Position numbers and translations under genes: made by a program
In this document: positions 1-64,000 of the stretch, piece after piece
Layout of the letters: each line of letters starts with the position of its first letter
Position numbering within the stretch: position 1 is the stretch's first letter
NCBI RefSeq assembly: GCF_040427915.1
Contig: NZ_JBETXJ010000002.1
Location: forward strand, 868,001 to 932,000
Origin: Gardnerella vaginalis
GTDB lineage: Bacteria > Actinomycetota > Actinomycetes > Actinomycetales > Bifidobacteriaceae
Length of the DNA stretch: 64,000 nucleotides
Reading direction: 5' to 3'
The notes under the pieces: generated by a model
What the model saw: only the letters and a program-made list of their open reading frames with translations
What the model was told of the DNA's origin: nothing
Database searches by the model: none

Positions 1-338
1 AAAAAGGGAACAAACGCGGGAATCTAGTTGTGTGTGGGATTGCCTTGTAGCATGGCATTTCGTTTGATGTTGGCTTGACGTCGGTTTGGCGTGGTGTCGG
101 CGTGTTGCGTGTGTGATGTGTGTGGAATGTTGATTTTTCAATGGTTTTATAGTGTTAGTGTTCTTGCTTGAGTAGTTTCCTGAGAAAAGTCTGGGAAAAT
201 TCTTTAAAAACCTTGAAACAATGTGTTTTTACGGTTTTATTAGTGTTAATCCACAAATATTATGGTGAAAATAGTTTTTATTGTGGATTAGTTTGTGTGT
301 AACATTATTTTTTTCTGTTTGTTTTGTGTGGTTGCCTC
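1..338. other. Upstream non-coding region with one inverted repeat
   Basis: No convincing coding sequence is seen in the first ~340 bases. The main structure is a 10-bp inverted repeat, TAATCCACAA at 247-256 and TTGTGGATTA at 281-290, with a 24-nt loop. It lies about 50 bp upstream of the poly-G promoter and could be a regulator site or a hairpin ending an upstream transcript. The arms resemble DnaA boxes with one mismatch, but nothing else suggests an origin. Confidence 0.4.
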
Positions 339-369
339 TTGACTTTTTTAAACGGGGGGGGGGTATGTT
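339..369 (+). promoter_or_regulatory. Candidate phase-variable promoter with G10 spacer
   Basis: A -35 box TTGACT (339-344) and a -10 box TATGTT (364-369) are separated by 19 nt, and the last 10 of those are an unbroken G run (354-363). Gain or loss of a G by slippage would change the spacer; 8 G would give the optimal 17 nt. This is the known architecture of phase-variable promoters such as Neisseria porA. The transcript would start near 376 and lead into the surface-protein gene at 495. The layout is seen directly; switching is inferred. Confidence 0.7.
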
Positions 370-494
370 AATAAGCAAACGCTAGCTGCTCCTAGTTTTG
401 GCTGGTGTTTAAACCACTATTCACGTGTTGTGGATTGTGGAGCAAATTTTTCTCTGCGCCCCTAACGCAGAGGAGAAGAAGAAAGGAAATTAAA

Positions 495-1739
495 ATGATG
501 AATAAGAAGGCTATCGCTGCTTTCGCTGCTGGCGCTACTTTGCTTGCCGGCTTCGCAATGGCAACCCCAGCAATGGCTGCTACAACCTGCCCAGTGCCTG
601 CACCACTCAAGAGTGCTGCTAAGACTGCTGCTGATGCTGCTTACACTGCTTACCATAATGCTCAGGTTGTTCTTGAAGGTATGACAGTTTCTCCAGCTCC
701 TGCAAAGGATTCTGAGGCTGAACATTATACTGTTAAAGTTTTGGCTACTGGCTTGTTGAAGAATAATGCTGATTCATCTGAAGTCTCACATGATTTGTAT
801 GAGAGGGTTCAGAAGTATGTGGATGCTTACAATGCTCATTTAACTTCCAAGGCTGCTTATGATGATCAGAATACTAAGGTTGAGAACCTTAAGGCTGAGT
901 GGATTAAGGCTAAGGATATTCTTGAGAATTGCGCTAAGCCAGATCCAACTAAGGATGAGCTTAATCGTGCTGAGATTAAGAAGGTTTACGACGCTAAGCA
1001 GGCTAAGGATAATAAGGAAGATATCCTTAATAAGAAGCAGAAGGCTTTCGATGATGCTTTCAAGGCTTTGAATGCTGCTACTGCTGAGGCTAAAGCTCGT
1101 CAAGCTGCTGTTGATGCTGCGCAAGCTGCTATCGATAAGTTTGAGGCTTCTGGCGTGACGGATTCTGCTACTCTCCAGAAGTTAAACGATGCTCTTAAGC
1201 GTGCTCAGGCTCATCGTGATCGTGCCTTTAAAGCCCTTGGAGATGCTCAGAAGGCTTACGATGATGCTTTGAAGGATGTTAAGAAGGCTGTTTCTGATTA
1301 CAATGATGCTTTAGCTTATTACAAGGCTGTTTACAATGAGGCTGTTGCTATGGGTATTAACCCAGATGATTTGCCACCAGTTGTGACTGATGATCCTTTG
1401 GATCCAAAGTTCCCAACCGTTCCAGATGCTCGTGATCTTTACTCTAAGGCTTTGAGTGGTAAGTTTGGTAAGGATGTTCAGCAGGCGGCTCAGAAGGCTG
1501 AGGCTGGTAAGAATGCTCCAGCCGCTGCTGGCGCTCAGGGTGCTGCTGGTGCAGCTGGCGCTGCCGCTGGTAAGGCTGGTGCCGCTGCTGCTAAGGGTGA
1601 GCTTGCTACCAAGGGTGGCAATAGCCATGGTAAGGCTGGCGAGAAGCTTGGTAATGCTGGTGTTGGTGTTGCTTTGACTGCTTTGGCTGCTTCTATGCTT
1701 GCTGGTATGGGTGCTGCTGTTCGCAAGATGCGTCACTAA
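495..1739 (+). CDS. Secreted alanine-rich coiled-coil surface protein
   Basis: Encodes 414 residues from an ATG at 495, preceded by AAAGGAAA (482-489) at good spacing; the longer reading from GTG 405 has no ribosome site. The N terminus is a signal peptide ending near ATPAMA-A. The body (about residues 60-320) is rich in Ala, Lys, Asp and Asn with heptad-like spacing, so a long helical coiled coil is likely. A Gly/Ala-rich stretch follows, then a hydrophobic segment and the basic end RKMRH, which resembles a wall-sorting or membrane-anchor tail. No LPXTG is present; LATKG precedes the tail but is not a recognised sortase site. I do not recognise the family. The ligand or function is unknown. 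Expression may switch through the G10 tract upstream. Confidence 0.8.
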   Translation: MMNKKAIAAFAAGATLLAGFAMATPAMAATTCPVPAPLKSAAKTAADAAYTAYHNAQVVLEGMTVSPAPAKDSEAEHYTVKVLATGLLKNNADSSEVSHDLYERVQKYVDAYNAHLTSKAAYDDQNTKVENLKAEWIKAKDILENCAKPDPTKDELNRAEIKKVYDAKQAKDNKEDILNKKQKAFDDAFKALNAATAEAKARQAAVDAAQAAIDKFEASGVTDSATLQKLNDALKRAQAHRDRAFKALGDAQKAYDDALKDVKKAVSDYNDALAYYKAVYNEAVAMGINPDDLPPVVTDDPLDPKFPTVPDARDLYSKALSGKFGKDVQQAAQKAEAGKNAPAAAGAQGAAGAAGAAAGKAGAAAAKGELATKGGNSHGKAGEKLGNAGVGVALTALAASMLAGMGAAVRKMRH

Positions 1740-1947
1740 GTTAAAAGGCTTGCGTTGAGCGTGTGATACGCATGTTGTTTTTCTTCACGTGTATCACAAG
1801 CTTTCAAATAGTGGCTTGGGTTTCGTGTGGTTTGCCGAAAATTTCCTTTTCTTACCATATGGAGTTTGGGTTGCTGTTTGATTGTGCTTGATGCTTGTTG
1901 CTGGTTGGTGGTTTCCTGCTAGGGACGGGATTCTTCCTTCTGGTTTT

Positions 1948-1983
1948 AAGGGTTTGTTAGATTACTTCTAACAAACCCTTTTT
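1948..1983 (+). terminator. Rho-independent terminator after the surface protein gene
   Basis: A perfect 14-bp stem (1948-1961 with 1967-1980) encloses a 5-nt loop and runs into T residues. It lies about 210 bp past the stop codon of the surface protein, so the mRNA would have a long 3' tail. A weaker stem around GTGATAC / GTATCAC (1762-1798) lies between. Confidence 0.85.
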
Positions 1984-2419
1984 ATGTTTTGTGTGTTTTA
2001 TGTAGTATTTTTGCTTCTTTTATCCCGCATTTGTTTCTATTTTGCTCAAATGGTAAACAAACTTGGGAAAATATTCCTTTAGGATGAACGTAAATTAGGT
2101 CAAATCTGGTATAAAGTGCGCAATAGTTCGCGTATATTATGAAACGCTTATTGTAATCAATGTTTTTGCTTATAGTCGAAAGCGCATCAATCTTTTAATA
2201 TCTGATTTGGATCAAATATTAATAAGTACAGTGTCTCTATTCTCAAATGTACGGCTATGCTTAGAATTGATTTCTAAACTGTTTGCCACCGAAAACCAGT
2301 TACTTTGTACAACACATGTACTTATACATATAGCAGAAAATATGCACATGCACTTTTTATTAAAATTGATTATCTTCATTGATTATCCTAATTATGTAAA
2401 AACATTTAGCTATAAATAT
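1984..2419. other. AT-rich intergenic region, no gene seen
   Basis: This stretch separates the surface-protein terminator from the 3' end of the leftward sugar-transport operon. A TTG-initiated 75-codon frame crosses it but has no ribosome site and no recognisable composition. No clear terminator for the leftward operon is visible here. Confidence 0.4.
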
Positions 2420-3250
2420 TTAGCCCTTTACTGATCCAGCTAAAAGACCAGAAACTATCCACTTCTGGCAGAAGCAGAAGAAAATAAACACTGGAATCAA
2501 AGCTAATACAGTCGTTGCCATGAACAAAGGCCAGTTTGTTGTAAATTGTTGTACAGCATTGTAAACCTGTAAGACAACAGTCTGTTTGTCTGTTGATGAT
2601 AAGAACACGCTTGGTAAAAGAAAGTCATTCCAAGTGCCCATTGTTTGGAAAACAACTACGGCTACAATAATTGGACGTATAAGAGGCAGAACTATAGTCC
2701 AATATATTCGGAATGGTCCTGCGCCATCAATTTTTGCTGCTTCAAATAATTCTTGTGGAAGAGCTTTCATATAGCCAACAATAAGAAAATAGCAAAAGAC
2801 GCAGCTACCCATATATAGCGCTACAAGACCTGTAAGAGTATCTGTTAAACCTATTGAAGATTCCATGCGGTATAAAGGCAATAAAGTCGCTTGTACTGGT
2901 ATTGCAAATGTAATCATTAGGATTGACCCAATAATCATAGTAAAAAGAGATTTTTTCTGTACTACACCATAAGCTGCAAGTGATCCGATTAATACTTGCA
3001 AAATAACAGCAACAGTAGTCACAATAATTGTGTTTATAAATGCTTGAATGATTGTTCCATCTGCAAACGCATCTATGTAATTATTCCATAACCATTGTGT
3101 TGGTAGTTGCAATGGGTGTTTAATCATGTCGATAGGTGTTTTGAATGAACTAATTACAACGTAGTACAGGGGGACAGCGCATATTAGAGCAATTGTCCAA
3201 ACAACTATAGTTCGAACTGTTTGAGATACGATTTTGTGACGCTTATTCAT
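2420..3250 (-). CDS. Sugar ABC transporter permease (MalG/MsmG type)
   Basis: Inner-membrane permease of a carbohydrate ABC importer, 276 residues. It shows multiple hydrophobic segments and the cytoplasmic EAA loop read as EAAKIDGAGPFRIYW, the docking site for the ATPase. The start chosen is the ATG at 3250, with AAGGAG 9 nt upstream; it shares one base with the TAA of the preceding permease, so translation is probably coupled. A longer frame from 3313 would overlap that gene without a ribosome site. It is the last gene of a leftward three-gene operon. No ATP-binding gene lies nearby, so a shared MsmK-type ATPase encoded elsewhere is inferred. The GH31 glycosidase next door suggests an alpha-linked oligosaccharide as substrate. 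Confidence 0.9.
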   Translation of the reverse strand: MNKRHKIVSQTVRTIVVWTIALICAVPLYYVVISSFKTPIDMIKHPLQLPTQWLWNNYIDAFADGTIIQAFINTIIVTTVAVILQVLIGSLAAYGVVQKKSLFTMIIGSILMITFAIPVQATLLPLYRMESSIGLTDTLTGLVALYMGSCVFCYFLIVGYMKALPQELFEAAKIDGAGPFRIYWTIVLPLIRPIIVAVVVFQTMGTWNDFLLPSVFLSSTDKQTVVLQVYNAVQQFTTNWPLFMATTVLALIPVFIFFCFCQKWIVSGLLAGSVKG

Positions 3251-4194
3251 TATTGGAATCTCCTTGCAACTGTGCTTGATACCTTCATTTGGATTGCAAT
3301 AACAATTACGCAAGCAATCGTGAATAATGTAGATAATGCTGATGCTAAACCAACGTCAGATTGTCCCATGCCGCGCATAATTATCGCTTGAGTTATGGTA
3401 TTTGTGGAATGACCAGGACCTCCAGCGGTCAATGTGTATGGTAAGTCGTATATTTTCAAAGCAGTTGTCATCAATAAAAATGTTGAAACAACCATTCCTG
3501 GAATTAACTGTGGCAAAGTTATATGAACGAATCGCTGTAAACCATTCGCACCATCTACTCTTGCTTGTTCATAGAGATCTGCTGGAATTGCCTGAAGCCA
3601 TGCGATGTATAAAGTAGCATGCCATCCAACTTGCATCCATACTGCTACGAACATTACGCAAAAACGTGCCCAGTTATCTTGAGAAAGCCATTGAATAGAA
3701 GGTAAGCCAAATGTGTGTAAAATTTGATTGGCGACTCCAGAATCTAAAGGAGAAAAAATGTATTGCCAAATTAGACCAATTACCGCTTGTGCTGGTACTC
3801 CTAGGAAGAAGAATAATGATCGCAAAAAACTCTTACCAATCATTGCTTGATTTAAAACAACGGCTAGAGGAATTGCCAGACATGTAACTACGATGGTAAC
3901 GATGAATGAATACATCAATGTAAAAATTAATGCTGAAAGTAATGATGTGTCAGAAAAGACTTGTTGATACTTTTGCAAGCCGATGAAGTGAAAATTTAAA
4001 TCATAGCCATTGAAATCAGTAAATGAGTAAAAAATTGATTGCATTAAAGGAATTAAAGTTAACACAATAAAAATAACCACTATTGGCAATAGGAACCAAA
4101 ATGAAGTTAAATTATCTTTAAAGGCAGCTGAAGATACAGAAAACTTACGTCTTATTTGCTCAGAATTGCTGTTATTGTTTGGTGAACACCTCAT
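3250..4194 (-). CDS. Sugar ABC transporter permease (MalF/MsmF type)
   Basis: Second permease of the importer, 314 residues, with about six membrane segments and an EAA loop read as EQARVDGANGLQRF. The start at 4194 follows a strong GAGGGGG site; the upstream in-frame Met at 4266 lies inside the intercistronic hairpin region and is less likely. It forms the membrane channel as a heterodimer with the MalG-type partner encoded immediately after it. A 143-nt spacer holding a stable hairpin separates it from the binding-protein gene, which fits lower expression of the permeases than of the binding protein. Confidence 0.9.
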   Translation of the reverse strand: MRCSPNNNSNSEQIRRKFSVSSAAFKDNLTSFWFLLPIVVIFIVLTLIPLMQSIFYSFTDFNGYDLNFHFIGLQKYQQVFSDTSLLSALIFTLMYSFIVTIVVTCLAIPLAVVLNQAMIGKSFLRSLFFFLGVPAQAVIGLIWQYIFSPLDSGVANQILHTFGLPSIQWLSQDNWARFCVMFVAVWMQVGWHATLYIAWLQAIPADLYEQARVDGANGLQRFVHITLPQLIPGMVVSTFLLMTTALKIYDLPYTLTAGGPGHSTNTITQAIIMRGMGQSDVGLASALSTLFTIACVIVIAIQMKVSSTVARRFQ

Positions 4195-4273
4195 AGTAAT
4201 GCCCCCTCTATGATCTACAAATCTGCTATTGCTAACAGGATTACAGATGCAAATTACTCTCGTCAATGAAAAC

Positions 4274-4325
4274 GGGTTGCACTCTGTAACAGATTTTACT
4301 GATTTAAAATTTCAGAGTGCAACCC
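4274..4325 (-). terminator. Intercistronic stem-loop between binding protein and permeases
   Basis: GGGTTGCACTCTG (4274-4286) pairs perfectly with CAGAGTGCAACCC (4313-4325), a 13-bp stem. On the leftward transcript it follows the binding-protein stop and is followed by TTTTC. It may act as a partial terminator or as a 3' end protector that makes the binding protein more abundant than the permeases, as known for malE-malF type operons. Confidence 0.65.
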
Positions 4326-4337
4326 ATTCTGCTTATA

Positions 4338-5591
4338 CTATTTCATCGAATTCCATTTATCGTCTAACAACTTAGTGAATTCTTTTGGAGTGATTTTTCC
4401 TTGAACTAGCTCTTGTTGACGAGATGCCATCTCTGTCATCATTGCGCTAGGAGACTTGGAGAAGTTCACCCAGTAGAATTTGTTATTTTGGAAATAATCT
4501 TTAATAACTCCGGCAAGTTCAGCAGGAGGATCTGCGCGATACTTATCAGATAATGACAAAGTTCCAGCATTCGTTGTGAACGTCTTAAGACCATCCTTGC
4601 TGTTCAAATATGCTAAGAATGTTTTTGCTGCTTCTTGCTGAGCTTTAGATGCTTTAGCTGCAATAGCGAATCCTTGGTCAGGACCACCATTAATCCACTG
4701 CTCTCCCTTCTGATAAGAAGGCATAGGAGCAACACCAAAATTAATTCCAGAGGCCTTAACATCTGCCAAATCCCAAGGACCAGAACGCATAACTGCAAGA
4801 TTTCCAGTGACAAATTCTTGCTTTACCTGATCTGCTGTTAAGCCAATGCTCTTATGAGGAATGACTTTTGCGTCTATAGCTTTAGCCCATTCGCTCAATG
4901 CTGGAGTCCACTCTTTACTAAATGTTGAAGATCCGTTCCAGATTACTTCGTCTTGCTTATCATTTTTGTCAGAAGCATATTTACTTGCCAATAATGCCTC
5001 GAATGTGCCAGATGGTTGAGTGTTAAAATCTTCCAAGAAAGCGACTTTACCAGAATCATTAATCTTCTTGCCCATCGTAATAAAGTCGTCCCATGTCTTA
5101 GGGAATTCAGTGTATCCAGCTTGCTTCAAAATATCTTTGTTGTAAAACATTGCACCAACCCAAGCAGAAACTGGCATGCCATATGTTTTACCGTTATGTT
5201 GGAATAGCTTGAAGTTTGATTCATCAATTCCAGAGAAGAATTTTGATCCTGAAATATCCAGAGCTTGACCAGATTGCATTATGTCAGTGCGGTTATCCAT
5301 TGTTAAATTGAAAATCGTCGGAGGAGTGCCGCCAGCTAGTCGAGTTTGCAGAGTTTGGATGTATTGCGTTGAATTTTGACCATATTGCGCATCAATCTTA
5401 ATATTTGGATGTGCTTTTTGAAATGCTGAAATTACATTGCCTATCTGATTTTTCTTGAAGTAAGAATAAAACGAAATAGATACTTTTCCAGCAGAATTTC
5501 CATTGCCACATGCGCCCAATGGTAATAGCACTGTGGCGAGTGTCGCCAGTGCCACCGCCGTGCGCTTTAAATTTCGAAACCCACACCTCAT
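4338..5591 (-). CDS. Sugar ABC transporter substrate-binding lipoprotein
   Basis: Extracellular solute-binding protein family 1, 417 residues. The N terminus has basic residues, a hydrophobic core and a lipobox LGAC with Cys28 as the lipidated residue. Start ATG 5591 has GAAAGGAAA upstream; the frame continues upstream but lacks signals. It captures the sugar and delivers it to the two permeases encoded downstream. First gene of the leftward operon, transcribed from a promoter at 5662-5690 and facing the GH31 gene across a 311-bp control region. The palindrome at 5637-5650 sits in the start of its mRNA, so repression by the nearby LacI protein is likely. The substrate cannot be named from sequence alone. 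Confidence 0.92.
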   Translation of the reverse strand: MRCGFRNLKRTAVALATLATVLLPLGACGNGNSAGKVSISFYSYFKKNQIGNVISAFQKAHPNIKIDAQYGQNSTQYIQTLQTRLAGGTPPTIFNLTMDNRTDIMQSGQALDISGSKFFSGIDESNFKLFQHNGKTYGMPVSAWVGAMFYNKDILKQAGYTEFPKTWDDFITMGKKINDSGKVAFLEDFNTQPSGTFEALLASKYASDKNDKQDEVIWNGSSTFSKEWTPALSEWAKAIDAKVIPHKSIGLTADQVKQEFVTGNLAVMRSGPWDLADVKASGINFGVAPMPSYQKGEQWINGGPDQGFAIAAKASKAQQEAAKTFLAYLNSKDGLKTFTTNAGTLSLSDKYRADPPAELAGVIKDYFQNNKFYWVNFSKSPSAMMTEMASRQQELVQGKITPKEFTKLLDDKWNSMK

Positions 5592-5636
5592 TGTGATTTC
5601 CTTTCTTTGTGATAGCAAATTTTTTACCATCTTTTC

Positions 5637-5690
5637 AATACGTATTAGTACTGATAGGTACAGTATGGCACATATCTTATAAAAATGCAA
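5637..5690 (-). promoter_or_regulatory. Leftward promoter of the sugar transporter with operator O1
   Basis: On the minus strand TTGCAT (5690-5685), a 17-nt spacer and CATACT (5667-5662) form a plausible promoter. Just downstream lies the palindrome AATACGTATT (5637-5646), within the 14-mer AATACGTATTAGTA that recurs at 5848-5861. A repressor bound there would block transcription just after the start. Confidence 0.6.
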
Positions 5691-5815
5691 CTTAAATATA
5701 GTTATATGTGTTTTTAAAAAGATATATAACAAGCTTGAAAATAGTGATTTATTAAGGGATTTCGTTATTAATAATCAAGATGAATTTGTATGTATAAAGA
5801 ATATTTTATATATAT

Positions 5816-5861
5816 TAGACAATATCCATTATTAATATTATAGTAATAATACGTATTAGTA
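5816..5861 (+). promoter_or_regulatory. Rightward promoter of the GH31 gene with operator O2
   Basis: TAGACA (5816-5821), a 17-nt spacer and TATAGT (5839-5844) each match the consensus at 5 of 6 bases. The 14-mer AATACGTATTAGTA (5848-5861), identical to the copy in O1, overlaps the predicted start site. The palindromic core with central CG is typical of LacI-family operators. Confidence 0.65.
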
Positions 5862-5902
5862 ATAATTGAATGTATACAGATAATATTTTTTTAGGATGCA
5901 AG

Positions 5903-7534
5903 ATGAACGTGGAAATTAGTCGCACAACGGATGTGCTAAATACAGCAGAGACAACAAAAACAAATGTAGTTTCAAACATGGCTTCAAACATAGCTGATAA
6001 ATTTGTAACCACAATTAAACTGCTCGAAGGTGAGCGCTGGTGGGGTGGAACAGTAATTGATGGAATATATGAGCCGTTTGGAAAACAACTATTTACAAGA
6101 GATTTGTCTGAATGGACTCAAAAACTAAGAGAAGTTCCTGAAGCTTCAAATCAATCTTCTCCACTATTAATATCTACGTGTGGACGATATGTATGGTGCA
6201 AAGAACCTTTCAAATTTACATTTGAAGATAGAACTTTATCGATAAAACACTCTTCTTCATTAACTTTTAACAAAGTCGGGGATAAACTATCTGATGCTTA
6301 TAAGTATGCTTGCAATAAATATTTTCCACCAAGCGATAGAAGTATACCTGCAGATCTTATTGATAAGCCGCAATATAATACTTGGATCGAAATGCCTTAT
6401 GCTCCAACACAAGATAAAGTAGAAAATTATGCGCGTCAGATTCTTGAATCAGGAATGCCATCTGGAATCATTATGATTGATGACAAATGGTCACCTGATT
6501 ATGGTGATTGGACATTTGATATTTCGCGTTTTCCAAAACCTCGTAAAATGATTGACTCATTGCACGAACAAGGCTTTCGTATAATGCTTTGGCTCGTGCC
6601 TTTCATTAGTCCTGATTCTGAAAATTTCCGTTATTTGGAAAAAGAAAATCTTTTATTGAGAAATGTAAATGGGGAAACAGCAATACGACGATGGTGGAAC
6701 GGATTGAGTGCTGTTCTTGATTTGTCGCATCCAAAAGCAATCTCTTGGTTAGAAGAGAAGCTTGATGCTCTTAGACAAATAGGTGTTGATGGGTTTAAAT
6801 TCGATGGTGGTGATTTTTATGAGTGTCATAACGATGACATTTCATACGAATCAATGACGTCTGCAGAATTTTGTGAGCGATGGGCGAAATTCGGGTTGCG
6901 CTACTCTTACAACGAGTTTAGAGCATGTTGGAAAATGGGTGGTCAGCCTTTAGCGCAGCGCTTACGAGATAAGCCACAATCGTGGGGGGTTGAAGGTCTA
7001 CAATCGCTTATTCCAGAAATAATAGCTCAAGGTCTTATTGGTCACGCATTCACATGTCCAGATATGATTGGTGGAGGCGAAATTGAATCTATGCAAAATG
7101 CTAATAGTATAGATCAAGATTTCTTTATTCGGTATGCACAGATTGCAGCATTATGTCCTATGATGCAATTCTCTACTTTACCTCACCGTGTTTTAGATAA
7201 AGAGCATATGAAAGCTCTAATTTGTGCTATAAGAACAAGAGAAGCATATTTGCCGACGATACAAAAGTTTGCATTAAATGCTGCTAATACTGGTGAGCCA
7301 ATAGTACGACCAATGTCTTACCACTACGATCATTGTGAAGATATAATTGATCAATTCTTACTTGGAGACAGAATTATAGTGGCTCCAGCTCTTAATAAAT
7401 ATCAAAAACAGCGTTCTGTTTATATTCCTGATGGAAGTTGGGAAAGTGATGATAAAATTATTTTTAATGGACCAACTACTATCATTGTTGATACGCCGTT
7501 GGATCGAATTCCAATATTCACAAAAAAAATGTAG
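5903..7534 (+). CDS. Glycoside hydrolase family 31 (alpha-galactosidase-like branch possible)
   Basis: Cytoplasmic glycosidase of 543 residues; no signal peptide. It carries the GH31 nucleophile motif as GFKFDGGDF (Asp301) and a CPDMIGGG motif whose Asp387 aligns with the acid/base residue. The N-terminal ERWWGG signature recalls the MYORG and PsGal31A branch, for which alpha-galactosidase activity is known, but alpha-glucosidase or xylosidase action cannot be excluded. The start at 5903 has AGGA 7-8 nt upstream; the alternative ATG at 5870 lacks one. It probably cleaves the sugar imported by the divergent ABC transporter. A copy of the shared operator lies over its promoter. Confidence 0.85.
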   Translation: MNVEISRTTDVLNTAETTKTNVVSNMASNIADKFVTTIKLLEGERWWGGTVIDGIYEPFGKQLFTRDLSEWTQKLREVPEASNQSSPLLISTCGRYVWCKEPFKFTFEDRTLSIKHSSSLTFNKVGDKLSDAYKYACNKYFPPSDRSIPADLIDKPQYNTWIEMPYAPTQDKVENYARQILESGMPSGIIMIDDKWSPDYGDWTFDISRFPKPRKMIDSLHEQGFRIMLWLVPFISPDSENFRYLEKENLLLRNVNGETAIRRWWNGLSAVLDLSHPKAISWLEEKLDALRQIGVDGFKFDGGDFYECHNDDISYESMTSAEFCERWAKFGLRYSYNEFRACWKMGGQPLAQRLRDKPQSWGVEGLQSLIPEIIAQGLIGHAFTCPDMIGGGEIESMQNANSIDQDFFIRYAQIAALCPMMQFSTLPHRVLDKEHMKALICAIRTREAYLPTIQKFALNAANTGEPIVRPMSYHYDHCEDIIDQFLLGDRIIVAPALNKYQKQRSVYIPDGSWESDDKIIFNGPTTIIVDTPLDRIPIFTKKM

Positions 7535-7575
7535 AGTATATTTTGTATATAGTATATATTCTGTATATTTTGGGA

Positions 7576-7604
7576 TTGATGGCAAGTAGTACAAAGGTTG
7601 TAAT
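7576..7604 (+). promoter_or_regulatory. Possible promoter of the LacI-family gene
   Basis: TTGATG (7576-7581) and TGTAAT (7599-7604) are 17 nt apart, 25 nt ahead of the regulator start codon. No copy of the AATACGTATTAGTA operator is seen here. Readthrough from the GH31 gene is also possible, as the gap is only 94 bp. Confidence 0.4.
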
Positions 7605-7628
7605 TGCTTAGCGATAGGTTGTAATGCA

Positions 7629-8741
7629 ATGAGAATTTCACAAGACGGTTTTGCCTACAAAGCTCCTACAAGTAAAGATGTAGCGACTTTAGCCGGAGTT
7701 TCGCAAACAACTGTTTCGTTTGTTATTAATGATAAAAACGGGATTGCTCCTGAAACACGTAACCGTGTACTCAATGCAATGCGCACACTTAACTATCATC
7801 CTAACGCTGGCGCTCGCATTCTTCGAACATCTAAGACGAACATTATTGCACTATTTGCAGAGATGCGTAGCAATAAAGATGCAAATGAAACTACTCCTTA
7901 CATAGATACCATAGTTCGTTATGCTGAAGAACATGGATATGATGTTATTCTTAACACAACTGCACATGATTCAAAGAGTATACAAAGATTAGCTAATAAG
8001 ACACTTTGTGATGCTTTTATCCTTATGGATATTGAGACTAATGATCCTCGTATACCAGTAGTTTGCCAATTGACTCAGCCAACAGTGCTAATTGGAAGAC
8101 CTAGAAATGCTCAGGGCTTGGATGTCGTAGATTTAGATGCTCGTATTGCAGGACGTATGGCAGTTGATGAACTATATGAGACAAATCATCATCATATTGC
8201 TGTAATAGGGGAGCCTGTGAGTAACCCGTACTCTATAGACTTTGAAGAGCCTGAAAACATGTTCTTTATTCACGAGTTCCATATGGCTATACGTCAAGAA
8301 TGTGAAAAGCTTAATATTCCGTATTCTATAGTCCCAAGAAAATCTCCAGACTGGACAGGTTTTGTTGAATGCGCTGACAGATTATTGAAGTACAAAGATG
8401 ATAGGCTTGGTATTATTGTTCGTCAGCCTAGTGTAGCTCAGTGGTTGTTATGGTATTTGAAAGAACGAAATATTCAGCCTGGGAAAGATTTATCGGTTAT
8501 TGTGCATTGTTCTGATGATTATGCAGAGAGTTTCCCAACGCCTATTACTAATATTTCAACTGTTCCAAGAAAAGTTGCAAAGACTGCGATTCAACTAGTA
8601 CTTCAGAGACTAGATAGTGAATCCAATCAACAGCATTCTGAATTTAAACAAAATAAGATTATTCCTAATTGCACTAATCGTGAGATACTTGTGGCTCCAT
8701 CTAATATACATAGGCGAGCAACGACTGTTACATCATGGTAA
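7629..8741 (+). CDS. LacI-family transcriptional regulator of the sugar locus
   Basis: 370 residues. Residues about 13-65 are a LacI helix-turn-helix with the sequence SKDVATLAGVSQTTVSFVIN and the hinge helix near NAGARILRT. The rest matches a periplasmic-binding-protein-like sensor domain. It lies directly after the GH31 gene and is the obvious candidate to bind the AATACGTATTAGTA palindromes at 5637 and 5848, so it should control import and hydrolysis together in response to the sugar or a breakdown product. The ATG at 7629 has no clear ribosome site; a start a few codons away is possible, but the helix-turn-helix begins within 13 residues, so little could be removed. Confidence 0.9.
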   Translation: MRISQDGFAYKAPTSKDVATLAGVSQTTVSFVINDKNGIAPETRNRVLNAMRTLNYHPNAGARILRTSKTNIIALFAEMRSNKDANETTPYIDTIVRYAEEHGYDVILNTTAHDSKSIQRLANKTLCDAFILMDIETNDPRIPVVCQLTQPTVLIGRPRNAQGLDVVDLDARIAGRMAVDELYETNHHHIAVIGEPVSNPYSIDFEEPENMFFIHEFHMAIRQECEKLNIPYSIVPRKSPDWTGFVECADRLLKYKDDRLGIIVRQPSVAQWLLWYLKERNIQPGKDLSVIVHCSDDYAESFPTPITNISTVPRKVAKTAIQLVLQRLDSESNQQHSEFKQNKIIPNCTNREILVAPSNIHRRATTVTSW

Positions 8742-8775
8742 TACGCCTTTTAAGTATTTCATATGCAATTTGTGA

Positions 8776-8781
8776 TATAAA
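8776..8781 (+). promoter_or_regulatory. Extended -10 of a candidate leaderless gene
   Basis: TATAAA, preceded by TGA in the extended -10 position, ends exactly 6 nt before the ATG at 8788. Transcription should therefore begin at or next to the start codon. No ribosome binding site is present. Confidence 0.6.
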
Positions 8782-8787
8782 AGTCTT

Positions 8788-9522
8788 ATGTCTCTTATGC
8801 GCAAAACAAAGCACGTGCTTATGAATAAACTTAAACGCGTGATATGTTTATGTGCAGCTGCGTCGATTTCTCTATTGGCGGTAGCGTCTTTGAGTGGGTG
8901 TGAGCCTAAGAATCACGCGGTTGGGGATACGGGTAAGGCAGACGACATAGTTCACGATGGCATTGACGTAGAAGATATCAAGCTACTTATAGTTGGGTCA
9001 AAATCCGCATCTCTTGATTCCAAACTCCTTCATTTATGCGAAAAATCTGGTTTGAGTGCAGCTTATGCTTCTGTGTCTGATGTTAAGAACGCTAATGAGG
9101 CTGCAAGTGATGCGATTAAGTCTGCTTCCGAGCAGCCTGTTTCTATGATATTGATTAACAGCATCAATATTGATGCTTCAGATTCTACAGATTTAGGTGT
9201 TAAAAGCAATGCTGGTGGAGCACATGTAGATTTAAAGGCTCGTGAATCTTGGATTGATGCGCTTAAATATGCTCGTTTTGCTGGAATACCAGTAGCTCTT
9301 GTGAATCCTAAAAATCCTCCGAAGGATTCAACTTTGTATGCTGCAAAATTGTATATTTTCAAGGATTTAGACAATCAAGCTTTGTTTGAGTTTAATAGGG
9401 ATAATAGGTCGAATGTAGATAAATTGGGAAAAATTCAACATTCATCTCTTCTAAAAATCGTTCAATCGTTAATAGATAATACGCCTCACAGCAGGGATGT
9501 GATTATAAATGACAAGAACTAG
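8788..9522 (+). CDS. Putative lipoprotein, possibly with a sugar-binding-protein-like fold
   Basis: 244 residues with a basic N terminus, hydrophobic core and lipobox LSGC (Cys38), so membrane-attached and outside the cell. The remainder alternates hydrophobic strands and helices in a pattern reminiscent of the first domain of RbsB-type binding proteins (IKLLIVGSKSA, then SMILINSINI, then AGIPVALVNP), but it is about half the usual length. I cannot name a ligand. The upstream extended -10 supports the ATG at 8788 as a leaderless start. Its last 14 bases overlap the start of the P-type ATPase gene, suggesting coupled translation and a shared role, perhaps in sensing or presenting the transported ion. 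Confidence 0.7.
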   Translation: MSLMRKTKHVLMNKLKRVICLCAAASISLLAVASLSGCEPKNHAVGDTGKADDIVHDGIDVEDIKLLIVGSKSASLDSKLLHLCEKSGLSAAYASVSDVKNANEAASDAIKSASEQPVSMILINSINIDASDSTDLGVKSNAGGAHVDLKARESWIDALKYARFAGIPVALVNPKNPPKDSTLYAAKLYIFKDLDNQALFEFNRDNRSNVDKLGKIQHSSLLKIVQSLIDNTPHSRDVIINDKN

Positions 9523-12310
9523 CGTAATTAAGAAAGATTTGCCAGAGACTTCGCGGAGGCTGCAGATGCGTGATTTGGATAATTTGCGTGACATAAGTGA
9601 CATGTCTGATTTGCCTGATTTGCCAGAAGTTAACGAATCTGGTTTAAATGCAGATGAAGTTTCTTATGCTGTGGAAAATGGCGACGTTAACATTACGACT
9701 AATCGAACATCTAGGTCTGTGCTTTCTATTGTGCGTGCAAACGTGTTTACACTTTTTAACGCAATTATCTTTGTAGCAATGGTGGTTGTTCTCGCTACTG
9801 GATCTTGGAAAGATGCCGTTTTTGGTTTTGTTATTTTGATTAACACTGGTATTGGCGTTGTTACTGAGTTGCGTGCAAAACACACGCTTGATAGGCTTTC
9901 GATTCTTGTGGCTTCGCGATCGATTGTGCGACGGGGCGGCAAGAACGTTTTTATAAACCATTGCGATATTGTGCTTGGTGATTTGTTATGGGTTCGTGCT
10001 GGAGACCAGGTTCCTGCAGATGTGCAAGTGCTTGAATCTTGGGGTTTGGAGATGGATGAGTCAATGCTTACGGGCGAATCTGCAACTGTACGTAAAGCTG
10101 CAGAGGATCGCGTATATTCTGGCTCTACCGCTGTTTCTGGTGTTGCTTTGACTCGTGTTACGGCTGTGGGTGGCAACAGTTATGCTGCTAAATTGGCTGC
10201 TCAAGCAAAGGTTTACACTAAAACAATTTCGGATTTGAGCCGCGGAATTAACACGATTTTAAAGTGGATGACGATTGTTGTTGTGCCTCTTTGCGTCTTG
10301 CTTGTATGGTCTCAGATTAGTAAGGTTGGTGGTTTTGCGCTTGCGTGGCAAACTGGCCATTGGCGTAGTGCTGTGGTTTCTGCTGTCGCTGGTGTTGTTG
10401 GCATGATTCCAGAAGGTCTTGTGCTTTTAACTTCGCTTAATTTTGCTGTTGCTGCTATGCGCCTCGCTCGAAAGAAGACTCTGATACAAGAGTTAGAATC
10501 TGTGGAAACTTTGGCGCGAGTGGATTGTTTGAATTTGGATAAAACTGGCACTATTACGGATGGTGGAATCGCATTCGTAGGCGTGGATTTGCTTGATGAC
10601 AATTTAAGTGATGTTGCAAAGCAGAGCAGCGCGGATGCTTTCGACTTGAATGATGGTTTGCGCGGTTTTGTAAATCAAGCTTTATTTGATTTGTCTAATG
10701 AAGAAAATCCAAATGCTACTGGTATAGCAATTATGGAAGGTCTTGGTAGTAAAGATACTTTTAGCAAAGGTCTTAATGATAAAAACGTTGAAAATCAGGG
10801 TGTTTCTTCTGGTTGCGTAATAAATAATCGTCTTCCGTTCTCGTCTTCTAGAAAATGGAGTGCTATTAATTACAAGCATAAAGATGGTAGTTTTGAAACT
10901 TGGTACATGGGTGCTCCAGAAGTTTTGGTTAGTGCGATTCGTGAGTTTCGTGATTGTTCTGACGGCAATTCTGATTCTAACTATTCTAATATGCGCTCGC
11001 ATGAGCAGTTTGATCGTATTTTGCATCGCGTAAATGAATATGCTCAAAAAGGTGAGCGTGTGCTTCTCCTTGCTTTAGATGACAGCGATTCATGTGATTC
11101 TACTTTTTCTGATTCTCCTACTATTTCTTCTAATGCACGTCCTGTTGCCTTGGTTCGCTGTTCGGAGAAAATTCGTTCGGATGCTAGACAAACGCTCGCA
11201 TGGTTTAGGCAGCAGGGAGTTAGATGCCGTGTTATTTCTGGCGATAATCCTATAACAGTTGCTGCAGTGGCTGAAAAAGTTGGATTAACTGGCGATTCTA
11301 AGCCTATTGCTATGGATGCTAGGAATCTTCCTAAAGATGTTAATCAGCTTTCTCAGGTGCTCGAGAATGTTGATGTTCTTGGTCGTGTTTTGCCAGATCA
11401 AAAGAAGGCGATTGTTCAGGCTCTGCATGCTAAGGGTCATGTTGTTGCTATGACTGGCGATGGTGTTAACGATACTCTTGCGCTTAAAGAAGCGGATTTG
11501 GGTGTAGCTATGGGGAATGCTGCTCCTGCAGCTAAGGCTGTGGCTCAAGTTGTGCTTGTTGATTCGCGTTTTTCGCATCTTCCAGACGTGGTTGCTAGGG
11601 GTCGTCAGGTTATGGCAAATATGGAGCGTGTTGCAGGATTGTTCCTTGTTAAAACTGTGTATTCTGCACTTATTTCGGCTGGTGTTGTTCTTCTTGGTCT
11701 TCACTTCCCGTATTTGCCTCGTCACATAACTTATATTGGCTCGTTAACAATTGGTATTCCAGCGTTTTTGCTGGCTTTGGCTCCTAATTCAAGACGTTAT
11801 ATTCCAGGGTTTTTGCATCGTGTTGTGCGTTTTGCGCTTCCTAATGGTGTGGCTGTTGCTATATCTGTGTTGGTTACGGCTGTTTTTGCTCCTATGATGT
11901 TGGCGCGTGGTTTAGATGCTTCTGGTGTGAGTGCTTCCAAGCTTATTGTTGGTGCAGCCAAGTCTTTGGGTGTGACTCGTAGTATTTGTGCGGTTGTTGT
12001 TTTTGCGCTTGGTGTAGTGGTTTTAGCTACTGTTTCTAAACCTATTTTTTCTTGGCGTGGAATAATGGTGTTGTGCTTTGCGCTGGCTGGTGTTGTGGGC
12101 GCGTTTATACCGTTTGTCGCTCATTTCTTTGATTTGCACATTCCAACTAATGGAAACGATATGTTTGTTATGATTTGTGCAGTAATGTTTGCCCTTGTTG
12201 TGTGGATGCTTTTACACTTATTTAGCAGACTAATCGTAAGTTGGTTAGATAACAGTCATTCTTCTGATATTTCTGCTGCAGATATTTCTATGGATGAAGA
12301 TGCTGATTAG
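9509..12310 (+). CDS. P-type cation-transporting ATPase (CtpE-like)
   Basis: Integral membrane ion pump, 933 residues. Visible motifs are TGES (188-191, actuator), the phosphorylated Asp in DKTGT (Asp344), and MTGDGVNDTLALKEADLGVAMG in the P domain. The MIPEGL stretch in the fourth membrane helix and six C-terminal membrane segments fit a P2/CtpE-type transporter; Ca2+ transport is known for mycobacterial CtpE, but the ion here is not fixed by sequence. No heavy-metal CPC motif or N-terminal metal domain is present. The nucleotide domain carries a Ser/Asp/Asn-rich insertion near residues 485-550. An acidic leader of about 50 residues precedes the first domain. Translation overlaps the upstream lipoprotein by 14 bases. 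Confidence 0.9.
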   Translation: MTRTSVIKKDLPETSRRLQMRDLDNLRDISDMSDLPDLPEVNESGLNADEVSYAVENGDVNITTNRTSRSVLSIVRANVFTLFNAIIFVAMVVVLATGSWKDAVFGFVILINTGIGVVTELRAKHTLDRLSILVASRSIVRRGGKNVFINHCDIVLGDLLWVRAGDQVPADVQVLESWGLEMDESMLTGESATVRKAAEDRVYSGSTAVSGVALTRVTAVGGNSYAAKLAAQAKVYTKTISDLSRGINTILKWMTIVVVPLCVLLVWSQISKVGGFALAWQTGHWRSAVVSAVAGVVGMIPEGLVLLTSLNFAVAAMRLARKKTLIQELESVETLARVDCLNLDKTGTITDGGIAFVGVDLLDDNLSDVAKQSSADAFDLNDGLRGFVNQALFDLSNEENPNATGIAIMEGLGSKDTFSKGLNDKNVENQGVSSGCVINNRLPFSSSRKWSAINYKHKDGSFETWYMGAPEVLVSAIREFRDCSDGNSDSNYSNMRSHEQFDRILHRVNEYAQKGERVLLLALDDSDSCDSTFSDSPTISSNARPVALVRCSEKIRSDARQTLAWFRQQGVRCRVISGDNPITVAAVAEKVGLTGDSKPIAMDARNLPKDVNQLSQVLENVDVLGRVLPDQKKAIVQALHAKGHVVAMTGDGVNDTLALKEADLGVAMGNAAPAAKAVAQVVLVDSRFSHLPDVVARGRQVMANMERVAGLFLVKTVYSALISAGVVLLGLHFPYLPRHITYIGSLTIGIPAFLLALAPNSRRYIPGFLHRVVRFALPNGVAVAISVLVTAVFAPMMLARGLDASGVSASKLIVGAAKSLGVTRSICAVVVFALGVVVLATVSKPIFSWRGIMVLCFALAGVVGAFIPFVAHFFDLHIPTNGNDMFVMICAVMFALVVWMLLHLFSRLIVSWLDNSHSSDISAADISMDEDAD

Positions 12311-12434
12311 CTTTTATTAACTTTTATCAACTTTTATCAACTTTAGTTGGTTTTTGGGCTTTGTGTGCATTTTATTTTTATGTTGTATGCAACGTATATC
12401 GAATCGCTGCGTGTCGTGCCTTTGAAATTATGCT
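12311..12434. repeat. Spacer with 10-bp tandem repeats
   Basis: Right after the ATPase stop codon the unit ACTTTTATCA, or a one-base variant, recurs three times (about 12313-12350). No gene or clear terminator is seen. Confidence 0.6.
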
Positions 12435-12440
12435 TACAAT
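12435..12440 (+). promoter_or_regulatory. -10 box of candidate leaderless sdaA
   Basis: TACAAT ends 6 nt before the GTG at 12447, and there is no ribosome site between. The -35 region is weak. Confidence 0.5.
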
Positions 12441-12446
12441 GTATAT

Positions 12447-13967
12447 GTGTTCAGTATTTTAGAAATGTTTTCGATTGGTGTAGGACCTAGTTCTTCTCAC
12501 ACTGTTGGTCCTATGCGCGCTGCGAACGCTTTTGTTACCTCGCTGAAGGAAAGCGGAAAGCTTAATAGTGTTGCGCGAGTTCATGTTACATTGTACGGTT
12601 CTTTGTCTCTTACAGGTTTGGGTCATGGCACGGATCGTGCTTCTGTTGCTGGCTTGGAGGGTAATTTACCTGACGATGTTGATACAGAACACATGATGAC
12701 TATTCGTGAATATTGTAAGAAAACTGGTACTTTGACTCTTGCTCATAGTCATACTATTGAATTTGATTACGATTCAGACGTGATTTTTGAAAAGTGGAAG
12801 CGCATGGTTGCACACCCTAATGGCATGAGGTTTGTGGCTTTCGATTCTCAAGGTGATACTGTTGACGAGCAAGTTTGGTATTCAATTGGGGGTGGTTTTA
12901 TTCGCAAAGGTAACGCGAATGATGCAATGGTTGGGTTGCATGATCGCGTTTTAGATGATGCGAATAATGTTGATGATTCTAAGTCTGACTCGACAAATGA
13001 TTCTGTAAATAGCGATTCTACGGCGGCTGGCGATTCTTCCGTAAATTCTTCCAATGATTCAACTGTTCCTTATCCTTTCTCGACTTGTAAAGAGCTTATT
13101 TCAATTTGCAAAAAAGAGCATAAGAATATAAGTGATATTGTTTGGCAAAATGAGCTTGCTTTGCATGAGGGAGATGCGCATTACGTTCGCTCCTATTTGC
13201 TACATGTGTGGAAGGTTATGAGCAAGTGTGTGGAAAATGGTTGTAATTCTAAACAGGAGATTCTCCCTGGAGGACTTGATGTTCCTAGGCGTGCTCCCAA
13301 TATGTATGCGCGTCTTGCCGCTAATTCAGATATGCTTCGTCAGAATCATCGCAGGTCTGATTCAGTTTTAGAAAGCTCCGATTCTGCGTGGGTTAATCTT
13401 TTTGCACTTGCTGTTAGTGAGGAGAATGCTGGTGGTGGTCGTATTGTTACGGCTCCTACTAATGGTTCTGCCGGAATTATTCCAGCTGTTTTACAATATT
13501 ATTGGCGGTTTGTAGATAGTGCTAGTGAAGATGGAATTGTAAGATTCCTTCTTGCTTCTGGCGCTGTTGGATACCTGTTTAAACGTAATGCTTCGATTTC
13601 TGGTGCAGAAGTTGGATGCCAGGGAGAAGTTGGTTCTGCGTGTTCTATGGCTGCTGCTGGATTATGTGAGGTGCTTGGCGGCACTCCTGAACAGGTTGAA
13701 AATGCTGCGGAAATTGGTATTGAGCATCATCTTGGTTTGACTTGTGATCCTGTTGGCGGTTTGGTACAGATTCCTTGCATTGAGCGCAATGCTATGGCTG
13801 CTAATACGGCGATTAATGCTGTAAGAATTGCTCTGCTAGGTGATGGTTCGCATATTGTTAGCCTTGATAATGCGATTAAAACAATGAAGGAAACTGGTCA
13901 AGATATGATGTCTAAGTACAGGGAAACATCTAAAGGTGGACTCGCCGTAAACGTTGTTGAATGTTAG
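12447..13967 (+). CDS. sdaA: L-serine dehydratase (single chain, iron-sulfur)
   Basis: Converts L-serine to pyruvate and ammonia in the cytoplasm using an oxygen-sensitive [4Fe-4S] cluster. 506 residues: the beta-type domain starts with [19 protein letters not shown], and the alpha-type domain holds the cluster cysteines in [17 protein letters not shown] and IPCIERN. The GTG at 12447 gives the family-standard MFSI start. A Ser/Asp/Asn-rich insert of about 40 residues (roughly 12950-13070) lies between conserved blocks, longer than in typical family members and presumably a surface loop. A TACAAT box 6 nt upstream suggests a leaderless message. It stands alone between the ATPase and FKBP genes. 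Confidence 0.95.
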
Positions 13968-14033
13968 ATTGAATTTTAGATTGAATCCTAAATTAAATTT
14001 TGGATTAGATTAGGATTTAACTTAGGATTTAAC
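13964..14033. repeat. Two 12-bp tandem duplications starting at the sdaA stop codon
   Basis: TTAGATTGAAT occurs at 13964 and 13976 (12-bp period) and includes the sdaA stop TAG. TTAGGATTTAAC occurs at 14010 and 14022, also with 12-bp period. The rest of the spacer up to the FKBP gene shows no gene. Confidence 0.8.
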
Positions 14034-14227
14034 TTTATATTATTGGCATAGGTAGCGGTTGAGTGCTAATCTAAATCACGCTATAAGATTACAGAACTGT
14101 TATAATGTTCGAATATAATGTTCGAAGTTTTTGGATAATGCTATTAAACATTAGTTGATTTTTGCAAATGTTTTAAGCATTTACATATGGCTGTAAGGGA
14201 TTGGAAAAGGTTATAAAGGAGGGCAAT

Positions 14228-14635
14228 ATGGCACAGGATATGCCAGAAGTAGTTGCGGAATTTGGTACTACGCCAACGGTGACGTTCCCAGCGTCTGAGC
14301 CGCCAGCGGGGCTTAAGGTTGTTGAGTTAGTAGAAGGTAATGGTCCTTTAGTTCGCGCTGGAGATACTGTGACTGTTAATTATCATGGTGTTGTTTGGGG
14401 CGCGGATAAGCCGTTTGATTCTAGCTTTGATCGTCATAGGCCAGCAAGTTTTGGCATTGGTGTTGGTCAGGTGATTCAGGGGTGGGATCGTACTGTTCCA
14501 GGTCATAATGTTGGCTCTAGGCTTCTTGTTTCTATTCCGCCTGAGTATGGTTATGGTTCTCGTGGAGTTCCTCAGGCTGGAATTGGTGGTTCAGACACTC
14601 TTGTGTTTGTGATCGATATTATTTCTACGCGATGA
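14228..14635 (+). CDS. FKBP-type peptidyl-prolyl cis-trans isomerase
   Basis: Catalyses proline cis-trans isomerisation in folding proteins; 135 residues with a single FKBP domain. Family signatures are VTVNYHGVVW, the FDSSFDR loop, the active-site stretch GVGQVIQGWDRTVPGHNVGSR, and PPEYGYGSRG with the hydrophobic end DTLVFVIDI. No signal peptide, so cytoplasmic. The ATG at 14228 follows AAAGGAGGG very closely (4 nt), which favours it over the upstream ATG at 14201. greA follows 66 bp later and may be co-transcribed. Confidence 0.93.
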   Translation: MAQDMPEVVAEFGTTPTVTFPASEPPAGLKVVELVEGNGPLVRAGDTVTVNYHGVVWGADKPFDSSFDRHRPASFGIGVGQVIQGWDRTVPGHNVGSRLLVSIPPEYGYGSRGVPQAGIGGSDTLVFVIDIISTR

Positions 14636-14701
14636 ATATTGCGTGTGATTGATTTTTAATTTGCTGTTTTATTCTTTGTTCTTTATTAAGGAGATTACAA
14701 A

Positions 14702-15181
14702 ATGGCTGAAGAAAAAACGATTTTGTTGACTAAGGAAGCTTACGATAAGCTCAAGGAAGAATTGGCTCATCGCGAAGGCGAGTATCGTGATGAAATTACT
14801 GAACGTATTGCTGCTGCACGAGCTGAGGGTGATTTGTCTGAAAATGGCGGTTATCAGGCTGCTCGTGAGGAGCAGGGCAAGAATGAGGGTCGTATTAACG
14901 AGCTTATTGTTAAGCTTCGTAATGCTAAGATTCTCGAGGCTCCAGAAGCTGGCAGTGTTGGAAATGGTTCTCTTGTAACTTTGGAGCTTGCTGGCCGAGA
15001 AATGACTTATGTACTTGGATCTCGCGATATTGCTGTTGCTACAGATTACGATGTTATTAGTCCAGAATCTCCAATTGGTGCTGCAATAATGGGTGCTAAA
15101 GCAGGTGATACTGTTAGCTATTCTGCTCCAAATGGTCGTGAGATTTCTGTAACTATCAAGGATTCTCATCCTCTTGCATAA
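14702..15181 (+). CDS. greA: Transcription elongation factor GreA
   Basis: Rescues backtracked RNA polymerase by stimulating transcript cleavage. 159 residues: an N-terminal antiparallel coiled coil (about 1-78) with the tip acidic pair in EGDLSENGGYQAA, which enters the secondary channel, and a C-terminal FKBP-like domain. The start has AAGGAG 8 nt upstream. It ends before a strong terminator at 15214, so it is the last gene of its transcript, probably with the FKBP gene. Confidence 0.96.
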   Translation: MAEEKTILLTKEAYDKLKEELAHREGEYRDEITERIAAARAEGDLSENGGYQAAREEQGKNEGRINELIVKLRNAKILEAPEAGSVGNGSLVTLELAGREMTYVLGSRDIAVATDYDVISPESPIGAAIMGAKAGDTVSYSAPNGREISVTIKDSHPLA

Positions 15182-15213
15182 TAAATTTTATGTGACAGGA
15201 AAGTTCATTTTTT

Positions 15214-15266
15214 AATCGCTGTGATTTTAAAGCTCTTATAGCTGCTAATCACAGCGATTTTTTTTT
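15214..15266 (+). terminator. Rho-independent terminator of greA
   Basis: AATCGCTGTGATT (15214-15226) pairs perfectly with AATCACAGCGATT (15247-15259), followed by nine T residues. On the other strand no T run follows, so it serves greA only. Confidence 0.9.
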
Positions 15267-15346
15267 ATTGTTTGTTTTACATATTGAGAGAGTATTTGTA
15301 ATGTTTTGCGTTTGCTAGAAATTTAGTTCTAGTTCTGCTTAAAACG

Positions 15347-16066
15347 TTAAATTTTTCTTAAGATAGTAACAACTTTACCCATTATTTTTGCATGTGATCC
15401 ATCAATAGGTGAATACGCTGGATTGTGTGGCATAAGCCAGACGTGACCATTGTCTTTTCTAAACGTTTTTACAGTAGCCTCATTATCTAGCAGTGCGGCA
15501 ACTATATCTCCATTTGTTGCTTCATTTTGTTCTCGTACAACAACGTAATCTCCATCGCAGATTGCTGCATCGATCATTGAATCTCCATGCACTTCTAGCA
15601 TAAATAGATTTCCGCTTCCAGTAAGTCTTTCTGGCAATCTCATAACATCTTCAACGTGTTGCTCTGCTGTTATAGGTGTTCCAGCTGCAATTCTCCCAAC
15701 AAGTGGTACATCGTGTGAGTGAATCAATGAGTCGTTGTTGTATATGCTCACGTCTACTGCTGATTTTGTAATCAGTGTATGAGCTTTCTCCTTATTTTTC
15801 TTTAAGAAATCTCCAATAACCTCAATGGCACGCCCTTTATTGGCGCTTATTCTTATTAGTCCTTTCATTTCTAAGGCTCGCAATTGATGTTTTACGGAAG
15901 AAGGACTTCTTAAGCCTACAGCTTCGCCTATTTCTCTAAATGATGGAGGAAATCCATGTTCTTCAAGGCAATTTTGTATGGCATCCATGATTTTGCGCTG
16001 ACGATCTGTTAGCGGTTCTGTGTTGTGCGCCGCGGAATCACTAATCTCGTTTGTGTTGATATTCAT
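15347..16066 (-). CDS. lexA: SOS repressor LexA
   Basis: 239 residues. The N-terminal winged helix-turn-helix (about 18-85) contains GFPPSFREIGEAVGLRSPSSVKH. The C-terminal self-cleaving domain has the scissile Ala128-Gly129 in GRIAAGTP, the nucleophile Ser163 in HGDSMID and the general base Lys200 in ATVKTF. It represses DNA-damage genes until RecA filaments trigger self-cleavage. The start ATG 16066 has AAGGAG upstream; a 22-codon upstream extension would cross the promoter. It diverges from the LysM gene across a 171-bp region with several SOS-box-like sites, so both should be autoregulated by LexA. Confidence 0.97.
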   Translation of the reverse strand: MNINTNEISDSAAHNTEPLTDRQRKIMDAIQNCLEEHGFPPSFREIGEAVGLRSPSSVKHQLRALEMKGLIRISANKGRAIEVIGDFLKKNKEKAHTLITKSAVDVSIYNNDSLIHSHDVPLVGRIAAGTPITAEQHVEDVMRLPERLTGSGNLFMLEVHGDSMIDAAICDGDYVVVREQNEATNGDIVAALLDNEATVKTFRKDNGHVWLMPHNPAYSPIDGSHAKIMGKVVTILRKI

Positions 16067-16114
16067 GGGGTCTCCTTTCGATGATTTTATTCTATGACAA
16101 ACTCGCAAAAAAAT

Positions 16115-16196
16115 CAAACATATGTTCGACACGCCGTTGCATCTTTAGAACAGATGTGTCAAGATTGATACACCTGTTCGATAGAACAAATGTTCA
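16115..16196. promoter_or_regulatory. Cluster of SOS (LexA) boxes between lexA and the LysM gene
   Basis: Compared with the Gram-positive box CGAAC-N4-GTTCG: box 1 CAAACATATGTTCG (16115-16128, near lexA) has one mismatch; box 4 AGAACAAATGTTCA (16183-16196, near the LysM gene) has a perfect GAAC/GTTC core. Two weaker boxes, AGAACAGATGTGTC (16147-16160) and GATACACCTGTTCG (16167-16180), are mirror images of each other and together form a 13-bp inverted repeat with two mismatches. Boxes 1 and 4 are the most secure. Confidence 0.75.
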
Positions 16197-16237
16197 TACG
16201 GATTTATATTGATTTAAATTTGTGAGAAAGGGTAATT

Positions 16238-16606
16238 ATGTATAAGAGATCAAAAGCAACTGGTGCTTTATATAGTCAGTTTGCGAACAACGGTACTTGC
16301 GTAGATAAAACCTGTTTAAAGCGAAATAAGCATAGTAAATCTTTTATTAGATTTATTGTTTTTGTTGCTTTAGTGTGTTTTGCGTGGATTATTTTTACTC
16401 CAAAGCCAGCAGTTTCTGCAGTGTCAAAATCTTTTGTAACATACACTGTTCGTCCTGGAGATACTTTATGGAGTTATGCAAAAACTATAACAAACAAAGA
16501 CGGTAATATTTCTGATTCTGTAGATTATCTCATGCAAATTAATAATTTAGATTCAGCAGATTTAGAAATAGGTCAGTCTATAAAAGTGCCGTTTATAGAC
16601 GATTAA
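16238..16606 (+). CDS. LysM-domain SOS cell-division inhibitor (YneA/DivS-like)
   Basis: 122 residues: a short basic cytoplasmic tail, one membrane helix (about 36-54) and an extracellular LysM domain (about 67-118) with the hallmark YTVRPGDTLWSYAK. The same size and layout, and the same position divergent from lexA, are known for Bacillus YneA and actinobacterial relatives (DivS, ChiZ), which halt septation during DNA damage. The upstream region carries an SOS box (16183-16196), supporting induction with lexA. The role is inferred from layout and context; a plain peptidoglycan-binding membrane protein is the alternative. Confidence 0.8.
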   Translation: MYKRSKATGALYSQFANNGTCVDKTCLKRNKHSKSFIRFIVFVALVCFAWIIFTPKPAVSAVSKSFVTYTVRPGDTLWSYAKTITNKDGNISDSVDYLMQINNLDSADLEIGQSIKVPFIDD

Positions 16607-16651
16607 TCAATGTAGATAATTTTATTCGATAGTTAAAATATGGAGGTTTAT

Positions 16652-16843
16652 ATGGATTGGACTTGCGAATGTGACTCGTATGATGAAGATTATAACAATG
16701 TTGTATTTATGGCTTCGTCGATATATGAAACAAGGGTACGAGTAGTTGCAGATATGGTTTTATATCCATCAATTCAGGTATTTATTGGTAAAATTTATCA
16801 AGAATATGGACAAAAATATGAAAAAATCGATTTATTTATATAA
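16652..16843 (+). CDS. Small hypothetical protein between the SOS inhibitor and nrdR
   Basis: 63 residues from ATG 16652, chosen because GGAGG (16642-16646) lies 5 nt upstream; the ATG at 16640 overlaps that site. The N terminus is acidic with two cysteines (DWTCECDSYDEDY); the rest has mixed hydrophobic and aromatic residues without a clear membrane segment. It starts 45 bp after the LysM gene on the same strand, so it may be part of the same SOS-induced transcript. I do not recognise a family. The good ribosome site is the main support for it being real. Confidence 0.5.
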   Translation: MDWTCECDSYDEDYNNVVFMASSIYETRVRVVADMVLYPSIQVFIGKIYQEYGQKYEKIDLFI

Positions 16844-16884
16844 CAAATATTAAAGCATATATAACATATTTTAATAATTTTTAG

Positions 16885-16890
16885 TATGCT
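16885..16890 (+). promoter_or_regulatory. -10 box of candidate leaderless nrdR
   Basis: TATGCT ends 6 nt before the nrdR ATG at 16897. The sequence between holds no ribosome site. Confidence 0.5.
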
Positions 16891-16896
16891 AGATGT

Positions 16897-17346
16897 ATGC
16901 ATTGTCCTTTTTGTAAGAATTCCGATACTAAGGTTATCGATACGCGAATTAGTGAAGATGGATATTCGATTCGTCGCAGACGTGAATGCCAGATGTGTGG
17001 CAACCGCTTTACGACAGTTGAAACTACTCAGTTGCTCGTTATGAAACGATCTGGTTCAATTGAGCCATTCGACCGAGCAAAGGTGGTTGCTGGTGTAGGA
17101 AAAGCTTGCCAGGGTAGACCTATAGACTCTGAAGCTTTAAAGACGTTGGGAATGGAAGTTGAAGCTGATTTGCGTGCTCGCGGATTAGCGCAGGTTACAT
17201 CTGAAGAAGTTGGAAAAGCAATATTGAAACCATTGCGAGAACTGGATGAAGTAGCTTATCTTCGTTTTGCTAGTGTATATCAGAACTTCGCTGGCTTGAA
17301 AGATTTTGAACAAGCCATTGAGGATCTTAAAAAGAGTAAGCAATAA
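16897..17346 (+). CDS. nrdR: Ribonucleotide reductase repressor NrdR
   Basis: 149 residues. The N-terminal zinc ribbon shows MHCPFC and CQMCGNRF (four cysteines), followed by RFTTVET and an ATP-cone domain (about residues 46-136) beginning [18 protein letters not shown]. It senses ATP/dATP and represses ribonucleotide reductase genes at NrdR boxes, none of which is evident nearby. Its location just past lexA and the SOS inhibitor fits a DNA-replication and repair neighbourhood, an arrangement also known in other actinobacteria. Likely leaderless, as the -10 is 6 nt from the ATG. Confidence 0.96.
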
Positions 17347-17420
17347 CCCTTCTTGTTTGACCCATATATTTCAATAGGTCAAACAATGTACTAGGTTATT
17401 CGGGTTTAGTGTTTTTATGT

Positions 17421-19697
17421 TTATTTTGAAAAATCAGCATCATCTTGTGTGCGCAAGATGACTAATCGCTGTGTTGGTCTTGTCATAGCAACGTACAGAT
17501 TTGCTGCTGCTGTAAGCATAGATGCTGCCTCTTGTTCTATTTTAGAAGGTTGCATCAGAATTACGGCATCGTATTCTAATCCTTTAACGTCTTCAGGCGT
17601 GCAAACGCTAATCTGACTATCGTCTGAATTCTGTTGAAGTATACGATTGTATTCTTTATCGGAAAGATTTTTACGAAGAGTATCTTTAACGATTTTATCA
17701 GTATGGTCTAATAGTTCATTAGGAACTATTATCGCTACGCGACCACTTCCATCTTCTGATACGAATTCTTTAAACAAATCAATGCAATATTTTGAAAGTG
17801 TTCTATCTAGTTCATCTTGATGCTTAAGTGTATGGGTAACAAGAGAATCAGGAACAGATCGTACAGCATTAACTGTGGAAATGTACAATCCAGAGTTGTT
17901 TGCCACTTTTCCTGCAGCATCTGAAACTTCTTTAGGGTTACGATAATTAATGGTCAACTCGTAAAGATCCCAGTTTGCGTCTCCAAACAGTGAGCTCATA
18001 TTCTTTTGCCAATGATGCGTTCCACCTAAAGCGGATGTTTGAGCAACATCACCAACGATTGTAAATGATCTAGAAGGGCAGCGGCGGATTAGCATTCGCC
18101 AATCCATTGCTGTAAGCTCTTGAGCTTCATCTACAACCACATGACCATAAGTCCACTCTCTATCTGACGCAGCAAGATTGGCTACCATGCTTGTATCGTC
18201 ACCTTGAATGTTCTCTATGAGCATATCTGCGGTAACGATTCCATTTCCAATGCCATTTTGAGCAAGTGTTTCAGAAGCGTATTGCTGCTCCTCGAGCTTT
18301 TTGCGAGCATTTGCAGCATTTTGTGCCTCAACTTTTGGATCTGCACCTAGAAGCTCCATAGCCTCATCAAGAAGCGGTATATCAGAGCGAGTTAGAGGAC
18401 TACCTTTTGGTCTAGTTAATACACAAATATCGTCTTCACTTAACCAAGGAGCATATATGCGAAGTTGTTCAGGTTTAGAAAACAGCTGGTCAATAAGCCA
18501 CGTGGCAGTCATAGGGAGCCAAGCAAGATTCAGAGTAATCTTAAGTTTCTCTTCCATACGAAGCTGCGATGTAATATCGGATATTTCAGACTGCGAAGGA
18601 GTGTAATCTAACTGTTCTAGGTATCTATTTCTAAGTGAACTTATAACTGACTTTACGAAAGTTTTGCGAGCCTGATTATGAGGTTGGTGTGTTCGTTGAG
18701 CATCTGATTGTGCAAGCTCAATATCCTCTTTTTTGAGTTGCACAGCAAACCCGTTTATGCGTAGCGTTGGTAAATCTTTAGGAACACGTATTCTTGCACA
18801 AACAGCGTTCTGAATAACGTTTTTCATGCGATACATTCCCTTAAGCTTTGCCGCATGTGGAGTATCTTCTGCAACAGCATGAACATTTGGGATCAAATCA
18901 GAAATTGTTCTACTTACAACACCAGTTTCACCCAAAGAAGGCAAAACTTGATCTATATATCTTAAGAATGCCGAGCTTGGTCCTACAATCAGAACGCCTG
19001 ATTTTTCAAGTTTTCTACGATGTGTATAAAGAAGATATGCTGCCCTGTGCAATGCTACAGCGGTTTTGCCAGTACCAGGTCCACCTTGTACAACAATAGT
19101 ATGGTCAAGAGGAGCGCGAATAATGCGGTCTTGTTCAGCTTGAATAGTTGCAACAATATCCGTCATTTTTCCAGTTCTACGAGAACCTAGTGAAGCTAGT
19201 AAAGCACCTTCGCCTGTTAGAGTTCCCTGCTTAGAAGCCTTGTTTACCTCGTCTGCATGAATATCAAGAATCTCGTCTTCAACTCCAACAACCTCGCGGA
19301 ATTTAAGAGTTATATGCCTACGCATAACGATGTTTCCATGGTGACGTGGCGTCGCCTCATAGAATGGTCGCGCAGCTTCTGCTCGCCAATCTGTAAGAAT
19401 AGGATCGTGATTTTCACTGAGTAGACCAATCCTACCTATGTAGTGTCTTGTTCCTTCGCGATCGTCAAGTCTTCCAAACACAAGCCTGTCTTCTACGGCT
19501 CTAAGTTGAGTTAACCGATCCTCATACATTGTTGCAAATGAATCACGTTCGGTGCGCTGAGTAGGCGAACCGTGTGATCCTGCAGCTCGTACAGCGTCAA
19601 GTCTTGTACGAACCGTAGAGCGCAAGTCATCTAAGCGTCCGTAAGCGCAATCAACTGCTTGTTGTTCTTCGCTAAGTTGTGAGGAGTACGTAGACAT
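17421..19697 (-). CDS. HelD-like superfamily 1 helicase (RNA polymerase recycling factor)
   Basis: 758 residues. Layout: an N-terminal coiled-coil arm (about 1-70), Walker A GGPGTGKTAVALH (Lys211), a Walker B-like VVVDEAQELTAMDW, GDVAQTSALGG, and late helicase motifs ending in NLYVAMTRPTQRLVI. This matches the HelD family, which uses ATP to pry RNA polymerase off DNA, rather than the DNA-repair UvrD proteins. It lies convergent to nrdR and divergent from mraZ. No clear ribosome site precedes ATG 19697, but the start agrees with the family's N-terminal coiled coil. Confidence 0.85.
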   Translation of the reverse strand: MSTYSSQLSEEQQAVDCAYGRLDDLRSTVRTRLDAVRAAGSHGSPTQRTERDSFATMYEDRLTQLRAVEDRLVFGRLDDREGTRHYIGRIGLLSENHDPILTDWRAEAARPFYEATPRHHGNIVMRRHITLKFREVVGVEDEILDIHADEVNKASKQGTLTGEGALLASLGSRRTGKMTDIVATIQAEQDRIIRAPLDHTIVVQGGPGTGKTAVALHRAAYLLYTHRRKLEKSGVLIVGPSSAFLRYIDQVLPSLGETGVVSRTISDLIPNVHAVAEDTPHAAKLKGMYRMKNVIQNAVCARIRVPKDLPTLRINGFAVQLKKEDIELAQSDAQRTHQPHNQARKTFVKSVISSLRNRYLEQLDYTPSQSEISDITSQLRMEEKLKITLNLAWLPMTATWLIDQLFSKPEQLRIYAPWLSEDDICVLTRPKGSPLTRSDIPLLDEAMELLGADPKVEAQNAANARKKLEEQQYASETLAQNGIGNGIVTADMLIENIQGDDTSMVANLAASDREWTYGHVVVDEAQELTAMDWRMLIRRCPSRSFTIVGDVAQTSALGGTHHWQKNMSSLFGDANWDLYELTINYRNPKEVSDAAGKVANNSGLYISTVNAVRSVPDSLVTHTLKHQDELDRTLSKYCIDLFKEFVSEDGSGRVAIIVPNELLDHTDKIVKDTLRKNLSDKEYNRILQQNSDDSQISVCTPEDVKGLEYDAVILMQPSKIEQEAASMLTAAANLYVAMTRPTQRLVILRTQDDADFSK

Positions 19698-19845
19698 TTG
19701 TGTCCGTTCTTCTTAAATGTTGAGCTAAAAACTAGGCGTTTAAGTATATCTCGAGGCTTATACACGGTATTTTCTAAGAAAGTTTTTGCGACGAATGCAT
19801 AAAGTGGCACTTTTATGAAAAAAAATATTATTTTTTTATAAAAAG

Positions 19846-19880
19846 TGGGGATTTTTGGTGAGGAATGGGGTAAAATGGTG
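19846..19880 (+). promoter_or_regulatory. MraZ operator: four TGGNG repeats at 10-bp period
   Basis: TGGGG (19846-19850), TGGTG (19856-19860), TGGGG (19866-19870) and TGGTG (19876-19880) are each separated by exactly 5 nt, placing all four on one face of the helix. Direct TGGGN repeats with 5-nt spacers are the known MraZ binding site in E. coli. A TAAAAT hexamer (19871-19876) overlaps the third and fourth repeats and may be the -10 box, so binding would block dcw transcription. Confidence 0.85.
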
Positions 19881-19926
19881 AACGATGTGCAAGTGGCATA
19901 TTGCATGTTGAAAAGGAGGTGGAGTT

Positions 19927-20700
19927 ATGGCTCGTAATAATGCGGATGATAATGCGCAGAATAAAGCCAATTCCTCCTTTATGCATGCTCAAAATCTCTC
20001 TGACAGTGATTCACAAAATATTGCTCAAGCTAATGCTCAGGAAATGCATATGCCAATGCAAAATCCTCAAGCGTACGCTCAGCCTTATTATGTGATGCCA
20101 CAGATGTATCAGCCACAGCAGATTCCGCCAATGCAGCAGATTCCTTTTGCGCAACCCATTAGCCAGGCTCCATATTCGGCTTTTAATTCCACTCCTTTAC
20201 CGAATAATGAAGATTCTCGTGGTAATGGCATAAGCAATCAGAATCAGCAACAGAATCAAACCCCAATTCTTCTTGGTACATATGCTCCAAAAATTGATGG
20301 AAAAGGTCGTGTAGCTTTACCAGCGAAATTTAGATCTCAATTAGGGAATGGTTTTGTTATGGCGCGCGGTCAGGAACGTTGCGTATACGTACTGCCAATG
20401 CAAGAGTTTCAACGTATTACAACGCAGATTCAGCGCACATCTATGAGCAATAAGTCTGCAAGAGACTATTTGCGAGTGTTTCTTTCTGGCGCTGTAGATC
20501 AAGAACCAGATAAGCAGGGACGCATAGTAGTTCCACCAATGTTAAGAGATTACGCAAATCTTGGAGACGAGATTGTTGTAATTGGTGTTGGCACTCGCGC
20601 AGAAATATGGAATAAGTCTGCTTGGAACGAATACCTTGCAGATCGTGAGCAAGATTATGCAGATATTGCAGATGATGTTCTTCCGGCGGTGATCCAATGA
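19927..20700 (+). CDS. mraZ: MraZ transcriptional regulator with long N-terminal extension
   Basis: First gene of the dcw cluster and its DNA-binding autoregulator. 257 residues, against about 143 in the family. The conserved two-repeat AbrB-type domain begins near residue 114 (ILLGTYAPKIDGKGRVALPAKFR) and the second repeat has DKQGRIVVPPMLRDYA. The first 113 residues are a Gln/Met/Pro/Asn-rich, probably disordered tail. The extension is genuine translation because the ATG at 19927 sits behind an excellent AAAAGGAGGTGGAG, and no ribosome site precedes the domain. The gene's own promoter carries the four TGGNG repeats it should bind. Its TGA overlaps the ATG of rsmH. Confidence 0.95.
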   Translation: MARNNADDNAQNKANSSFMHAQNLSDSDSQNIAQANAQEMHMPMQNPQAYAQPYYVMPQMYQPQQIPPMQQIPFAQPISQAPYSAFNSTPLPNNEDSRGNGISNQNQQQNQTPILLGTYAPKIDGKGRVALPAKFRSQLGNGFVMARGQERCVYVLPMQEFQRITTQIQRTSMSNKSARDYLRVFLSGAVDQEPDKQGRIVVPPMLRDYANLGDEIVVIGVGTRAEIWNKSAWNEYLADREQDYADIADDVLPAVIQ

Positions 20701-21773
20701 AAGGTGATCCGATGAAGGACTTATCTACAATACACGCACCAGTATTGCTCGACGATTGTGTAAATCTAGTATCTCCAGCGTTAAACCACAAGAATTCTGT
20801 TGTTGTGGATTGCACGCTGGGTCTTGCTGGTCATGCAACAGCTTTTCTTAAAGCGGCTCCTCTTGCAACGCTTGTAGGCATAGACAGAGATGGCGAAGCT
20901 CTTGAGCTAGCTACGAAAAGAATGCGTGAAGAAGGATTAGACGAACGTTTTATTCCAGTACATGCAGCATTTGATGAAGTCGACAAAGTTCTTGAAGATT
21001 TAGCAATCTACCATATTGATGCAGCATTTATGGATTTGGGACTTTCTAGCTTGCAAATAGACGAAGAAGATAGAGGATTCTCATATTCTCACAACACTGC
21101 ATTAGATATGAGAATGGACACTACACAAAGCATAACAGCTGCGACTATTCTCGCGACTTATGATTCGCATAAGCTTGCGAATATTTTCCGAGAATATGGT
21201 CAAGAGCGTTTTTCTGGTCCAATAGCTCGCAAAATTGTTCAAGTTCGTGAAGAGACTCCGATTACCACATCTGGTCAGCTGGTTGAATTAGTTGATAACG
21301 TCATTCCTCGTTCTCATCGTGCTCCAGGAAACCCAGCTAAGAGAGTTTTCCAAGCTCTTCGCATTGAGGTTAATGGAGAATTAGACAAGCTTGCTAGGAC
21401 ACTACCAAAGTTGGCTCTGCGTTTAAATCAAGGTGGCAGGATTGTTGTTGAATCTTATCATTCGCTAGAAGATATTGCGGTTAAAAGATTCATGAACAAT
21501 GGCTTAGAAGTAGATGTTCCAGCGAATATGCCTATTATTCCAGCAGATGCACAGCCTTTCTTTAAGTCGCTAACTAGAGGAGCTGTAAAAGCATCTAAGG
21601 AAGAAATAGCAAATAATACTAGGTCTTCGTCTGTTCGCTTGCGTGCAGTGGAACTGATTCGAGATATTCCAGAACGTTGGATTAAGGAATTTGAATCTAT
21701 TTCTAAAGGTATTGAAGAATCATCTAATTCTTCGACTATACGATTTGCACATAAAAAAGGGGGTAGGTTCTAA
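20697..21773 (+). CDS. rsmH: 16S rRNA (cytosine1402-N4)-methyltransferase RsmH
   Basis: Methylates C1402 in the ribosomal P site using S-adenosylmethionine. 358 residues, with HAPVLLDDCV at the start, the SAM-binding VVDCTLGLAGHATAFL, DRDGEAL, and the family stretch FMDLGLSSLQIDEEDRGFSY plus RVFQALRIEVNGEL and VVESYHSLEDIAVKRF. The ATG at 20697 overlaps the mraZ stop (ATGA). A second ATG at 20712 with AAAGGTGA upstream is an equally good start and would shorten the protein by five residues. Translation is coupled to mraZ and, at its end, to ftsL (TAATG). Confidence 0.95.
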   Translation: MKGDPMKDLSTIHAPVLLDDCVNLVSPALNHKNSVVVDCTLGLAGHATAFLKAAPLATLVGIDRDGEALELATKRMREEGLDERFIPVHAAFDEVDKVLEDLAIYHIDAAFMDLGLSSLQIDEEDRGFSYSHNTALDMRMDTTQSITAATILATYDSHKLANIFREYGQERFSGPIARKIVQVREETPITTSGQLVELVDNVIPRSHRAPGNPAKRVFQALRIEVNGELDKLARTLPKLALRLNQGGRIVVESYHSLEDIAVKRFMNNGLEVDVPANMPIIPADAQPFFKSLTRGAVKASKEEIANNTRSSSVRLRAVELIRDIPERWIKEFESISKGIEESSNSSTIRFAHKKGGRF

Positions 21774-22405
21774 TGATTAAGCCATTAAAAAACCGTGCTC
21801 CTGGATTGTCTACTGTTACTGCAACAGCAGCTCCTGCAGGTCGTGTAAAAGAAAAAGTTGTTGGAGATTCAAGGAAAAATCGTGTTCTAAAATCCCTTCC
21901 ATTGGTATTTAGCGCATCAGACCGCAGATCTTACACAGTAATGAACCGCTTGCATAAGGTTATAGAGTGGAGCAATACTCGTAAAGCGCCTCTTTTTAAT
22001 GTGATTATTGTTGTTTTGTTCTTAGTAATCACTCCTACAACATCTCTATTGTTGCGCACAAAAATGGCAGAAATATCTTTTGAACAAGCTGCTACACAAT
22101 CGAGTATTTCTAGGCTTCGTCAAGATGTAGAAACAGCTCAAACAAAATTAGATACTTTAGAGGCGGATCTTCCAGCAAAAGCGCAAACGATGGGAATGGT
22201 TCCGCAGCAAGGTGCAATAACCGTTGATTTAAGCGATTATGCAAATAAAAAGAAAGCTGAAAAAGCAATGCTTGATGCTAAGAAAGCTCAGACACAGGAT
22301 AATGCTAAGAGTCAAAAGTCGCAGCCCAAACAGCAGACGAATGATTCACAACAATCTAAACAACAATCTAAACAGCAAAAACCAAAGGATAAGGAGAAAC
22401 ATTGA
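21773..22405 (+). CDS. FtsL-like septum protein
   Basis: 210 residues with a single membrane helix (about 73-95) followed by a coiled coil (about 100-135), the layout of FtsL, which joins FtsQ and FtsB in the divisome. Sequence conservation in this family is low, so the call rests on layout and on the position between rsmH and ftsI. The cytoplasmic N tail is basic; the outer C terminus ends in a Lys/Gln/Ser-rich low-complexity tail of about 40 residues. The start ATG shares one base with the rsmH stop, and the stop shares one base with the ftsI ATG, so the three are translated as a coupled set. Confidence 0.8.
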   Translation: MIKPLKNRAPGLSTVTATAAPAGRVKEKVVGDSRKNRVLKSLPLVFSASDRRSYTVMNRLHKVIEWSNTRKAPLFNVIIVVLFLVITPTTSLLLRTKMAEISFEQAATQSSISRLRQDVETAQTKLDTLEADLPAKAQTMGMVPQQGAITVDLSDYANKKKAEKAMLDAKKAQTQDNAKSQKSQPKQQTNDSQQSKQQSKQQKPKDKEKH

Positions 22406-24498
22406 TGAGCCGCCAAATCAAGCAACGTTTCGCCAAATATTCAGGCAAAGTTAATGGAGTTGTTAATTCTATTAAAGACAAAGTTAATAGAACAAGCAAT
22501 TCCAGTGGATTTTCAAAAACCAGTAAGTCTCTAAAAGATGGTATTAGTCGCGTTTTTAGCTTACTGAAGCTGATTAAAAGAAAATCGCAATTTACAAGGT
22601 TTAAAAAGGCCAGCACATACAATGCGAATTCTTATGAGGCTTACGGATCCTATAATCGGTCTGCTGCTAATAAGACTGCTGCGATGAATAGCACAGTTTT
22701 TGCAAAGAAGTGCGTAATTGTTGCAATTATTTTTGCGTTTGTTGCAACATGTGCAATAGTAAAACTTAGTTTTATACAGCTTATTAATGCTCGTTCTACT
22801 GCTCAGGCGGCTCAAGCAGAACGTATTAGGACAAAACCAATTCTTGCTAGAAGAGGTCGTATTTTAGATACAAACGGTTCAGTTCTTGCTCAAAGTGTTG
22901 AAAGATACAATATAATTGCTGATCCTATGAATGCGCAGGCGTTTAAACCTACTCCTTGCACAAAACAAACTGCTGGTAATTGTCATTCGATTAATGGTAA
23001 GGATGTTGAAGGTACTGGTGCCGTGGCGGTGGCACGTCTTTTAGCTCCAATTCTTCATATGAGCTCTGTTGAAATCGGCGGAAAGATTTCTGGATTGGGT
23101 CGTTACGCAGTTATCAAGAGGAATGTGAAGCCTTCTGTTAAGCGTGCAATTGACAAACTCAACCTTTCTGGTTGTGTTTATGCAGAAAACAGTAGTGAAC
23201 GAGTGTATTCAAGTGGTCCTATTTTGGGTGCCCTAATTGGTTCTGTCAAAGATGCCGAAGAAAGCTCTAGACCAGAGGCAAAGGGTAGAAGAGGCGAAAT
23301 AGGTGAATCTGGATTAGAGCTTTCGCAAGATAAAGTTTTAACTGGTACAGATGGATATCAAAAGTATCAGGGAAACAATGTTGGAAATGAGAAAATTCCT
23401 GGCACTGTTAGCGAATATAAAGATGCTGTAAATGGTAATGACATAAAGTTAACCATTGACAGCGATGTAGATTGGTACGTTAAAAAAGTTCTTCTTGACG
23501 GAATGAAGCAGTACAAAGCTGGATGGGGAATTGCTGTTGTTCAGGATATTCGCACTGGTGAGATTCTTGCGTTAGAAGATACTGACGATATTAAAGCTGG
23601 TTCTTCAGCTGCTAGAGCATCTGTTTCTAAAGCGGTTGGCCAGATCTTTGAGCCAGGTTCTATAGGCAAAGTGTTTGCCATGGCTGGAATGGTTCAATCT
23701 GGTGCGCGTCAACTCAGCGACAAATTCTCAGTTCCAGGGACAATAGACAAACAAGGTCAGGTTTTCCATGATTCTCACAGTCATGGTATTGAACGTTTAA
23801 CATTAGCTGGAATTTTAAAGGAATCTTCTAATGTTGGCATGATTTTAGCTGGCGAAAAATATCCTAATAACAAGCGTTATGAGTTTTTGTCTAAGTTTGG
23901 AATTGGGCAATATACTGGTTTAGGTTTACAAGGTGAATCTCCTGGTCTTCTTCCAAGCGTACAAGCATGGGATGGTCGTAAGCAAAACACTGTTTTGTTT
24001 GGTCAGGGTTATGCCACTAACGCTTTGCAAATTACTAATGCTATTGCGACTATTGCGAACAAGGGTGTAAGGCTCCAACAGTCAATAATCAAATCTGTAA
24101 TAGATCCTCATGGACGTGTTTCAGAGCACAAGAGACCTCAGGCAACTCGCGTTTTGGATGAACATGTAGCATCGCAAATGTTGAATGCTATGGAAAGCAC
24201 AGCGGAATCTTACAAGAACTTTATATCAATTAATGGATACCGTGTTGCTGCTAAGAGTGGTACTGCAGAAGTAGCGGGATTCGGTGGAGGATTAAGTTCT
24301 ATCGTTGCAGATTGTGCTGGAGTCATTCCTGTGGATAATCCACGATTTGCTATTACAGTGGCATTAAGTAATCCTCAGGGAACTTTCGGCGTTGTTGCAG
24401 CAGCACCTCTTTTGAAAGCAATTGGAGAATTCTTGATGCAAAAGTATGATGTTCCAGTTTCTACTCCTCGTAGCAACCCTATTGCTGTAGAATGGTGA
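22405..24498 (+). CDS. ftsI: Division transpeptidase FtsI (class B penicillin-binding protein 3)
   Basis: Crosslinks peptidoglycan at the septum. 697 residues: a long basic cytoplasmic tail (1-100), one membrane anchor (about 102-120), a pedestal domain starting at RTKPILARRGRILDTNGSVLA, and the transpeptidase domain with SIGK (catalytic Ser419, Lys422), SSN (474-476) and KSGT (617-620). The start at 22405 follows AAGGAG and overlaps the ftsL stop as TGATG; the TTG at 22402 is less likely. No PASTA repeats follow the catalytic domain. Partner of FtsW, encoded later in the same cluster. Confidence 0.96.
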   Translation: MSRQIKQRFAKYSGKVNGVVNSIKDKVNRTSNSSGFSKTSKSLKDGISRVFSLLKLIKRKSQFTRFKKASTYNANSYEAYGSYNRSAANKTAAMNSTVFAKKCVIVAIIFAFVATCAIVKLSFIQLINARSTAQAAQAERIRTKPILARRGRILDTNGSVLAQSVERYNIIADPMNAQAFKPTPCTKQTAGNCHSINGKDVEGTGAVAVARLLAPILHMSSVEIGGKISGLGRYAVIKRNVKPSVKRAIDKLNLSGCVYAENSSERVYSSGPILGALIGSVKDAEESSRPEAKGRRGEIGESGLELSQDKVLTGTDGYQKYQGNNVGNEKIPGTVSEYKDAVNGNDIKLTIDSDVDWYVKKVLLDGMKQYKAGWGIAVVQDIRTGEILALEDTDDIKAGSSAARASVSKAVGQIFEPGSIGKVFAMAGMVQSGARQLSDKFSVPGTIDKQGQVFHDSHSHGIERLTLAGILKESSNVGMILAGEKYPNNKRYEFLSKFGIGQYTGLGLQGESPGLLPSVQAWDGRKQNTVLFGQGYATNALQITNAIATIANKGVRLQQSIIKSVIDPHGRVSEHKRPQATRVLDEHVASQMLNAMESTAESYKNFISINGYRVAAKSGTAEVAGFGGGLSSIVADCAGVIPVDNPRFAITVALSNPQGTFGVVAAAPLLKAIGEFLMQKYDVPVSTPRSNPIAVEW

Positions 24499-24526
24499 TA
24501 TACAACAAATAAGGGCGAGTGCGAGT

Positions 24527-25771
24527 ATGAATGCTGTTGATGAATTTTCCAGAACCAGAGTGACGCTTGGTTTTGCTGCTGAACAGTATGGTTTTGAGGT
24601 AATTCCTTCCTTTGCATCTGGTGTGACTATTACATCATTAGCTTGTGATGTTAGAAGTGTTAAAACAGGTTGTCTTTTTGTTCCTTCATCTCGAGTAGAT
24701 AAGAGACAATTAGAGGCTGCTAGAGATGCTGGAGCGTATGCTGCAATGGTTCCTCCAGAGTTTAGATCTGAAGCAATGAGTGTAGGCATTCCTCTGCTGG
24801 TATCTTCTAATAATCCAATAACTCTCGGTAAGCTAGCTTGTGATGTTAATTGCGATCCGTCATCTTTTATAGCAACTTTTGCAGTTGCAGGAGATAGTGA
24901 TGATGAGATTTACGCAAATGTTATACGTTTGGCTGATTTTCTTCATATGCTCGGCAATCCAGTTGGTATTATTAGTGCAGCTGGGTCTAGCTCTCTTCAA
25001 AGAGAGTTAGATTTAGAGTATCCTATGGGAATAATTGATATACAGCATAACTTGTCTGTGTGTGTAGAAGATGGCGCTGCAGCTGTTGTAATAGCATTAA
25101 ATTCTGCAACTCTTAGTAAAGATGCATTGCAGTCTGTTAACGTTGATGTCCTTGGAGTTGAAAGCAATAATGCTTTAGCAATGGCTGGAAGCCTTGACTT
25201 ATATGCAAGCGACTCTTCTTATTCTGATCCTTACTCTAATACTTCAAAATTTGATAGTCATGCAAATCATGCAAGTCATGCAGATGATAATGCAGATAAT
25301 CATTCATATAATAAAAAGAAGTATGATTCTGATACTACATTAAATCAGAATTCAAAATCGCAGCAAAAAGTCGAATCACTTAATTCCGATAGTGAATCTC
25401 ATAGTGAATCCGATAGCGTATCTGATATTTCTTCTTATAGAACTTCTGCTAATAAATCTGATAAACATTACGAAAATAGTTTTATCAAAAATCAAAATGA
25501 TGATTCCGCTATAGATGAAGAAAGTATGAAGTCCGCGCGACCAGTAATAAGTTTTTATACTCTTCAACAACGTTATGGGTTTGTAAGTCATGAAAGATCT
25601 TATTGCGTTATGCGTTCCCGTGAATCAGATGAGTTAGCTGCTTTAGCAGATCAGATTGGTGGCAAGGATGTTCACAAACATCTTTCTCTTTCAATAGCGA
25701 TGGTTCTTGCAGCTGGAGTTAGAAGAGGAACTATTAAAAGCGCGTTACGAGTGTCTCATGAATTAAAGTAG
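24527..25771 (+). CDS. Degenerate MurE-like protein (Mur ligase pseudoenzyme)
   Basis: 414 residues in the murE slot of the dcw cluster. The first ~110 residues resemble the MurE UDP-substrate domain (VTITSLACDVRSVKTGCLFVP). The central domain keeps the fold-like pattern but not the chemistry: where the ligase P-loop GTNGKTT is expected the sequence reads GDSDDEI (122-128), followed by the still recognisable LGNPVGIISAAG. The EVSSH motif is replaced by ALNSA. A Ser/Asp/Asn-rich insert spans roughly 226-330, and the third domain is reduced to a short conserved tail. It therefore cannot bind ATP in the usual way. It may be a structural or regulatory part of the Mur complex; the working MurE must be elsewhere. 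The reading frame is intact, so it is not a decayed pseudogene. Confidence 0.75.
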   Translation: MNAVDEFSRTRVTLGFAAEQYGFEVIPSFASGVTITSLACDVRSVKTGCLFVPSSRVDKRQLEAARDAGAYAAMVPPEFRSEAMSVGIPLLVSSNNPITLGKLACDVNCDPSSFIATFAVAGDSDDEIYANVIRLADFLHMLGNPVGIISAAGSSSLQRELDLEYPMGIIDIQHNLSVCVEDGAAAVVIALNSATLSKDALQSVNVDVLGVESNNALAMAGSLDLYASDSSYSDPYSNTSKFDSHANHASHADDNADNHSYNKKKYDSDTTLNQNSKSQQKVESLNSDSESHSESDSVSDISSYRTSANKSDKHYENSFIKNQNDDSAIDEESMKSARPVISFYTLQQRYGFVSHERSYCVMRSRESDELAALADQIGGKDVHKHLSLSIAMVLAAGVRRGTIKSALRVSHELK

Positions 25772-25791
25772 TGTTAATTAAAGTAGTGTTC
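25762..25791. repeat. 15-bp tandem duplication over the murE-like stop codon
   Basis: ATTAAAGTAGTGTTA at 25762-25776 is repeated at 25777-25791 with one change. The first copy contains the last codons and TAG stop of the preceding gene. Confidence 0.8.
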
Positions 25792-25861
25792 AGAAACGTG
25801 TTGATGATTAATAGATTTGTTGCAAAGCAAATGAAACCAATGTTGGGAAAATAACGAGGTT

Positions 25862-27595
25862 ATGATGCAAAATAAGACTTTGGGCAATAATACAACGACC
25901 AATAATATGCGTATGATGCCTATGAGTGTTAGAGAAGTAGCTGCTGCGGTTAATGGCAGACTTTTTATAGGTGGTTGTTTAGTAAAAGAAAACCATAGTA
26001 TTACTTCTGAGAAATTTTGCATAACAGATAATGATGTTGTTATTTCAGATAATGATGTTGTTATTTATGCAACAAGTGATTCTCGTAAAGTTGTGGATTC
26101 TTCCATATTTGTAGCAATACCAGGCGATCGTGTTGATGGTCATGATTTTGTTCAAAAAGCTGCAGAACTTGGTGCAAAAATTGCAATAGTGGAGCATTTT
26201 GTAAAGTTAGATGAGTCTAATAATAGTAAAATTGCTCAAATAGTTGTTAAAAATTCGGTTGAAGCTCTTGGACTTTTAGCAAAACACAATCTTGAGCGTC
26301 GCCGCGCGTTAAATACACCGTTTAGTATTATCGGCATAACTGGTTCAGTAGGAAAAACCACTACAAAAGATATGCTCAAGGCTCTTCTTTCAACGCTCGG
26401 TAACACTGTTGCGCCAATTGGATCTTTTAATAATGAAATTGGTTTGCCATTAACATCTTTGCAAGTAAATGAAAACACGAGATTCCTTATTGCAGAAATG
26501 GGAGCAAATCATGTTGGCGAAATCGCAAAACTGACCACAATAGCTCCTCCTGATTTAGCTGTTGTATTGAAGGTGGGTGTTGCGCATTTAGGTGAGTTTG
26601 GTTCTGTAGAAAGAATTGCTCAGGCAAAAAGTGAGATTGTTAGAGGTCTTGTTGCACACGGAATAGCAATTTTAAATGCTGATGATTTTCGAGTATCTGC
26701 AATGCGTTCTTTAGCTGATCAAGATAAATTGCGTTGGTTTGGTAAAAACACCAATACGGAAGGTGATTTTGACGCATCTAACAATGGCAATTACCAATTG
26801 TCTGCAAGTGATATTTCATTAGATGAAATGGGTTGTGCAGAATTTGTTCTTAATGAGAAGAATGAGGATAAGTTTAAAAACTCAGTTAGAGTCCATCTTG
26901 CTATACAGGGACAGCATAATGTTATGAATGCAATGGCTGCTTCTAATGTGGCAAGATATTTTGGAATGAATCTTGAGAGTATTGCTAAAGTTTTGCATGA
27001 AGTTTCGCATATTAGTCCGCATAGAATGCAGCTTTCTAAAATTTCTAACAATAATAATGTTTTTACGCTTATTGACGATTCATTCAATGCAAACCCTGAT
27101 TCCATGAAGGCTGGAATTGATGGATTGTGTTCTTATGAAAATCATGACTTACATGATTTAAACGTTAATGCTGAAGAAGATCTAACAAGTAAAAAGAATA
27201 ATATTTTTAGAATAGCAGTTCTTGGATCTATGTTAGAGCTTGGTTCTAATGAGAATAATATGCATGAATCAATAGGCGAATATGTTGCAAAGCATAATAT
27301 TGATGCGCTAATAGCTGTTGGTTCTAAGTTTGATAAAAAATTAGATGAACTAGCTGGTTGCATTTATAAAGGTGCTAAAGATAATTGGCAGAATAAGAGC
27401 CTTGATGTTGAAAATGGCGTATATTTTGTTCATGATTGCACTGAGGCGGATAACGTTGTGTGGAACCTTGTGGCCGCGCATTCGAGTAGTGTTGTGTTAT
27501 TGAAGGGGTCTCATGCTTCAGGCTTGAGCGTGTTAGCTGAACGCTGGTCTAAACTTAATGAGAGTCTTAATGAACATACGGAGGTTAACCTGTGA
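25862..27595 (+). CDS. murF: UDP-MurNAc-tripeptide-D-Ala-D-Ala ligase MurF
   Basis: Adds D-Ala-D-Ala to complete the cytoplasmic peptidoglycan precursor. 577 residues: N-terminal substrate domain with YATSDSRKVVDSSIFVAI, the ATP-binding P-loop GITGSVGKTTTKDML (Lys165), FNNEIGLPLTSL, the AEMGANHVGEIAKL motif typical of MurF, and the C-terminal domain with DDSFNANPDSMKAGI. The start at 25862 has CGAGG upstream. It is longer than most MurF proteins (about 450-510) because of Asn/Asp-rich insertions near 40-60 and 435-450. Its TGA overlaps the GTG start of mraY by four bases. Confidence 0.96.
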   Translation: MMQNKTLGNNTTTNNMRMMPMSVREVAAAVNGRLFIGGCLVKENHSITSEKFCITDNDVVISDNDVVIYATSDSRKVVDSSIFVAIPGDRVDGHDFVQKAAELGAKIAIVEHFVKLDESNNSKIAQIVVKNSVEALGLLAKHNLERRRALNTPFSIIGITGSVGKTTTKDMLKALLSTLGNTVAPIGSFNNEIGLPLTSLQVNENTRFLIAEMGANHVGEIAKLTTIAPPDLAVVLKVGVAHLGEFGSVERIAQAKSEIVRGLVAHGIAILNADDFRVSAMRSLADQDKLRWFGKNTNTEGDFDASNNGNYQLSASDISLDEMGCAEFVLNEKNEDKFKNSVRVHLAIQGQHNVMNAMAASNVARYFGMNLESIAKVLHEVSHISPHRMQLSKISNNNNVFTLIDDSFNANPDSMKAGIDGLCSYENHDLHDLNVNAEEDLTSKKNNIFRIAVLGSMLELGSNENNMHESIGEYVAKHNIDALIAVGSKFDKKLDELAGCIYKGAKDNWQNKSLDVENGVYFVHDCTEADNVVWNLVAAHSSSVVLLKGSHASGLSVLAERWSKLNESLNEHTEVNL

Positions 27596-28695
27596 TTGCG
27601 CTTATCGTGGGAATCGTGGTATCGCTGATTGTTACTATTGTCGGTACGCCGCTTTTAATCCGCTTAGTACACCGTTTAAATTACGGTCAGTACATTCGTC
27701 AGGACGGTCCACAATCTCATTTAGTTAAACGTGGAACTCCTACAATGGGAGGCGTTGTTATAAACCTTGCTGTTGTAGTTGGTTGGGCTGCTTCTGCTCT
27801 TTACAGATACTTCTCTGTTGGGCGTACTCCATCCTGGTCTGCGGTTCTTGTGCTTTTTGCAATGCTTTCTATGGGTTTCCTTGGGTTCATTGATGACTTT
27901 GCAAAAGTTCGTAAAAAACAGAATCTTGGTCTTTCGGTTCGTGCAAAGCTGATTGGTCAAATTATTTTTGCAAGCATTTACGCGCTTTTGGCTCTAATGC
28001 TACCAACTCAGTCTGGTATTGCTAGTGCTCAGGCTGGTATGAGCTTTATTGAAAAACCATTTCTTGATTTTTCAATGTTTGGGCAAGTCGTAGGAATTGT
28101 GGTTTTTATTATTTGGGTTAACTTCTTGATGGCGGCTTGGTCTAATGCTGTAAATCTTACAGATGGTTTAGATGGTTTAGCTTCTGGCTCTTCAATGATT
28201 GCTTTTGCTGGTTACGCTATGATTGCGTTCTGGGAAAGTTACCACGTTAAAGGTGGCGGTCATTTTGGTTTCTCGTACGCAGTATCTGACCCTCTTGATT
28301 TGACTATTATTGCTGTTTGCGCAGCTGTTGCCTGCTTTGGATTCTTATGGTACAACTCAAATCCTGCTCAGGTATTTATGGGAGATACGGGATCATTGGC
28401 ATTAGGTGGTCTTTTTGCTGCTCTTTCTATAGCTACTCATACAGAGTTCTTAGCTGTTATTTTGGGCGGATTATTTGTTATAGAAGCATGTAGTGATGTA
28501 ATTCAGGTTGGATGTTTTAAGCTTACGCATAAGCGAGTGTTTAAAATGGCTCCTATACACCATCATTTTGAGCTTGTTGGCTGGGCAGAAGGTAAAGTCG
28601 TTGTCCGTTTTTGGATGATTGAGCTTATGTTTGTACTGTCTGCATTGATGATGTTTTATGCGGATTGGGCTGGTCATTCTGGGTTACTGATTTAA
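27592..28695 (+). CDS. mraY: Phospho-MurNAc-pentapeptide transferase MraY
   Basis: Integral membrane enzyme that links phospho-MurNAc-pentapeptide to undecaprenyl phosphate, giving lipid I. 367 residues with about ten membrane helices. Signatures are GTPTMGGVVI, FLGFIDDFAKV (the catalytic Asp pair), NAVNLTDGLDGLASG, NPAQVFMGDTGSLALGG and the cytoplasmic PIHHHFELVGWAE. The GTG start overlaps the murF stop (GTGA), and there is AGGTT upstream. Known target of tunicamycin-type inhibitors. Confidence 0.97.
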   Translation: MIALIVGIVVSLIVTIVGTPLLIRLVHRLNYGQYIRQDGPQSHLVKRGTPTMGGVVINLAVVVGWAASALYRYFSVGRTPSWSAVLVLFAMLSMGFLGFIDDFAKVRKKQNLGLSVRAKLIGQIIFASIYALLALMLPTQSGIASAQAGMSFIEKPFLDFSMFGQVVGIVVFIIWVNFLMAAWSNAVNLTDGLDGLASGSSMIAFAGYAMIAFWESYHVKGGGHFGFSYAVSDPLDLTIIAVCAAVACFGFLWYNSNPAQVFMGDTGSLALGGLFAALSIATHTEFLAVILGGLFVIEACSDVIQVGCFKLTHKRVFKMAPIHHHFELVGWAEGKVVVRFWMIELMFVLSALMMFYADWAGHSGLLI

Positions 28696-28747
28696 CGATT
28701 AGTTCTGACTTAACGATTAGTTCTGACTTAACGATTAGCATTGACTT
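28694..28747. repeat. Three 18-bp tandem repeats after mraY
   Basis: AACGATTAGTTCTGACTT occurs at 28694 and 28712, then a variant with two changes at 28730. The array starts inside the mraY stop codon and fills most of the mraY-murD spacer. Confidence 0.9.
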
Positions 28748-28790
28748 AGTAATTGAGTATCTACTTGGTAATTGGTGAGGGTTAAATAGT

Positions 28791-30368
28791 ATGAGCAGCG
28801 TTGCAGAAGATTGTTTGCTTAGGGAATTGTCGTTCCACAAGAAGTTCCCATTCAATAATGTTCTTGTGGCGGGTCTTGGTGTTTCTGGCATTGGTGCTGT
28901 AGAAGTGCTTAAATCCGTTGGTGCTACAGCGATTACTGCAGATGAGCGTAAGGAAGAGGCTCAGGTACACGATTTTTCCAAGATTGATTGGGATAATATA
29001 GATGCTGTTGTAACATCTCCTGTTTTTAATCCTCGTACACCTTTTATTCTAGAAGCGCAGAAGCGTAATATTCCAGTTATTAGTGAAGTGGAGCTTGCTT
29101 GGCTTGTTCGTGTAAACTCAGATAAAACCAATAATCCTGCACCTTGGGTTGGAATCACTGGCACGAATGGAAAAACTTCCACTACAGAGATGACTTCCGA
29201 AATGCTAACTGCTTGTGGTTTTGATGCTCCTGCAGTAGGAAATATTGGAAAATCGGTTTCTCACGCTGCTATGGAATCAGAACATGATGTTTTGTGTGTA
29301 GAATTAAGCTCCTTCCAGCTTCATTTTACTGATTCTATTAGATTGGATTGTGCAGCTATTACTAATATTGCTGCAGATCATTTAGATTGGCACGGTGGGC
29401 TTGAAGCTTACGCAAAAGACAAGTCTAAAGTTTTTAATGGGGTTAAAAAGGCTCTTGTTTATAATGCTCAGGATCCTAGAGTAAGTGAACTTGCAAGTAA
29501 CGCTCAAGTAGAAGATGGTTGTAAGAAAATTGGCTTTACACTTGAACCTCCAGAATCTGGAGAAATAGGTATTGAAAATGGTTGGATTGTAGATAAGAGT
29601 GGTGTTGCTGGCGGAAAAGTTGGAGATCCAGTTAAATTAGTGGAGCTAAGGGATCTTAAGCATTTATGCGAACCAGATGGAAGCGTATATCCTCATCTTC
29701 TTGCAGATGCTTTGACTGCTTTAGCTCTTACATTAGGGTTGAATCCAGATGTTGAAAATGCTGTAAAAGCTTTGTGTAATTTTGCTCCGGGAGGTCACAG
29801 GATTCAAACTGTTGCAACTTTAAATGCTGACGATAATCTTCCTGAACACTCGATTCGTTTTGTAGATGATTCAAAGGCTACTAACGCTCACGCTGCAGCA
29901 GCATCTATTTCTAGTTTTGGTAAAAAATCTGTAATTTGGATCGCTGGGGGGCTTGCAAAAGGCGGTTGTTTTGAAGATCTAGTTAAAGATAATAGAAGTA
30001 TTATAAAGGCTGCTGTTGTGATTGGTGTAGATCAAAAACCGATTATAGAGGCTCTTAATGCTAATGGAAAAGATATTCCAGTAACTATTGTTTCTCCAGA
30101 TGGAACAGGTTGTGAGTCTTTTGATTATGCGGATGATTCTGTTCTTAAAAAAGTGGAAAACGATAAGACTATTAGCCCAGATTCTTCTCTAGGTCAAAAA
30201 GTTATTTCTACAGCAGTTGATGCTGCTGGATGCTATGCAAAACAAGGAGATGTTGTGTTGCTGGCTCCAGCGTGTGCATCAATGGATCAGTTTGTGTCTT
30301 ATGCGGATCGCGGATCTCGTTTTGCTAAAGAATCTGAGCGATGGGTTAATAGTCATGAACGTGAATAG
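28791..30368 (+). CDS. murD: UDP-MurNAc-L-alanine-D-glutamate ligase MurD
   Basis: Adds D-glutamate to UDP-MurNAc-L-Ala. 525 residues: an N-terminal Rossmann domain with [15 protein letters not shown], the ATP-binding [11 protein letters not shown] (Lys128), [27 protein letters not shown], and the C-terminal [14 protein letters not shown]. The start has GAGGG about 10 nt upstream. It provides the D-Glu step, with murI (53769) supplying D-glutamate from elsewhere in the window. The 3' end overlaps ftsW by 14 bases. Confidence 0.96.
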
Positions 30369-31683
30369 CAAAAAATCTAATACTAACAATGCTAATAAAA
30401 AGCCTTTGCGATTGTTTTCTTCTAGTAAAAAACAGCGTTCTACTAAATCGTCAAGAGCGTATGAAACTTTTAATGAAAACAGTCATGCTTTTAAACAATA
30501 CGTTGGTATTCGTAGCATATTTAACCCATTATGGTGTTTGTATGGTTTAAGAATATCTGTTGCAATGCTTTCCGTTTTCGGCTTATTTATGGTTTTTTCA
30601 AGTTCCTCAGTGACGATGATTACTTATGGAGCAGGTCCTTGGGGTTCTGGAATAAGTCAATTAATTTATTGCATTATTGGATTTATTGGTTATTTGATTT
30701 TTTCTCGTCTTCCAGTCGATTTCTATAAAAGTAAGATTATTGTTATTTACGCAATATCTGTTTTTATGCAATTTTTGACTTTTGTGCCAGGAATTAGACA
30801 TGAGGTTAATGGTAATGCTAGCTGGATTAAGATAGGTCCTTTTACAATGCAGCCTGCAGAAATAACCAAGTTAGCTATATGTATTTGGCTTCCTATGGCT
30901 CTTATATTGGCTAAAAAAGCTTATGAGCGTGTTCAAATGCGCGCATACATTCCGTCTGTAGCGGCTCTTGGAGTTTCATTGCTTCTTGTTGTTGCTGGTA
31001 AAGATCTTGGTACTGCGTTGATTATTCTTCTTATAGCCGTAGTCGCATTTTATATAGGAGGATTCCCTACAAAGTGGCTTGTTGTAGCTCTTGTATCTGC
31101 GTCTGCAGCTGTTTTATTGTTGGTTGTTACTAGTCAAAATCGTATGAGGCGTATTCTTGCGACTATCCATGGTTGTGATGCTAAGTCTATAAAAGGCGTG
31201 TGCTTCCAAGCTATTCATGCGCAATACGCTATGGCTTCTGGTGGTCTTATGGGTGTTGGCATAGGTAATTCTCGAGAAAAATGGAATTATCTACCTTATG
31301 CTCATAATGATTTTATTTTTGCGATTATCGGCGAAGAAATGGGATTCTTTGTAGCGTCTTGTGTGATTCTTCTTTATATTGTTATTGGATGGTGTTTGTT
31401 AACTTCCGCATTGCAATCTCATAGTAAGTTTGTTTCGATATCTCTTATAAGTATTGCTACATGGATTGTAGGTCAGGGTTTAATAAACATATTGGTTGTG
31501 GTTCAAGTTCTTCCTGTTATGGGTGTTCCTATGCCGTTTATTTCTGCGGGTGGTTCGTCTTTAGTTATGTGCTTGTTGAGTATTGGTGTTGCGGACTGTT
31601 TTATTAGAAGTAACCCTTATATTAAGCCTAGTGTTAATAGCAATATTAAGTCAGTTTCTAGTGAGGATGACAATAAACGTTAA
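30355..31683 (+). CDS. ftsW: Septal peptidoglycan glycosyltransferase FtsW
   Basis: SEDS-family lipid II polymerase acting with FtsI at the septum. 442 residues from ATG 30355: a basic cytoplasmic tail of about 55 residues, then ten membrane helices. Family signatures include [33 protein letters not shown], and the large outer loop ending in [19 protein letters not shown] and [14 protein letters not shown] frame open further upstream would run 150 bases into murD and is not needed. The start is weakly served by GATGGG; a GTG at 30361 is an alternative. Confidence 0.95.
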
Positions 31684-31806
31684 AGTCTGGTTATTGTCTA
31701 ATTGTTTAGTCTTAGATTAAAGTTTTAGATTAGGTTAGAAATTATTATAATTAGTGGTTTTAGATTGATTTAAATTTATTTTAGATTCACTCTAGCTTGA
31801 ATGTAG
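31684..31806. repeat. ftsW-murG spacer built of TTTTAGATT repeats
   Basis: A 9-bp TTTTAGATT-like word recurs at least four times in this 120-bp AT-rich spacer. No gene or terminator is seen; readthrough from ftsW into murG is expected. Confidence 0.5.
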
Positions 31807-31815
31807 GTGGTTTAT

Positions 31816-33042
31816 ATGGAAGATGTGAACTCTGATTCCTCTGTCGATAATGTCGATGAAGATTCTTTGCATGTTGTTTTAGCAGGGGGCGGAACAGCAG
31901 GTCATGTTAATCCTCTTCTTTCTGTAGCTAGCGCATTAAAAGATTTAGATGAATCTGTAAAAATTAGTGTTATTGGAACTAATGTTGGATTAGAAAAAAC
32001 TCTTGTTCCACAAGCTGGTTTACCGCTTGATGTTATTGAGAAAGTTCCTTTTCCTAGAAAACCTAATTTATACATGTTTAAGTTTCCTTTTAAATGGGTT
32101 CGTGAAAAGAATAAGGTTCGTGAAATACTGAAAAAAAGACGCGCTGATGTTGTTGTTGGTTTTGGTGGTTATGCTTCTGCTCCTGTTTATTCGCAAGCTC
32201 ACAGCATGAGACTGCCTATTGTTATTCATGAGCAGAATGCTCGTGCTGGAATGGCAAATAAACTTGGTGCGCGTTGGGCTAACATGATTGGTTGTGTTTA
32301 TGATGGCACTGGTTTATGCTCAAAATTAGGTTCGTGTACAAAAGCGTTACGAGTCGGTTTGCCTCTTAGAAAAGCGATATCTGATTTATGCGCACAAATT
32401 ACACAAGATTCTGATTTAGCCAGGGTAGAAGGTGCTAAAAAGCTTGGATTAGACCCAAGTAGACCTATTGTACTTGTTACAGGTGGGTCTTTAGGTGCTA
32501 AAAGTTTGAACGATTCTGTTTCTGTTGCTGCTGGCGATTTGCTTAAGTGCGCTCAAATAGTTCATCTTACGGGTTCTGGAAAGTCTAAAGAAGTTAAAGA
32601 TAATGTTGCGCGAGTGGCTGGTCTTAATCAAATAAACGACGTTAAGCCAGAGCATGCAGGTTTAGGTGATTATCATATTTGTGAATATTTGGAGAGGATC
32701 GACTGGGCTTTTGCTTGTGCAGATTTGGTGATTTGTAGGTCTGGCGCTGGTACTGTTGCAGAAATATCTGCTATTGGTCTTCCTGCAATTTATGTTCCGC
32801 TGCCGATTGGTAATGGTGAGCAGCGTTTTAACGCACAGCCTGTTGTGGATGCAGGAGGAGCGATTATGGTTAGCGATTCTGATTTTACTGTTGATTGGAT
32901 TCGTGACAATGTGTTGGAACTGATTGACAATACAAATCGTCTTGAACAAATGCGTGAAAAATCTTGGAAATATGGCATTCGTGATGCTGCGAGTGTAATG
33001 GCAAAATATATTCTTGATATTGCAAAAGAAAGCAGAAGATAA
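31816..33042 (+). CDS. murG: Lipid II synthase MurG (GlcNAc transferase)
   Basis: Transfers GlcNAc to lipid I on the inner membrane face to give lipid II. 408 residues, GT28 family: the G-loop [42 protein letters not shown], the second G-loop [15 protein letters not shown], and the nucleotide-sugar site [31 protein letters not shown]. The ATG at 31816 lies 5 nt after GGTGG; the GTG at 31807 overlaps that site. About 18 acidic residues precede the first strand. murC follows after 2 nt. Confidence 0.96.
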
Positions 33043-33044
33043 TT

Positions 33045-34556
33045 ATGGATATTAATATGAATCCTATGCGCTCAGCATTTGAAGCAGACCAGACTATATC
33101 TTCGTTAGGCTCTGTTCACTTTATTGGAATAGGCGGAGCTGGAATGAGCGTTTTGGCAGAAATGCTACACGAAGAAGGGGTAGAAGTAAGTGGATGTGAT
33201 TGTCAAGAAAATGACCACACAAGACGCTTAGAAGAACTTGGGATAAATGTAAAAATAGGTCAAAGTGCAAGTCATGTAGAAAATGCCGATATTCTTGTGT
33301 ATTCTAGCGCGATTAAGCCGAGTAATCCTGAAATTATTGCTGCTTATCAAAATGGTGTGAAACTTGTACACAGAAGTGACATCTTATCATTGCTTTTAAG
33401 TGCTAAAAGGGGAGTAACTGTTGCTGGAGCGCATGGCAAAACTACAACAAGCTCACTTTTAGCACATATTTTGCGAGTTTGTGGTAAAGGTGATCTAGCA
33501 GACCCGAGTTATGCGATTGGTGGATCTATTCAAGCACAAGATGGTGGTGAAATAGACGGAGGGCATGCTGGTAGCGGAATCGTTATGGTTGCGGAGGCGG
33601 ATGAATCCGACGGCAGCTTTGAAAAATATAATCCGTATATTGCAATTGTTACAAATGTTGAAGCGGATCATTTGGATCATTATGGGAATGCGCAAAATTA
33701 TCGCTCGGCTTTTGTTGAACATTTAAGCCATGCTCTTGGGCATATTGTGATTTGTGCAGATGATGATGGCGCTCGTGCCGTTTTAGATGCTTTAAGCGAT
33801 GATTCTCTTAAAAAAACAATCGTTTACGCAAGTAATAAAGATAATGTTTCTTTGTTGAATGATCGAGTGAAAAGTTTTGTAAAATTTGCTTTTATTGAGC
33901 ATGAAAGTGAAAAAACGGGTAGCGGAAGTGAATCGTTTGTTATTGAATTTAATGGCGATTTTATAGACGTTAATCTTATAATTCCAGGATTGCATAATGC
34001 TAGGAACGCATGTGCTGCTATTATTGCTGCGATGCTTTTAGGCATGAGCTCTAAAGATGCGGCAGATGGTGCTTCTAGTTTCCGTGGGGCTTCTAGGCGA
34101 TTTGATATTCGTGGGTGTGTTAATGGAGTAACGGTTGTAGACGATTACGCGCATCATCCTACGGAAATAGATGCTCTTTTGCGCGCTGCAAGAAGAAGAT
34201 ATCCGAATGCTAGTATTCGTGTTCTTTTCCAGCCGCATCTGTTTTCTAGAACTCGCTCTTTTGCGCACGAATTTGCATCTGCATTATCTCTTGCAGATGA
34301 CGTGATCGTCACTGGAATTTTCCCAGCTAGAGAAAAACAGGAAGATTTCCCAGATATTCACGCGTCAACTATTGTTGATGTAGCTAGGAAAGATGATATT
34401 ACGTCTAATATCGAGGCAGTGGAAGATATGCGTGAAGGTGCTCTAAAATTGGCTAATCGAGCAAAAAATGGCGATGTGCTGTTTACTGTTGGAGCAGGAA
34501 GTATCACAGCTATGACATCTGTTATGCTTGAAGCATTGAGTTCCAAAAGTTTGTGA
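33045..34556 (+). CDS. murC: UDP-MurNAc-L-alanine ligase MurC
   Basis: Adds L-alanine to UDP-MurNAc, the first amino acid of the stem peptide. 503 residues: N-terminal HFIGIGGAGMSVLAEML, ATP-binding VAGAHGKTTTSSLLA (Lys132), VAEADESDGSF, ITNVEADHLDHYG, and VDDYAHHPTEIDALL. It begins 2 nt after the murG stop, so translation is probably coupled; a start at 33057 is possible. It completes the Mur ligase set here apart from a functional MurE. Confidence 0.96.
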   Translation: MDINMNPMRSAFEADQTISSLGSVHFIGIGGAGMSVLAEMLHEEGVEVSGCDCQENDHTRRLEELGINVKIGQSASHVENADILVYSSAIKPSNPEIIAAYQNGVKLVHRSDILSLLLSAKRGVTVAGAHGKTTTSSLLAHILRVCGKGDLADPSYAIGGSIQAQDGGEIDGGHAGSGIVMVAEADESDGSFEKYNPYIAIVTNVEADHLDHYGNAQNYRSAFVEHLSHALGHIVICADDDGARAVLDALSDDSLKKTIVYASNKDNVSLLNDRVKSFVKFAFIEHESEKTGSGSESFVIEFNGDFIDVNLIIPGLHNARNACAAIIAAMLLGMSSKDAADGASSFRGASRRFDIRGCVNGVTVVDDYAHHPTEIDALLRAARRRYPNASIRVLFQPHLFSRTRSFAHEFASALSLADDVIVTGIFPAREKQEDFPDIHASTIVDVARKDDITSNIEAVEDMREGALKLANRAKNGDVLFTVGAGSITAMTSVMLEALSSKSL

Positions 34557-34620
34557 GTTTATAAGAGTTTATAAAACTTTATAAGTAAGAGTTTATAAAA
34601 CTCTAAAGCAGATAAAAGTC
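34557..34620. repeat. GAGTTTATAA tandem repeats after murC
   Basis: Starting at the murC stop codon, a GAGTTTATAA-like 10-mer appears about four times before the ftsQ ribosome site. Confidence 0.7.
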
Positions 34621-34644
34621 GTAAGCTGATTTAAGAGGTAGTGT

Positions 34645-35778
34645 ATGGGGCGTGTGATTTTTAGCAAGTCTGAAGGTCGTACTGTATCTAGTACGACTGG
34701 AAACGATGCGGAAAATCGTAACCTGATTTCTAAAAAATCATTGCGCAAAAAAGGTAGAACAGCAAAATCGAATTTAACTACATCTGATAGTTCTATTGAG
34801 TTTGTTACATCTTCCGTTCCTACAACTGCATCTAAATCTTCTGCGTCTTCTGTAACTGCAGAGTTTTCTGTATCGGGTGAATCTACAAAAAATAATACTT
34901 CTAAAAACACTTTTGTAGATGCTAGGAGACTTTCTGTAGTTGATTTTGTAAAACAGACTTTGCGTTCAACTAATGGACCATTGGGTATTGTTTCTAGGCC
35001 TAAAGTTATAGATTTCAGTGCTAGAGAAAAAGAAAAAAAGTTCGCTAGTTTACGTACGATTCTGTTGAGATTACTCTATAGTTTTCTGATAATTGCATCT
35101 ATAACATTGCTATGTTGGATTCTATTCTTTTCTCCTGTATTTAGACTTAAGTCTGAAAATATTAGTATTCTTGGCTCTAACGAATGGGTTAGTGAGCAAA
35201 AAATTTCGTCTATTGCATCTAATCAGGTAAATAAATCGCTGTTTTTAGTGTCATCTCAAGAAATAATTGAGCAACTTAATAACATACCTGGTGTTACGGA
35301 AGCTAAGGTTTCAAAAAAATTCCCTCAAGGATTGCAAATAACGGTTAGGGCGCAAAAGCCTGCTGCGATGCTTAAATCTCACGGTAGTGAAAAATTAACA
35401 GCTGTTGACGTTAAAGGTAGAGTGCTTAATGCAGTTGAAAATGTTCCTACTATAGGCATTCCAGTTATTGAAGTTACAGACGTTCACAAGAGTTTGAGCA
35501 GTAAGGCTGTACGTGAGGCGTTGAAAATTGTAAGTTCTTTGTCTGAAGATTTTCGTTCACATGTAACGCGAGTTAGTGCCAGAACTCAGGATTCTGTTGA
35601 AACTGAGATTTCTTCCACTGTTTCTAATGTAGAAATTCATCGTGTAATTGTTTGGGGTGATTCTTCAGATTTAGATCTTAAAAAGGCGATTGTAGACGTG
35701 ATTATCAATGATCCTAGCAAAATTGGAAACAGGCAACGTCTTGATGTTTCTGCTCCCGCGAGACCTATTTTAAAGTAG
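34645..35778 (+). CDS. ftsQ: Cell division protein FtsQ
   Basis: 377 residues: a cytoplasmic tail of about 140 residues (Ser/Thr/Asn/Lys-rich, low complexity up to about 90), one membrane helix (about 143-163), and an outer POTRA domain beginning SENISILGSNEWVSEQKI and LEQLNNIPGVTEAKVSKKFPQGLQITV-like segments, followed by the FtsQ beta domain. It bridges early and late divisome proteins. The start has AGAGG upstream. It is the last dcw gene here; ftsA and ftsZ do not follow, and the next genes are ribosomal, so ftsZ must lie elsewhere, as in bifidobacteria generally. Confidence 0.93.
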   Translation: MGRVIFSKSEGRTVSSTTGNDAENRNLISKKSLRKKGRTAKSNLTTSDSSIEFVTSSVPTTASKSSASSVTAEFSVSGESTKNNTSKNTFVDARRLSVVDFVKQTLRSTNGPLGIVSRPKVIDFSAREKEKKFASLRTILLRLLYSFLIIASITLLCWILFFSPVFRLKSENISILGSNEWVSEQKISSIASNQVNKSLFLVSSQEIIEQLNNIPGVTEAKVSKKFPQGLQITVRAQKPAAMLKSHGSEKLTAVDVKGRVLNAVENVPTIGIPVIEVTDVHKSLSSKAVREALKIVSSLSEDFRSHVTRVSARTQDSVETEISSTVSNVEIHRVIVWGDSSDLDLKKAIVDVIINDPSKIGNRQRLDVSAPARPILK

Positions 35779-35829
35779 TTCGTTTAAGCGGATCTTATTT
35801 AAGCGTATTCTAATTGTCAAGCAAGGATG

Positions 35830-36057
35830 TATAATAGTAATTCGTGTGTGCCAACGGTGCGCCTTATGTTATAGGTGTTCTCGTTGGGATATCCCAAGTG
35901 CCAAGGATAGCGCGCAGTAATGCGTGGCTGGAGGCATGAGGGCCATCGGGCCGGTGGACTGTGGCTTTTACTCTTTTAACCGATTCATGGTTTAAGGTGT
36001 GCTGCAGTGTGGCGGTTTTCACCAAATAGAAGATAACAATGAATCGGAGAACTTAAG
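35830..36057 (+). promoter_or_regulatory. Promoter and structured leader of the str operon
   Basis: TATAAT at 35830-35835 is a strong -10 (its -35 is unclear). The ~220-nt leader is GC-richer than the neighbours and holds a 14-nt palindrome TTGGGATATCCCAA (35884-35897). CCGATTCAT (35980-35988) is perfectly complementary to ATGAATCGG (36039-36047), which runs into the rpsL ribosome site GGAGA (36046-36050). A 5-codon frame, ATG 36039 to TAA 36056, ends one base before the rpsL start. Control of ribosomal-protein translation is inferred. Confidence 0.55.
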
Positions 36058-36429
36058 TTGCCTACGATTGAACAACTCGTCCGTAAGGGACGTCAGGCCA
36101 AGCCTAAGAAGTCAAAGACTTTGGCCTTGAAAGGTAGCCCGTTGCGTCGTGGCGTGTGCACTCGTGTGTACACCACCACTCCTAAGAAGCCAAACTCTGC
36201 GCTTCGTAAGGTTGCTCGTGTGCGCCTCAGCTCGGGTATTGAAGTAACCGCCTATATTCCAGGCGAAGGTCATAACTTGCAGGAGCACTCCATTGTGCTC
36301 GTGCGCGGTGGCCGTGTGAAGGATCTCCCAGGTGTGCGTTACCACATCGTGCGTGGTGCTCTCGATACCCAGGGTGTTAAGGACCGCAAGCAGGGTCGTT
36401 CCCTGTATGGAGCAAAGAAGGCGAAGTAA
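36058..36429 (+). CDS. rpsL: 30S ribosomal protein S12
   Basis: 123 residues with the full S12 pattern: [72 protein letters not shown]. It guards decoding accuracy at the ribosomal A site; the TPKKPNS loop, where streptomycin-resistance changes occur in other bacteria, has the normal lysines. The start is TTG at 36058 with GGAGA 7 nt upstream, which may itself limit translation. The leader can hide that site by pairing. Codon use is strongly biased to C-ending codons, as expected for high expression. First gene of the str operon. Confidence 0.98.
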
Positions 36430-36432
36430 AAC

Positions 36433-36903
36433 ATGTCACGTAAAGGACCTGCAAAAAAGCATCAGCTGCTTCCTGATCCAATCTACGGCTCGACCGTCGT
36501 GGCTCAGTTGATTAACAAAATTCTTCTCGATGGCAAGAAGTCCATCGCAGAAAACATCGTCTACACTGCTCTTGAGCAGGTGAAGGCAAAGACCGAGCAG
36601 GAGCCAGTTTCTGTTTTGAAGCGCGCTCTCGATAACATTCGTCCAAGCCTTGAGGTTCGTTCCCGCCGCGTCGGTGGTGCAACCTATCAGGTGCCAGTCG
36701 AAGTTAAGCCTGCTCGTGCAAACACTTTGTCCTTGCGCTGGCTTACCGACTTCTCCCGCCTTCGTCGTGAGAAGACTATGGCTGAGCGTTTGGCTAACGA
36801 AATTCTCGATGCCTCCAATGGCTTGGGTGCTTCTGTAAAGCGCCGCGAGGATACCCACAAGATGGCAGAAGCAAACAAGGCTTTTGCTCACTATCGCTGG
36901 TAA
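36433..36903 (+). CDS. rpsG: 30S ribosomal protein S7
   Basis: 156 residues, start 3 nt after the rpsL stop. Signatures include [52 protein letters not shown] and [20 protein letters not shown] at the C terminus. S7 nucleates assembly of the 30S head, and in E. coli it also represses its own operon by binding the mRNA between S12 and S7; here that gap is only 3 nt, so any feedback must use another site, for example the leader. Confidence 0.98.
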
Positions 36904-36945
36904 TCCACAAGATAATCGGTATCTTAAAGAGCTAAGGATATTAAT

Positions 36946-39075
36946 ATGGCACAAGATGTGCTTAACGACCTGAATATGGTTCGTAACATCGGCATCATGG
37001 CGCACATCGATGCTGGTAAGACTACTACCACCGAGCGTATTCTTTACTACACTGGTAAGAATTACAAGATCGGTGAAACTCACGATGGTGCATCCACCAT
37101 GGACTTCATGGCACAGGAGCAGGAACGCGGTATTACTATTCAGTCTGCTGCAACCACTTGCTTCTGGCAGCGTCAGACTCATGACACTGATGATCGCTAC
37201 CAGATCAACATCATCGATACGCCAGGACACGTTGACTTTACCGCAGAGGTTGAGCGTTCTTTGCGTGTTCTTGACGGTGCTGTAGCAGTGTTTGATGGTA
37301 AGGAAGGCGTGGAGCCTCAGTCTGAAACCGTTTGGCGTCAGGCAGATAAGTATAGCGTTCCACGTATTTGCTTCATTAACAAGATGGATAAGCTTGGCGC
37401 AGATTTCTACTATTCTGTTAAGACCATTAAGGAAAAGCTTGGCGCTAAGCCTCTCGTTATTCAGCTTCCAATCGGTGCTGAAAACGACTTCCTTGGTGTT
37501 GTTGACTTGATTCGTATGAAGGCTTACGTCTGGAATGACGTTAAGGACGATATGGGTGCCCACTACGACACCGTTGACATTCCTGCAGACTTGCAGGAGC
37601 GTGCAGAAGAATATCGTGCCGAGCTTATGGATCAGGTTGCAGAAGCTGACGAAGAGTTGCTTGAGAAGTACCTCGAATCTGGAGAGCTTTCTGAAGAAGA
37701 AATGCGCGCCGGTATTCGCAAGCTTACTATTGCTCGCGAAGCCTTCCCAGTAACTTGCGGTTCTGCATTCAAGGATAAGGGCGTTCAGCCAATGCTGGAT
37801 GCTGTTGTTGACTTCCTTCCAAGCCCAGAAGATGTTCCATCTATTAAGGGCTTTGATCCAAGCGACGAATCCGTTGAAATTGACCGTAAGCCAGTAAATA
37901 CAGATCCATTTGCTGCATTGGTCTTTAAGATCTCCACCCATCCATTCTATGGAAAGCTTGTGTTCGTGCGCGTTTACTCTGGTGAAGTTAAGCCAGGCGA
38001 TTCTGTGTACGATTCCACCAAGTCCAAGAAGGAACGCGTTGGTAAGATCTTCCAGATGCACGCAGATAAGGAAAATCCTGTAGATTCTGCAGAAGCTGGA
38101 AACATTTACACCTTTGTCGGTTTGAAGAATGTCAGCACTGGTGATACTTTGTGCGACGAAAAGAACCCAATTTCTTTGGAATCCATGACATTCCCAGATC
38201 CTGTTATCGAGGTTGCTGTGGAGCCAAAGACGAAGGCAGATCAGGAAAAGATGAGCTTGGCTTTGGCTAAGCTTTCTGACGAAGATCCTACCTTCCAGGT
38301 TAAGACCGATGAAGAGTCTGGTCAGACTTTGATTTCTGGTATGGGCGAGCTTCAGCTCGACATTATTGTGGATCGTATGCGCCGCGAGTTCAAGGTTGAA
38401 GCGAATGTTGGTAAGCCACAGGTTGCTTATCGTGAAACCATTCGTAAGGCTGTTATGAACCAGGAATACACCCACAAGAAGCAGACTGGTGGTTCTGGTC
38501 AGTTCGCAAAGGTTTTGATGAACTTCGAGCCAATCGATCCAGAATCTGGCGAAGTCTATCAGTTCGTTAACGAGGTCACTGGCGGCCACATTACTAAGGA
38601 ATTCATTCCTTCCATCGACGCAGGTGTGCAGGAAGCTATGGAATCTGGCGTTTTGGCAGGCTTCCCAGTGGTTGGCGTTAAGGCAACCGTTACCGACGGT
38701 CAGACTCACGACGTTGATTCTTCGGAAATGGCCTTCAAGATTGCAGGTTCCATGTGCTTCAAGGAAGCTGCTCCTAAGGCTCACCCAGTAATCCTCGAGC
38801 CAATTATGGCAGTGGAAGTTCGTACTCCAGAAGAGTACATGGGCGACGTTATGGGCGATTTGAACTCCCGTCGTGGAAACATTCAGTCTATGACAGACGC
38901 CACTGGCGTTAAGGTTATTGACGCTAAGGTTCCACTGAGCGAGATGTTCGGCTACATTGGTGATCTTCGTTCCAAGACTCAGGGACGTGCAATGTTCACC
39001 ATGCAGATGGACTCTTACGCGGAAGTTCCAAAGGCTGTTTCGGACGAGATTATTAAAGCCCAGCGCGGCGAGTAA
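36946..39075 (+). CDS. fusA: Elongation factor G
   Basis: GTPase that drives translocation on the ribosome. 709 residues: P-loop [13 protein letters not shown], switch regions with GITIQSA and [17 protein letters not shown], then domains II-V, including the domain IV stretch [10 protein letters not shown] and the C-terminal [16 protein letters not shown]. Start ATG 36946 follows CTAAGGAT. Strong translational codon bias. An open antisense frame of 782 codons covers part of this gene and rpsG, but it is an artefact of that bias. Confidence 0.98.
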
Positions 39076-39087
39076 AAGCGCACGCTA

Positions 39088-39215
39088 CTTCGGTGTTTTG
39101 TGTCCCTAGTCAACGCTAGAATTTCGTACGTTGACTGGGTTCTGGCACCGAAGTGGCACCTAACCCAGAAACCCAGTAAATATGTAGCGAGAGGCTTCAC
39201 ATAAGATTGTGAAGC
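39088..39215 (+). promoter_or_regulatory. Structured leader of tuf
   Basis: In the 170-nt gap between fusA and tuf, CTTCGGTG (39088-39095) pairs with CACCGAAG (39146-39153) around an inner stem CTAGTCAACG (39106-39115) / CGTTGACTGG (39129-39138). A further hairpin, GCTTCACA (39194-39201) with TGTGAAGC (39208-39215), sits just before the AGGAGG site. These may be processing or attenuation structures that set the EF-Tu to EF-G ratio; no T tract follows any of them. Confidence 0.5.
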
Positions 39216-39245
39216 AAACTACGAGACGTCCAGGAGGACAAACAC

Positions 39246-40445
39246 ATGGCAAAGGAAAAGTACGAGCGTACTAAGCCGCATGTTAACATTGGTACCATTG
39301 GTCACGTTGATCACGGTAAGACTACCTTGACCGCGGCTATTTCTAAGGTGCTGCATGGCGAGTATCCAGATCTGAACCCTCAGTATGACTTCGATCAGAT
39401 CGACGCCGCTCCAGAAGAGAAGGAGCGCGGCATTACCATTAACATCGCCCACATCGAGTATCAGACGGATGCACGTCACTATGCTCACGTGGACGCCCCA
39501 GGCCACGCTGATTACGTTAAGAACATGATCACTGGTGCCGCTCAGATGGATGGCGCAATCCTCGTGGTTGCTGCTACCGACGGCCCAATGGCTCAGACCC
39601 GTGAACACGTCTTGCTTGCTAAGCAGGTCGGCGTTCCAAAAATTCTTGTTGCTTTGAACAAGTGCGATATGGTTGACGACGAAGAGCTTATCGACCTCGT
39701 TGAAGAAGAGGTTCGTGACCTCCTCGAAGAAAACGGCTTCGATCGCGATTGCCCAGTCATCCGTACTTCCGCTTACGGCGCTTTGCATGATGACGCTCCA
39801 GACCACGACAAGTGGGTAGAGACCGTCAAGGAACTCATGAAGGCTGTTGATGAGTACATTCCAACCCCAACTCACGATCTTGACAAGCCATTCTTGATGC
39901 CAATCGAAGATGTGTTCACCATCTCCGGTCGTGGTACCGTTGTCACCGGTCGTGTTGAGCGTGGTAAGCTCCCAATCAACACCCCAGTGGAGATCGTTGG
40001 TTTGCGCGATACCCAGACCACCACCGTCACCTCTATCGAGACCTTCCACAAGCAGATGGATGAGGCCGAGGCTGGTGATAACACTGGTCTTCTTCTCCGT
40101 GGTATCAACCGTACCGACGTTGAGCGTGGTCAGGTTGTGGCTGCTCCAGGTTCTGTGACTCCACACACCAAGTTCGAAGGCGAAGTTTACGTCTTGACCA
40201 AGGACGAAGGTGGCCGTCACTCGCCATTCTTCTCCAACTACCGTCCACAGTTCTACTTCCGTACCACCGATGTTACTGGCGTTATCACCTTGCCAGAAGG
40301 CATCGAAATGGTTCAGCCAGGCGATCACGCAACCTTCACTGTTGAGTTGATCCAGGCTATCGCAATGGAAGAGGGCTTGACCTTCGCAGTTCGTGAAGGT
40401 GGCCGTACTGTTGGTTCTGGTCGTGTGACCAAGATTCTTGCCTAG
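39246..40445 (+). CDS. tuf: Elongation factor Tu
   Basis: Delivers aminoacyl-tRNA to the ribosome as a GTP complex. 399 residues: [14 protein letters not shown] (P-loop), [49 protein letters not shown], then domains II and III ending in [18 protein letters not shown]. Ribosome site AGGAGG lies 7-8 nt before the ATG. Codon use is the most biased in the window. A strong terminator follows, so it closes the str operon. The elfamycin- and kirromycin-site residues look ordinary. Confidence 0.98.
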
Positions 40446-40481
40446 TATTTTTTCTAACTGAAGATATTAGTTAAGTCCTAG

Positions 40482-40516
40482 AAAAGACCCCATGAGGAAA
40501 CTCGTGGGGTCTTTTT
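40482..40516 (+). terminator. Rho-independent terminator of tuf
   Basis: AAAAGACCCCATGAG (40482-40496) pairs with CTCGTGGGGTCTTTT (40501-40515) around a GAAA tetraloop, followed by T. One G-T pair only. Very strong. Confidence 0.95.
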
Positions 40517-40540
40517 GTATTTTCTGTTGAAGAATTACAC

Positions 40541-40781
40541 ATAGATCGTTTGGTGTTGTTTGGTGTTGTTTGGTGTGTTTTTAATTTTTATTTTTTTTTT
40601 TATAGTTATCACAAAAATTATCACAACATTGTGTTTTAAATGTTATTGTACAAATGCTGAAAGCGTGTCTGAGATTCAGGCTTTTGTGGGAATATTGGGA
40701 TAAATCGTATAAATCATATGTGAATAATGAAAAATCTAAATACGAAAAAACCCAAGCCGTAAAGCTTGGGTTTTCAACAAG
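40541..40781. other. Intergenic stretch with short repeats, no gene seen
   Basis: About 40550-40578 holds three tandem copies of the 10-mer TTGGTGTTGT, then a T-rich block. Short frames crossing the tRNA on either strand have no ribosome site and look spurious. Confidence 0.5.
40744..40774 (-). terminator. Terminator after tRNA-Lys
   Basis: On the minus strand AACCCAAGC pairs with GCTTGGGTT and runs into six T residues (plus-strand CCCAAGC 40751-40757, GCTTGGG 40764-40770). It lies about 10 nt past the tRNA 3' end. Confidence 0.85.
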
Positions 40782-40855
40782 TGCCCCCTCAGGGATTCGA
40801 ACCCTGGACACGCTGATTAAGAGTCAGCTGCTCTAGCCAACTGAGCTAAAGGGGC
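40782..40855 (-). tRNA. tRNA-Lys (anticodon CTT)
   Basis: Reads leftward from GCCCCTTTAGCTCAGTTGGC. Full cloverleaf: 7-bp acceptor with one G-T pair, D arm with AGCTCAGTTGG, anticodon stem GCTGA/TCAGC around loop CTCTTAA (anticodon CTT, reading AAG), and T arm CAGGG-TTCGAAT-CCCTG. The discriminator is A and the CCA end is not encoded. A terminator follows. Confidence 0.97.
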
Positions 40856-41002
40856 GTTGGCGTTTTTCTTGAGCCGAGTAATAACTATACTCAGAATCAC
40901 TTTATTTGCAAGTCACGGCGTGTCGTGTTTTGCGTATTTTTTCGGCATTTGTTTTGCGTATTTTAAACTCTTGTTGTCCATCTTCTAAAAGAAACTTAGT
41001 GT

Positions 41003-42349
41003 ATGCCTTTGCTAAATATGACGCTTTTCAATCAAGATTCTGGCTATCCTCACAATGACAACGTTAGTCAAAATGAAGTTAGTCAAAATAGCTACGATAG
41101 TCAAAACAGTAGTGCTGCGCGCACGCTACCTTTGCGTGCAAGTGAAACAACTGCTGAAAATCCTTGGCCAGTAAGCGTTATAAGCCAAAAGTTCCATGGT
41201 GCTGTAGAAAAGTGGCCTGCGGCTTGGGTAGAAGGTCAGATTGTTGAAATCAATATGCGAAGGTCTACGTCTGGATACATAACGCTCAGAGACAGTAATG
41301 AAGACGTTTCAATCTCAATAATGGGCTTTAGCAAGTTTGTTCAGCAAGCTAAAGATTTGCGGCAGGGCGATAGAGTAGTTGTTCACGGCAAGGCGGATAT
41401 TTGGGTAAAAGCCACTAGATTGAGCTTTGTTGCCGACGAAATTAGACGTGTTGGCGCTGGCGACTTAAAAGCGCAAATAGATGAGTTGCGTAAAAAGCTT
41501 AAAGGTGAAGGCTTGTTTGACGCGGAAAATAAAGTGCAGCTGCCTGAGTTTCCAAAGTGCATTGGTTTGGTGTGTGCGCCTCAAGCTCGCGCAGAGGGCG
41601 ATGTTATTACAAACGTGAATTTGCGCTGGCCTGTAACGCGATTTAAGGTGGTTCACGCGCATGTTCAGGGCGTGCAATGCCCAGCGGACGTTATTGCGGC
41701 AATTAAGCAGCTAGACGCCGATCCAGAGGTTGATGTGATTATTGTTGCGCGCGGCGGTGGTAGCTTTGAGGATTTGATTGGGTTTTCGGACGAAGGCGTG
41801 GTTCGCGCTACGGCTGCTTGCGTAACTCCGATTGTTTCTGCGATTGGTCACGAAGATGATTGGACGCTTATTGATTTGGCTGCAGATATGCGAGCCTCTA
41901 CGCCTACAGACGCAGCAAAGCGCGTTGTTCCAGATGTTAACGAGCAATGGCAGTTGATTGATAACGCTTTGCAACACGCGCGCATGAGGATTTCTGCGCG
42001 AGTGGACAATGAGATTCGACTTGTTGAAGGCTACGCGAACCGTCCTAGCCTTACTAGACCGAGCACTATGCTGGAGCCGCATGAGTTGTTTGTGCAACAG
42101 GCTGTTGAACGAATGAGGCATGGTTTGGTGCGGCTGCTTGACGACGCTAGTTTGACTGTTGAAAAGGCACATGCCAGTATTACGGCTCTTAGTCCGCAAT
42201 CAACGCTTAATCGCGGTTACGCAGTCGTGCAAATTAGCGGCGGAAAAGTGCTTGACGATTCTAGTCATGTAAAAACTGGCGACGATATAACAGTTACTCT
42301 TAAAAGTGGCTTGATTACAGCTAATGTTACGTCTGTAGAAAAGTCGTAA
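41003..42349 (+). CDS. xseA: Exodeoxyribonuclease VII large subunit
   Basis: Catalytic chain of the nuclease that degrades single-stranded DNA to short oligonucleotides. 448 residues: OB-fold domain from about residue 50 (WVEGQIVEINMRRSTSGYITLRD), then the nuclease core with IGLVCAPQARAEGDV, VIIVARGGGSFEDLIGFSDE and VSAIGHEDDWTLIDLAADMRASTPTDAA. The C terminus has NRGYAVVQ. The first 45 residues are Asn/Ser/Gln-rich and not conserved in the family, so a shorter start such as ATG 41018 is possible; no clear ribosome site marks either. xseB follows after about 100 bp of repeats. Confidence 0.95.
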   Translation: MPLLNMTLFNQDSGYPHNDNVSQNEVSQNSYDSQNSSAARTLPLRASETTAENPWPVSVISQKFHGAVEKWPAAWVEGQIVEINMRRSTSGYITLRDSNEDVSISIMGFSKFVQQAKDLRQGDRVVVHGKADIWVKATRLSFVADEIRRVGAGDLKAQIDELRKKLKGEGLFDAENKVQLPEFPKCIGLVCAPQARAEGDVITNVNLRWPVTRFKVVHAHVQGVQCPADVIAAIKQLDADPEVDVIIVARGGGSFEDLIGFSDEGVVRATAACVTPIVSAIGHEDDWTLIDLAADMRASTPTDAAKRVVPDVNEQWQLIDNALQHARMRISARVDNEIRLVEGYANRPSLTRPSTMLEPHELFVQQAVERMRHGLVRLLDDASLTVEKAHASITALSPQSTLNRGYAVVQISGGKVLDDSSHVKTGDDITVTLKSGLITANVTSVEKS

Positions 42350-42440
42350 AGTATAAAGCTGTAAAGTCGTAAGGTCTAAAGCTTTTAAAACTAAAAACGC
42401 AAAAATCTTAAATAAAAAATCTTAAATAAAAAATTAGAAA
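42341..42440. repeat. Repeats between xseA and xseB
   Basis: AAGTCGTAA, which includes the xseA stop, recurs at 42364; further on, AATCTTAAATAAAA occurs twice in tandem (14-bp period) just before the xseB ribosome site. Confidence 0.8.
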
Positions 42441-42450
42441 AAGGATGATT

Positions 42451-42759
42451 ATGAGTGACGAAACAAAAGACGCAGGTGCAAAAGTTGACGCTATTAGCAC
42501 GCTTAGCAGCGAAGAGCGAGCTGCGATTAACGCAATGCCTTACGAAGAGGCGCGCGAAAAGCTTGTGCAAGCTGTTAAAGCACTTGAGGCTGGCGGTTTG
42601 ACTTTGGATCAGTCTATGCATCAATGGGAGCTTGGAGAGGCACTAGCAAAGCGTGCGCAGGGCTTGCTTGCATCGGTTCGCGCTAAGTTGGACGCTGCTC
42701 AGGCGGAGCAGTCTGCTACGGCTGCAACCGCTGGAACGCAATCAAATCTTGAATCTTGA
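42451..42759 (+). CDS. xseB: Exodeoxyribonuclease VII small subunit
   Basis: 102 residues. The conserved XseB helical core MPYEEAREKLVQAVKALEAGGLTLDQSMHQWELGEALAKR is flanked by a 28-residue N-terminal and an Ala/Gln/Thr-rich C-terminal extension. Several copies bind the XseA C terminus to activate the enzyme. The ATG at 42451 follows AAAAGGATG; the ATG at 42445 overlaps that site. Confidence 0.95.
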   Translation: MSDETKDAGAKVDAISTLSSEERAAINAMPYEEAREKLVQAVKALEAGGLTLDQSMHQWELGEALAKRAQGLLASVRAKLDAAQAEQSATAATAGTQSNLES

Positions 42760-42764
42760 GCATG

Positions 42765-42797
42765 TTATAGCGTGTAAACCACGCTATAGTGTATAAT
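42765..42797 (+). promoter_or_regulatory. Inverted repeat and -10 ahead of tRNA-Arg
   Basis: TTATAGCGTG (42765-42774) pairs with CACGCTATAG (42780-42789) around 5 nt, directly after xseB and directly before TATAAT (42792-42797). It may end xseB transcription or act at the tRNA promoter; no T run follows. Confidence 0.45.
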
Positions 42798-42808
42798 TGC
42801 CATTTGTT

Positions 42809-42881
42809 GCCTCGGTAGCTCAGTGGATAGAGCACCACTCTCCTAAAGTGGGTGTCGTCAGTTCGATTCTGATCCGGGGCA
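42809..42881 (+). tRNA. tRNA-Arg (anticodon CCT)
   Basis: Starts GCCTCGGTAGCTCAGTGGAT. Cloverleaf: acceptor GCCTCGG/CCGGGGC, D arm, anticodon stem CCACT/AGTGG around CTCCTAA (anticodon CCT, reading AGG), T arm GTCAG-TTCGATT-CTGAT, discriminator A, no encoded CCA. TATAAT lies 11 nt upstream. Confidence 0.96.
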
Positions 42882-42914
42882 CTTTTCTTATTTATTGCAA
42901 GTGTCATGCGTGTA

Positions 42915-42937
42915 TATAATAGACATATATTGTATGT
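42915..42937 (+). promoter_or_regulatory. Promoter and operator of the RelB/YafQ-type pair
   Basis: TATAAT (42915-42920) is followed at once by the inverted repeat ACATA-TATTG-TATGT (42923-42937), which would cover the transcription start. Antitoxin binding here would give the usual autoregulation of such pairs. Confidence 0.5.
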
Positions 42938-42963
42938 AATTATGACAATGGATGGTGTTTTTT

Positions 42964-43266
42964 ATGGTTGTTTCAGCGGTCGCAAGAATTAATTTCAGAA
43001 CAGATGAGAAAACTAAGCAAGATGCAGAAGTCTTATTTGATGCTTTAGGTCTTGATATGTCTACTGCTTTAAACATGTTTCTTAAGCAGGCAGTACGTGA
43101 ACAAGCTCTACCTATTAGTCCGTCGCTCGTTACGTCTGTTCCCAACGAAGCAACGCTTAAAGCTATGAATCACGCTAATCAAATTATAGATGGCAAAATT
43201 TCTGAAGACGGCATTGTCTTTAGCAATGCTAATGAAGCTAAAGCATTTTTGGATAATATGTCATGA
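42964..43266 (+). CDS. RelB/DinJ-family antitoxin
   Basis: About 100 residues. The N-terminal ribbon-helix-helix pattern VARINFRTDEKTKQDAEVLFDALGLDMSTALNMFLKQAVRE is typical of DinJ, which dimerises, binds its own promoter and neutralises a YafQ-type RNase with its C-terminal half. The start could be 42952 or 42964; the latter has GGATGG upstream. Its TGA overlaps the toxin ATG by four bases. It lies just after tRNA-Arg, a common landing site for mobile modules, though no attachment repeat is seen. Confidence 0.88.
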   Translation: MVVSAVARINFRTDEKTKQDAEVLFDALGLDMSTALNMFLKQAVREQALPISPSLVTSVPNEATLKAMNHANQIIDGKISEDGIVFSNANEAKAFLDNMS

Positions 43267-43568
43267 AAATTATTTTTGATACTCAATTCCAAACAGATTT
43301 ACGGAAGTTGCTTCGAGAGAATACATCAATTAAACACGAATTAGAGGACTTAATTGACAGTATTTATGAATTTGAAGAAGTTCCTGAATCTTACAATCCT
43401 CACCAATTGAGCCATCCTCGTGGGATGTACAGCGGATATTGGGAATTACATTTGCAAGAAGGAAAATTTGATGTAATTCTCATTTATAATTATCGACATA
43501 ATGTGCCTGTTATTAGGTTTGTGCGCATAGGATCTCATAATAATTTATTCCATAATGGGCATAAATGA
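43263..43568 (+). CDS. YafQ/RelE-family toxin (mRNA interferase)
   Basis: 101 residues. It shows the YafQ-type layout: an N-terminal helix pair (FQTDLRKLLRENTSIKHELEDLI), then HQLSHPRGMYSGYWELHL, DVILIYNYRHN, and the closing IRFVRIGSHNNLFHNG, which carries the histidine pair used for ribosome-dependent mRNA cleavage in YafQ. It would stall growth when the labile antitoxin is lost. Translationally coupled to the antitoxin (ATGA). Confidence 0.88.
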   Translation: MKIIFDTQFQTDLRKLLRENTSIKHELEDLIDSIYEFEEVPESYNPHQLSHPRGMYSGYWELHLQEGKFDVILIYNYRHNVPVIRFVRIGSHNNLFHNGHK

Positions 43569-43611
43569 GATTTTGAAAGTTGCTAATGTTAGGGGATAGT
43601 GTTAGATTGTT

Positions 43612-43831
43612 TCTAACTTAAGCGATGATCCGTTATCGGCGGGGAGTTTTCGGAAGAACGGCGAGTGTTCGTAAGATTCTCGCTTATTAGAACCGACGGG
43701 GTTGGCCCGTATAGCCAAACACGAGAGGCTGCAAGAGTTGCGTAAGCATCTTGTAGCAAGCGAGGTGGTACCGCGGCAATAACTGTCGTCCTCGCAGGGA
43801 AATATTCACCCTGTTGAGTGAGGAGAGCACA
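43612..43831 (+). promoter_or_regulatory. T-box riboswitch of ileS (actinobacterial, ultrashort stem I)
   Basis: Stem I is the short hairpin CGAT-GATCCGTT-ATCG (43623-43638), whose loop contains the isoleucine specifier ATC (43628-43630). The T-box bulge AGGTGGTACCGCGG is at 43763-43776, and CGTCCTCGC (43787-43795) pairs with GCGAGG just before it. This is the class known from actinobacteria, which senses uncharged tRNA-Ile and opens the ribosome site (AGGAG 43821-43825) rather than a terminator. Confidence 0.93.
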
Positions 43832-46800
43832 GTGAGCGAATCCACTAATCCAGCAACTAGCGCGTGCGCAAATACGTCTGCAAATCACGTATATCCGAAA
43901 GCAAATGTAACTGCATCAACGCAAGAAAATGCCGGCACGCAAGTTGCACCAAATCCTTCCTTCCCAAAGCTTGAAGAATCAGTTCTTCAATACTGGGATG
44001 CAAATAACACTTTCCGCAAGTCAATCGAATACCGCCCGTCCGGCAAAGGTAGCCAAAACGAGTTCGTGTTCTTCGACGGCCCTCCATTCGCAAACGGTCT
44101 TCCTCACTACGGTCACCTTCTCACAGGCTACGCAAAAGACGTTGTTCCGCGCTATCAGACTATGCGCGGTCGCAAAGTAAACCGCGTTTTTGGCTGGGAT
44201 ACTCACGGTCTTCCTGCAGAGTTGGAAGCGCAGAAAGAGCTCGGCATCGAGTCTGTTGATCAAATCGAAAAAATGGGCATCGCAAAGTTCAACGATGCTT
44301 GCCGCGCCAGCGTTTTGAAGTACACAAACGAGTGGCAAAACTACGTGCATCGTCAAGCGCGCTGGGTTGATTTTGAGCGCGGCTACAAGACGCTGAACAT
44401 TCCATACATGGAATCCGTAATGTGGGCATTTAAGCAGCTTTACGATAAGGGCTTGGCTTATAAGGGTTACCGTGTGCTTCCGTACTGCCCAAAGGATCAG
44501 ACTCCGCTCAGCGCACATGAGCTTCGTATGGATGCGGACGTTTACCAGAATCGCCAGGACACCACTGTTTCCGTGGCCGTTAAGCTTCGCGACGAAGCCG
44601 ATGCTTACGCAGTATTCTGGACCACCACTCCTTGGACAGTTCCAACAAACTTTGCAATCGTAGTCGGCGCAGATATCGACTACGTGGAAGTTCGTCCAAC
44701 TGAAGGCAAGTTCGCTGGCAAAAAGTTCTACATTGGTAAGCCTTTGCTTGGCTCCTACACTAAGGAACTTGGCGAAAACTACGAAGTTGTGCGCGAACTT
44801 AAGGGCGCTGAGATGGCCGGCTGGCGCTACTACCCAGTATTCCCTTATTTTGCAAGCGATTCTGCGCTTTCCGAGGGCGGAACTCCTGGTCCTAACGCTT
44901 TTACGATTTTTACAGCAGATTATGTTGATACCGCTGAAGGTACTGGTCTTGTTCACCAGGCTCCTTACGGCGAGGACGATATGAACACGCTTAACGCGCA
45001 CGAGATTCGCAGCGTTGACGTGCTCGACGCAGGCTGCAAGTTTACAAGCGACTGCCCAGATTACGAAGGCTTGTACGTTTTCGACGCGAATTTGCCAATT
45101 TTGCGCAACTTGCGTGCAGGAGACGGTCCGCTTGCTCAAATGCCAGAAGATCAGCGCGCGTTGCTATTCCAAGAAAAAAGCTACGTGCACAGCTATCCTC
45201 ACTGCTGGCGTTGCGCAACTCCGCTTATTTATAAGCCTGTTTCTAGCTGGTTTGTGTCTGTTACAAAGATTAAGAAGCGCTTGCTAGAGCTTAATCAGGA
45301 GATTAATTGGATTCCTGGAAACGTTAAGGACGGCCAGTTTGGTAAGTGGCTTTCTAACGCTCGCGACTGGTCGATTAGCCGTAACCGATTCTGGGGCTCG
45401 CCAATTCCAGTGTGGGTGAGTGACGATCCAAAGTATCCTCGCGTAGACGTTTACGGCTCATTGGATGAGCTTAAGGCTGATTTTGGCGATTATCCTCGCG
45501 ACGACGACGGCAATGTGAATATGCACCGCCCGTATATCGATCGCCTCACGCGCTCAAATCCAGACGATCCTACTGGAAAGTCGCAAATGCACCGTATTAC
45601 GGATGTTCTCGACTGCTGGTTTGAGTCTGGTTCTATGCCTTTCGCGCAGTTCCATTATCCGTTTGAAAATAAGGACTTCTTCGAAGAGCACTTCCCATGT
45701 GATTACATCGTTGAGTATATTGGTCAGACTCGCGGCTGGTTCTACACGCTCCACATTATGGCCACGGCTTTATTCGACCGTCCAGCTTTTAAGAACGTGA
45801 TTTGCCACGGCATTGTGCTTGGTTCCGACGGTCAGAAGATGAGTAAGCATTTACGCAATTACCCAGATGTGAACGGCGTTTTCAACGAGTACGGTTCGGA
45901 TGCTATGCGCTGGTTCCTTATGTCTTCGCCAATTTTGCGCGGTGGCAATTTGATTGTTACTGCAGACGGCATTAGGGATACGGTTCGTCAAGTTATGCTT
46001 CCAGTTTGGAGCTCGTATTACTTCTTCACTTTGTATGCGAACGCTGCAAACGGTGGTAAGGGTTACGATGCTCGCAGGCTTCGTGCGGATGAGGTTGCAG
46101 GACTTTGCAACATGGATCGTTATTTGCTTGCTCGTACGCGTTTGCTTGTTGAGCGCGTAGAAAAATGCTTGAACGAGTTTGCGATTAGCGATGCTTGCGC
46201 GGCAGTAAGTGATTTTATTGACGTGCTTACTAATTGGTATATTCGCGGCAGCCGCGACCGATTCTGGAATGAAGACGAGACCGCTTTCAACACGCTTTAC
46301 ACTGTGTTGGAAGTGTTTATGCGCACGATTTCTCCTCTTGCTCCTATGGAAGCAGAGGCTGTGTGGCGTGGTCTTACCGGTGGTGAATCTGTGCATTTGG
46401 CTGATTGGCCTTATTTGGTTGAGCCGCAAATGCTTTCGGATGGTGAGAAGAACCCTAAGGCTGGAGAAGTGACTGAGCTTGGAGCGGTTCTTGCGCACGA
46501 CGATGCTTTGGTTGCTGCTATGGATAAGGTTCGCGAGGTTGTGTCTTCTACGCTTTCGTTGCGTAAGGCGGAACAGTTGCGTGTGCGCCAGCCGTTGGCA
46601 AACTTGACAGTTGTTGCAGAAAATACTGCTGCTGTAGAGCCTTACGAGCAAGTGCTTGAGCGCGAGCTTAACGTGAAGAATGTTACATTCTGCACTTTGG
46701 AAGACGCTAGCAGCCACGGTTTGAAGATTGTTCACGAGCTTAAGGTGAACGCTCGCGCGGCTGGTCCTCGTTTGGGTAAGCAAGTGCAGTTTGCTATTAA

Positions 46801-47242
46801 GTCTTCTAAGAGTGGCGATTGGCGAGTTGATGAGTCTGGTGCTCCTGTTGTTACGACTCCAAACGGCGAAGTTGCGCTTGTTGAGGGCGAATATGAGCTT
46901 GTGAATCGCGTTGAGTCTTCGGATGCTCAAGCGGCTGCGAATACGGCTTCTGCTGCAATGCCAACTGGCGGCTTCGTTATGCTTGACACTGCTTTGACTA
47001 GCGATTTGCTTGCGGAAGGTTACGCTCGCGATGCTATTCGCGCTGTTCAGGATGCGCGTAAGGAGAACGGTTTGGATATTAGCGACCGAATCTCTTTGAC
47101 TTTGAGCGTGCCTAGCGCGGACGTTGCTAAAGTTGAGCAGTTCCGTGATTTGATTGCTAACGAAACTCTTGCTACAAGCTTTGAAGTTACAGAGGCTGAT
47201 TCTAGCGCAACCGAGCTTAGCGTAAGTCTTAAGCGTGCGTAA
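43832..47242 (+). CDS. ileS: Isoleucine-tRNA ligase
   Basis: Charges tRNA-Ile and edits mischarged valine. 1136 residues, class I: HxGH in PHYGHLLTG (92-95), the CP1 editing domain with TTTPWTVPTN, KMSKH (669-673, the KMSKS loop), then anticodon-binding and C-terminal domains. The size and C-terminal layout match the long bacterial/eukaryotic-like type often linked with mupirocin tolerance, but that is not proven here. The GTG at 43832 lies 6 nt after AGGAG; a TTG at 43814 would sit inside the T-box sequester. A ~40-residue Ala/Asn/Thr-rich leader precedes the core. Expression is controlled by the T-box. Confidence 0.97.
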   Translation: MSESTNPATSACANTSANHVYPKANVTASTQENAGTQVAPNPSFPKLEESVLQYWDANNTFRKSIEYRPSGKGSQNEFVFFDGPPFANGLPHYGHLLTGYAKDVVPRYQTMRGRKVNRVFGWDTHGLPAELEAQKELGIESVDQIEKMGIAKFNDACRASVLKYTNEWQNYVHRQARWVDFERGYKTLNIPYMESVMWAFKQLYDKGLAYKGYRVLPYCPKDQTPLSAHELRMDADVYQNRQDTTVSVAVKLRDEADAYAVFWTTTPWTVPTNFAIVVGADIDYVEVRPTEGKFAGKKFYIGKPLLGSYTKELGENYEVVRELKGAEMAGWRYYPVFPYFASDSALSEGGTPGPNAFTIFTADYVDTAEGTGLVHQAPYGEDDMNTLNAHEIRSVDVLDAGCKFTSDCPDYEGLYVFDANLPILRNLRAGDGPLAQMPEDQRALLFQEKSYVHSYPHCWRCATPLIYKPVSSWFVSVTKIKKRLLELNQEINWIPGNVKDGQFGKWLSNARDWSISRNRFWGSPIPVWVSDDPKYPRVDVYGSLDELKADFGDYPRDDDGNVNMHRPYIDRLTRSNPDDPTGKSQMHRITDVLDCWFESGSMPFAQFHYPFENKDFFEEHFPCDYIVEYIGQTRGWFYTLHIMATALFDRPAFKNVICHGIVLGSDGQKMSKHLRNYPDVNGVFNEYGSDAMRWFLMSSPILRGGNLIVTADGIRDTVRQVMLPVWSSYYFFTLYANAANGGKGYDARRLRADEVAGLCNMDRYLLARTRLLVERVEKCLNEFAISDACAAVSDFIDVLTNWYIRGSRDRFWNEDETAFNTLYTVLEVFMRTISPLAPMEAEAVWRGLTGGESVHLADWPYLVEPQMLSDGEKNPKAGEVTELGAVLAHDDALVAAMDKVREVVSSTLSLRKAEQLRVRQPLANLTVVAENTAAVEPYEQVLERELNVKNVTFCTLEDASSHGLKIVHELKVNARAAGPRLGKQVQFAIKSSKSGDWRVDESGAPVVTTPNGEVALVEGEYELVNRVESSDAQAAANTASAAMPTGGFVMLDTALTSDLLAEGYARDAIRAVQDARKENGLDISDRISLTLSVPSADVAKVEQFRDLIANETLATSFEVTEADSSATELSVSLKRA

Positions 47243-47271
47243 AACACAGCTAACAGCTAATTAACTAAACA

Positions 47272-47311
47272 AAAACGTGCCGTTGTATGATTCAATACTT
47301 CGGCACGTTTT
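47272..47311. terminator. Bidirectional terminator between ileS and the BrnA-like gene
   Basis: AAAACGTGCCG (47272-47282) pairs with CGGCACGTTTT (47301-47311), an 11-bp stem. T-rich tails follow on both strands, so it can end ileS and the leftward toxin-antitoxin operon. Confidence 0.88.
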
Positions 47312-47320
47312 GTTTTATCT

Positions 47321-47584
47321 CTAGTTTTGCTTCGAACTTTCTAGTTTTTCTGCAATGAGTGTATTGACGACTGCGTTTCTGCTAATAGCAAGAATTTCTG
47401 CACGTTTATCAAGTTTTTCAATAATCCATTCTGGCATAGTAAATGTGACGCGTTTTTGCACATTTGAGCGGTGCTCTATAGTTGGATGCTCCAAATCAAA
47501 GTACTCAAGTACATCTTCGCCGTTATCGAATTTTTTATCGAGTTCTTTGCCGCTTATTTCCTTACTCGTTGTAGTGCTCTTCAT
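47321..47584 (-). CDS. BrnA-like antitoxin (CopG type)
   Basis: 87 residues from ATG 47584, chosen because GAGGAG lies 7 nt upstream inside the toxin gene; an ATG at 47599 overlaps that site. The C-terminal half is a ribbon-helix-helix: KRVTFTMPEWIIEKLDKRAEILAISRNAVVNTLIAEKL. The order toxin then antitoxin, and the overlap, match the BrnTA systems. It would neutralise the RNase and repress the operon. Confidence 0.85.
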   Translation of the reverse strand: MKSTTTSKEISGKELDKKFDNGEDVLEYFDLEHPTIEHRSNVQKRVTFTMPEWIIEKLDKRAEILAISRNAVVNTLIAEKLESSKQN

Positions 47585-47837
47585 AATATTGCTCCTCATT
47601 TTTACGCGATCTTCTTACAGAAATAATACGAATTCGATTATTCCTTTTTGTTATTATTGCCGTCCAATGCTTATTGTTTATTTTTCCAAAAACTAAGTAG
47701 CGAGAGTTGTCGTTTCCTGAATTTTTGGATTCTAATGTAATTGTCGTATTCTCCCAAAGTAATTGGGCTTTTTTGAAACTGATACCGTGTTTAGCTAAAT
47801 TTTTTAAGCTTTTTGCAGGATCGTGTTCAAAATCCAT
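47562..47837 (-). CDS. BrnT-family toxin (DUF497)
   Basis: 91 residues from ATG 47837, with AGGAGG 5 nt upstream. The opening MDFEHDPAKSLKNLAKHGISFKKAQLLW is the DUF497/BrnT signature, followed by DNSRYLVFGKINNKHWTAIITKRNNRIRIISVRRSRKNE, the RelE-like strand pair with the catalytic Arg/Lys residues. BrnT is a ribonuclease that stops translation. The last 23 bases overlap the antitoxin gene. Confidence 0.9.
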   Translation of the reverse strand: MDFEHDPAKSLKNLAKHGISFKKAQLLWENTTITLESKNSGNDNSRYLVFGKINNKHWTAIITKRNNRIRIISVRRSRKNEEQYYEEHYNE

Positions 47838-48302
47838 TCTCACCTCCTAGTGTGTATTTTACATCAAAACAACATCAATATGAAGCAATTTTTTAATGAT
47901 TGTTGTTTTGTATTAGGTATCGTAAGTGATTTAAGTTAGCTTTCCTAGATTTTTTACGCATTGTGGTTAGAGGCTATTTATAGAAGCAAGCGCTATCGCA
48001 TCGATTTGTTTTGTTATGTGCGTTTTGCTGGTCTTCGGATTTCGCCTAAGTGTAGGCGAAATCGGGGTCGCGCTTGCGTGGAAAGCGTATTAGCTTTCCA
48101 CTTTGAGCAAGCGCTATCGCATTGAGTCGCTTTTCGCGCTACGCTCTAAGCGAAAAGCGAAGCAATGCGACACTCCGATTTATTTTCTTCCACACCTTCA
48201 TATAAATTCGTTATGACAACAATACAAATTTATTCATGTTTGTATTTGTTAGTTTTATAGAAAAATTGCAATACGAAAGTGCAGGTAACGAAATGAGTGG
48301 CG
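47838..48302. other. Intergenic region between BrnT and the peptide transporter
   Basis: No gene seen. Near 47862-47900 an imperfect inverted repeat (AAAACAACATCA with TGATTGTTGTTTT) faces the toxin-antitoxin operon and could be its operator. The middle holds the hairpin cluster described separately. Promoter elements for the rightward transporter are not obvious. Confidence 0.5.
47986..48170. repeat. Cluster of three strong hairpins with 16-bp direct repeats
   Basis: GCAAGCGCTATCGCAT occurs at 47986-48001 and 48107-48122. Between and after them are three hairpins: GATTTCGCCTA/TAGGCGAAATC (48038-48063, 11 bp, 4-nt loop), GTGGAAAGC/GCTTTCCAC (48078-48101, 9 bp), and a long arm TCGCATTG..CGCTTTTCGC with GCGAAAAGCG..CAATGCGA (48117-48170, 10+8 bp with a 3x3 internal loop). 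GCGCTTGC at 48070-48077 is complementary to the repeat start. GC content is well above the flanks. It resembles a REP/BIME-like or structured RNA element; no coding frame explains it. Confidence 0.75.
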
Positions 48303-49190
48303 ATGAAAAGGGGCGGTGTATTTTATTCGCGTAGTAAGCGCGACTTATCAAGTGTTACCGCAATTGTTGGAATTGCAATAATATCACTGTTTGTTTTATT
48401 GGCGATTTTTGCCGACCTTTTTACTCTTATTACAGGTAATGATCCATATAGCGAAAATCCCGATGTTTTGTCGGATTCTTCGTTGCCTACAGGCATAGGC
48501 GGAATAAGCTCAAAACATTGGTTTGGCGTAACGCCATTGCGCGGAATTGACTTATTTGCAATCATCTCTCACGGCGCAAGAATCTCTCTTGGAATTGGCT
48601 TAGCTTCTACTGCAATCTCCGTTGTTTTAGGCGTTGTAATTGGCGTTATTGCTGGTTATTTTGGTGGTTTTGTTGATTTTGCAATTTCTCGCATTATGGA
48701 CGTGTTCTTTGGGTTTCCGTTCCTAATCTTTGCGATTGCGCTTTCTGCGATTGTGCCTCAAACTTTCCCGCGTCCGCTTCTTTTAACTCTTGTAATCGGC
48801 TTTTTTGGTTGGCCTAGCATGGCGCGATTGGTTCGCGGCGAAACACTTAGCCTTAAAAATCGCCATTTTGCCGTGGCTTCTAGAGTTATGGGCGCTAGTG
48901 CTTTTCATGTTTTGCGCAATCAGATTTTGCCAAACATGCTTCCAATAATCATTGTTAATACAACACTTTCTATACCAGGCCGTATTGCACTCGAAGCGGC
49001 ACTTTCATTTCTTGGCGTTGGCATGAATCCGCCTTCGCCTTCGTGGGGACGCTCAATATCCGACGCAGTGCAGTGGGCATTGGTAGACCCGTGGTATTTA
49101 ATATTCCCAGGTTTATCTTTGTCCCTGCTTGCGCTCGGGTTTAATATGCTGGGCGATTGGCTTTCTTCAAAAATGGAGATAGCAGCATGA
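48303..49190 (+). CDS. Peptide ABC transporter permease (DppC type)
   Basis: 295 residues: an N-terminal membrane helix, an outer loop, and five more helices of the binding-protein-dependent permease domain. The EAA-like docking loop is read as ASRVMGASAFHVLRNQILPNMLP. The ATG at 48303 is used here; a GTG at 48297 is an alternative and both lack a strong ribosome site. It pairs with the DppB-type partner that follows with an ATGA overlap. The C-before-B order is the reverse of the classical dpp/opp order. Confidence 0.9.
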   Translation: MKRGGVFYSRSKRDLSSVTAIVGIAIISLFVLLAIFADLFTLITGNDPYSENPDVLSDSSLPTGIGGISSKHWFGVTPLRGIDLFAIISHGARISLGIGLASTAISVVLGVVIGVIAGYFGGFVDFAISRIMDVFFGFPFLIFAIALSAIVPQTFPRPLLLTLVIGFFGWPSMARLVRGETLSLKNRHFAVASRVMGASAFHVLRNQILPNMLPIIIVNTTLSIPGRIALEAALSFLGVGMNPPSPSWGRSISDAVQWALVDPWYLIFPGLSLSLLALGFNMLGDWLSSKMEIAA

Positions 49191-50194
49191 GCGTTTTTCT
49201 TTACATTATTAGGCGCGTTGCAAGCGCTTTGGCTGTTATTGCTGTTATTGCAATGGCAATGTTTTTGATTTTCTTTATGACTCCAACAAATCCTGCTCAG
49301 CTTATGTGCGGCAAACCTTGCACGCCTGAGCGTTTAGCACAAGTTTCTGCGTTTATGGGAACTGATTTGCCTTGGTATAGTCAGCTTTTTAACTATTTGC
49401 AGGGTATTTTTGTTGGCCGTACTTTTGGCGATTCTGCATCTGCCAGCGCAATTGTTTGCGCGGCTCCTTGCTTAGGATGGTCTTTTGCGCTTAATGAGCC
49501 TGTTACTGGTTTGATTTTTAGTCGTTTTCCAGTTACAGCATCAATCGCCATTGGTGCTGCTGTTTTGTGGATGATAATTGGCGTATTTGCAGGCGTTTTG
49601 CAAGCGGTTAAGCGTGATTCGTGGATTGACCGCTTAATTGTAGCAATATCTTCGATTGGTATTTCGTCTCCTACCTACTTAATTGGTTTGCTGGCGATTA
49701 TTGCTTTTGCGGTTTACATTCCCGTTTTTCCTACGGGTGGATATGTTAGCTTCTTTGCTAATCCTTTTGACTGGGCTTGGCATCTGCTACTCGCTTGGAT
49801 TGTTTTAGCGTTGATAAATGGCGCTTTTTATGCGCGCATTACTCGTTCTACAATGATTAGGGAATTTGGTAAAGATTATGTGCGAACTGCAAGAGCAAAG
49901 GGCATGCACGATTCACATGTTGTAGTAAATCATGCTTTGCGAAATGCGATTTTACCAATATTTACAATGTTTGGTTTAGATCTTGGCGGTCTTCTTGGTG
50001 GAGCGGTTATAACTGAGCGTGTGTTCTCTATGCACGGGTTGGGTTCGCTTCTTTTAGACGCTGTTAAGACTTTTGATTTGCAAGTTTTGGTTGGAGTTAC
50101 GCTGTTTTCGGCCGCTCTTGTAATAATTGCAAATCTTATTGTTGACGTCTGTTATTGTTTGCTTGATCCTAGAGCGGCTAAAGTCGCCCTTTAA
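49187..50194 (+). CDS. Peptide ABC transporter permease (DppB type)
   Basis: 335 residues, with the DppB-type first helix, a large outer loop (about 30-120) and the permease domain; the docking loop is RTARAKGMHDSHVVVNHALRNAILP. The ATG at 49187 overlaps the stop of the DppC-type gene and follows GGAGA; the frame upstream to 49157 is not needed. The outer loop contains two Cys pairs (MCGKPC, VCAAPC) that might form disulphides outside the cell, which is notable given the VKOR-family gene at 54629. Confidence 0.9.
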   Translation: MSVFLYIIRRVASALAVIAVIAMAMFLIFFMTPTNPAQLMCGKPCTPERLAQVSAFMGTDLPWYSQLFNYLQGIFVGRTFGDSASASAIVCAAPCLGWSFALNEPVTGLIFSRFPVTASIAIGAAVLWMIIGVFAGVLQAVKRDSWIDRLIVAISSIGISSPTYLIGLLAIIAFAVYIPVFPTGGYVSFFANPFDWAWHLLLAWIVLALINGAFYARITRSTMIREFGKDYVRTARAKGMHDSHVVVNHALRNAILPIFTMFGLDLGGLLGGAVITERVFSMHGLGSLLLDAVKTFDLQVLVGVTLFSAALVIIANLIVDVCYCLLDPRAAKVAL

Positions 50195-50336
50195 AGTGGT
50201 GATTAGTGAGCGATTAAAATCGCCAACAAAATCGCCATTAAGGTTGCAACTAAAGTCGCTACTAAAGTCTTCTTTAAATCACAATAATAAAAATTTTTAA
50301 TAACTTTATAACTTTATAAAAAATTAAGGAAAAATC
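50195..50336. repeat. Spacer of degenerate duplications of the DppB-type gene end
   Basis: The stretch repeats variants of AACTAAAGTCGC and AAAATCGCCA, words close to the last codons of the upstream gene (GCTAAAGTCGCCCTTTAA). A TTAAGGAAAA ribosome site for the next gene closes it. Confidence 0.6.
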
Positions 50337-52076
50337 ATGCAAAATACACAAAATTCTTATCAAATCATCAAAAAATTTAGTCGTGGTTTTGCTCTAAATA
50401 CATTAAGAGCAATTGCTGTAATTCTAGTGTTTTCGCTGATTTATGCATTTTCTGCTTGCGGATCTGCTGTGCAAAGTGGTCAGAACCTACAAAAAAGACT
50501 ACCAAATGCTTCTGTGCTTAATAGTAATCCAAAAAAGGGAGGAACGCTTACAATTCTAAGCTCTGAATCAAAAATGGATTTTGATCCTGCAAGAAGTCAG
50601 GGTTTGCCAATAACCTCTAATAGCCTAGTTTTCCGCGCTTTAACAACGTGGAAAGTAACGCCAAGTGGCAAAACGCGTGTTGTTGCCGATTTAGCAACAG
50701 ATACGGGAACTGCTTTAGACGGCGGAAAAACCTGGAAGTACACTCTTAAAAAAGGCATTAAATACCAGGATGGAAGCCCAATAACGTCTAAAGATATTAA
50801 ATATGGTCTTGAGCGTTCTTTTGCAAACTCGCTTACAGGCGGATTCGGTTACCACAAAGCGCTTTTGGAAGGTGCTAAAGACTATGCCGGTCCGTTTAGT
50901 GGCAAATCTTTGGATTCGATTGAAACTCCAGACAATCAAACAATCATTTTTAAACTAAATGCTGCTTTTGCTAATTGGCCTTGGGTTGCGTCTTTGGCGG
51001 CCTTTGCTCCCGTTCCGTTAAATTCTGGGAATGCGCAGGATTATGGTAAAAGCCCAGTTGCTTCTGGACCGTACAAAATTGTTGAAAACGAAGTTGGCAA
51101 GCAAATTGTTATGGTTAGAAACACTAATTGGGATTCCAGCGCGGATTCAATTCGAGCTAATTACCCAGACAAGATAATTTGGAAGCTTGGTGTTGATCCT
51201 TCTGTTGCTGCCCAATCTATGATTCAAGGCAATTCTGGCGCAGACAATGCTATTCTTGCAGATTTTGTGCCTCCAGCTCAACGCGCACAAGCTAAAGCAA
51301 GCTACAAGTCGAGCAATCTTTTAGTTACAAGCGGTGACGGAGCGTTGGAATATTTGGCCATGAACAATCGCCGTATTAAAGATGTTAAGATCCGAAAGGC
51401 GATTCAGTACGCTGTAGATAAGCAGTCGTATCAGCGAGCAAAGGGCGGTGCGGTTGCTGGCGGTTTTGCAACAACGCTTATTACTCCAGGCGTAAGCGAG
51501 CGCAAAGTCTATAATCTCTATTCTGCAAATCCGCGTGGGGACGTAGAAAAGGCTAAACAATTATTAAAGGAATCGGGTAAATCTAAACTAAAGTTTAGTC
51601 TTATTGCTCGCCCAGATCAGGCGCAAGTGGCATCTTCTATTCAAGCAAGCTTAAAGCGCGTTGGAATTGATGTTTCTATACGAACTGTGGATTCGCAGAT
51701 TTTTACCGATATGATTACTGGCGATTCTGGCGACTACGATTTAGCTTTGTCTAAATGGCAGCCTGATTTTCCTTCTGCGTATGCAAATATTGGCCCGCTT
51801 TTTGACTCTTCGCAAATAGGCGGCGGCAATTGGAATATATCTCGCTACTCGAATCCAAAAGTGGATTCCTTGATTCGCCAAGCTGTTGGCGTTATAGATA
51901 AGTCGCGTGCAGATTTGCTTTGGCAGCAGGTTGATAAAGAGATTATGCGCGATTCTCCAATCGTTCCGCTTATTTACTCTAAGAACACTTATATTCACGG
52001 AAGCAATGTGGAAAACTTCTTTGTTGGGTCTTTCCCGGCTTATCCAAACTATGCGCGAGTTTCGCTTAGAAACTAG
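50337..52076 (+). CDS. Peptide ABC transporter substrate-binding lipoprotein (DppA/OppA type)
   Basis: 579 residues, solute-binding protein family 5. A basic N terminus, hydrophobic core and lipobox FSAC (Cys41) anchor it outside the membrane. The mature part opens with KGGTLTILSSESKMDFDPARSQG and has ITSKDIKYGLERSF, both typical of the family. It would capture oligopeptides, dipeptides or nickel-chelates; the specificity is not decided by sequence. Ribosome site AAGGAAAA is 5-6 nt before the ATG. The gene sits between the permeases and the fused ATPase, so the operon encodes a complete importer. Confidence 0.93.
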   Translation: MQNTQNSYQIIKKFSRGFALNTLRAIAVILVFSLIYAFSACGSAVQSGQNLQKRLPNASVLNSNPKKGGTLTILSSESKMDFDPARSQGLPITSNSLVFRALTTWKVTPSGKTRVVADLATDTGTALDGGKTWKYTLKKGIKYQDGSPITSKDIKYGLERSFANSLTGGFGYHKALLEGAKDYAGPFSGKSLDSIETPDNQTIIFKLNAAFANWPWVASLAAFAPVPLNSGNAQDYGKSPVASGPYKIVENEVGKQIVMVRNTNWDSSADSIRANYPDKIIWKLGVDPSVAAQSMIQGNSGADNAILADFVPPAQRAQAKASYKSSNLLVTSGDGALEYLAMNNRRIKDVKIRKAIQYAVDKQSYQRAKGGAVAGGFATTLITPGVSERKVYNLYSANPRGDVEKAKQLLKESGKSKLKFSLIARPDQAQVASSIQASLKRVGIDVSIRTVDSQIFTDMITGDSGDYDLALSKWQPDFPSAYANIGPLFDSSQIGGGNWNISRYSNPKVDSLIRQAVGVIDKSRADLLWQQVDKEIMRDSPIVPLIYSKNTYIHGSNVENFFVGSFPAYPNYARVSLRN

Positions 52077-52092
52077 AAAAGGATTTAAGAAA

Positions 52093-53715
52093 ATGTTGGA
52101 AAATCGCGAAAACCCAGTGCTTAGCGTTAGTAACTTGTCTATTGCGATTGGCAAAAATCAGATTACGCATAACGTATCTTTAAACTTATATGCGGGCAAA
52201 ATTAGCGCGCTGGTTGGCGAATCTGGTTCGGGAAAGTCATTAACTTCGTTGGCGTTAATGGGTCTTCTTCCAGGCGATTTTAGTGTTTCTGGCAAAGCGG
52301 TTATTAATACAAGCGCTAATGACAGTTTGGATTTACTAAGCAATAATGCTCCGTATTCTTATATTCGTTCGGGGCTTATTTCAATGGTGTTCCAAGAGCC
52401 ATCTACTGCATTTAATCCCGTTATGCGTCTTGGCAAGCAAATTGAAGAGGCGTTAAAATATCATCCCGAAAAGTTTGGCAAGATGAGCGCTCACGCTAGA
52501 AAATCGCGAGTTCTTGATTCCCTTAGCGAGGTTGGCCTAAAGGATGTAAATCGCGTTTATAGGTCTTATCCGCACGAACTTTCTGGTGGGCAGCTTCAGC
52601 GCGCAATGATTGCAATGGCAATTATTAATCGACCTTCTTTGCTTATTGCAGACGAGCCTACAACAGCTTTGGATGTTACAACTCAGCGTAAGATTTTGCA
52701 GCTTTTGCGCGATTTAGCTAAAAAGCATAATATTGCGGTTTTGATTATTACGCATAATATGAGCGTTGTTAAGGCTGTTGCAAACACAGTTTATGTTATG
52801 AACAGTGGCAGTATTGTTGAAAGTGGACTAGTTAAAGATGTGTTTTCTAATCCTAAAAACAGCTATACGCGCTCTCTTTTAGACTCTATTGTTGATTTTG
52901 ATATTAATAATTTAGCTAGCGAATCAACTAGCTCGGATGCTTGCGATTTTTGCGTAAACATTCAAAATGTTTCTGCCACATATGCTAAGTCTTCTAAAAT
53001 TTTCAACTTTTCCAAATCCGCAATAAGTGATTTGAACCTTAATATTTTAAAGGGGAAGACGCATGCGCTGGTTGGAGAATCTGGTGCTGGAAAAACAACG
53101 ATTGCAAAGCTTATTTCTGGTCAGCTTAAGCCAGAATCTGGCAGCATAAGCATAGAGGGCCTTAATTTATACTCCGATTGCAAAAAGCGCGCAAATCGCA
53201 AGATTTTAAGCAATATTGGATTCATTTTCCAAGATTCTGGCTCGGCGTTAAATCCTTTAAAAACAGTAGGCTGGAGCATTGCCGAGCCTCTTCTTGCCAA
53301 TAAAAGTCTTAGCGAAGAAGAGCGCAAAAAGCGCGTGGAGTTTGTTCTTAATCAAGTGCATTTGCCATTAAGCTTAATAAACAGGTTCCCGCACGAGCTT
53401 TCTGGCGGCCAAAAACAGCGAGTTGGCATTGCACGAGCGTTAATAAATCGTCCTTCTTTGATTATTGCAGATGAGCCAACTTCGGCGTTAGATGCAAACC
53501 ATTGCCTAAAAATCCTAAATCTTCTAAGTAGCTTGCAAAAGCAGTACAACTTTTCGTGCTTGTTTATAACGCATGATTTGGCTTTAGTAAGCCGCATTGC
53601 TAGCCAAGTTAGTGTTATAAAAGGCGGAAGGATTGTTGAGCAGGGAAGCGTTAAAGATGTATTGCGTTTCCCTAAGAATTCCTACACGCAAAGCCTTATT
53701 GATGCTGTTTTGTAA
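52093..53715 (+). CDS. Fused peptide ABC transporter ATPase (DppD-DppF in one chain)
   Basis: 540 residues holding two complete ABC ATPase domains. The first has Walker A GESGSGKS (Lys48), [15 protein letters not shown] and [14 protein letters not shown]. The second has GESGAGKT (Lys334), [15 protein letters not shown] and [13 protein letters not shown]. In classical systems these are the separate DppD and DppF proteins. The start ATG 52093 follows AAAGGATT; an open frame upstream from 51907 lies inside the binding-protein gene. The Cys pair SSDACDFC lies in the linker between domains; the iron-sulfur-type cysteines of standard DppD/DppF C-termini are not evident. Confidence 0.93.
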
Positions 53716-53768
53716 AGCTTATGTTTGTGCTAAAAAGTACCATTGTAAGAGTTTATTAGGAGGTTTTT

Positions 53769-54551
53769 ATGTCTTCGTGCGCTCCAATAGGTGTATTTGA
53801 CTCTGGGTTAGGTGGTATTTCTGTAGTTCGTGAGCTTAGAGAAGCAATGCCAAATGAGCGAATTATATACTTTGGTGATTCTGCCAATGCTCCATATGGC
53901 GTAAAAACTCCGCAAGAAGTGCGTGAGCTTAGTTTTAAGATTGTTGAGCATTTTGCAAGTCTTAATGTTAAAGCTATTGTTATTGCTTGCAATACTGCCA
54001 CTTCTGCTGCTGTTAAAGATTTGCGTGAGCATTATAGTATGCCGATTATTGGCATGGAGCCTGCTCTTAAGCTTGCTTGCGACTTAGGTGGCGGCAAGCC
54101 TCAGCGCGTGATTGTTGCGGCTACTCCTTTAACGCTTAAAGAGCGCAAGTTTGCGGAACTTATGAATCGTTTTACGCAAAATCACCAAATTTTTTCTAGA
54201 CCGTGTCCAGATTTGGTAGAAATTGTGGAAAATGGTGATTTAGGCAATAAAAATATTGTTATGAGTGCTTTGCATAAGTATTTTGATTCTTATGATTTAA
54301 AAAATGTTGATTCAGTTGTTTTAGGCTGTACTCATTTTGTGTTTTATAAAAGTTATTTTCGCGAGTTTTTGCCTGATTGCGTGAAGATTGTAGATGGTAA
54401 TGCTGGCACTATTCATCATCTTAAAAGCGTGTTGGATTCAATGAATCTTCTTGCGGATATAGATGACGAGGGGAGTGTTGTGCTTACTAACTCCGATTCA
54501 AGCGATCGTATTGCTAAGCTATCGCAATCGCTGCTTAATAGTGACTGCTGA
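53769..54551 (+). CDS. murI: Glutamate racemase MurI
   Basis: Makes D-glutamate for peptidoglycan. 260 residues with the two catalytic cysteines in [10 protein letters not shown] and [11 protein letters not shown], and the opening [16 protein letters not shown] plus GDSANAPYG. Ribosome site AGGAGG lies 5 nt before the ATG. It follows the peptide importer by 53 bp, and co-transcription is possible. It supplies the substrate for MurD encoded at 28791. Confidence 0.96.
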
Positions 54552-54575
54552 TTATAACTTTAATTTAAATTGCAG

Positions 54576-54612
54576 CTTATAAATATGTGATGAAATATGT
54601 GATGAATTTAGT
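54576..54612. repeat. 12-bp tandem duplication after murI
   Basis: AAATATGTGATG is present twice in tandem shortly after the murI stop codon, in the spacer facing the convergent VKOR-family gene. Confidence 0.7.
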
Positions 54613-54628
54613 TGTATAAGCTTTTGAT

Positions 54629-55333
54629 TCAACTAAATATAGCATGACCGTATTTGCTTAAAATTAGTAGCACGATTACGAATATCCATAGTGAGTCTAC
54701 GATTAAATCGTAGTTAATTCTGTAGTACGCGTTTAGAATTTTATTTTTTAATCCAATTCCTTGCGCGCTAACTGTTGCGTGGCTAAGTGACATGAATTGT
54801 AGAGTAGTGCAAAACATTAGTACTAAGCACCATGGGCAAAGAACTTGTATTACGAACATTGATTGAGAAAACAGCCAATACGCGTACAAGAGTGCGCATA
54901 ATCCGCCTACCCAACTAAATATCGCTAGCCATTTTGGAAGTTTTACTTTTGCTATTCCAATTACAGCAAGTGTTACAAATACGCTTTCGGCTGCTATTCC
55001 AAAGAAGGCGTTAGGGAAGCTTAGTTCGCCAAATCGTATGAATTCTGCTTGCCATGTTTGAGCTACTTTAGAGCATGATACGAGAGTGTTTATATCGCAT
55101 CCAAGCGCTTTGTGCGGTGTGCGCGCAAGAGCTAAAGTCTCAGAAGATAATATTAGAGATGTTAGAAGGGCTATTGCAGAAGTAACTAGCATAATAGCGT
55201 AAACCCAAGTAGCAGAATGTCTCCAGCCTTTTAATGAGTTTGTTTCGTAAAGTGTTTTTCCGTCTACATCGTTTTCCGTTTTAGATAGCTCATTTATATT
55301 AGTGAGTTCTGTTTGTGAATTACAGCTATCCAT
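54629..55333 (-). CDS. Vitamin K epoxide reductase (VKOR) family membrane protein
   Basis: 234 residues, with a cytoplasmic tail of about 40 residues and five or so membrane helices. The VKOR catalytic set is complete: loop cysteines in CDINTLVSC (Cys79, Cys87), the conserved Ser105 in SFPNAFFG, and the CPWC pair (Cys166, Cys169). In actinobacteria such proteins reoxidise a secreted DsbA-like partner, driving disulphide formation outside the cell with quinone as electron acceptor. No DsbA-like gene is adjacent. Ribosome site AGGAG precedes the ATG at 55333. Confidence 0.93.
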   Translation of the reverse strand: MDSCNSQTELTNINELSKTENDVDGKTLYETNSLKGWRHSATWVYAIMLVTSAIALLTSLILSSETLALARTPHKALGCDINTLVSCSKVAQTWQAEFIRFGELSFPNAFFGIAAESVFVTLAVIGIAKVKLPKWLAIFSWVGGLCALLYAYWLFSQSMFVIQVLCPWCLVLMFCTTLQFMSLSHATVSAQGIGLKNKILNAYYRINYDLIVDSLWIFVIVLLILSKYGHAIFS

Positions 55334-55402
55334 AAGTACTCCTGTAAACGCTAATAATGTAGGGATTAATCGTTTATAAGATAAACGTTACATGCCACAG
55401 TT

Positions 55403-55408
55403 TACGAT
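55403..55408 (+). promoter_or_regulatory. -10 box of candidate leaderless PHP gene
   Basis: TACGAT ends 6 nt before ATG 55415, without a ribosome site between. Confidence 0.5.
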
Positions 55409-55414
55409 AATTGT

Positions 55415-56302
55415 ATGACTGTAACTAGCACTAGCGCTGATATTGATTTTTTTGCAAACCCTGATGAGAATAATTCTGGTTGGGATTTGCATTGTCATAC
55501 CTTTTATTCCGATGGCACAAAGTCGCCAGAAGATTTGGTAAATGAAGCTAAAACTATTGGTCTTAAAGGTGTGGCTATTACAGATCACGATACTACTGCT
55601 GGTTGGAGTGATTTTAAAGAAGCTGCTAAGATTGCGGATTTTCCAGTTATTTTTGGATCCGAAATCACATCTGTAGAAGGTAATATATCGGTTCATATGC
55701 TTGCTTATCGTTATAATCCAGACGACGAGTGCATTATTGAAATGTTTGATTTAACAAGGAAACGTCGTTTAAATCGTACGCGTAAAATGGTGGAGCTTAT
55801 GTCGCACGATTTTCCGATTACTTGGCAAGATGTTCTTGATCAAGCAGGCAAAGGGAATCTGACTACGATTGGCAGACCGCATATTGCCGATGCATTGGTT
55901 GCTGCAGGTGTTTTTGAAACAAGATCTCAGGCTTTTGCAGGGCCGGTAGCGCCTCATGGACCTTATTACATTCCTACGCCTTCTCCCAGCGTTGATGAAG
56001 TTATTAAAGTTATTAAACATGCTGGAGGAGTGAGCGTTATTGCACATCCTGCGGATTATAGTAGGAATCCTGTTATTCTTTCAGACTCTCAAATTGCTTA
56101 TTACGCTAGTTTAGGTCTCGATGGTTTAGAAGTGTATCATCGTGGTAATTCTTTAACGCAAAGACAAAGACTATTTGGATTAGCAAAAGACTTGGATTTG
56201 CTTGTTACTGGCGGCTCTGATTGGCACGGAAGCGGTAAACCAAATAGTCTTGGTGAAGAAACAACTAGCGACGAAGTAGTGAGTAAAATCCTAAATCGCT
56301 AG
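55415..56302 (+). CDS. PHP-domain phosphoesterase (RNase AM / TrpH type)
   Basis: 295 residues. The metal site is read from DLHCHTFYSDG (His26, His28, Asp33), ITDHDTTAGW, the FGSEIT glutamate, VIAHPADY and GGSDWHGSGK. Members of this branch dephosphorylate nucleoside 3',5'-bisphosphates or trim RNA 5' ends, using a trinuclear metal centre. Cytoplasmic, since there is no signal peptide. Predicted leaderless start at 55415. It converges on the DUF3107-like gene with 8 bp between stop codons. Confidence 0.9.
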   Translation: MTVTSTSADIDFFANPDENNSGWDLHCHTFYSDGTKSPEDLVNEAKTIGLKGVAITDHDTTAGWSDFKEAAKIADFPVIFGSEITSVEGNISVHMLAYRYNPDDECIIEMFDLTRKRRLNRTRKMVELMSHDFPITWQDVLDQAGKGNLTTIGRPHIADALVAAGVFETRSQAFAGPVAPHGPYYIPTPSPSVDEVIKVIKHAGGVSVIAHPADYSRNPVILSDSQIAYYASLGLDGLEVYHRGNSLTQRQRLFGLAKDLDLLVTGGSDWHGSGKPNSLGEETTSDEVVSKILNR

Positions 56303-56310
56303 TTTTGTAA

Positions 56311-56535
56311 TTACAATGCGTTGAAACCAACAGTGTGTGTTGGGGTATCTCCGATTATTGCATAGGCAAAAGAGTTGCTAGGTACAACAATTTTCCTGTT
56401 ATTTTTATCTGTAATGGTGATTAATTTTTCGTCTTTAATTGCATTGGTTATAATATTCTGCACGTCTTCTTCGCTTTGTTCTGATTCAAAGCTGATAGTG
56501 TCGTTTACGTGTTTAACTCCGATTGTTACCTTCAT
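56311..56535 (-). CDS. DUF3107-like small actinobacterial protein
   Basis: 74 residues, MKVTIGVKHVNDTISFESEQSEEDV at the start and a C terminus ending VPSNSFAYAIIGDTPTHTVGF, which resembles the DUF3107 family of actinobacteria. Family function is unknown. Ribosome site AAAGGAAA is 4 nt from the ATG. The small beta-rich protein overlaps nothing and has codon use like its neighbours. Confidence 0.85.
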   Translation of the reverse strand: MKVTIGVKHVNDTISFESEQSEEDVQNIITNAIKDEKLITITDKNNRKIVVPSNSFAYAIIGDTPTHTVGFNAL

Positions 56536-56549
56536 TTTGTTTCCTTTAA

Positions 56550-56618
56550 TACTTTTGATACTTTTAATACTTGGTTTCTTCGATTTTACTTAATATTTAG
56601 CATCTAATATTTAGCATT
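56550..56618. repeat. Tandem repeats between the DUF3107-like and kinase-fold genes
   Basis: ATACTTTTGATACTTTTAA-type 10-bp units (56549-56572) and two tandem copies of TAATATTTAGCAT-C/T (56591-56604, 56605-56618). The second copy abuts the stop codon of the leftward gene. Confidence 0.85.
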
Positions 56619-58219
56619 TACGAATTACTCAGTTTGTCTTTAGCATCTTTAATAGCTTGATCTGCATCTTTTAGCATTGGGATAATAATAGTTGCTGGCT
56701 TATCTAAATCTTCATTATTATTTTCGCCAGTATTTTCTACATTGTTATCTTTACTTTCTATGCTGTTATTGCTCTCGATCTTGCTTTCGACGCTTCCGTC
56801 ACTATTCTTGTTGCTATTATCGGCGTTATTGATAATGCTATTTATAACTTGTGTTTCTAGATTATCAGCAACAGATGTAGTTTTAGTAGCATTCGTATTA
56901 TCAGACTCTTTGTAAGAATCTTCTTGTGCTTGTGAATTTGAATAGTTCACTTTTGTAGGGTTTTCACTCGTGCTGTCGTTATTGCTGTTTAAAGCAATTG
57001 TCTGACTTTTAGCACTTATATTGCTCTCATTTGTGGCATCAGAAGATTCAATAGTATCGTCTTTAACTATATCTCCTACTGTTAGAGAAGACGCAGGATT
57101 TGTGCTTGAATTGTTGTTTTGATTAGCGTTTGCGTTTCTAGAATTGTTTATACGCGTAAGCTCGTGAGCAAGACGTTCTACTTGTGCTTTAAAGCGCATG
57201 ATTCCAGTTGTATCTGCACGCTGCAAAGCTTGAACGAAGTCGCCAACCTGTTCCATTTGAAGCCATAGGTTTGCGCGAAGCATAATCATGCTGTCTAATC
57301 TGGCTCCAAGCATTCTTCCGTAAGCGCTAAGAAGTGCATTCCTATGCTGTTCATTAAGTTTTGCAAAAATCCACGCTAAATCTCGCGCAGGATCGTTGAT
57401 TTGCATGCTCTGCCAATTGGTTATTGCAGTAATCGTAGATCCAGAAAATAGAAAATCTCCATCTTTAAAACCGCCGTGAACAGGGCAAGTGTCAAATGCC
57501 CACAATCCATCGGTTTCAAGCACTCTGGACCAGTTATCTGTGATTTCAGTAGGAATGTGACCAGCTTGACGTAGCCTTTTAATCCAAGATGTTAATTGTG
57601 CCCGAATCTGACCAGTAGTAAAAGTCGGGTAGCCGCCTTTTGTTAAAAATGCTGGGCTTAGTCGGTGAATTGCGCCCATGGCTGTGCCAGCGTTTACGCA
57701 ATCGTCTGTTGTAAGAAGGCTTAATTCTCTAGCGCTTCCGTTTAAATGCGGGCAAATCAATACTGTTGGATTATTAAAATCTGCCTGCCCAAGTTTTTCG
57801 CCATATAAGCTGTTTGAATCAGATTGGTTATTTTCTTGAGCAGATTGTGCAGATTGTACAGATTGTGTAGATTGTGTAGCTTTTGTATTTTGCGTATTTT
57901 GATTGTTCTGGTTTGAAAGAGAGCCAGGAACAAACTTAAGCATTTCTTCGTGTGCAAATCCAAGAGCTGCAAGTCCTTTGGTTTTTTGCAGCACCCATGC
58001 TGCTCTTGCTCTGTCGTGTAAGCGTTTTTGCCCTTTTTCCTCGGAGCTTACAAAAATGTCATAAAGGTTACCAGAAACGTCTTGAATAACGGCATGAGAT
58101 ATTCCCGCAGCGGCATCGGTGGCGTTTGCCTGCTCACTTTGGCGGGTTCCGGCGAATTGTACTTCTGGCATGACCGATGAGGCCAGCGCTACCAACTTGA
58201 ATCTGCTTATCTGTGTCAC
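56618..58219 (-). CDS. Phosphotransferase-family protein (aminoglycoside-kinase fold)
   Basis: 533 residues. The first ~350 look like an APH/choline-kinase-type fold: an N lobe starting SRFKLVALASSVMPEV, then DTCPVHGGFKDGDFLFSGSTITAITNWQSMQINDPARDLAW, where HGGFKDGDFLF resembles the Brenner motif HGDxxxxNxL and ITNWQ is the metal-binding DW-like position with Asn instead of Asp. Catalysis is therefore uncertain. Residues about 120-145 (Gln/Asn) and the last ~160 (Asn/Ser/Asp/Glu) are low complexity. The start is GTG 58219 with no ribosome site. It is divergent from the UvrD-like gene. Confidence 0.7.
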   Translation of the reverse strand: MTQISRFKLVALASSVMPEVQFAGTRQSEQANATDAAAGISHAVIQDVSGNLYDIFVSSEEKGQKRLHDRARAAWVLQKTKGLAALGFAHEEMLKFVPGSLSNQNNQNTQNTKATQSTQSVQSAQSAQENNQSDSNSLYGEKLGQADFNNPTVLICPHLNGSARELSLLTTDDCVNAGTAMGAIHRLSPAFLTKGGYPTFTTGQIRAQLTSWIKRLRQAGHIPTEITDNWSRVLETDGLWAFDTCPVHGGFKDGDFLFSGSTITAITNWQSMQINDPARDLAWIFAKLNEQHRNALLSAYGRMLGARLDSMIMLRANLWLQMEQVGDFVQALQRADTTGIMRFKAQVERLAHELTRINNSRNANANQNNNSSTNPASSLTVGDIVKDDTIESSDATNESNISAKSQTIALNSNNDSTSENPTKVNYSNSQAQEDSYKESDNTNATKTTSVADNLETQVINSIINNADNSNKNSDGSVESKIESNNSIESKDNNVENTGENNNEDLDKPATIIIPMLKDADQAIKDAKDKLSNS

Positions 58220-58310
58220 AGTTCAACAGTAATACAAAGCAGCGAGATATAGTCAAATAACCTTTAACCACATTTGTGTTTTAATCTTTTATTTTCTCTT
58301 TGTTTGCTGT

Positions 58311-58316
58311 AACAAT
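58311..58316 (+). promoter_or_regulatory. -10 box of candidate leaderless UvrD-like gene
   Basis: AACAAT (in TAACAAT) ends 6 nt before ATG 58323, with no ribosome site between. Confidence 0.45.
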
Positions 58317-58322
58317 AGAAAT

Positions 58323-59906
58323 ATGATTTCTTCTCCAGAGTCATTATTGAATGATTTAGATGATTCACAGCGTGCAGCAGCCATGGCGTTAAATGGTCCT
58401 GTTCGCATTGTGGCATGCGCTGGTGCTGGTAAAACTCGCACTATTACACGCAGAATAGCGTATGCGTGTGCTAAAGGAGAATGGGATGAAAATCGCGTTT
58501 TGGCGGTAACTTTCTCTGTAAAGGCTGCTAAAGAAATGCAAGAACGTCTTAAAAAATTAGGTGTTAATAATGCGACTGTTGCAACTTTTCATTCTGCAGC
58601 CTTAAAACATTTACGCAAGGTATGGGATTCGGTGTGCTCAGCTCCTTTTCCAAGAATAATGGATGATCCTAAAGAAGTCACAGAGCAAGCATTGATTCAT
58701 TACACAGATCTTGCAAATATGACGTCTGTGCAAATAAGAGATATTATTTCAGAAATTGATTGGGCGAAAGTTTCGCTTATTGCACCAGATGATTATGCGA
58801 AAGCATATGCTTGTGTTCATAGAGAACTCCCTGCGGGCTTAGATGTTAAACAATTCGTAGAAGTTTATAAAGCGTACGAGATTGAAAAAAATACGCGTAA
58901 TCTTATTGATTTTAACGATTTGCTCCTTTTAACCTGTCATATTTTAAGATCTTTCCCTAATGCTGCTAAACAGATTCGCAGTTTAATAGGTTGGGTTACT
59001 GTTGATGAATATCAGGATGTTTCGCCATTGCAACATGAGCTTCTTGTACTATGGTTGGGCGATAACCGCAATATTTGCGTTGTTGGAGATCCTGCGCAAA
59101 CCATCTATTCTTTCGCTGGCGCTAGTAGTTACGATTTACTTGAGTTTCCAAACGAATTCGCACCAATCTACGCGGATATTAGTTTGAATACGGATTACAG
59201 GTCTACAGAACGTATTGTTGGTCTTGCTAATCGTGTTCTTTCACAATCTGCGTGTAGGCGTGATTATTTAAAATTAAAATCAAATATTAAGGGTGGCGTT
59301 CGCGTTTCCAAAAGTATTTATAATACTGATTACGACGAGGCTCTTTCTGTTGCTCAGCAGATTTCTAAAGCTGTTAAATCTGGGGATGCGCTTCCTACGG
59401 ATTTTGCTATTCTTACGCGCACTAATGTTCAGCAGAATATGTTTTGTAGAACATTAGGTAGCTTGGGCTTACATTTTTCTGTTAAAAAAGATGCTGGTCT
59501 TCAACCTGATGTACTTGATAATAATATAGATAATACAGAAGCAAGCAATTCCAATTCATCGGTTGCTGGCGACTTATCCTTTGTTGATACAGATAATAAG
59601 TTTGTAGATAATGTTTCCGAAAAGAAGCATGTTGATTTAATTAAGAAATCTTTACTCCCTGTAACTATATCTACAATTCACGCGTCTAAAGGTTTGGAAT
59701 TTAAACACGTTTTTTTGGTCGGCTGTTCTGAAGGTCTTCTTCCTTTTGGATCTTCTGTTAGTAGAAGTGAAGATGAGGATGAAGAAGAACGCAGACTTAT
59801 GTATGTTGCAATAACAAGAGCGGAAAAAACCTTGCATATTTCTTACGCTCTTTGCAAGGATTATGGAAGTGGTATGCAAAGAACTGTAAGTCATTTCTTG
59901 GAATAA
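58323..59906 (+). CDS. UvrD/PcrA-like ATP-dependent DNA helicase
   Basis: 527 residues, superfamily 1A. Motifs: Q motif DDSQRAAAM, Walker A ACAGAGKTRT (Lys37), TFSVKAAKEM (Ia), VDEYQDVSPLQ (II), VVGDPAQTIYSFAGA (III), DYRSTERIV (IV), TISTIHASKGLEFKHVFLVG (V) and RRLMYVAITRAEKTLHI (VI). It is shorter than PcrA/UvrD (about 720), with a reduced 2B subdomain and no HRDC domain, resembling UvrD2 of mycobacteria without its C terminus. A D/N/S-rich insert precedes motif V. Neighbours (a DUF2342-like gene and a Lon-domain gene) match the mycobacterial UvrD2 region, as far as I recall. Confidence 0.92.
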   Translation: MISSPESLLNDLDDSQRAAAMALNGPVRIVACAGAGKTRTITRRIAYACAKGEWDENRVLAVTFSVKAAKEMQERLKKLGVNNATVATFHSAALKHLRKVWDSVCSAPFPRIMDDPKEVTEQALIHYTDLANMTSVQIRDIISEIDWAKVSLIAPDDYAKAYACVHRELPAGLDVKQFVEVYKAYEIEKNTRNLIDFNDLLLLTCHILRSFPNAAKQIRSLIGWVTVDEYQDVSPLQHELLVLWLGDNRNICVVGDPAQTIYSFAGASSYDLLEFPNEFAPIYADISLNTDYRSTERIVGLANRVLSQSACRRDYLKLKSNIKGGVRVSKSIYNTDYDEALSVAQQISKAVKSGDALPTDFAILTRTNVQQNMFCRTLGSLGLHFSVKKDAGLQPDVLDNNIDNTEASNSNSSVAGDLSFVDTDNKFVDNVSEKKHVDLIKKSLLPVTISTIHASKGLEFKHVFLVGCSEGLLPFGSSVSRSEDEDEEERRLMYVAITRAEKTLHISYALCKDYGSGMQRTVSHFLE

Positions 59907-60020
59907 TTTGTTTAAAATAATTCTAAGAAAATCGCAAGTTTTTCCGCTCTGTTTTATTATTTCTATTCATTTATTATTTAGTTGTTATTCATTTATTATT
60001 CTTTATTTGTTATTCATTTA
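59907..60020. repeat. AT-rich spacer with three copies of a 15-mer
   Basis: TATTCATTTATTATT occurs at 59964, 59986 and 60011 between two convergent genes; the last copy runs into the stop of the leftward gene. No terminator is evident. Confidence 0.8.
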
Positions 60021-61847
60021 TTATTTATTTATATCTGAATCGGGATTTGAATCAGAATCAGTTTCACCGTTATCTGAATCTTTATCAGCATTGTTGTTTG
60101 CGTCATCAGATGCATTATCAGATGCGTCGTCAGATGCTAACAGTTTGCTTAATTCATCGTCCCAATTCACATCTTTGAGTTTCTTTTCTAAATCTTCACT
60201 ATTCTTGAAGTCTTCCAAATTAGGCATATTTATGCTTGATTCTTTTGACTCTTTATTTGTTTCAGTTTCTGATTCAGAATTAGACTCAGCATTAATTTCA
60301 GCATTAGCCTCAACATTATCATCTTTCTTATTTTCATAAGAATTTTCATGTTCAGACTCGTCGTTATCAATCTTAGAAGCTGGCGACTCTTCGTTATCTG
60401 TAGAATCAGCCTCATAGGATTTGCTTGACTCATCTTTGTTTTTAGAATCTGCAGAATCTATTTGCTTATTATTATCTGTGCTATTTTCATCTGTAGTATT
60501 CGTTTTTTTATCACTTGCGCTTGCCTCATCCTGAGACTCTGGCAAATCAGGCAAAAGATCAGGATGATTCCACATAGAGTCTCGCTCCTCAATGCCTTTT
60601 TCGCTTGTGATCGAATCCCATAATGCTGCAGCTTCTCGCATTCTACGCGGTCTTAATCTCAATCCAATAAGGGATTCAAAAGTTACTTCCGAAGGTCCAC
60701 CTGCAGCGCGCTCGCGTCTCATCATCTCTCTAAGTTGATCGATGTGTGGAATATGTGCCATTCCAGCACGCCAAATAACGCAATCGACCCAGCCTTCTGT
60801 AAGAGCAAGAAGTGTTTCCAGTCCTCTAAGAGCCTGTTTTTGACCCTCTGTTTCTGTATCTGCAACTTTAGAAATATCTACCGCTCCAGAAACAGCTTCT
60901 GGATCCATTTCTTGAATATCTCTAAGCTGGTCTTCTACAGCATCTAAGTCAATAGAAATACCATCTGCATACTTTATAATCAGAGCTTCAAAACGTGGCA
61001 TAAGCCATGGTACAGACGCAAACAAGCGAGCGTGTGCAAGTTCGCGTAAGGCAAGATAATTCATAACTTCTGTTACGTCTAATCCCCAGGTTTTTGCATA
61101 ATCTATGCAATTGTATGGAATAAGACCTCCAGCTGGATTGTTAAGTAGTGCTATACCTTGATCGAAGCTTCCATGAACCTCGTGAGATAATGCTCCAGCA
61201 GCGTATCCTAGTTGCATCGCAAAAGATGTATTTCCGAGCAATCTCATAAACTGGTCAGGTTGTTTTACCTCATCTGGCATAGGAATTGGCATGATTCCAT
61301 CGTATATGCCATCTACTTCTGTATCTTGCGAATCGCCGAATTTTGCGGATATTACGCTTGTAAAAGCCTCTCCCACAGATTTTGCAACAGGGTTTGCAAA
61401 CTTAACCCACGAATCTATTGTTCCTTCAATCCAATCAGATCTAGAAAGAATATCTGGTGTTCCTGGCGCAGGATTTAAGTTGCAACTTGTGTCTAGCCAC
61501 AAGTTTGCTTGGCTAAGTGCTCTTCTGGCACAGTCCGCAACTTCAGCGTTTACGGTTCCTCCGTCGCTTGTTGATCTTTGAATAGCGATAGATTGTGCAA
61601 GCTTTTTGTTTATTGGACCGTCTTCGAGTGTCACTCTCATTTCAAGAGGATTGTTTAACCCTCCTGTAGAAAAAGCTTGCATCATGGCGTGAACTTCGCC
61701 TGGTGTTGGAAGTCCTCCAATTCCACACCTTTCCTTGATGTGTTCGCGTATGTCAAAAGGAAGGTTCTCAAAGTTGTGCCATGCTCTTTCGCCTTGTTCA
61801 GAACCAAAGCAGTCGACGAGCCACTGGTGAATTTCTTCTTCGCTCAT
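60021..61847 (-). CDS. DUF2342-like (so-called zinc-dependent metalloprotease) protein with acidic tail
   Basis: 608 residues. Residues about 80-430 match the DUF2342 pattern of actinobacteria, including LSHEVHGSFDQG, the REL-AHARLFASVPWL helix and EGWVDCVIW. Despite the usual family name there is no HExxH here; HEVHG and the later His residues may bind a metal, but protease activity is unproven. The C-terminal ~170 residues are an Asp/Glu/Ser/Asn-rich tail that looks disordered. The ATG at 61847 follows AAGGA 8 nt upstream. Lies next to the UvrD-like and Lon-domain genes, a linkage that I recall as conserved in actinobacteria. Confidence 0.8.
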   Translation of the reverse strand: MSEEEIHQWLVDCFGSEQGERAWHNFENLPFDIREHIKERCGIGGLPTPGEVHAMMQAFSTGGLNNPLEMRVTLEDGPINKKLAQSIAIQRSTSDGGTVNAEVADCARRALSQANLWLDTSCNLNPAPGTPDILSRSDWIEGTIDSWVKFANPVAKSVGEAFTSVISAKFGDSQDTEVDGIYDGIMPIPMPDEVKQPDQFMRLLGNTSFAMQLGYAAGALSHEVHGSFDQGIALLNNPAGGLIPYNCIDYAKTWGLDVTEVMNYLALRELAHARLFASVPWLMPRFEALIIKYADGISIDLDAVEDQLRDIQEMDPEAVSGAVDISKVADTETEGQKQALRGLETLLALTEGWVDCVIWRAGMAHIPHIDQLREMMRRERAAGGPSEVTFESLIGLRLRPRRMREAAALWDSITSEKGIEERDSMWNHPDLLPDLPESQDEASASDKKTNTTDENSTDNNKQIDSADSKNKDESSKSYEADSTDNEESPASKIDNDESEHENSYENKKDDNVEANAEINAESNSESETETNKESKESSINMPNLEDFKNSEDLEKKLKDVNWDDELSKLLASDDASDNASDDANNNADKDSDNGETDSDSNPDSDINK

Positions 61848-62066
61848 AGTTAAGTCCTTACAGTCTTAGTTAAAAGTCATCTAATATTTTCTACGTTATT
61901 TCGTATTCATCTATTAGCGTGACTTTTTGCAGCTTATTACAGATTCTACCTGATATACGGCAATTTTCATTCAATAAATCAATAATTTAAGTAACTTTTT
62001 TAATTTAATATTTTAAATGAATCCTAATTCCGTTATGCGTATGGCTTGAGTATAGAATTATTTCTT
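61848..62066. other. Divergent promoter region between the DUF2342-like and Lon-domain genes
   Basis: AT-rich. TAGAAT (62053-62058) ends 8 nt before the ATG at 62067 and is the likely -10 for the Lon-domain gene. No operator or other structure recognised. Confidence 0.4.
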
Positions 62067-62999
62067 ATGACTAATAAGATATTTGCTGTTTTTAACAATG
62101 GATGTATGACTGTTATAAGTTTTATGAGTAGGGTTTTTAATTATTTTGTTAAATATTTTTCTTCAAAATCCGTGCAGTATTTTATTGGACTAATTATTGG
62201 TATTCTTGCGATTATTGTGCTTTTTCTTCCTAGCGCATATGTTGTTGAAGAACCAGGACCAACTCAAGACGTTTTAGGAAAATCTTCTGGAAAATATGTG
62301 ATAAACGTAGATAATCCTAATAATCCTAATAAAAAAGCTGCTTCATCTGCTTCGGGCTTAAAATCGCATTCAAAAAGTGGCAAATTGCTTTTAGTCACAG
62401 TAAATACGTCTGGAGTGCCAGGGTATGAGATTCCAAATATTTACGCTGTTTTATCTTGGTTTGATTCAAAAAAGCAGATTTTGCCGCGTGAGGTGTTAGT
62501 ACCTGTAAATCAAAATGCAAGTGATTATAAAAAAGAAACAAATAAGCAGATGACTTCTTCGCAATCTTCTGCGCAAGTGGCGGCTTTGGATTATGCGAAG
62601 AAACATCTTAATGTGAATGTAAAAAACGTAAAAGTTAAGATTCATATAGACGATATTGGCGGTCCTTCTGCAGGAATGATGTATGCTTTGGGTATTTTAA
62701 ACAAGCTAACTGGCGTAGATTTGGCTGGCGGCAAAACAATAGCAGGCACGGGAACCATTGATAATAATGGGAAAGTTGGGGCAATCGGCGGAATTCGTTT
62801 AAAGATGATATCCGCTAAAAGAGATGGTGCAAGATGGTTTCTAGCGCCAAATAGCAATTGCGATGAGGTGGTTGGCAATATTCCGCAAGGTTTAAACGTA
62901 GTAAGCGTTAAGACTTTAGATGATGCGTATAAAGCGTTGGAGAAAATTAAGGCTGGTAAAAGTATAAAGTCTTTTAAAACGTGTAATGCGAAGATGTAG
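62067..62999 (+). CDS. Membrane-anchored Lon-domain (S16) serine protease
   Basis: 310 residues from ATG 62067; the TTG at 62046 has no support. One membrane helix (about 37-57) follows a short tail, then VVEEPGPTQDVLG. A reduced PDZ-like region is followed by the Lon proteolytic domain with the catalytic Ser201 in DIGGPSAGMMYALGIL and Lys246 in GAIGGIRLKMISA, the Ser-Lys dyad of family S16. No ATPase domain, so it acts outside the membrane without ATP. Homologues sit next to DUF2342-like genes in actinobacteria. Substrates unknown. Confidence 0.9.
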   Translation: MTNKIFAVFNNGCMTVISFMSRVFNYFVKYFSSKSVQYFIGLIIGILAIIVLFLPSAYVVEEPGPTQDVLGKSSGKYVINVDNPNNPNKKAASSASGLKSHSKSGKLLLVTVNTSGVPGYEIPNIYAVLSWFDSKKQILPREVLVPVNQNASDYKKETNKQMTSSQSSAQVAALDYAKKHLNVNVKNVKVKIHIDDIGGPSAGMMYALGILNKLTGVDLAGGKTIAGTGTIDNNGKVGAIGGIRLKMISAKRDGARWFLAPNSNCDEVVGNIPQGLNVVSVKTLDDAYKALEKIKAGKSIKSFKTCNAKM

Positions 63000-63575
63000 A
63001 AGATTTTGCATCATTTTTAACTCTTTATTTCTATTATCAAAAATCCTATATTTAGTATGTTTTATTATGCAAAGTGCTGCATATTGTGTTTTAAGACACG
63101 CCGAGTGTGATAATTTCGATGCTAAAAAGCGAAAAATATAAAGTTTTCAATATATTTTTAACGTATTTTATGGTGATCTTTATAGAATCTAGGAATTTTT
63201 ACGAATATTAAAAAAATGTGTAGATTTTCCTTGAATTTTCTATGGGGGGGGGGGTACAAATGTATACGTGCTTTGCAGTAGTGCACTGTATTATTTTGCA
63301 TTTGAGCGTTTGGCGCGAATTTAACTACTGGTTTTGGGGAGGCTAGGTGTGCTTACGTTTATTTAACGCTTGCACAATAGTTTTCATCAATAGTTTCGCG
63401 TTGTTTGCGTAGTCGGCTTACGTTTGTTTACGTAGCTGGAATGCACGCTTTTTTGCTTGCAATGCAGTGGATTACACCACGGGCAATGCTTGTTGGCTTT
63501 AAGGTTGGGTTGCTTTAGAGTTGATGGGCGTGAGTATACGAGTAACTTGAGATTTTGAGAAATTGGTGCGTTAGA
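63000..63575. other. Long 5' control region before the second surface protein
   Basis: About 576 nt without a supported gene. It holds the G11 promoter-like site at 63231-63260. Downstream the transcript would have a leader of about 310 nt, in which GCTTACGTTT is repeated (63350s and 63415s), and GGGAGG near 63337 precedes a five-codon frame starting GTG. Whether the leader is regulatory is unknown. Confidence 0.5.
63231..63260 (+). promoter_or_regulatory. Candidate phase-variable promoter with G11 spacer
   Basis: TTGAAT (63231-63236) and TACAAA (63255-63260) are 18 nt apart, and 63244-63254 is an unbroken run of 11 G that abuts the -10. This is the same layout as at 339-369: TTGA, T-rich stretch, G run, -10. 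Confidence 0.65.
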
Positions 63576-64000
63576 ATGTTACGGCTTCATGACTTATTGA
63601 ACTTGCGTAAGCAGTTTAGAATGCTTAATGCTTCTTCTTCAAATAGTTGCATCCGTATTCTTTCATCACACACTCTACGCCGCGCTCTTCTAGCAATGCT
63701 CGTAGCCGCCGCCACCATAGTAACCATGCTCATCGTGCCGCCAGTACAAGAAGCTAAGGGTTATGCAGATGGTAAAGTACCGATTCACGCTTGGTGGAAT
63801 AGTTTTGGTACAGGTTTTGTGTCTGGTTCTGGCTTTGGAATAGGGGATGCTCCTAGTCAAATTGCTTCTAATGTTGAAGTTGTTCGCAATGTTTATGACT
63901 CTTCTACTGGTAGAAATAGAACTCAGATTAAATGGGAAGTGTTCTTCAATACTTACTCTCAAATGTACGAGAGTATTGTAACAGGTGAACCTTATAGCGG
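63576..64000 (+). CDS. Secreted surface protein, N-terminal part only (runs off the window)
   Basis: The frame is open to the end of the window (about 141 codons) and is incomplete. From ATG 63576 (or the in-frame ATG at 63621) it gives a basic segment, a hydrophobic signal-like helix near LLAMLVAAATIVTMLIV, then a mature part rich in Ser/Gly/Thr/aromatics (AWWNSFGTGFVSGSGFGIGDAPSQ, then WEVFFNTYSQMYESIV). This fits the start of a large exported or wall-anchored protein; the sequence resembles none I can name. No ribosome site is clear for either start. Its promoter-like region carries the G11 tract. Confidence 0.65.
   Translation, partial: MLRLHDLLNLRKQFRMLNASSSNSCIRILSSHTLRRALLAMLVAAATIVTMLIVPPVQEAKGYADGKVPIHAWWNSFGTGFVSGSGFGIGDAPSQIASNVEVVRNVYDSSTGRNRTQIKWEVFFNTYSQMYESIVTGEPYS

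Follow-up and report, generated by a model that had tools for sequence, protein, structure and literature searches.

Surface-protein promoters with a poly-G tract between their -35 and -10 elements have been described in Neisseria meningitidis and Treponema pallidum. In the porA promoter of N. meningitidis, a poly-G tract of 9 to 11 residues at this position is reported to confer graded expression of a surface protein, which is 2-fold lower for 10G and 13-fold lower for 9G compared with 11G (PMC3639595). The tp0126 promoter of T. pallidum likewise contains a poly-G tract between its -35 and -10 elements ahead of a surface protein, and a spacing of 17 is said to be optimal (PMC7864442). In Gardnerella, a study from 2024 reported many homopolymers of at least 8 nt and located about 70% of the G/C tracts in the 300 bp ahead of genes; many of these upstream tracts serve genes for Rib, FIVAR, or LPXTG proteins, and one tract was 9 versus 10 bp long among colonies of two strains according to Sanger sequencing, the base not being stated (PMC11287997). 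Slipped-strand mispairing in Gardnerella nanH3 is cited by PMC11868660 and PMC10187134. The G tracts of Bifidobacterium breve pilus genes are reported to be an intragenic frameshift switch, and one sentence of the same study places other G tracts in promoter spacers (PMC9187656). The occurrence of homopolymer tracts before Gardnerella surface genes is accordingly published (PMC11287997); the available main text of that study gives no promoter register and uses the word "promoter" only in the title of a reference. No description of a promoter-spacer layout for Gardnerella was found in the open-licence literature, and the promoter register, its conservation around the surface gene, a mirrored form, and the strand rule presented below are new as far as this literature was searched.

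The window, i.e., the whole stretch of 64 kb of Gardnerella vaginalis DNA analyzed here, carries a candidate promoter near its end on the forward strand. It is composed of a -35-like element TTGAAT (63231 to 63236), a T-rich spacer part TTTCTAT (63237 to 63243; read from the sequence), a G11 tract (63244 to 63254), and a -10-like element TACAAAT (63255 to 63261), and it is followed by a leader (63262 to 63576) that extends to the gene and contains an in-frame stop 288 nt past the tract. The spacer from TTGAAT to TACAAA (63255 to 63260) amounts to 18 nt with the G11 run flush with the -10 element, which agrees with the layout given by an earlier sequence-only reading, as does the T-rich stretch between the -35 element and the G run. 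Sequence and conservation therefore place a homopolymer of at least 8 nt between the -35 and -10 elements. The site was absent from the output of a generic sigma-70 consensus scan, because TACAAA does not end in the T of the -10 consensus, a T being present only at the next base (TACAAAT); this -10 element is weak by consensus, and some relatives have TATATT or TATAGT instead. By consensus alone the putative promoter is thus weak, and its case rests on the comparison with relatives. An Rfam scan returned a single, sub-threshold match.

With porA, the 63231 site shares the poly-G tract between -35 and -10 and the surface protein downstream, whereas porA is a single gene of a Gram-negative bacterium whose switch was demonstrated by experiment and the switch at 63231 is a proposal. 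The tp0126 promoter, which has the poly-G tract in its spacer in common with 63231, was reported to be reporter tested and belongs to another phylum. The B. breve pilus system stems from a related genus and also combines G tracts with surface structures, but its switch is described as located within the coding sequence.

The downstream frame starts at 63555 on the forward strand and continues past the window end at 64000 (L040:2556-8069). Its first possible start is a TTG at 63555, and the ATG at 63577 is the likelier start of the surface protein. The 1837-aa product has a long N-terminal region with a signal-like hydrophobic stretch (heuristic), matches RibLong (E = 5e-19) and YPDG_rpt (E = 1e-19) above the curated cut-offs, and carries an LPXTG motif (LPKTG) near its end at residue 1762 (zero-based), i.e., it combines the signal peptide, Rib-type domains, and LPXTG anchor of the LPXTG-anchored Rib/YPDG class. 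A Pfam anchor domain was not reported for this protein. To judge by these features, the product is exported and wall anchored.

The G11 tract of the 63231 site and the G10 run of a second site at 339 are the sole G or C runs of at least 8 nt in the 64-kb window, where a first-order Markov model predicts 0.0035 runs of at least 10 nt per 64 kb. The second promoter (339 to 369, forward strand) consists of TTGACT (339 to 344), TTTTTAAAC (345 to 353; 9 nt), G10 (354 to 363), and TATGTT (364 to 369), with a spacer of 19 nt, and precedes an exported protein with a signal-like N-terminus (495 to 1739, forward strand), for which no Pfam family and only one NCBIfam match far below the cut-off were found. 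It was correctly claimed that both window tracts precede exported proteins, the N-terminus of each product being signal-like. The further statement that the two sites are near-identical is too strong, since an ungapped comparison of 30 positions on either side found agreement at only 10 upstream and 7 downstream; detectable homology between them was rejected on these values. What they have in common is the layout, but there is no recognizable common sequence, and they represent different promoter lineages. The 339 site is itself one of six near-identical copies of a repeated family in the genome. These six copies of promoter and exported Ala-rich protein (window positions 339 to 1739, L032, L033, L035, L037, and L039) have almost identical signal peptides and C-termini, and no Pfam family was found in the three members scanned. 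A T11 run at 40591 to 40601, located between a frame ending at 40445 and a frame starting at 41003, is another possible slippage tract of the window.

Relatives of the 1837-aa surface protein were found in 12 of 112 genomes of the genus (E value of 1e-20 or better), and the two named loci with a relative come from Bifidobacteriaceae bacterium NR047 and Gardnerella vaginalis PSS_7772B. Each of the 12 genomes has one or more relatives with a G8 to G13 tract 119 to 541 nt upstream of the frame. Among the 13 family promoters examined (two from G105), the DNA before the tract was masked in two, and all 11 readable ones have TTGAAT, TTGAAA, or TTGCAA 7 to 8 nt ahead of the run, resulting in spacers of 16 (one promoter), 17 (four, one of them read by eye since the automated reading picked an inner TTG), 18 (three), and 19, 20, and 21 nt (one each). 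The run is followed by TA.AA.T in 11 of the 13 promoters according to a manual count and by TATATT and TATAGT in the remaining two. When six of the 11 readable promoters were aligned, TTGAA, the G run, and TA.AA.T proved invariant amid otherwise divergent DNA. The layout is conserved in relatives with differing tract lengths, i.e., between species as well as between paralogues the tract varies from G8 to G13 and the spacer from 16 to 21 nt while the hexamers are kept. In G109, the similarity to the window DNA ends at the tract (query positions 1 to 153). The window's own genome contains a promoter at 1611k that is 74% alike to the 63231 promoter over 114 nt and lies ahead of the gene for an LPXTG protein that bears a signal and matches RibLong slightly below the curated cut-off. 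At several loci of relatives a tract was not seen, many of them being mid-gene matches whose upstream DNA lies outside the piece compared. The closest orthologue of the surface protein (L082; G105:C1:475707-481151) has a TAG within its frame.

We consider it likely that the 63231 site is a phase-variable promoter that works via its spacer length like that of meningococcal porA. According to this proposal, a sigma-A-type promoter would harbor a slippage-prone G tract in the -35/-10 spacer, flush with the -10 element, and replication slippage would add or remove Gs. The spacer would thereby shift between about 16 and 21 nt and set the engagement of RNA polymerase, and the amount of the large LPXTG-anchored Rib/YPDG surface protein would vary from cell to cell. 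Homopolymer G runs easily gain and lose bases, so the tract is probably a random dial on the amount of surface protein, with G11 and a spacer of 18 nt as the present state. Since the in-frame stop past the tract precludes a frameshift, transcription is the likely level of control. From the comparison we infer that the 63231 site is active as a promoter, that its tract changes in length within a clone, and that such changes affect transcription. The "upstream" tracts of the published work would thus obtain a concrete, testable mechanism, in which tract length is read as promoter spacing. If so, tract lengths from long reads could serve to predict the expression state of roughly a dozen surface proteins per cell, which would help to explain the variation within clonal vaginal populations.

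Among the alternatives, an effect of the tract at the promoter that does not operate via spacing survives best, yet it appears unlikely. Such an effect, which has been proposed for tprL of T. pallidum, could run through the binding of a regulator, the shape or melting of the DNA, or the bases transcribed first, and it is consistent with tracts that are flush with a weak -10 element and with the frequent spacers of 18 to 20 nt in sequenced copies. The conserved TTGAA block at near-spacer distance in the relatives argues against it, and so does a mirrored form of the layout, in which the -35 element is flush with a C run and a good -10 element lies beyond. On the opposite strand, four genomes have TTGATA flush with C8 or C10, and TATAAT or TACAAT lies 9 nt past the C run, with a spacer of 17 or 19 nt; these promoters probably constitute one lineage. 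The corresponding site of the window's genome at 1506k (L046 near 1873-1925; G000:C2:1506373-1506382), with mirrored-form relatives in G036, G106, G108, and G109, reads by eye TTGATA-C10-9 nt-TATGTT with a spacer of 19 nt and is located 42 nt ahead of an exported protein. A fifth TTGATA-C run (G109:C30) showed no -10 element at a fitting distance.

It is very improbable that the real promoter lies further upstream and that the tract belongs to a transcribed leader, where it would act on the translation or stability of the RNA. With about 300 nt the leader is long, but the tract is kept in register between two conserved promoter-like blocks, and the 339 type has a different distance to the ribosome-binding region.

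The genome of the window (1.64 Mb, three contigs; G+C 41%) contains 22 G/C tracts of at least 8 nt, all of them 9 to 13 nt long, compared with 0.5 expected for a length of at least 9 nt in 1.64 Mb, and chance was rejected as the origin of the runs. Thirteen tracts are located upstream of a gene that is read in the direction of the G run, and a simple heuristic assigns a signal-peptide-like N-terminus to each of the 13 products, compared with a baseline of 9 of 41 window genes, one of which is a tract gene and some of which are probably false positives. Twelve of these 13 tracts run directly into TA, the exception being 1616k, which lies 530 nt from its gene. Six are copies of the 339 type and two (97k and 365k) form a second repeated family, so that the 13 tracts correspond to about six or seven independent lineages. 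Three further tracts precede exported or membrane proteins in C sense (652k, 1506k, and 1622k), four are intragenic (1076k, 1366k, 1534k, and 1535k), and two (1165k and 1275k) are unassigned. Among the proteins encoded behind upstream tracts are FIVAR, Listeria-Bacteroides-repeat, pilin (GramPos_pilinD1 and SpaA), DUF285, and RibLong proteins. The sequence-only reading had proposed a common promoter design beyond chance, to be doubted if runs of at least eight Gs were equally frequent inside genes or before cytoplasmic genes. Such an equal distribution was not observed, given 4 of 22 intragenic tracts and 13 of 13 signal-like same-sense products, and the design is borne out as a layout shared before exported proteins, but it does not cover the four intragenic, three C-sense, and two unassigned tracts. 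The frames with intragenic tracts, located at L041 (1076680), L047 (1535217 and 1534649), and L044 (1366799), comprise an LPDTG protein, a glycosyltransferase-like frame, and two membrane-type frames and could be frameshift switches.

The orientation of the tracts suggests a link to replication. The GC skew of the window's genome (G000:C2) switches sign at 500k to 540k and again at 1320k to 1340k. With the leading strand inferred from positive GC skew over the replichore, the G of 21 of the 22 tracts falls on this strand, and the skew of the local pieces alone agrees in 17 of 20 pieces. In the single-contig genome G105, 19 of the 20 tracts collected, which represent an incomplete list, likewise have their G on the leading strand so inferred, and the exception in both genomes looks like one intragenic site (1076k here and 616k in G105). 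The families are not independent, and binomial values for the strand bias therefore overstate the case. The bias of 21 of 22 and 19 of 20 tracts points to a replication-linked component and would fit tracts that arise neutrally, through biased mutation or replication in the vicinity of surface genes, and have no role in switching. We give little credence to such an origin, as the tracts occupy one position between two conserved blocks across many species and precede a narrow class of genes, and a neutral process would not keep such a register.

Four of five gene cases in C sense (652k, 1506k, 1535k, and 1622k) are located on the inferred lagging strand. A tentative generalization, which we regard as possible rather than probable, is that surface-gene promoters of Gardnerella and some bifidobacteria carry a slippage tract flush with one promoter hexamer and that replication, and not the gene, determines which strand carries the G run, with G at the -10 element of leading-strand genes and C at the -35 element of lagging-strand genes. 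If true, replication asymmetry would shape the construction and the drift of the switches, and, provided that the leading-strand rule holds, the part played by this asymmetry in the upkeep of the tracts becomes testable.

A translational frameshift switch in an unrecognized leader frame fused to the surface gene, analogous to the intragenic G tracts reported for B. breve pilus genes (PMC9187656) and to be considered given the 4 of 22 intragenic tracts, is scarcely credible and was rejected for 63231 unless the true start is elsewhere, because the stop 288 nt past the tract closes the frame of the gene, no open frame runs through the tract into it, and a stop past the tract is present at all 13 family loci and at the 12 other same-sense upstream tracts of the window's genome that were tested.

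The genome search suggested at the outset was carried out across the genus with a slightly widened pattern (TTGA-N4..14-G8+-TANNNT), and it favors the spacer-length promoter, with 61 matches in 23 of 112 genomes versus 3 matches in 3 genomes for the reversed pattern as a control, alongside the above enrichment of signal-like products (13 of 13 versus 9 of 41). The 63231 site is not among the 61 matches, since its -10 element lacks the final T. The layout occurs in 11 of the 12 genomes encoding the surface protein versus 12 of the other 100. According to a manual count, 35 of the 61 matches belong to the 339-type family and have spacers of 18 (10 matches), 19 (23), or 20 nt (2), none of them having 17 nt. 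The textbook promoter spacer is 17 nt, and the 97k/365k family would even need spacers of more than 20 nt; either the optimal spacer is a different one here, or many of the genomes happened to be in a low state when sequenced. Among 30 of the 61 loci that were examined by eye, 22 downstream frames (two of them partly masked) begin like exported proteins, and the other eight comprise four zinc-ribbon-like and one ABC-transporter ATPase-like protein, one ambiguous case, and two loci without a frame.

The bases around the tracts were surveyed in 134 tracts from the 12 genomes, collected with a pattern including two flanking letters that catches 12 of the 22 tracts of the window's genome. TA directly follows 81 of these 134 Gardnerella-clade tracts and, after grouping of 131 rows (three with masked bases were dropped), 23 of 50 groups, the largest of which (34 rows) may mix lineages; a looser grouping placed 77 of the 134 rows together. 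In DNA of the window's genome, TA follows about 8% of single Gs, 21 of 172 G4 runs, and 4 of 29 G5 runs. Some TA groups are intragenic, and the TA count accordingly supports the -10 reading and does not prove it on its own. TTG at a spacer of 16 to 19 nt is weakly enriched (6 of 23 TA groups versus 3 of 27 others). At a spacer of 15 to 21 nt, TTG was present in 33 of 40 cases, hardly above the 23 of 40 at a control distance of 22 to 28 nt, which is partly due to a second TTG carried by the 339-type family. In other bifidobacteria (L052, L057, L062, and L074), the layout was seen by eye ahead of zinc-ribbon-like proteins.
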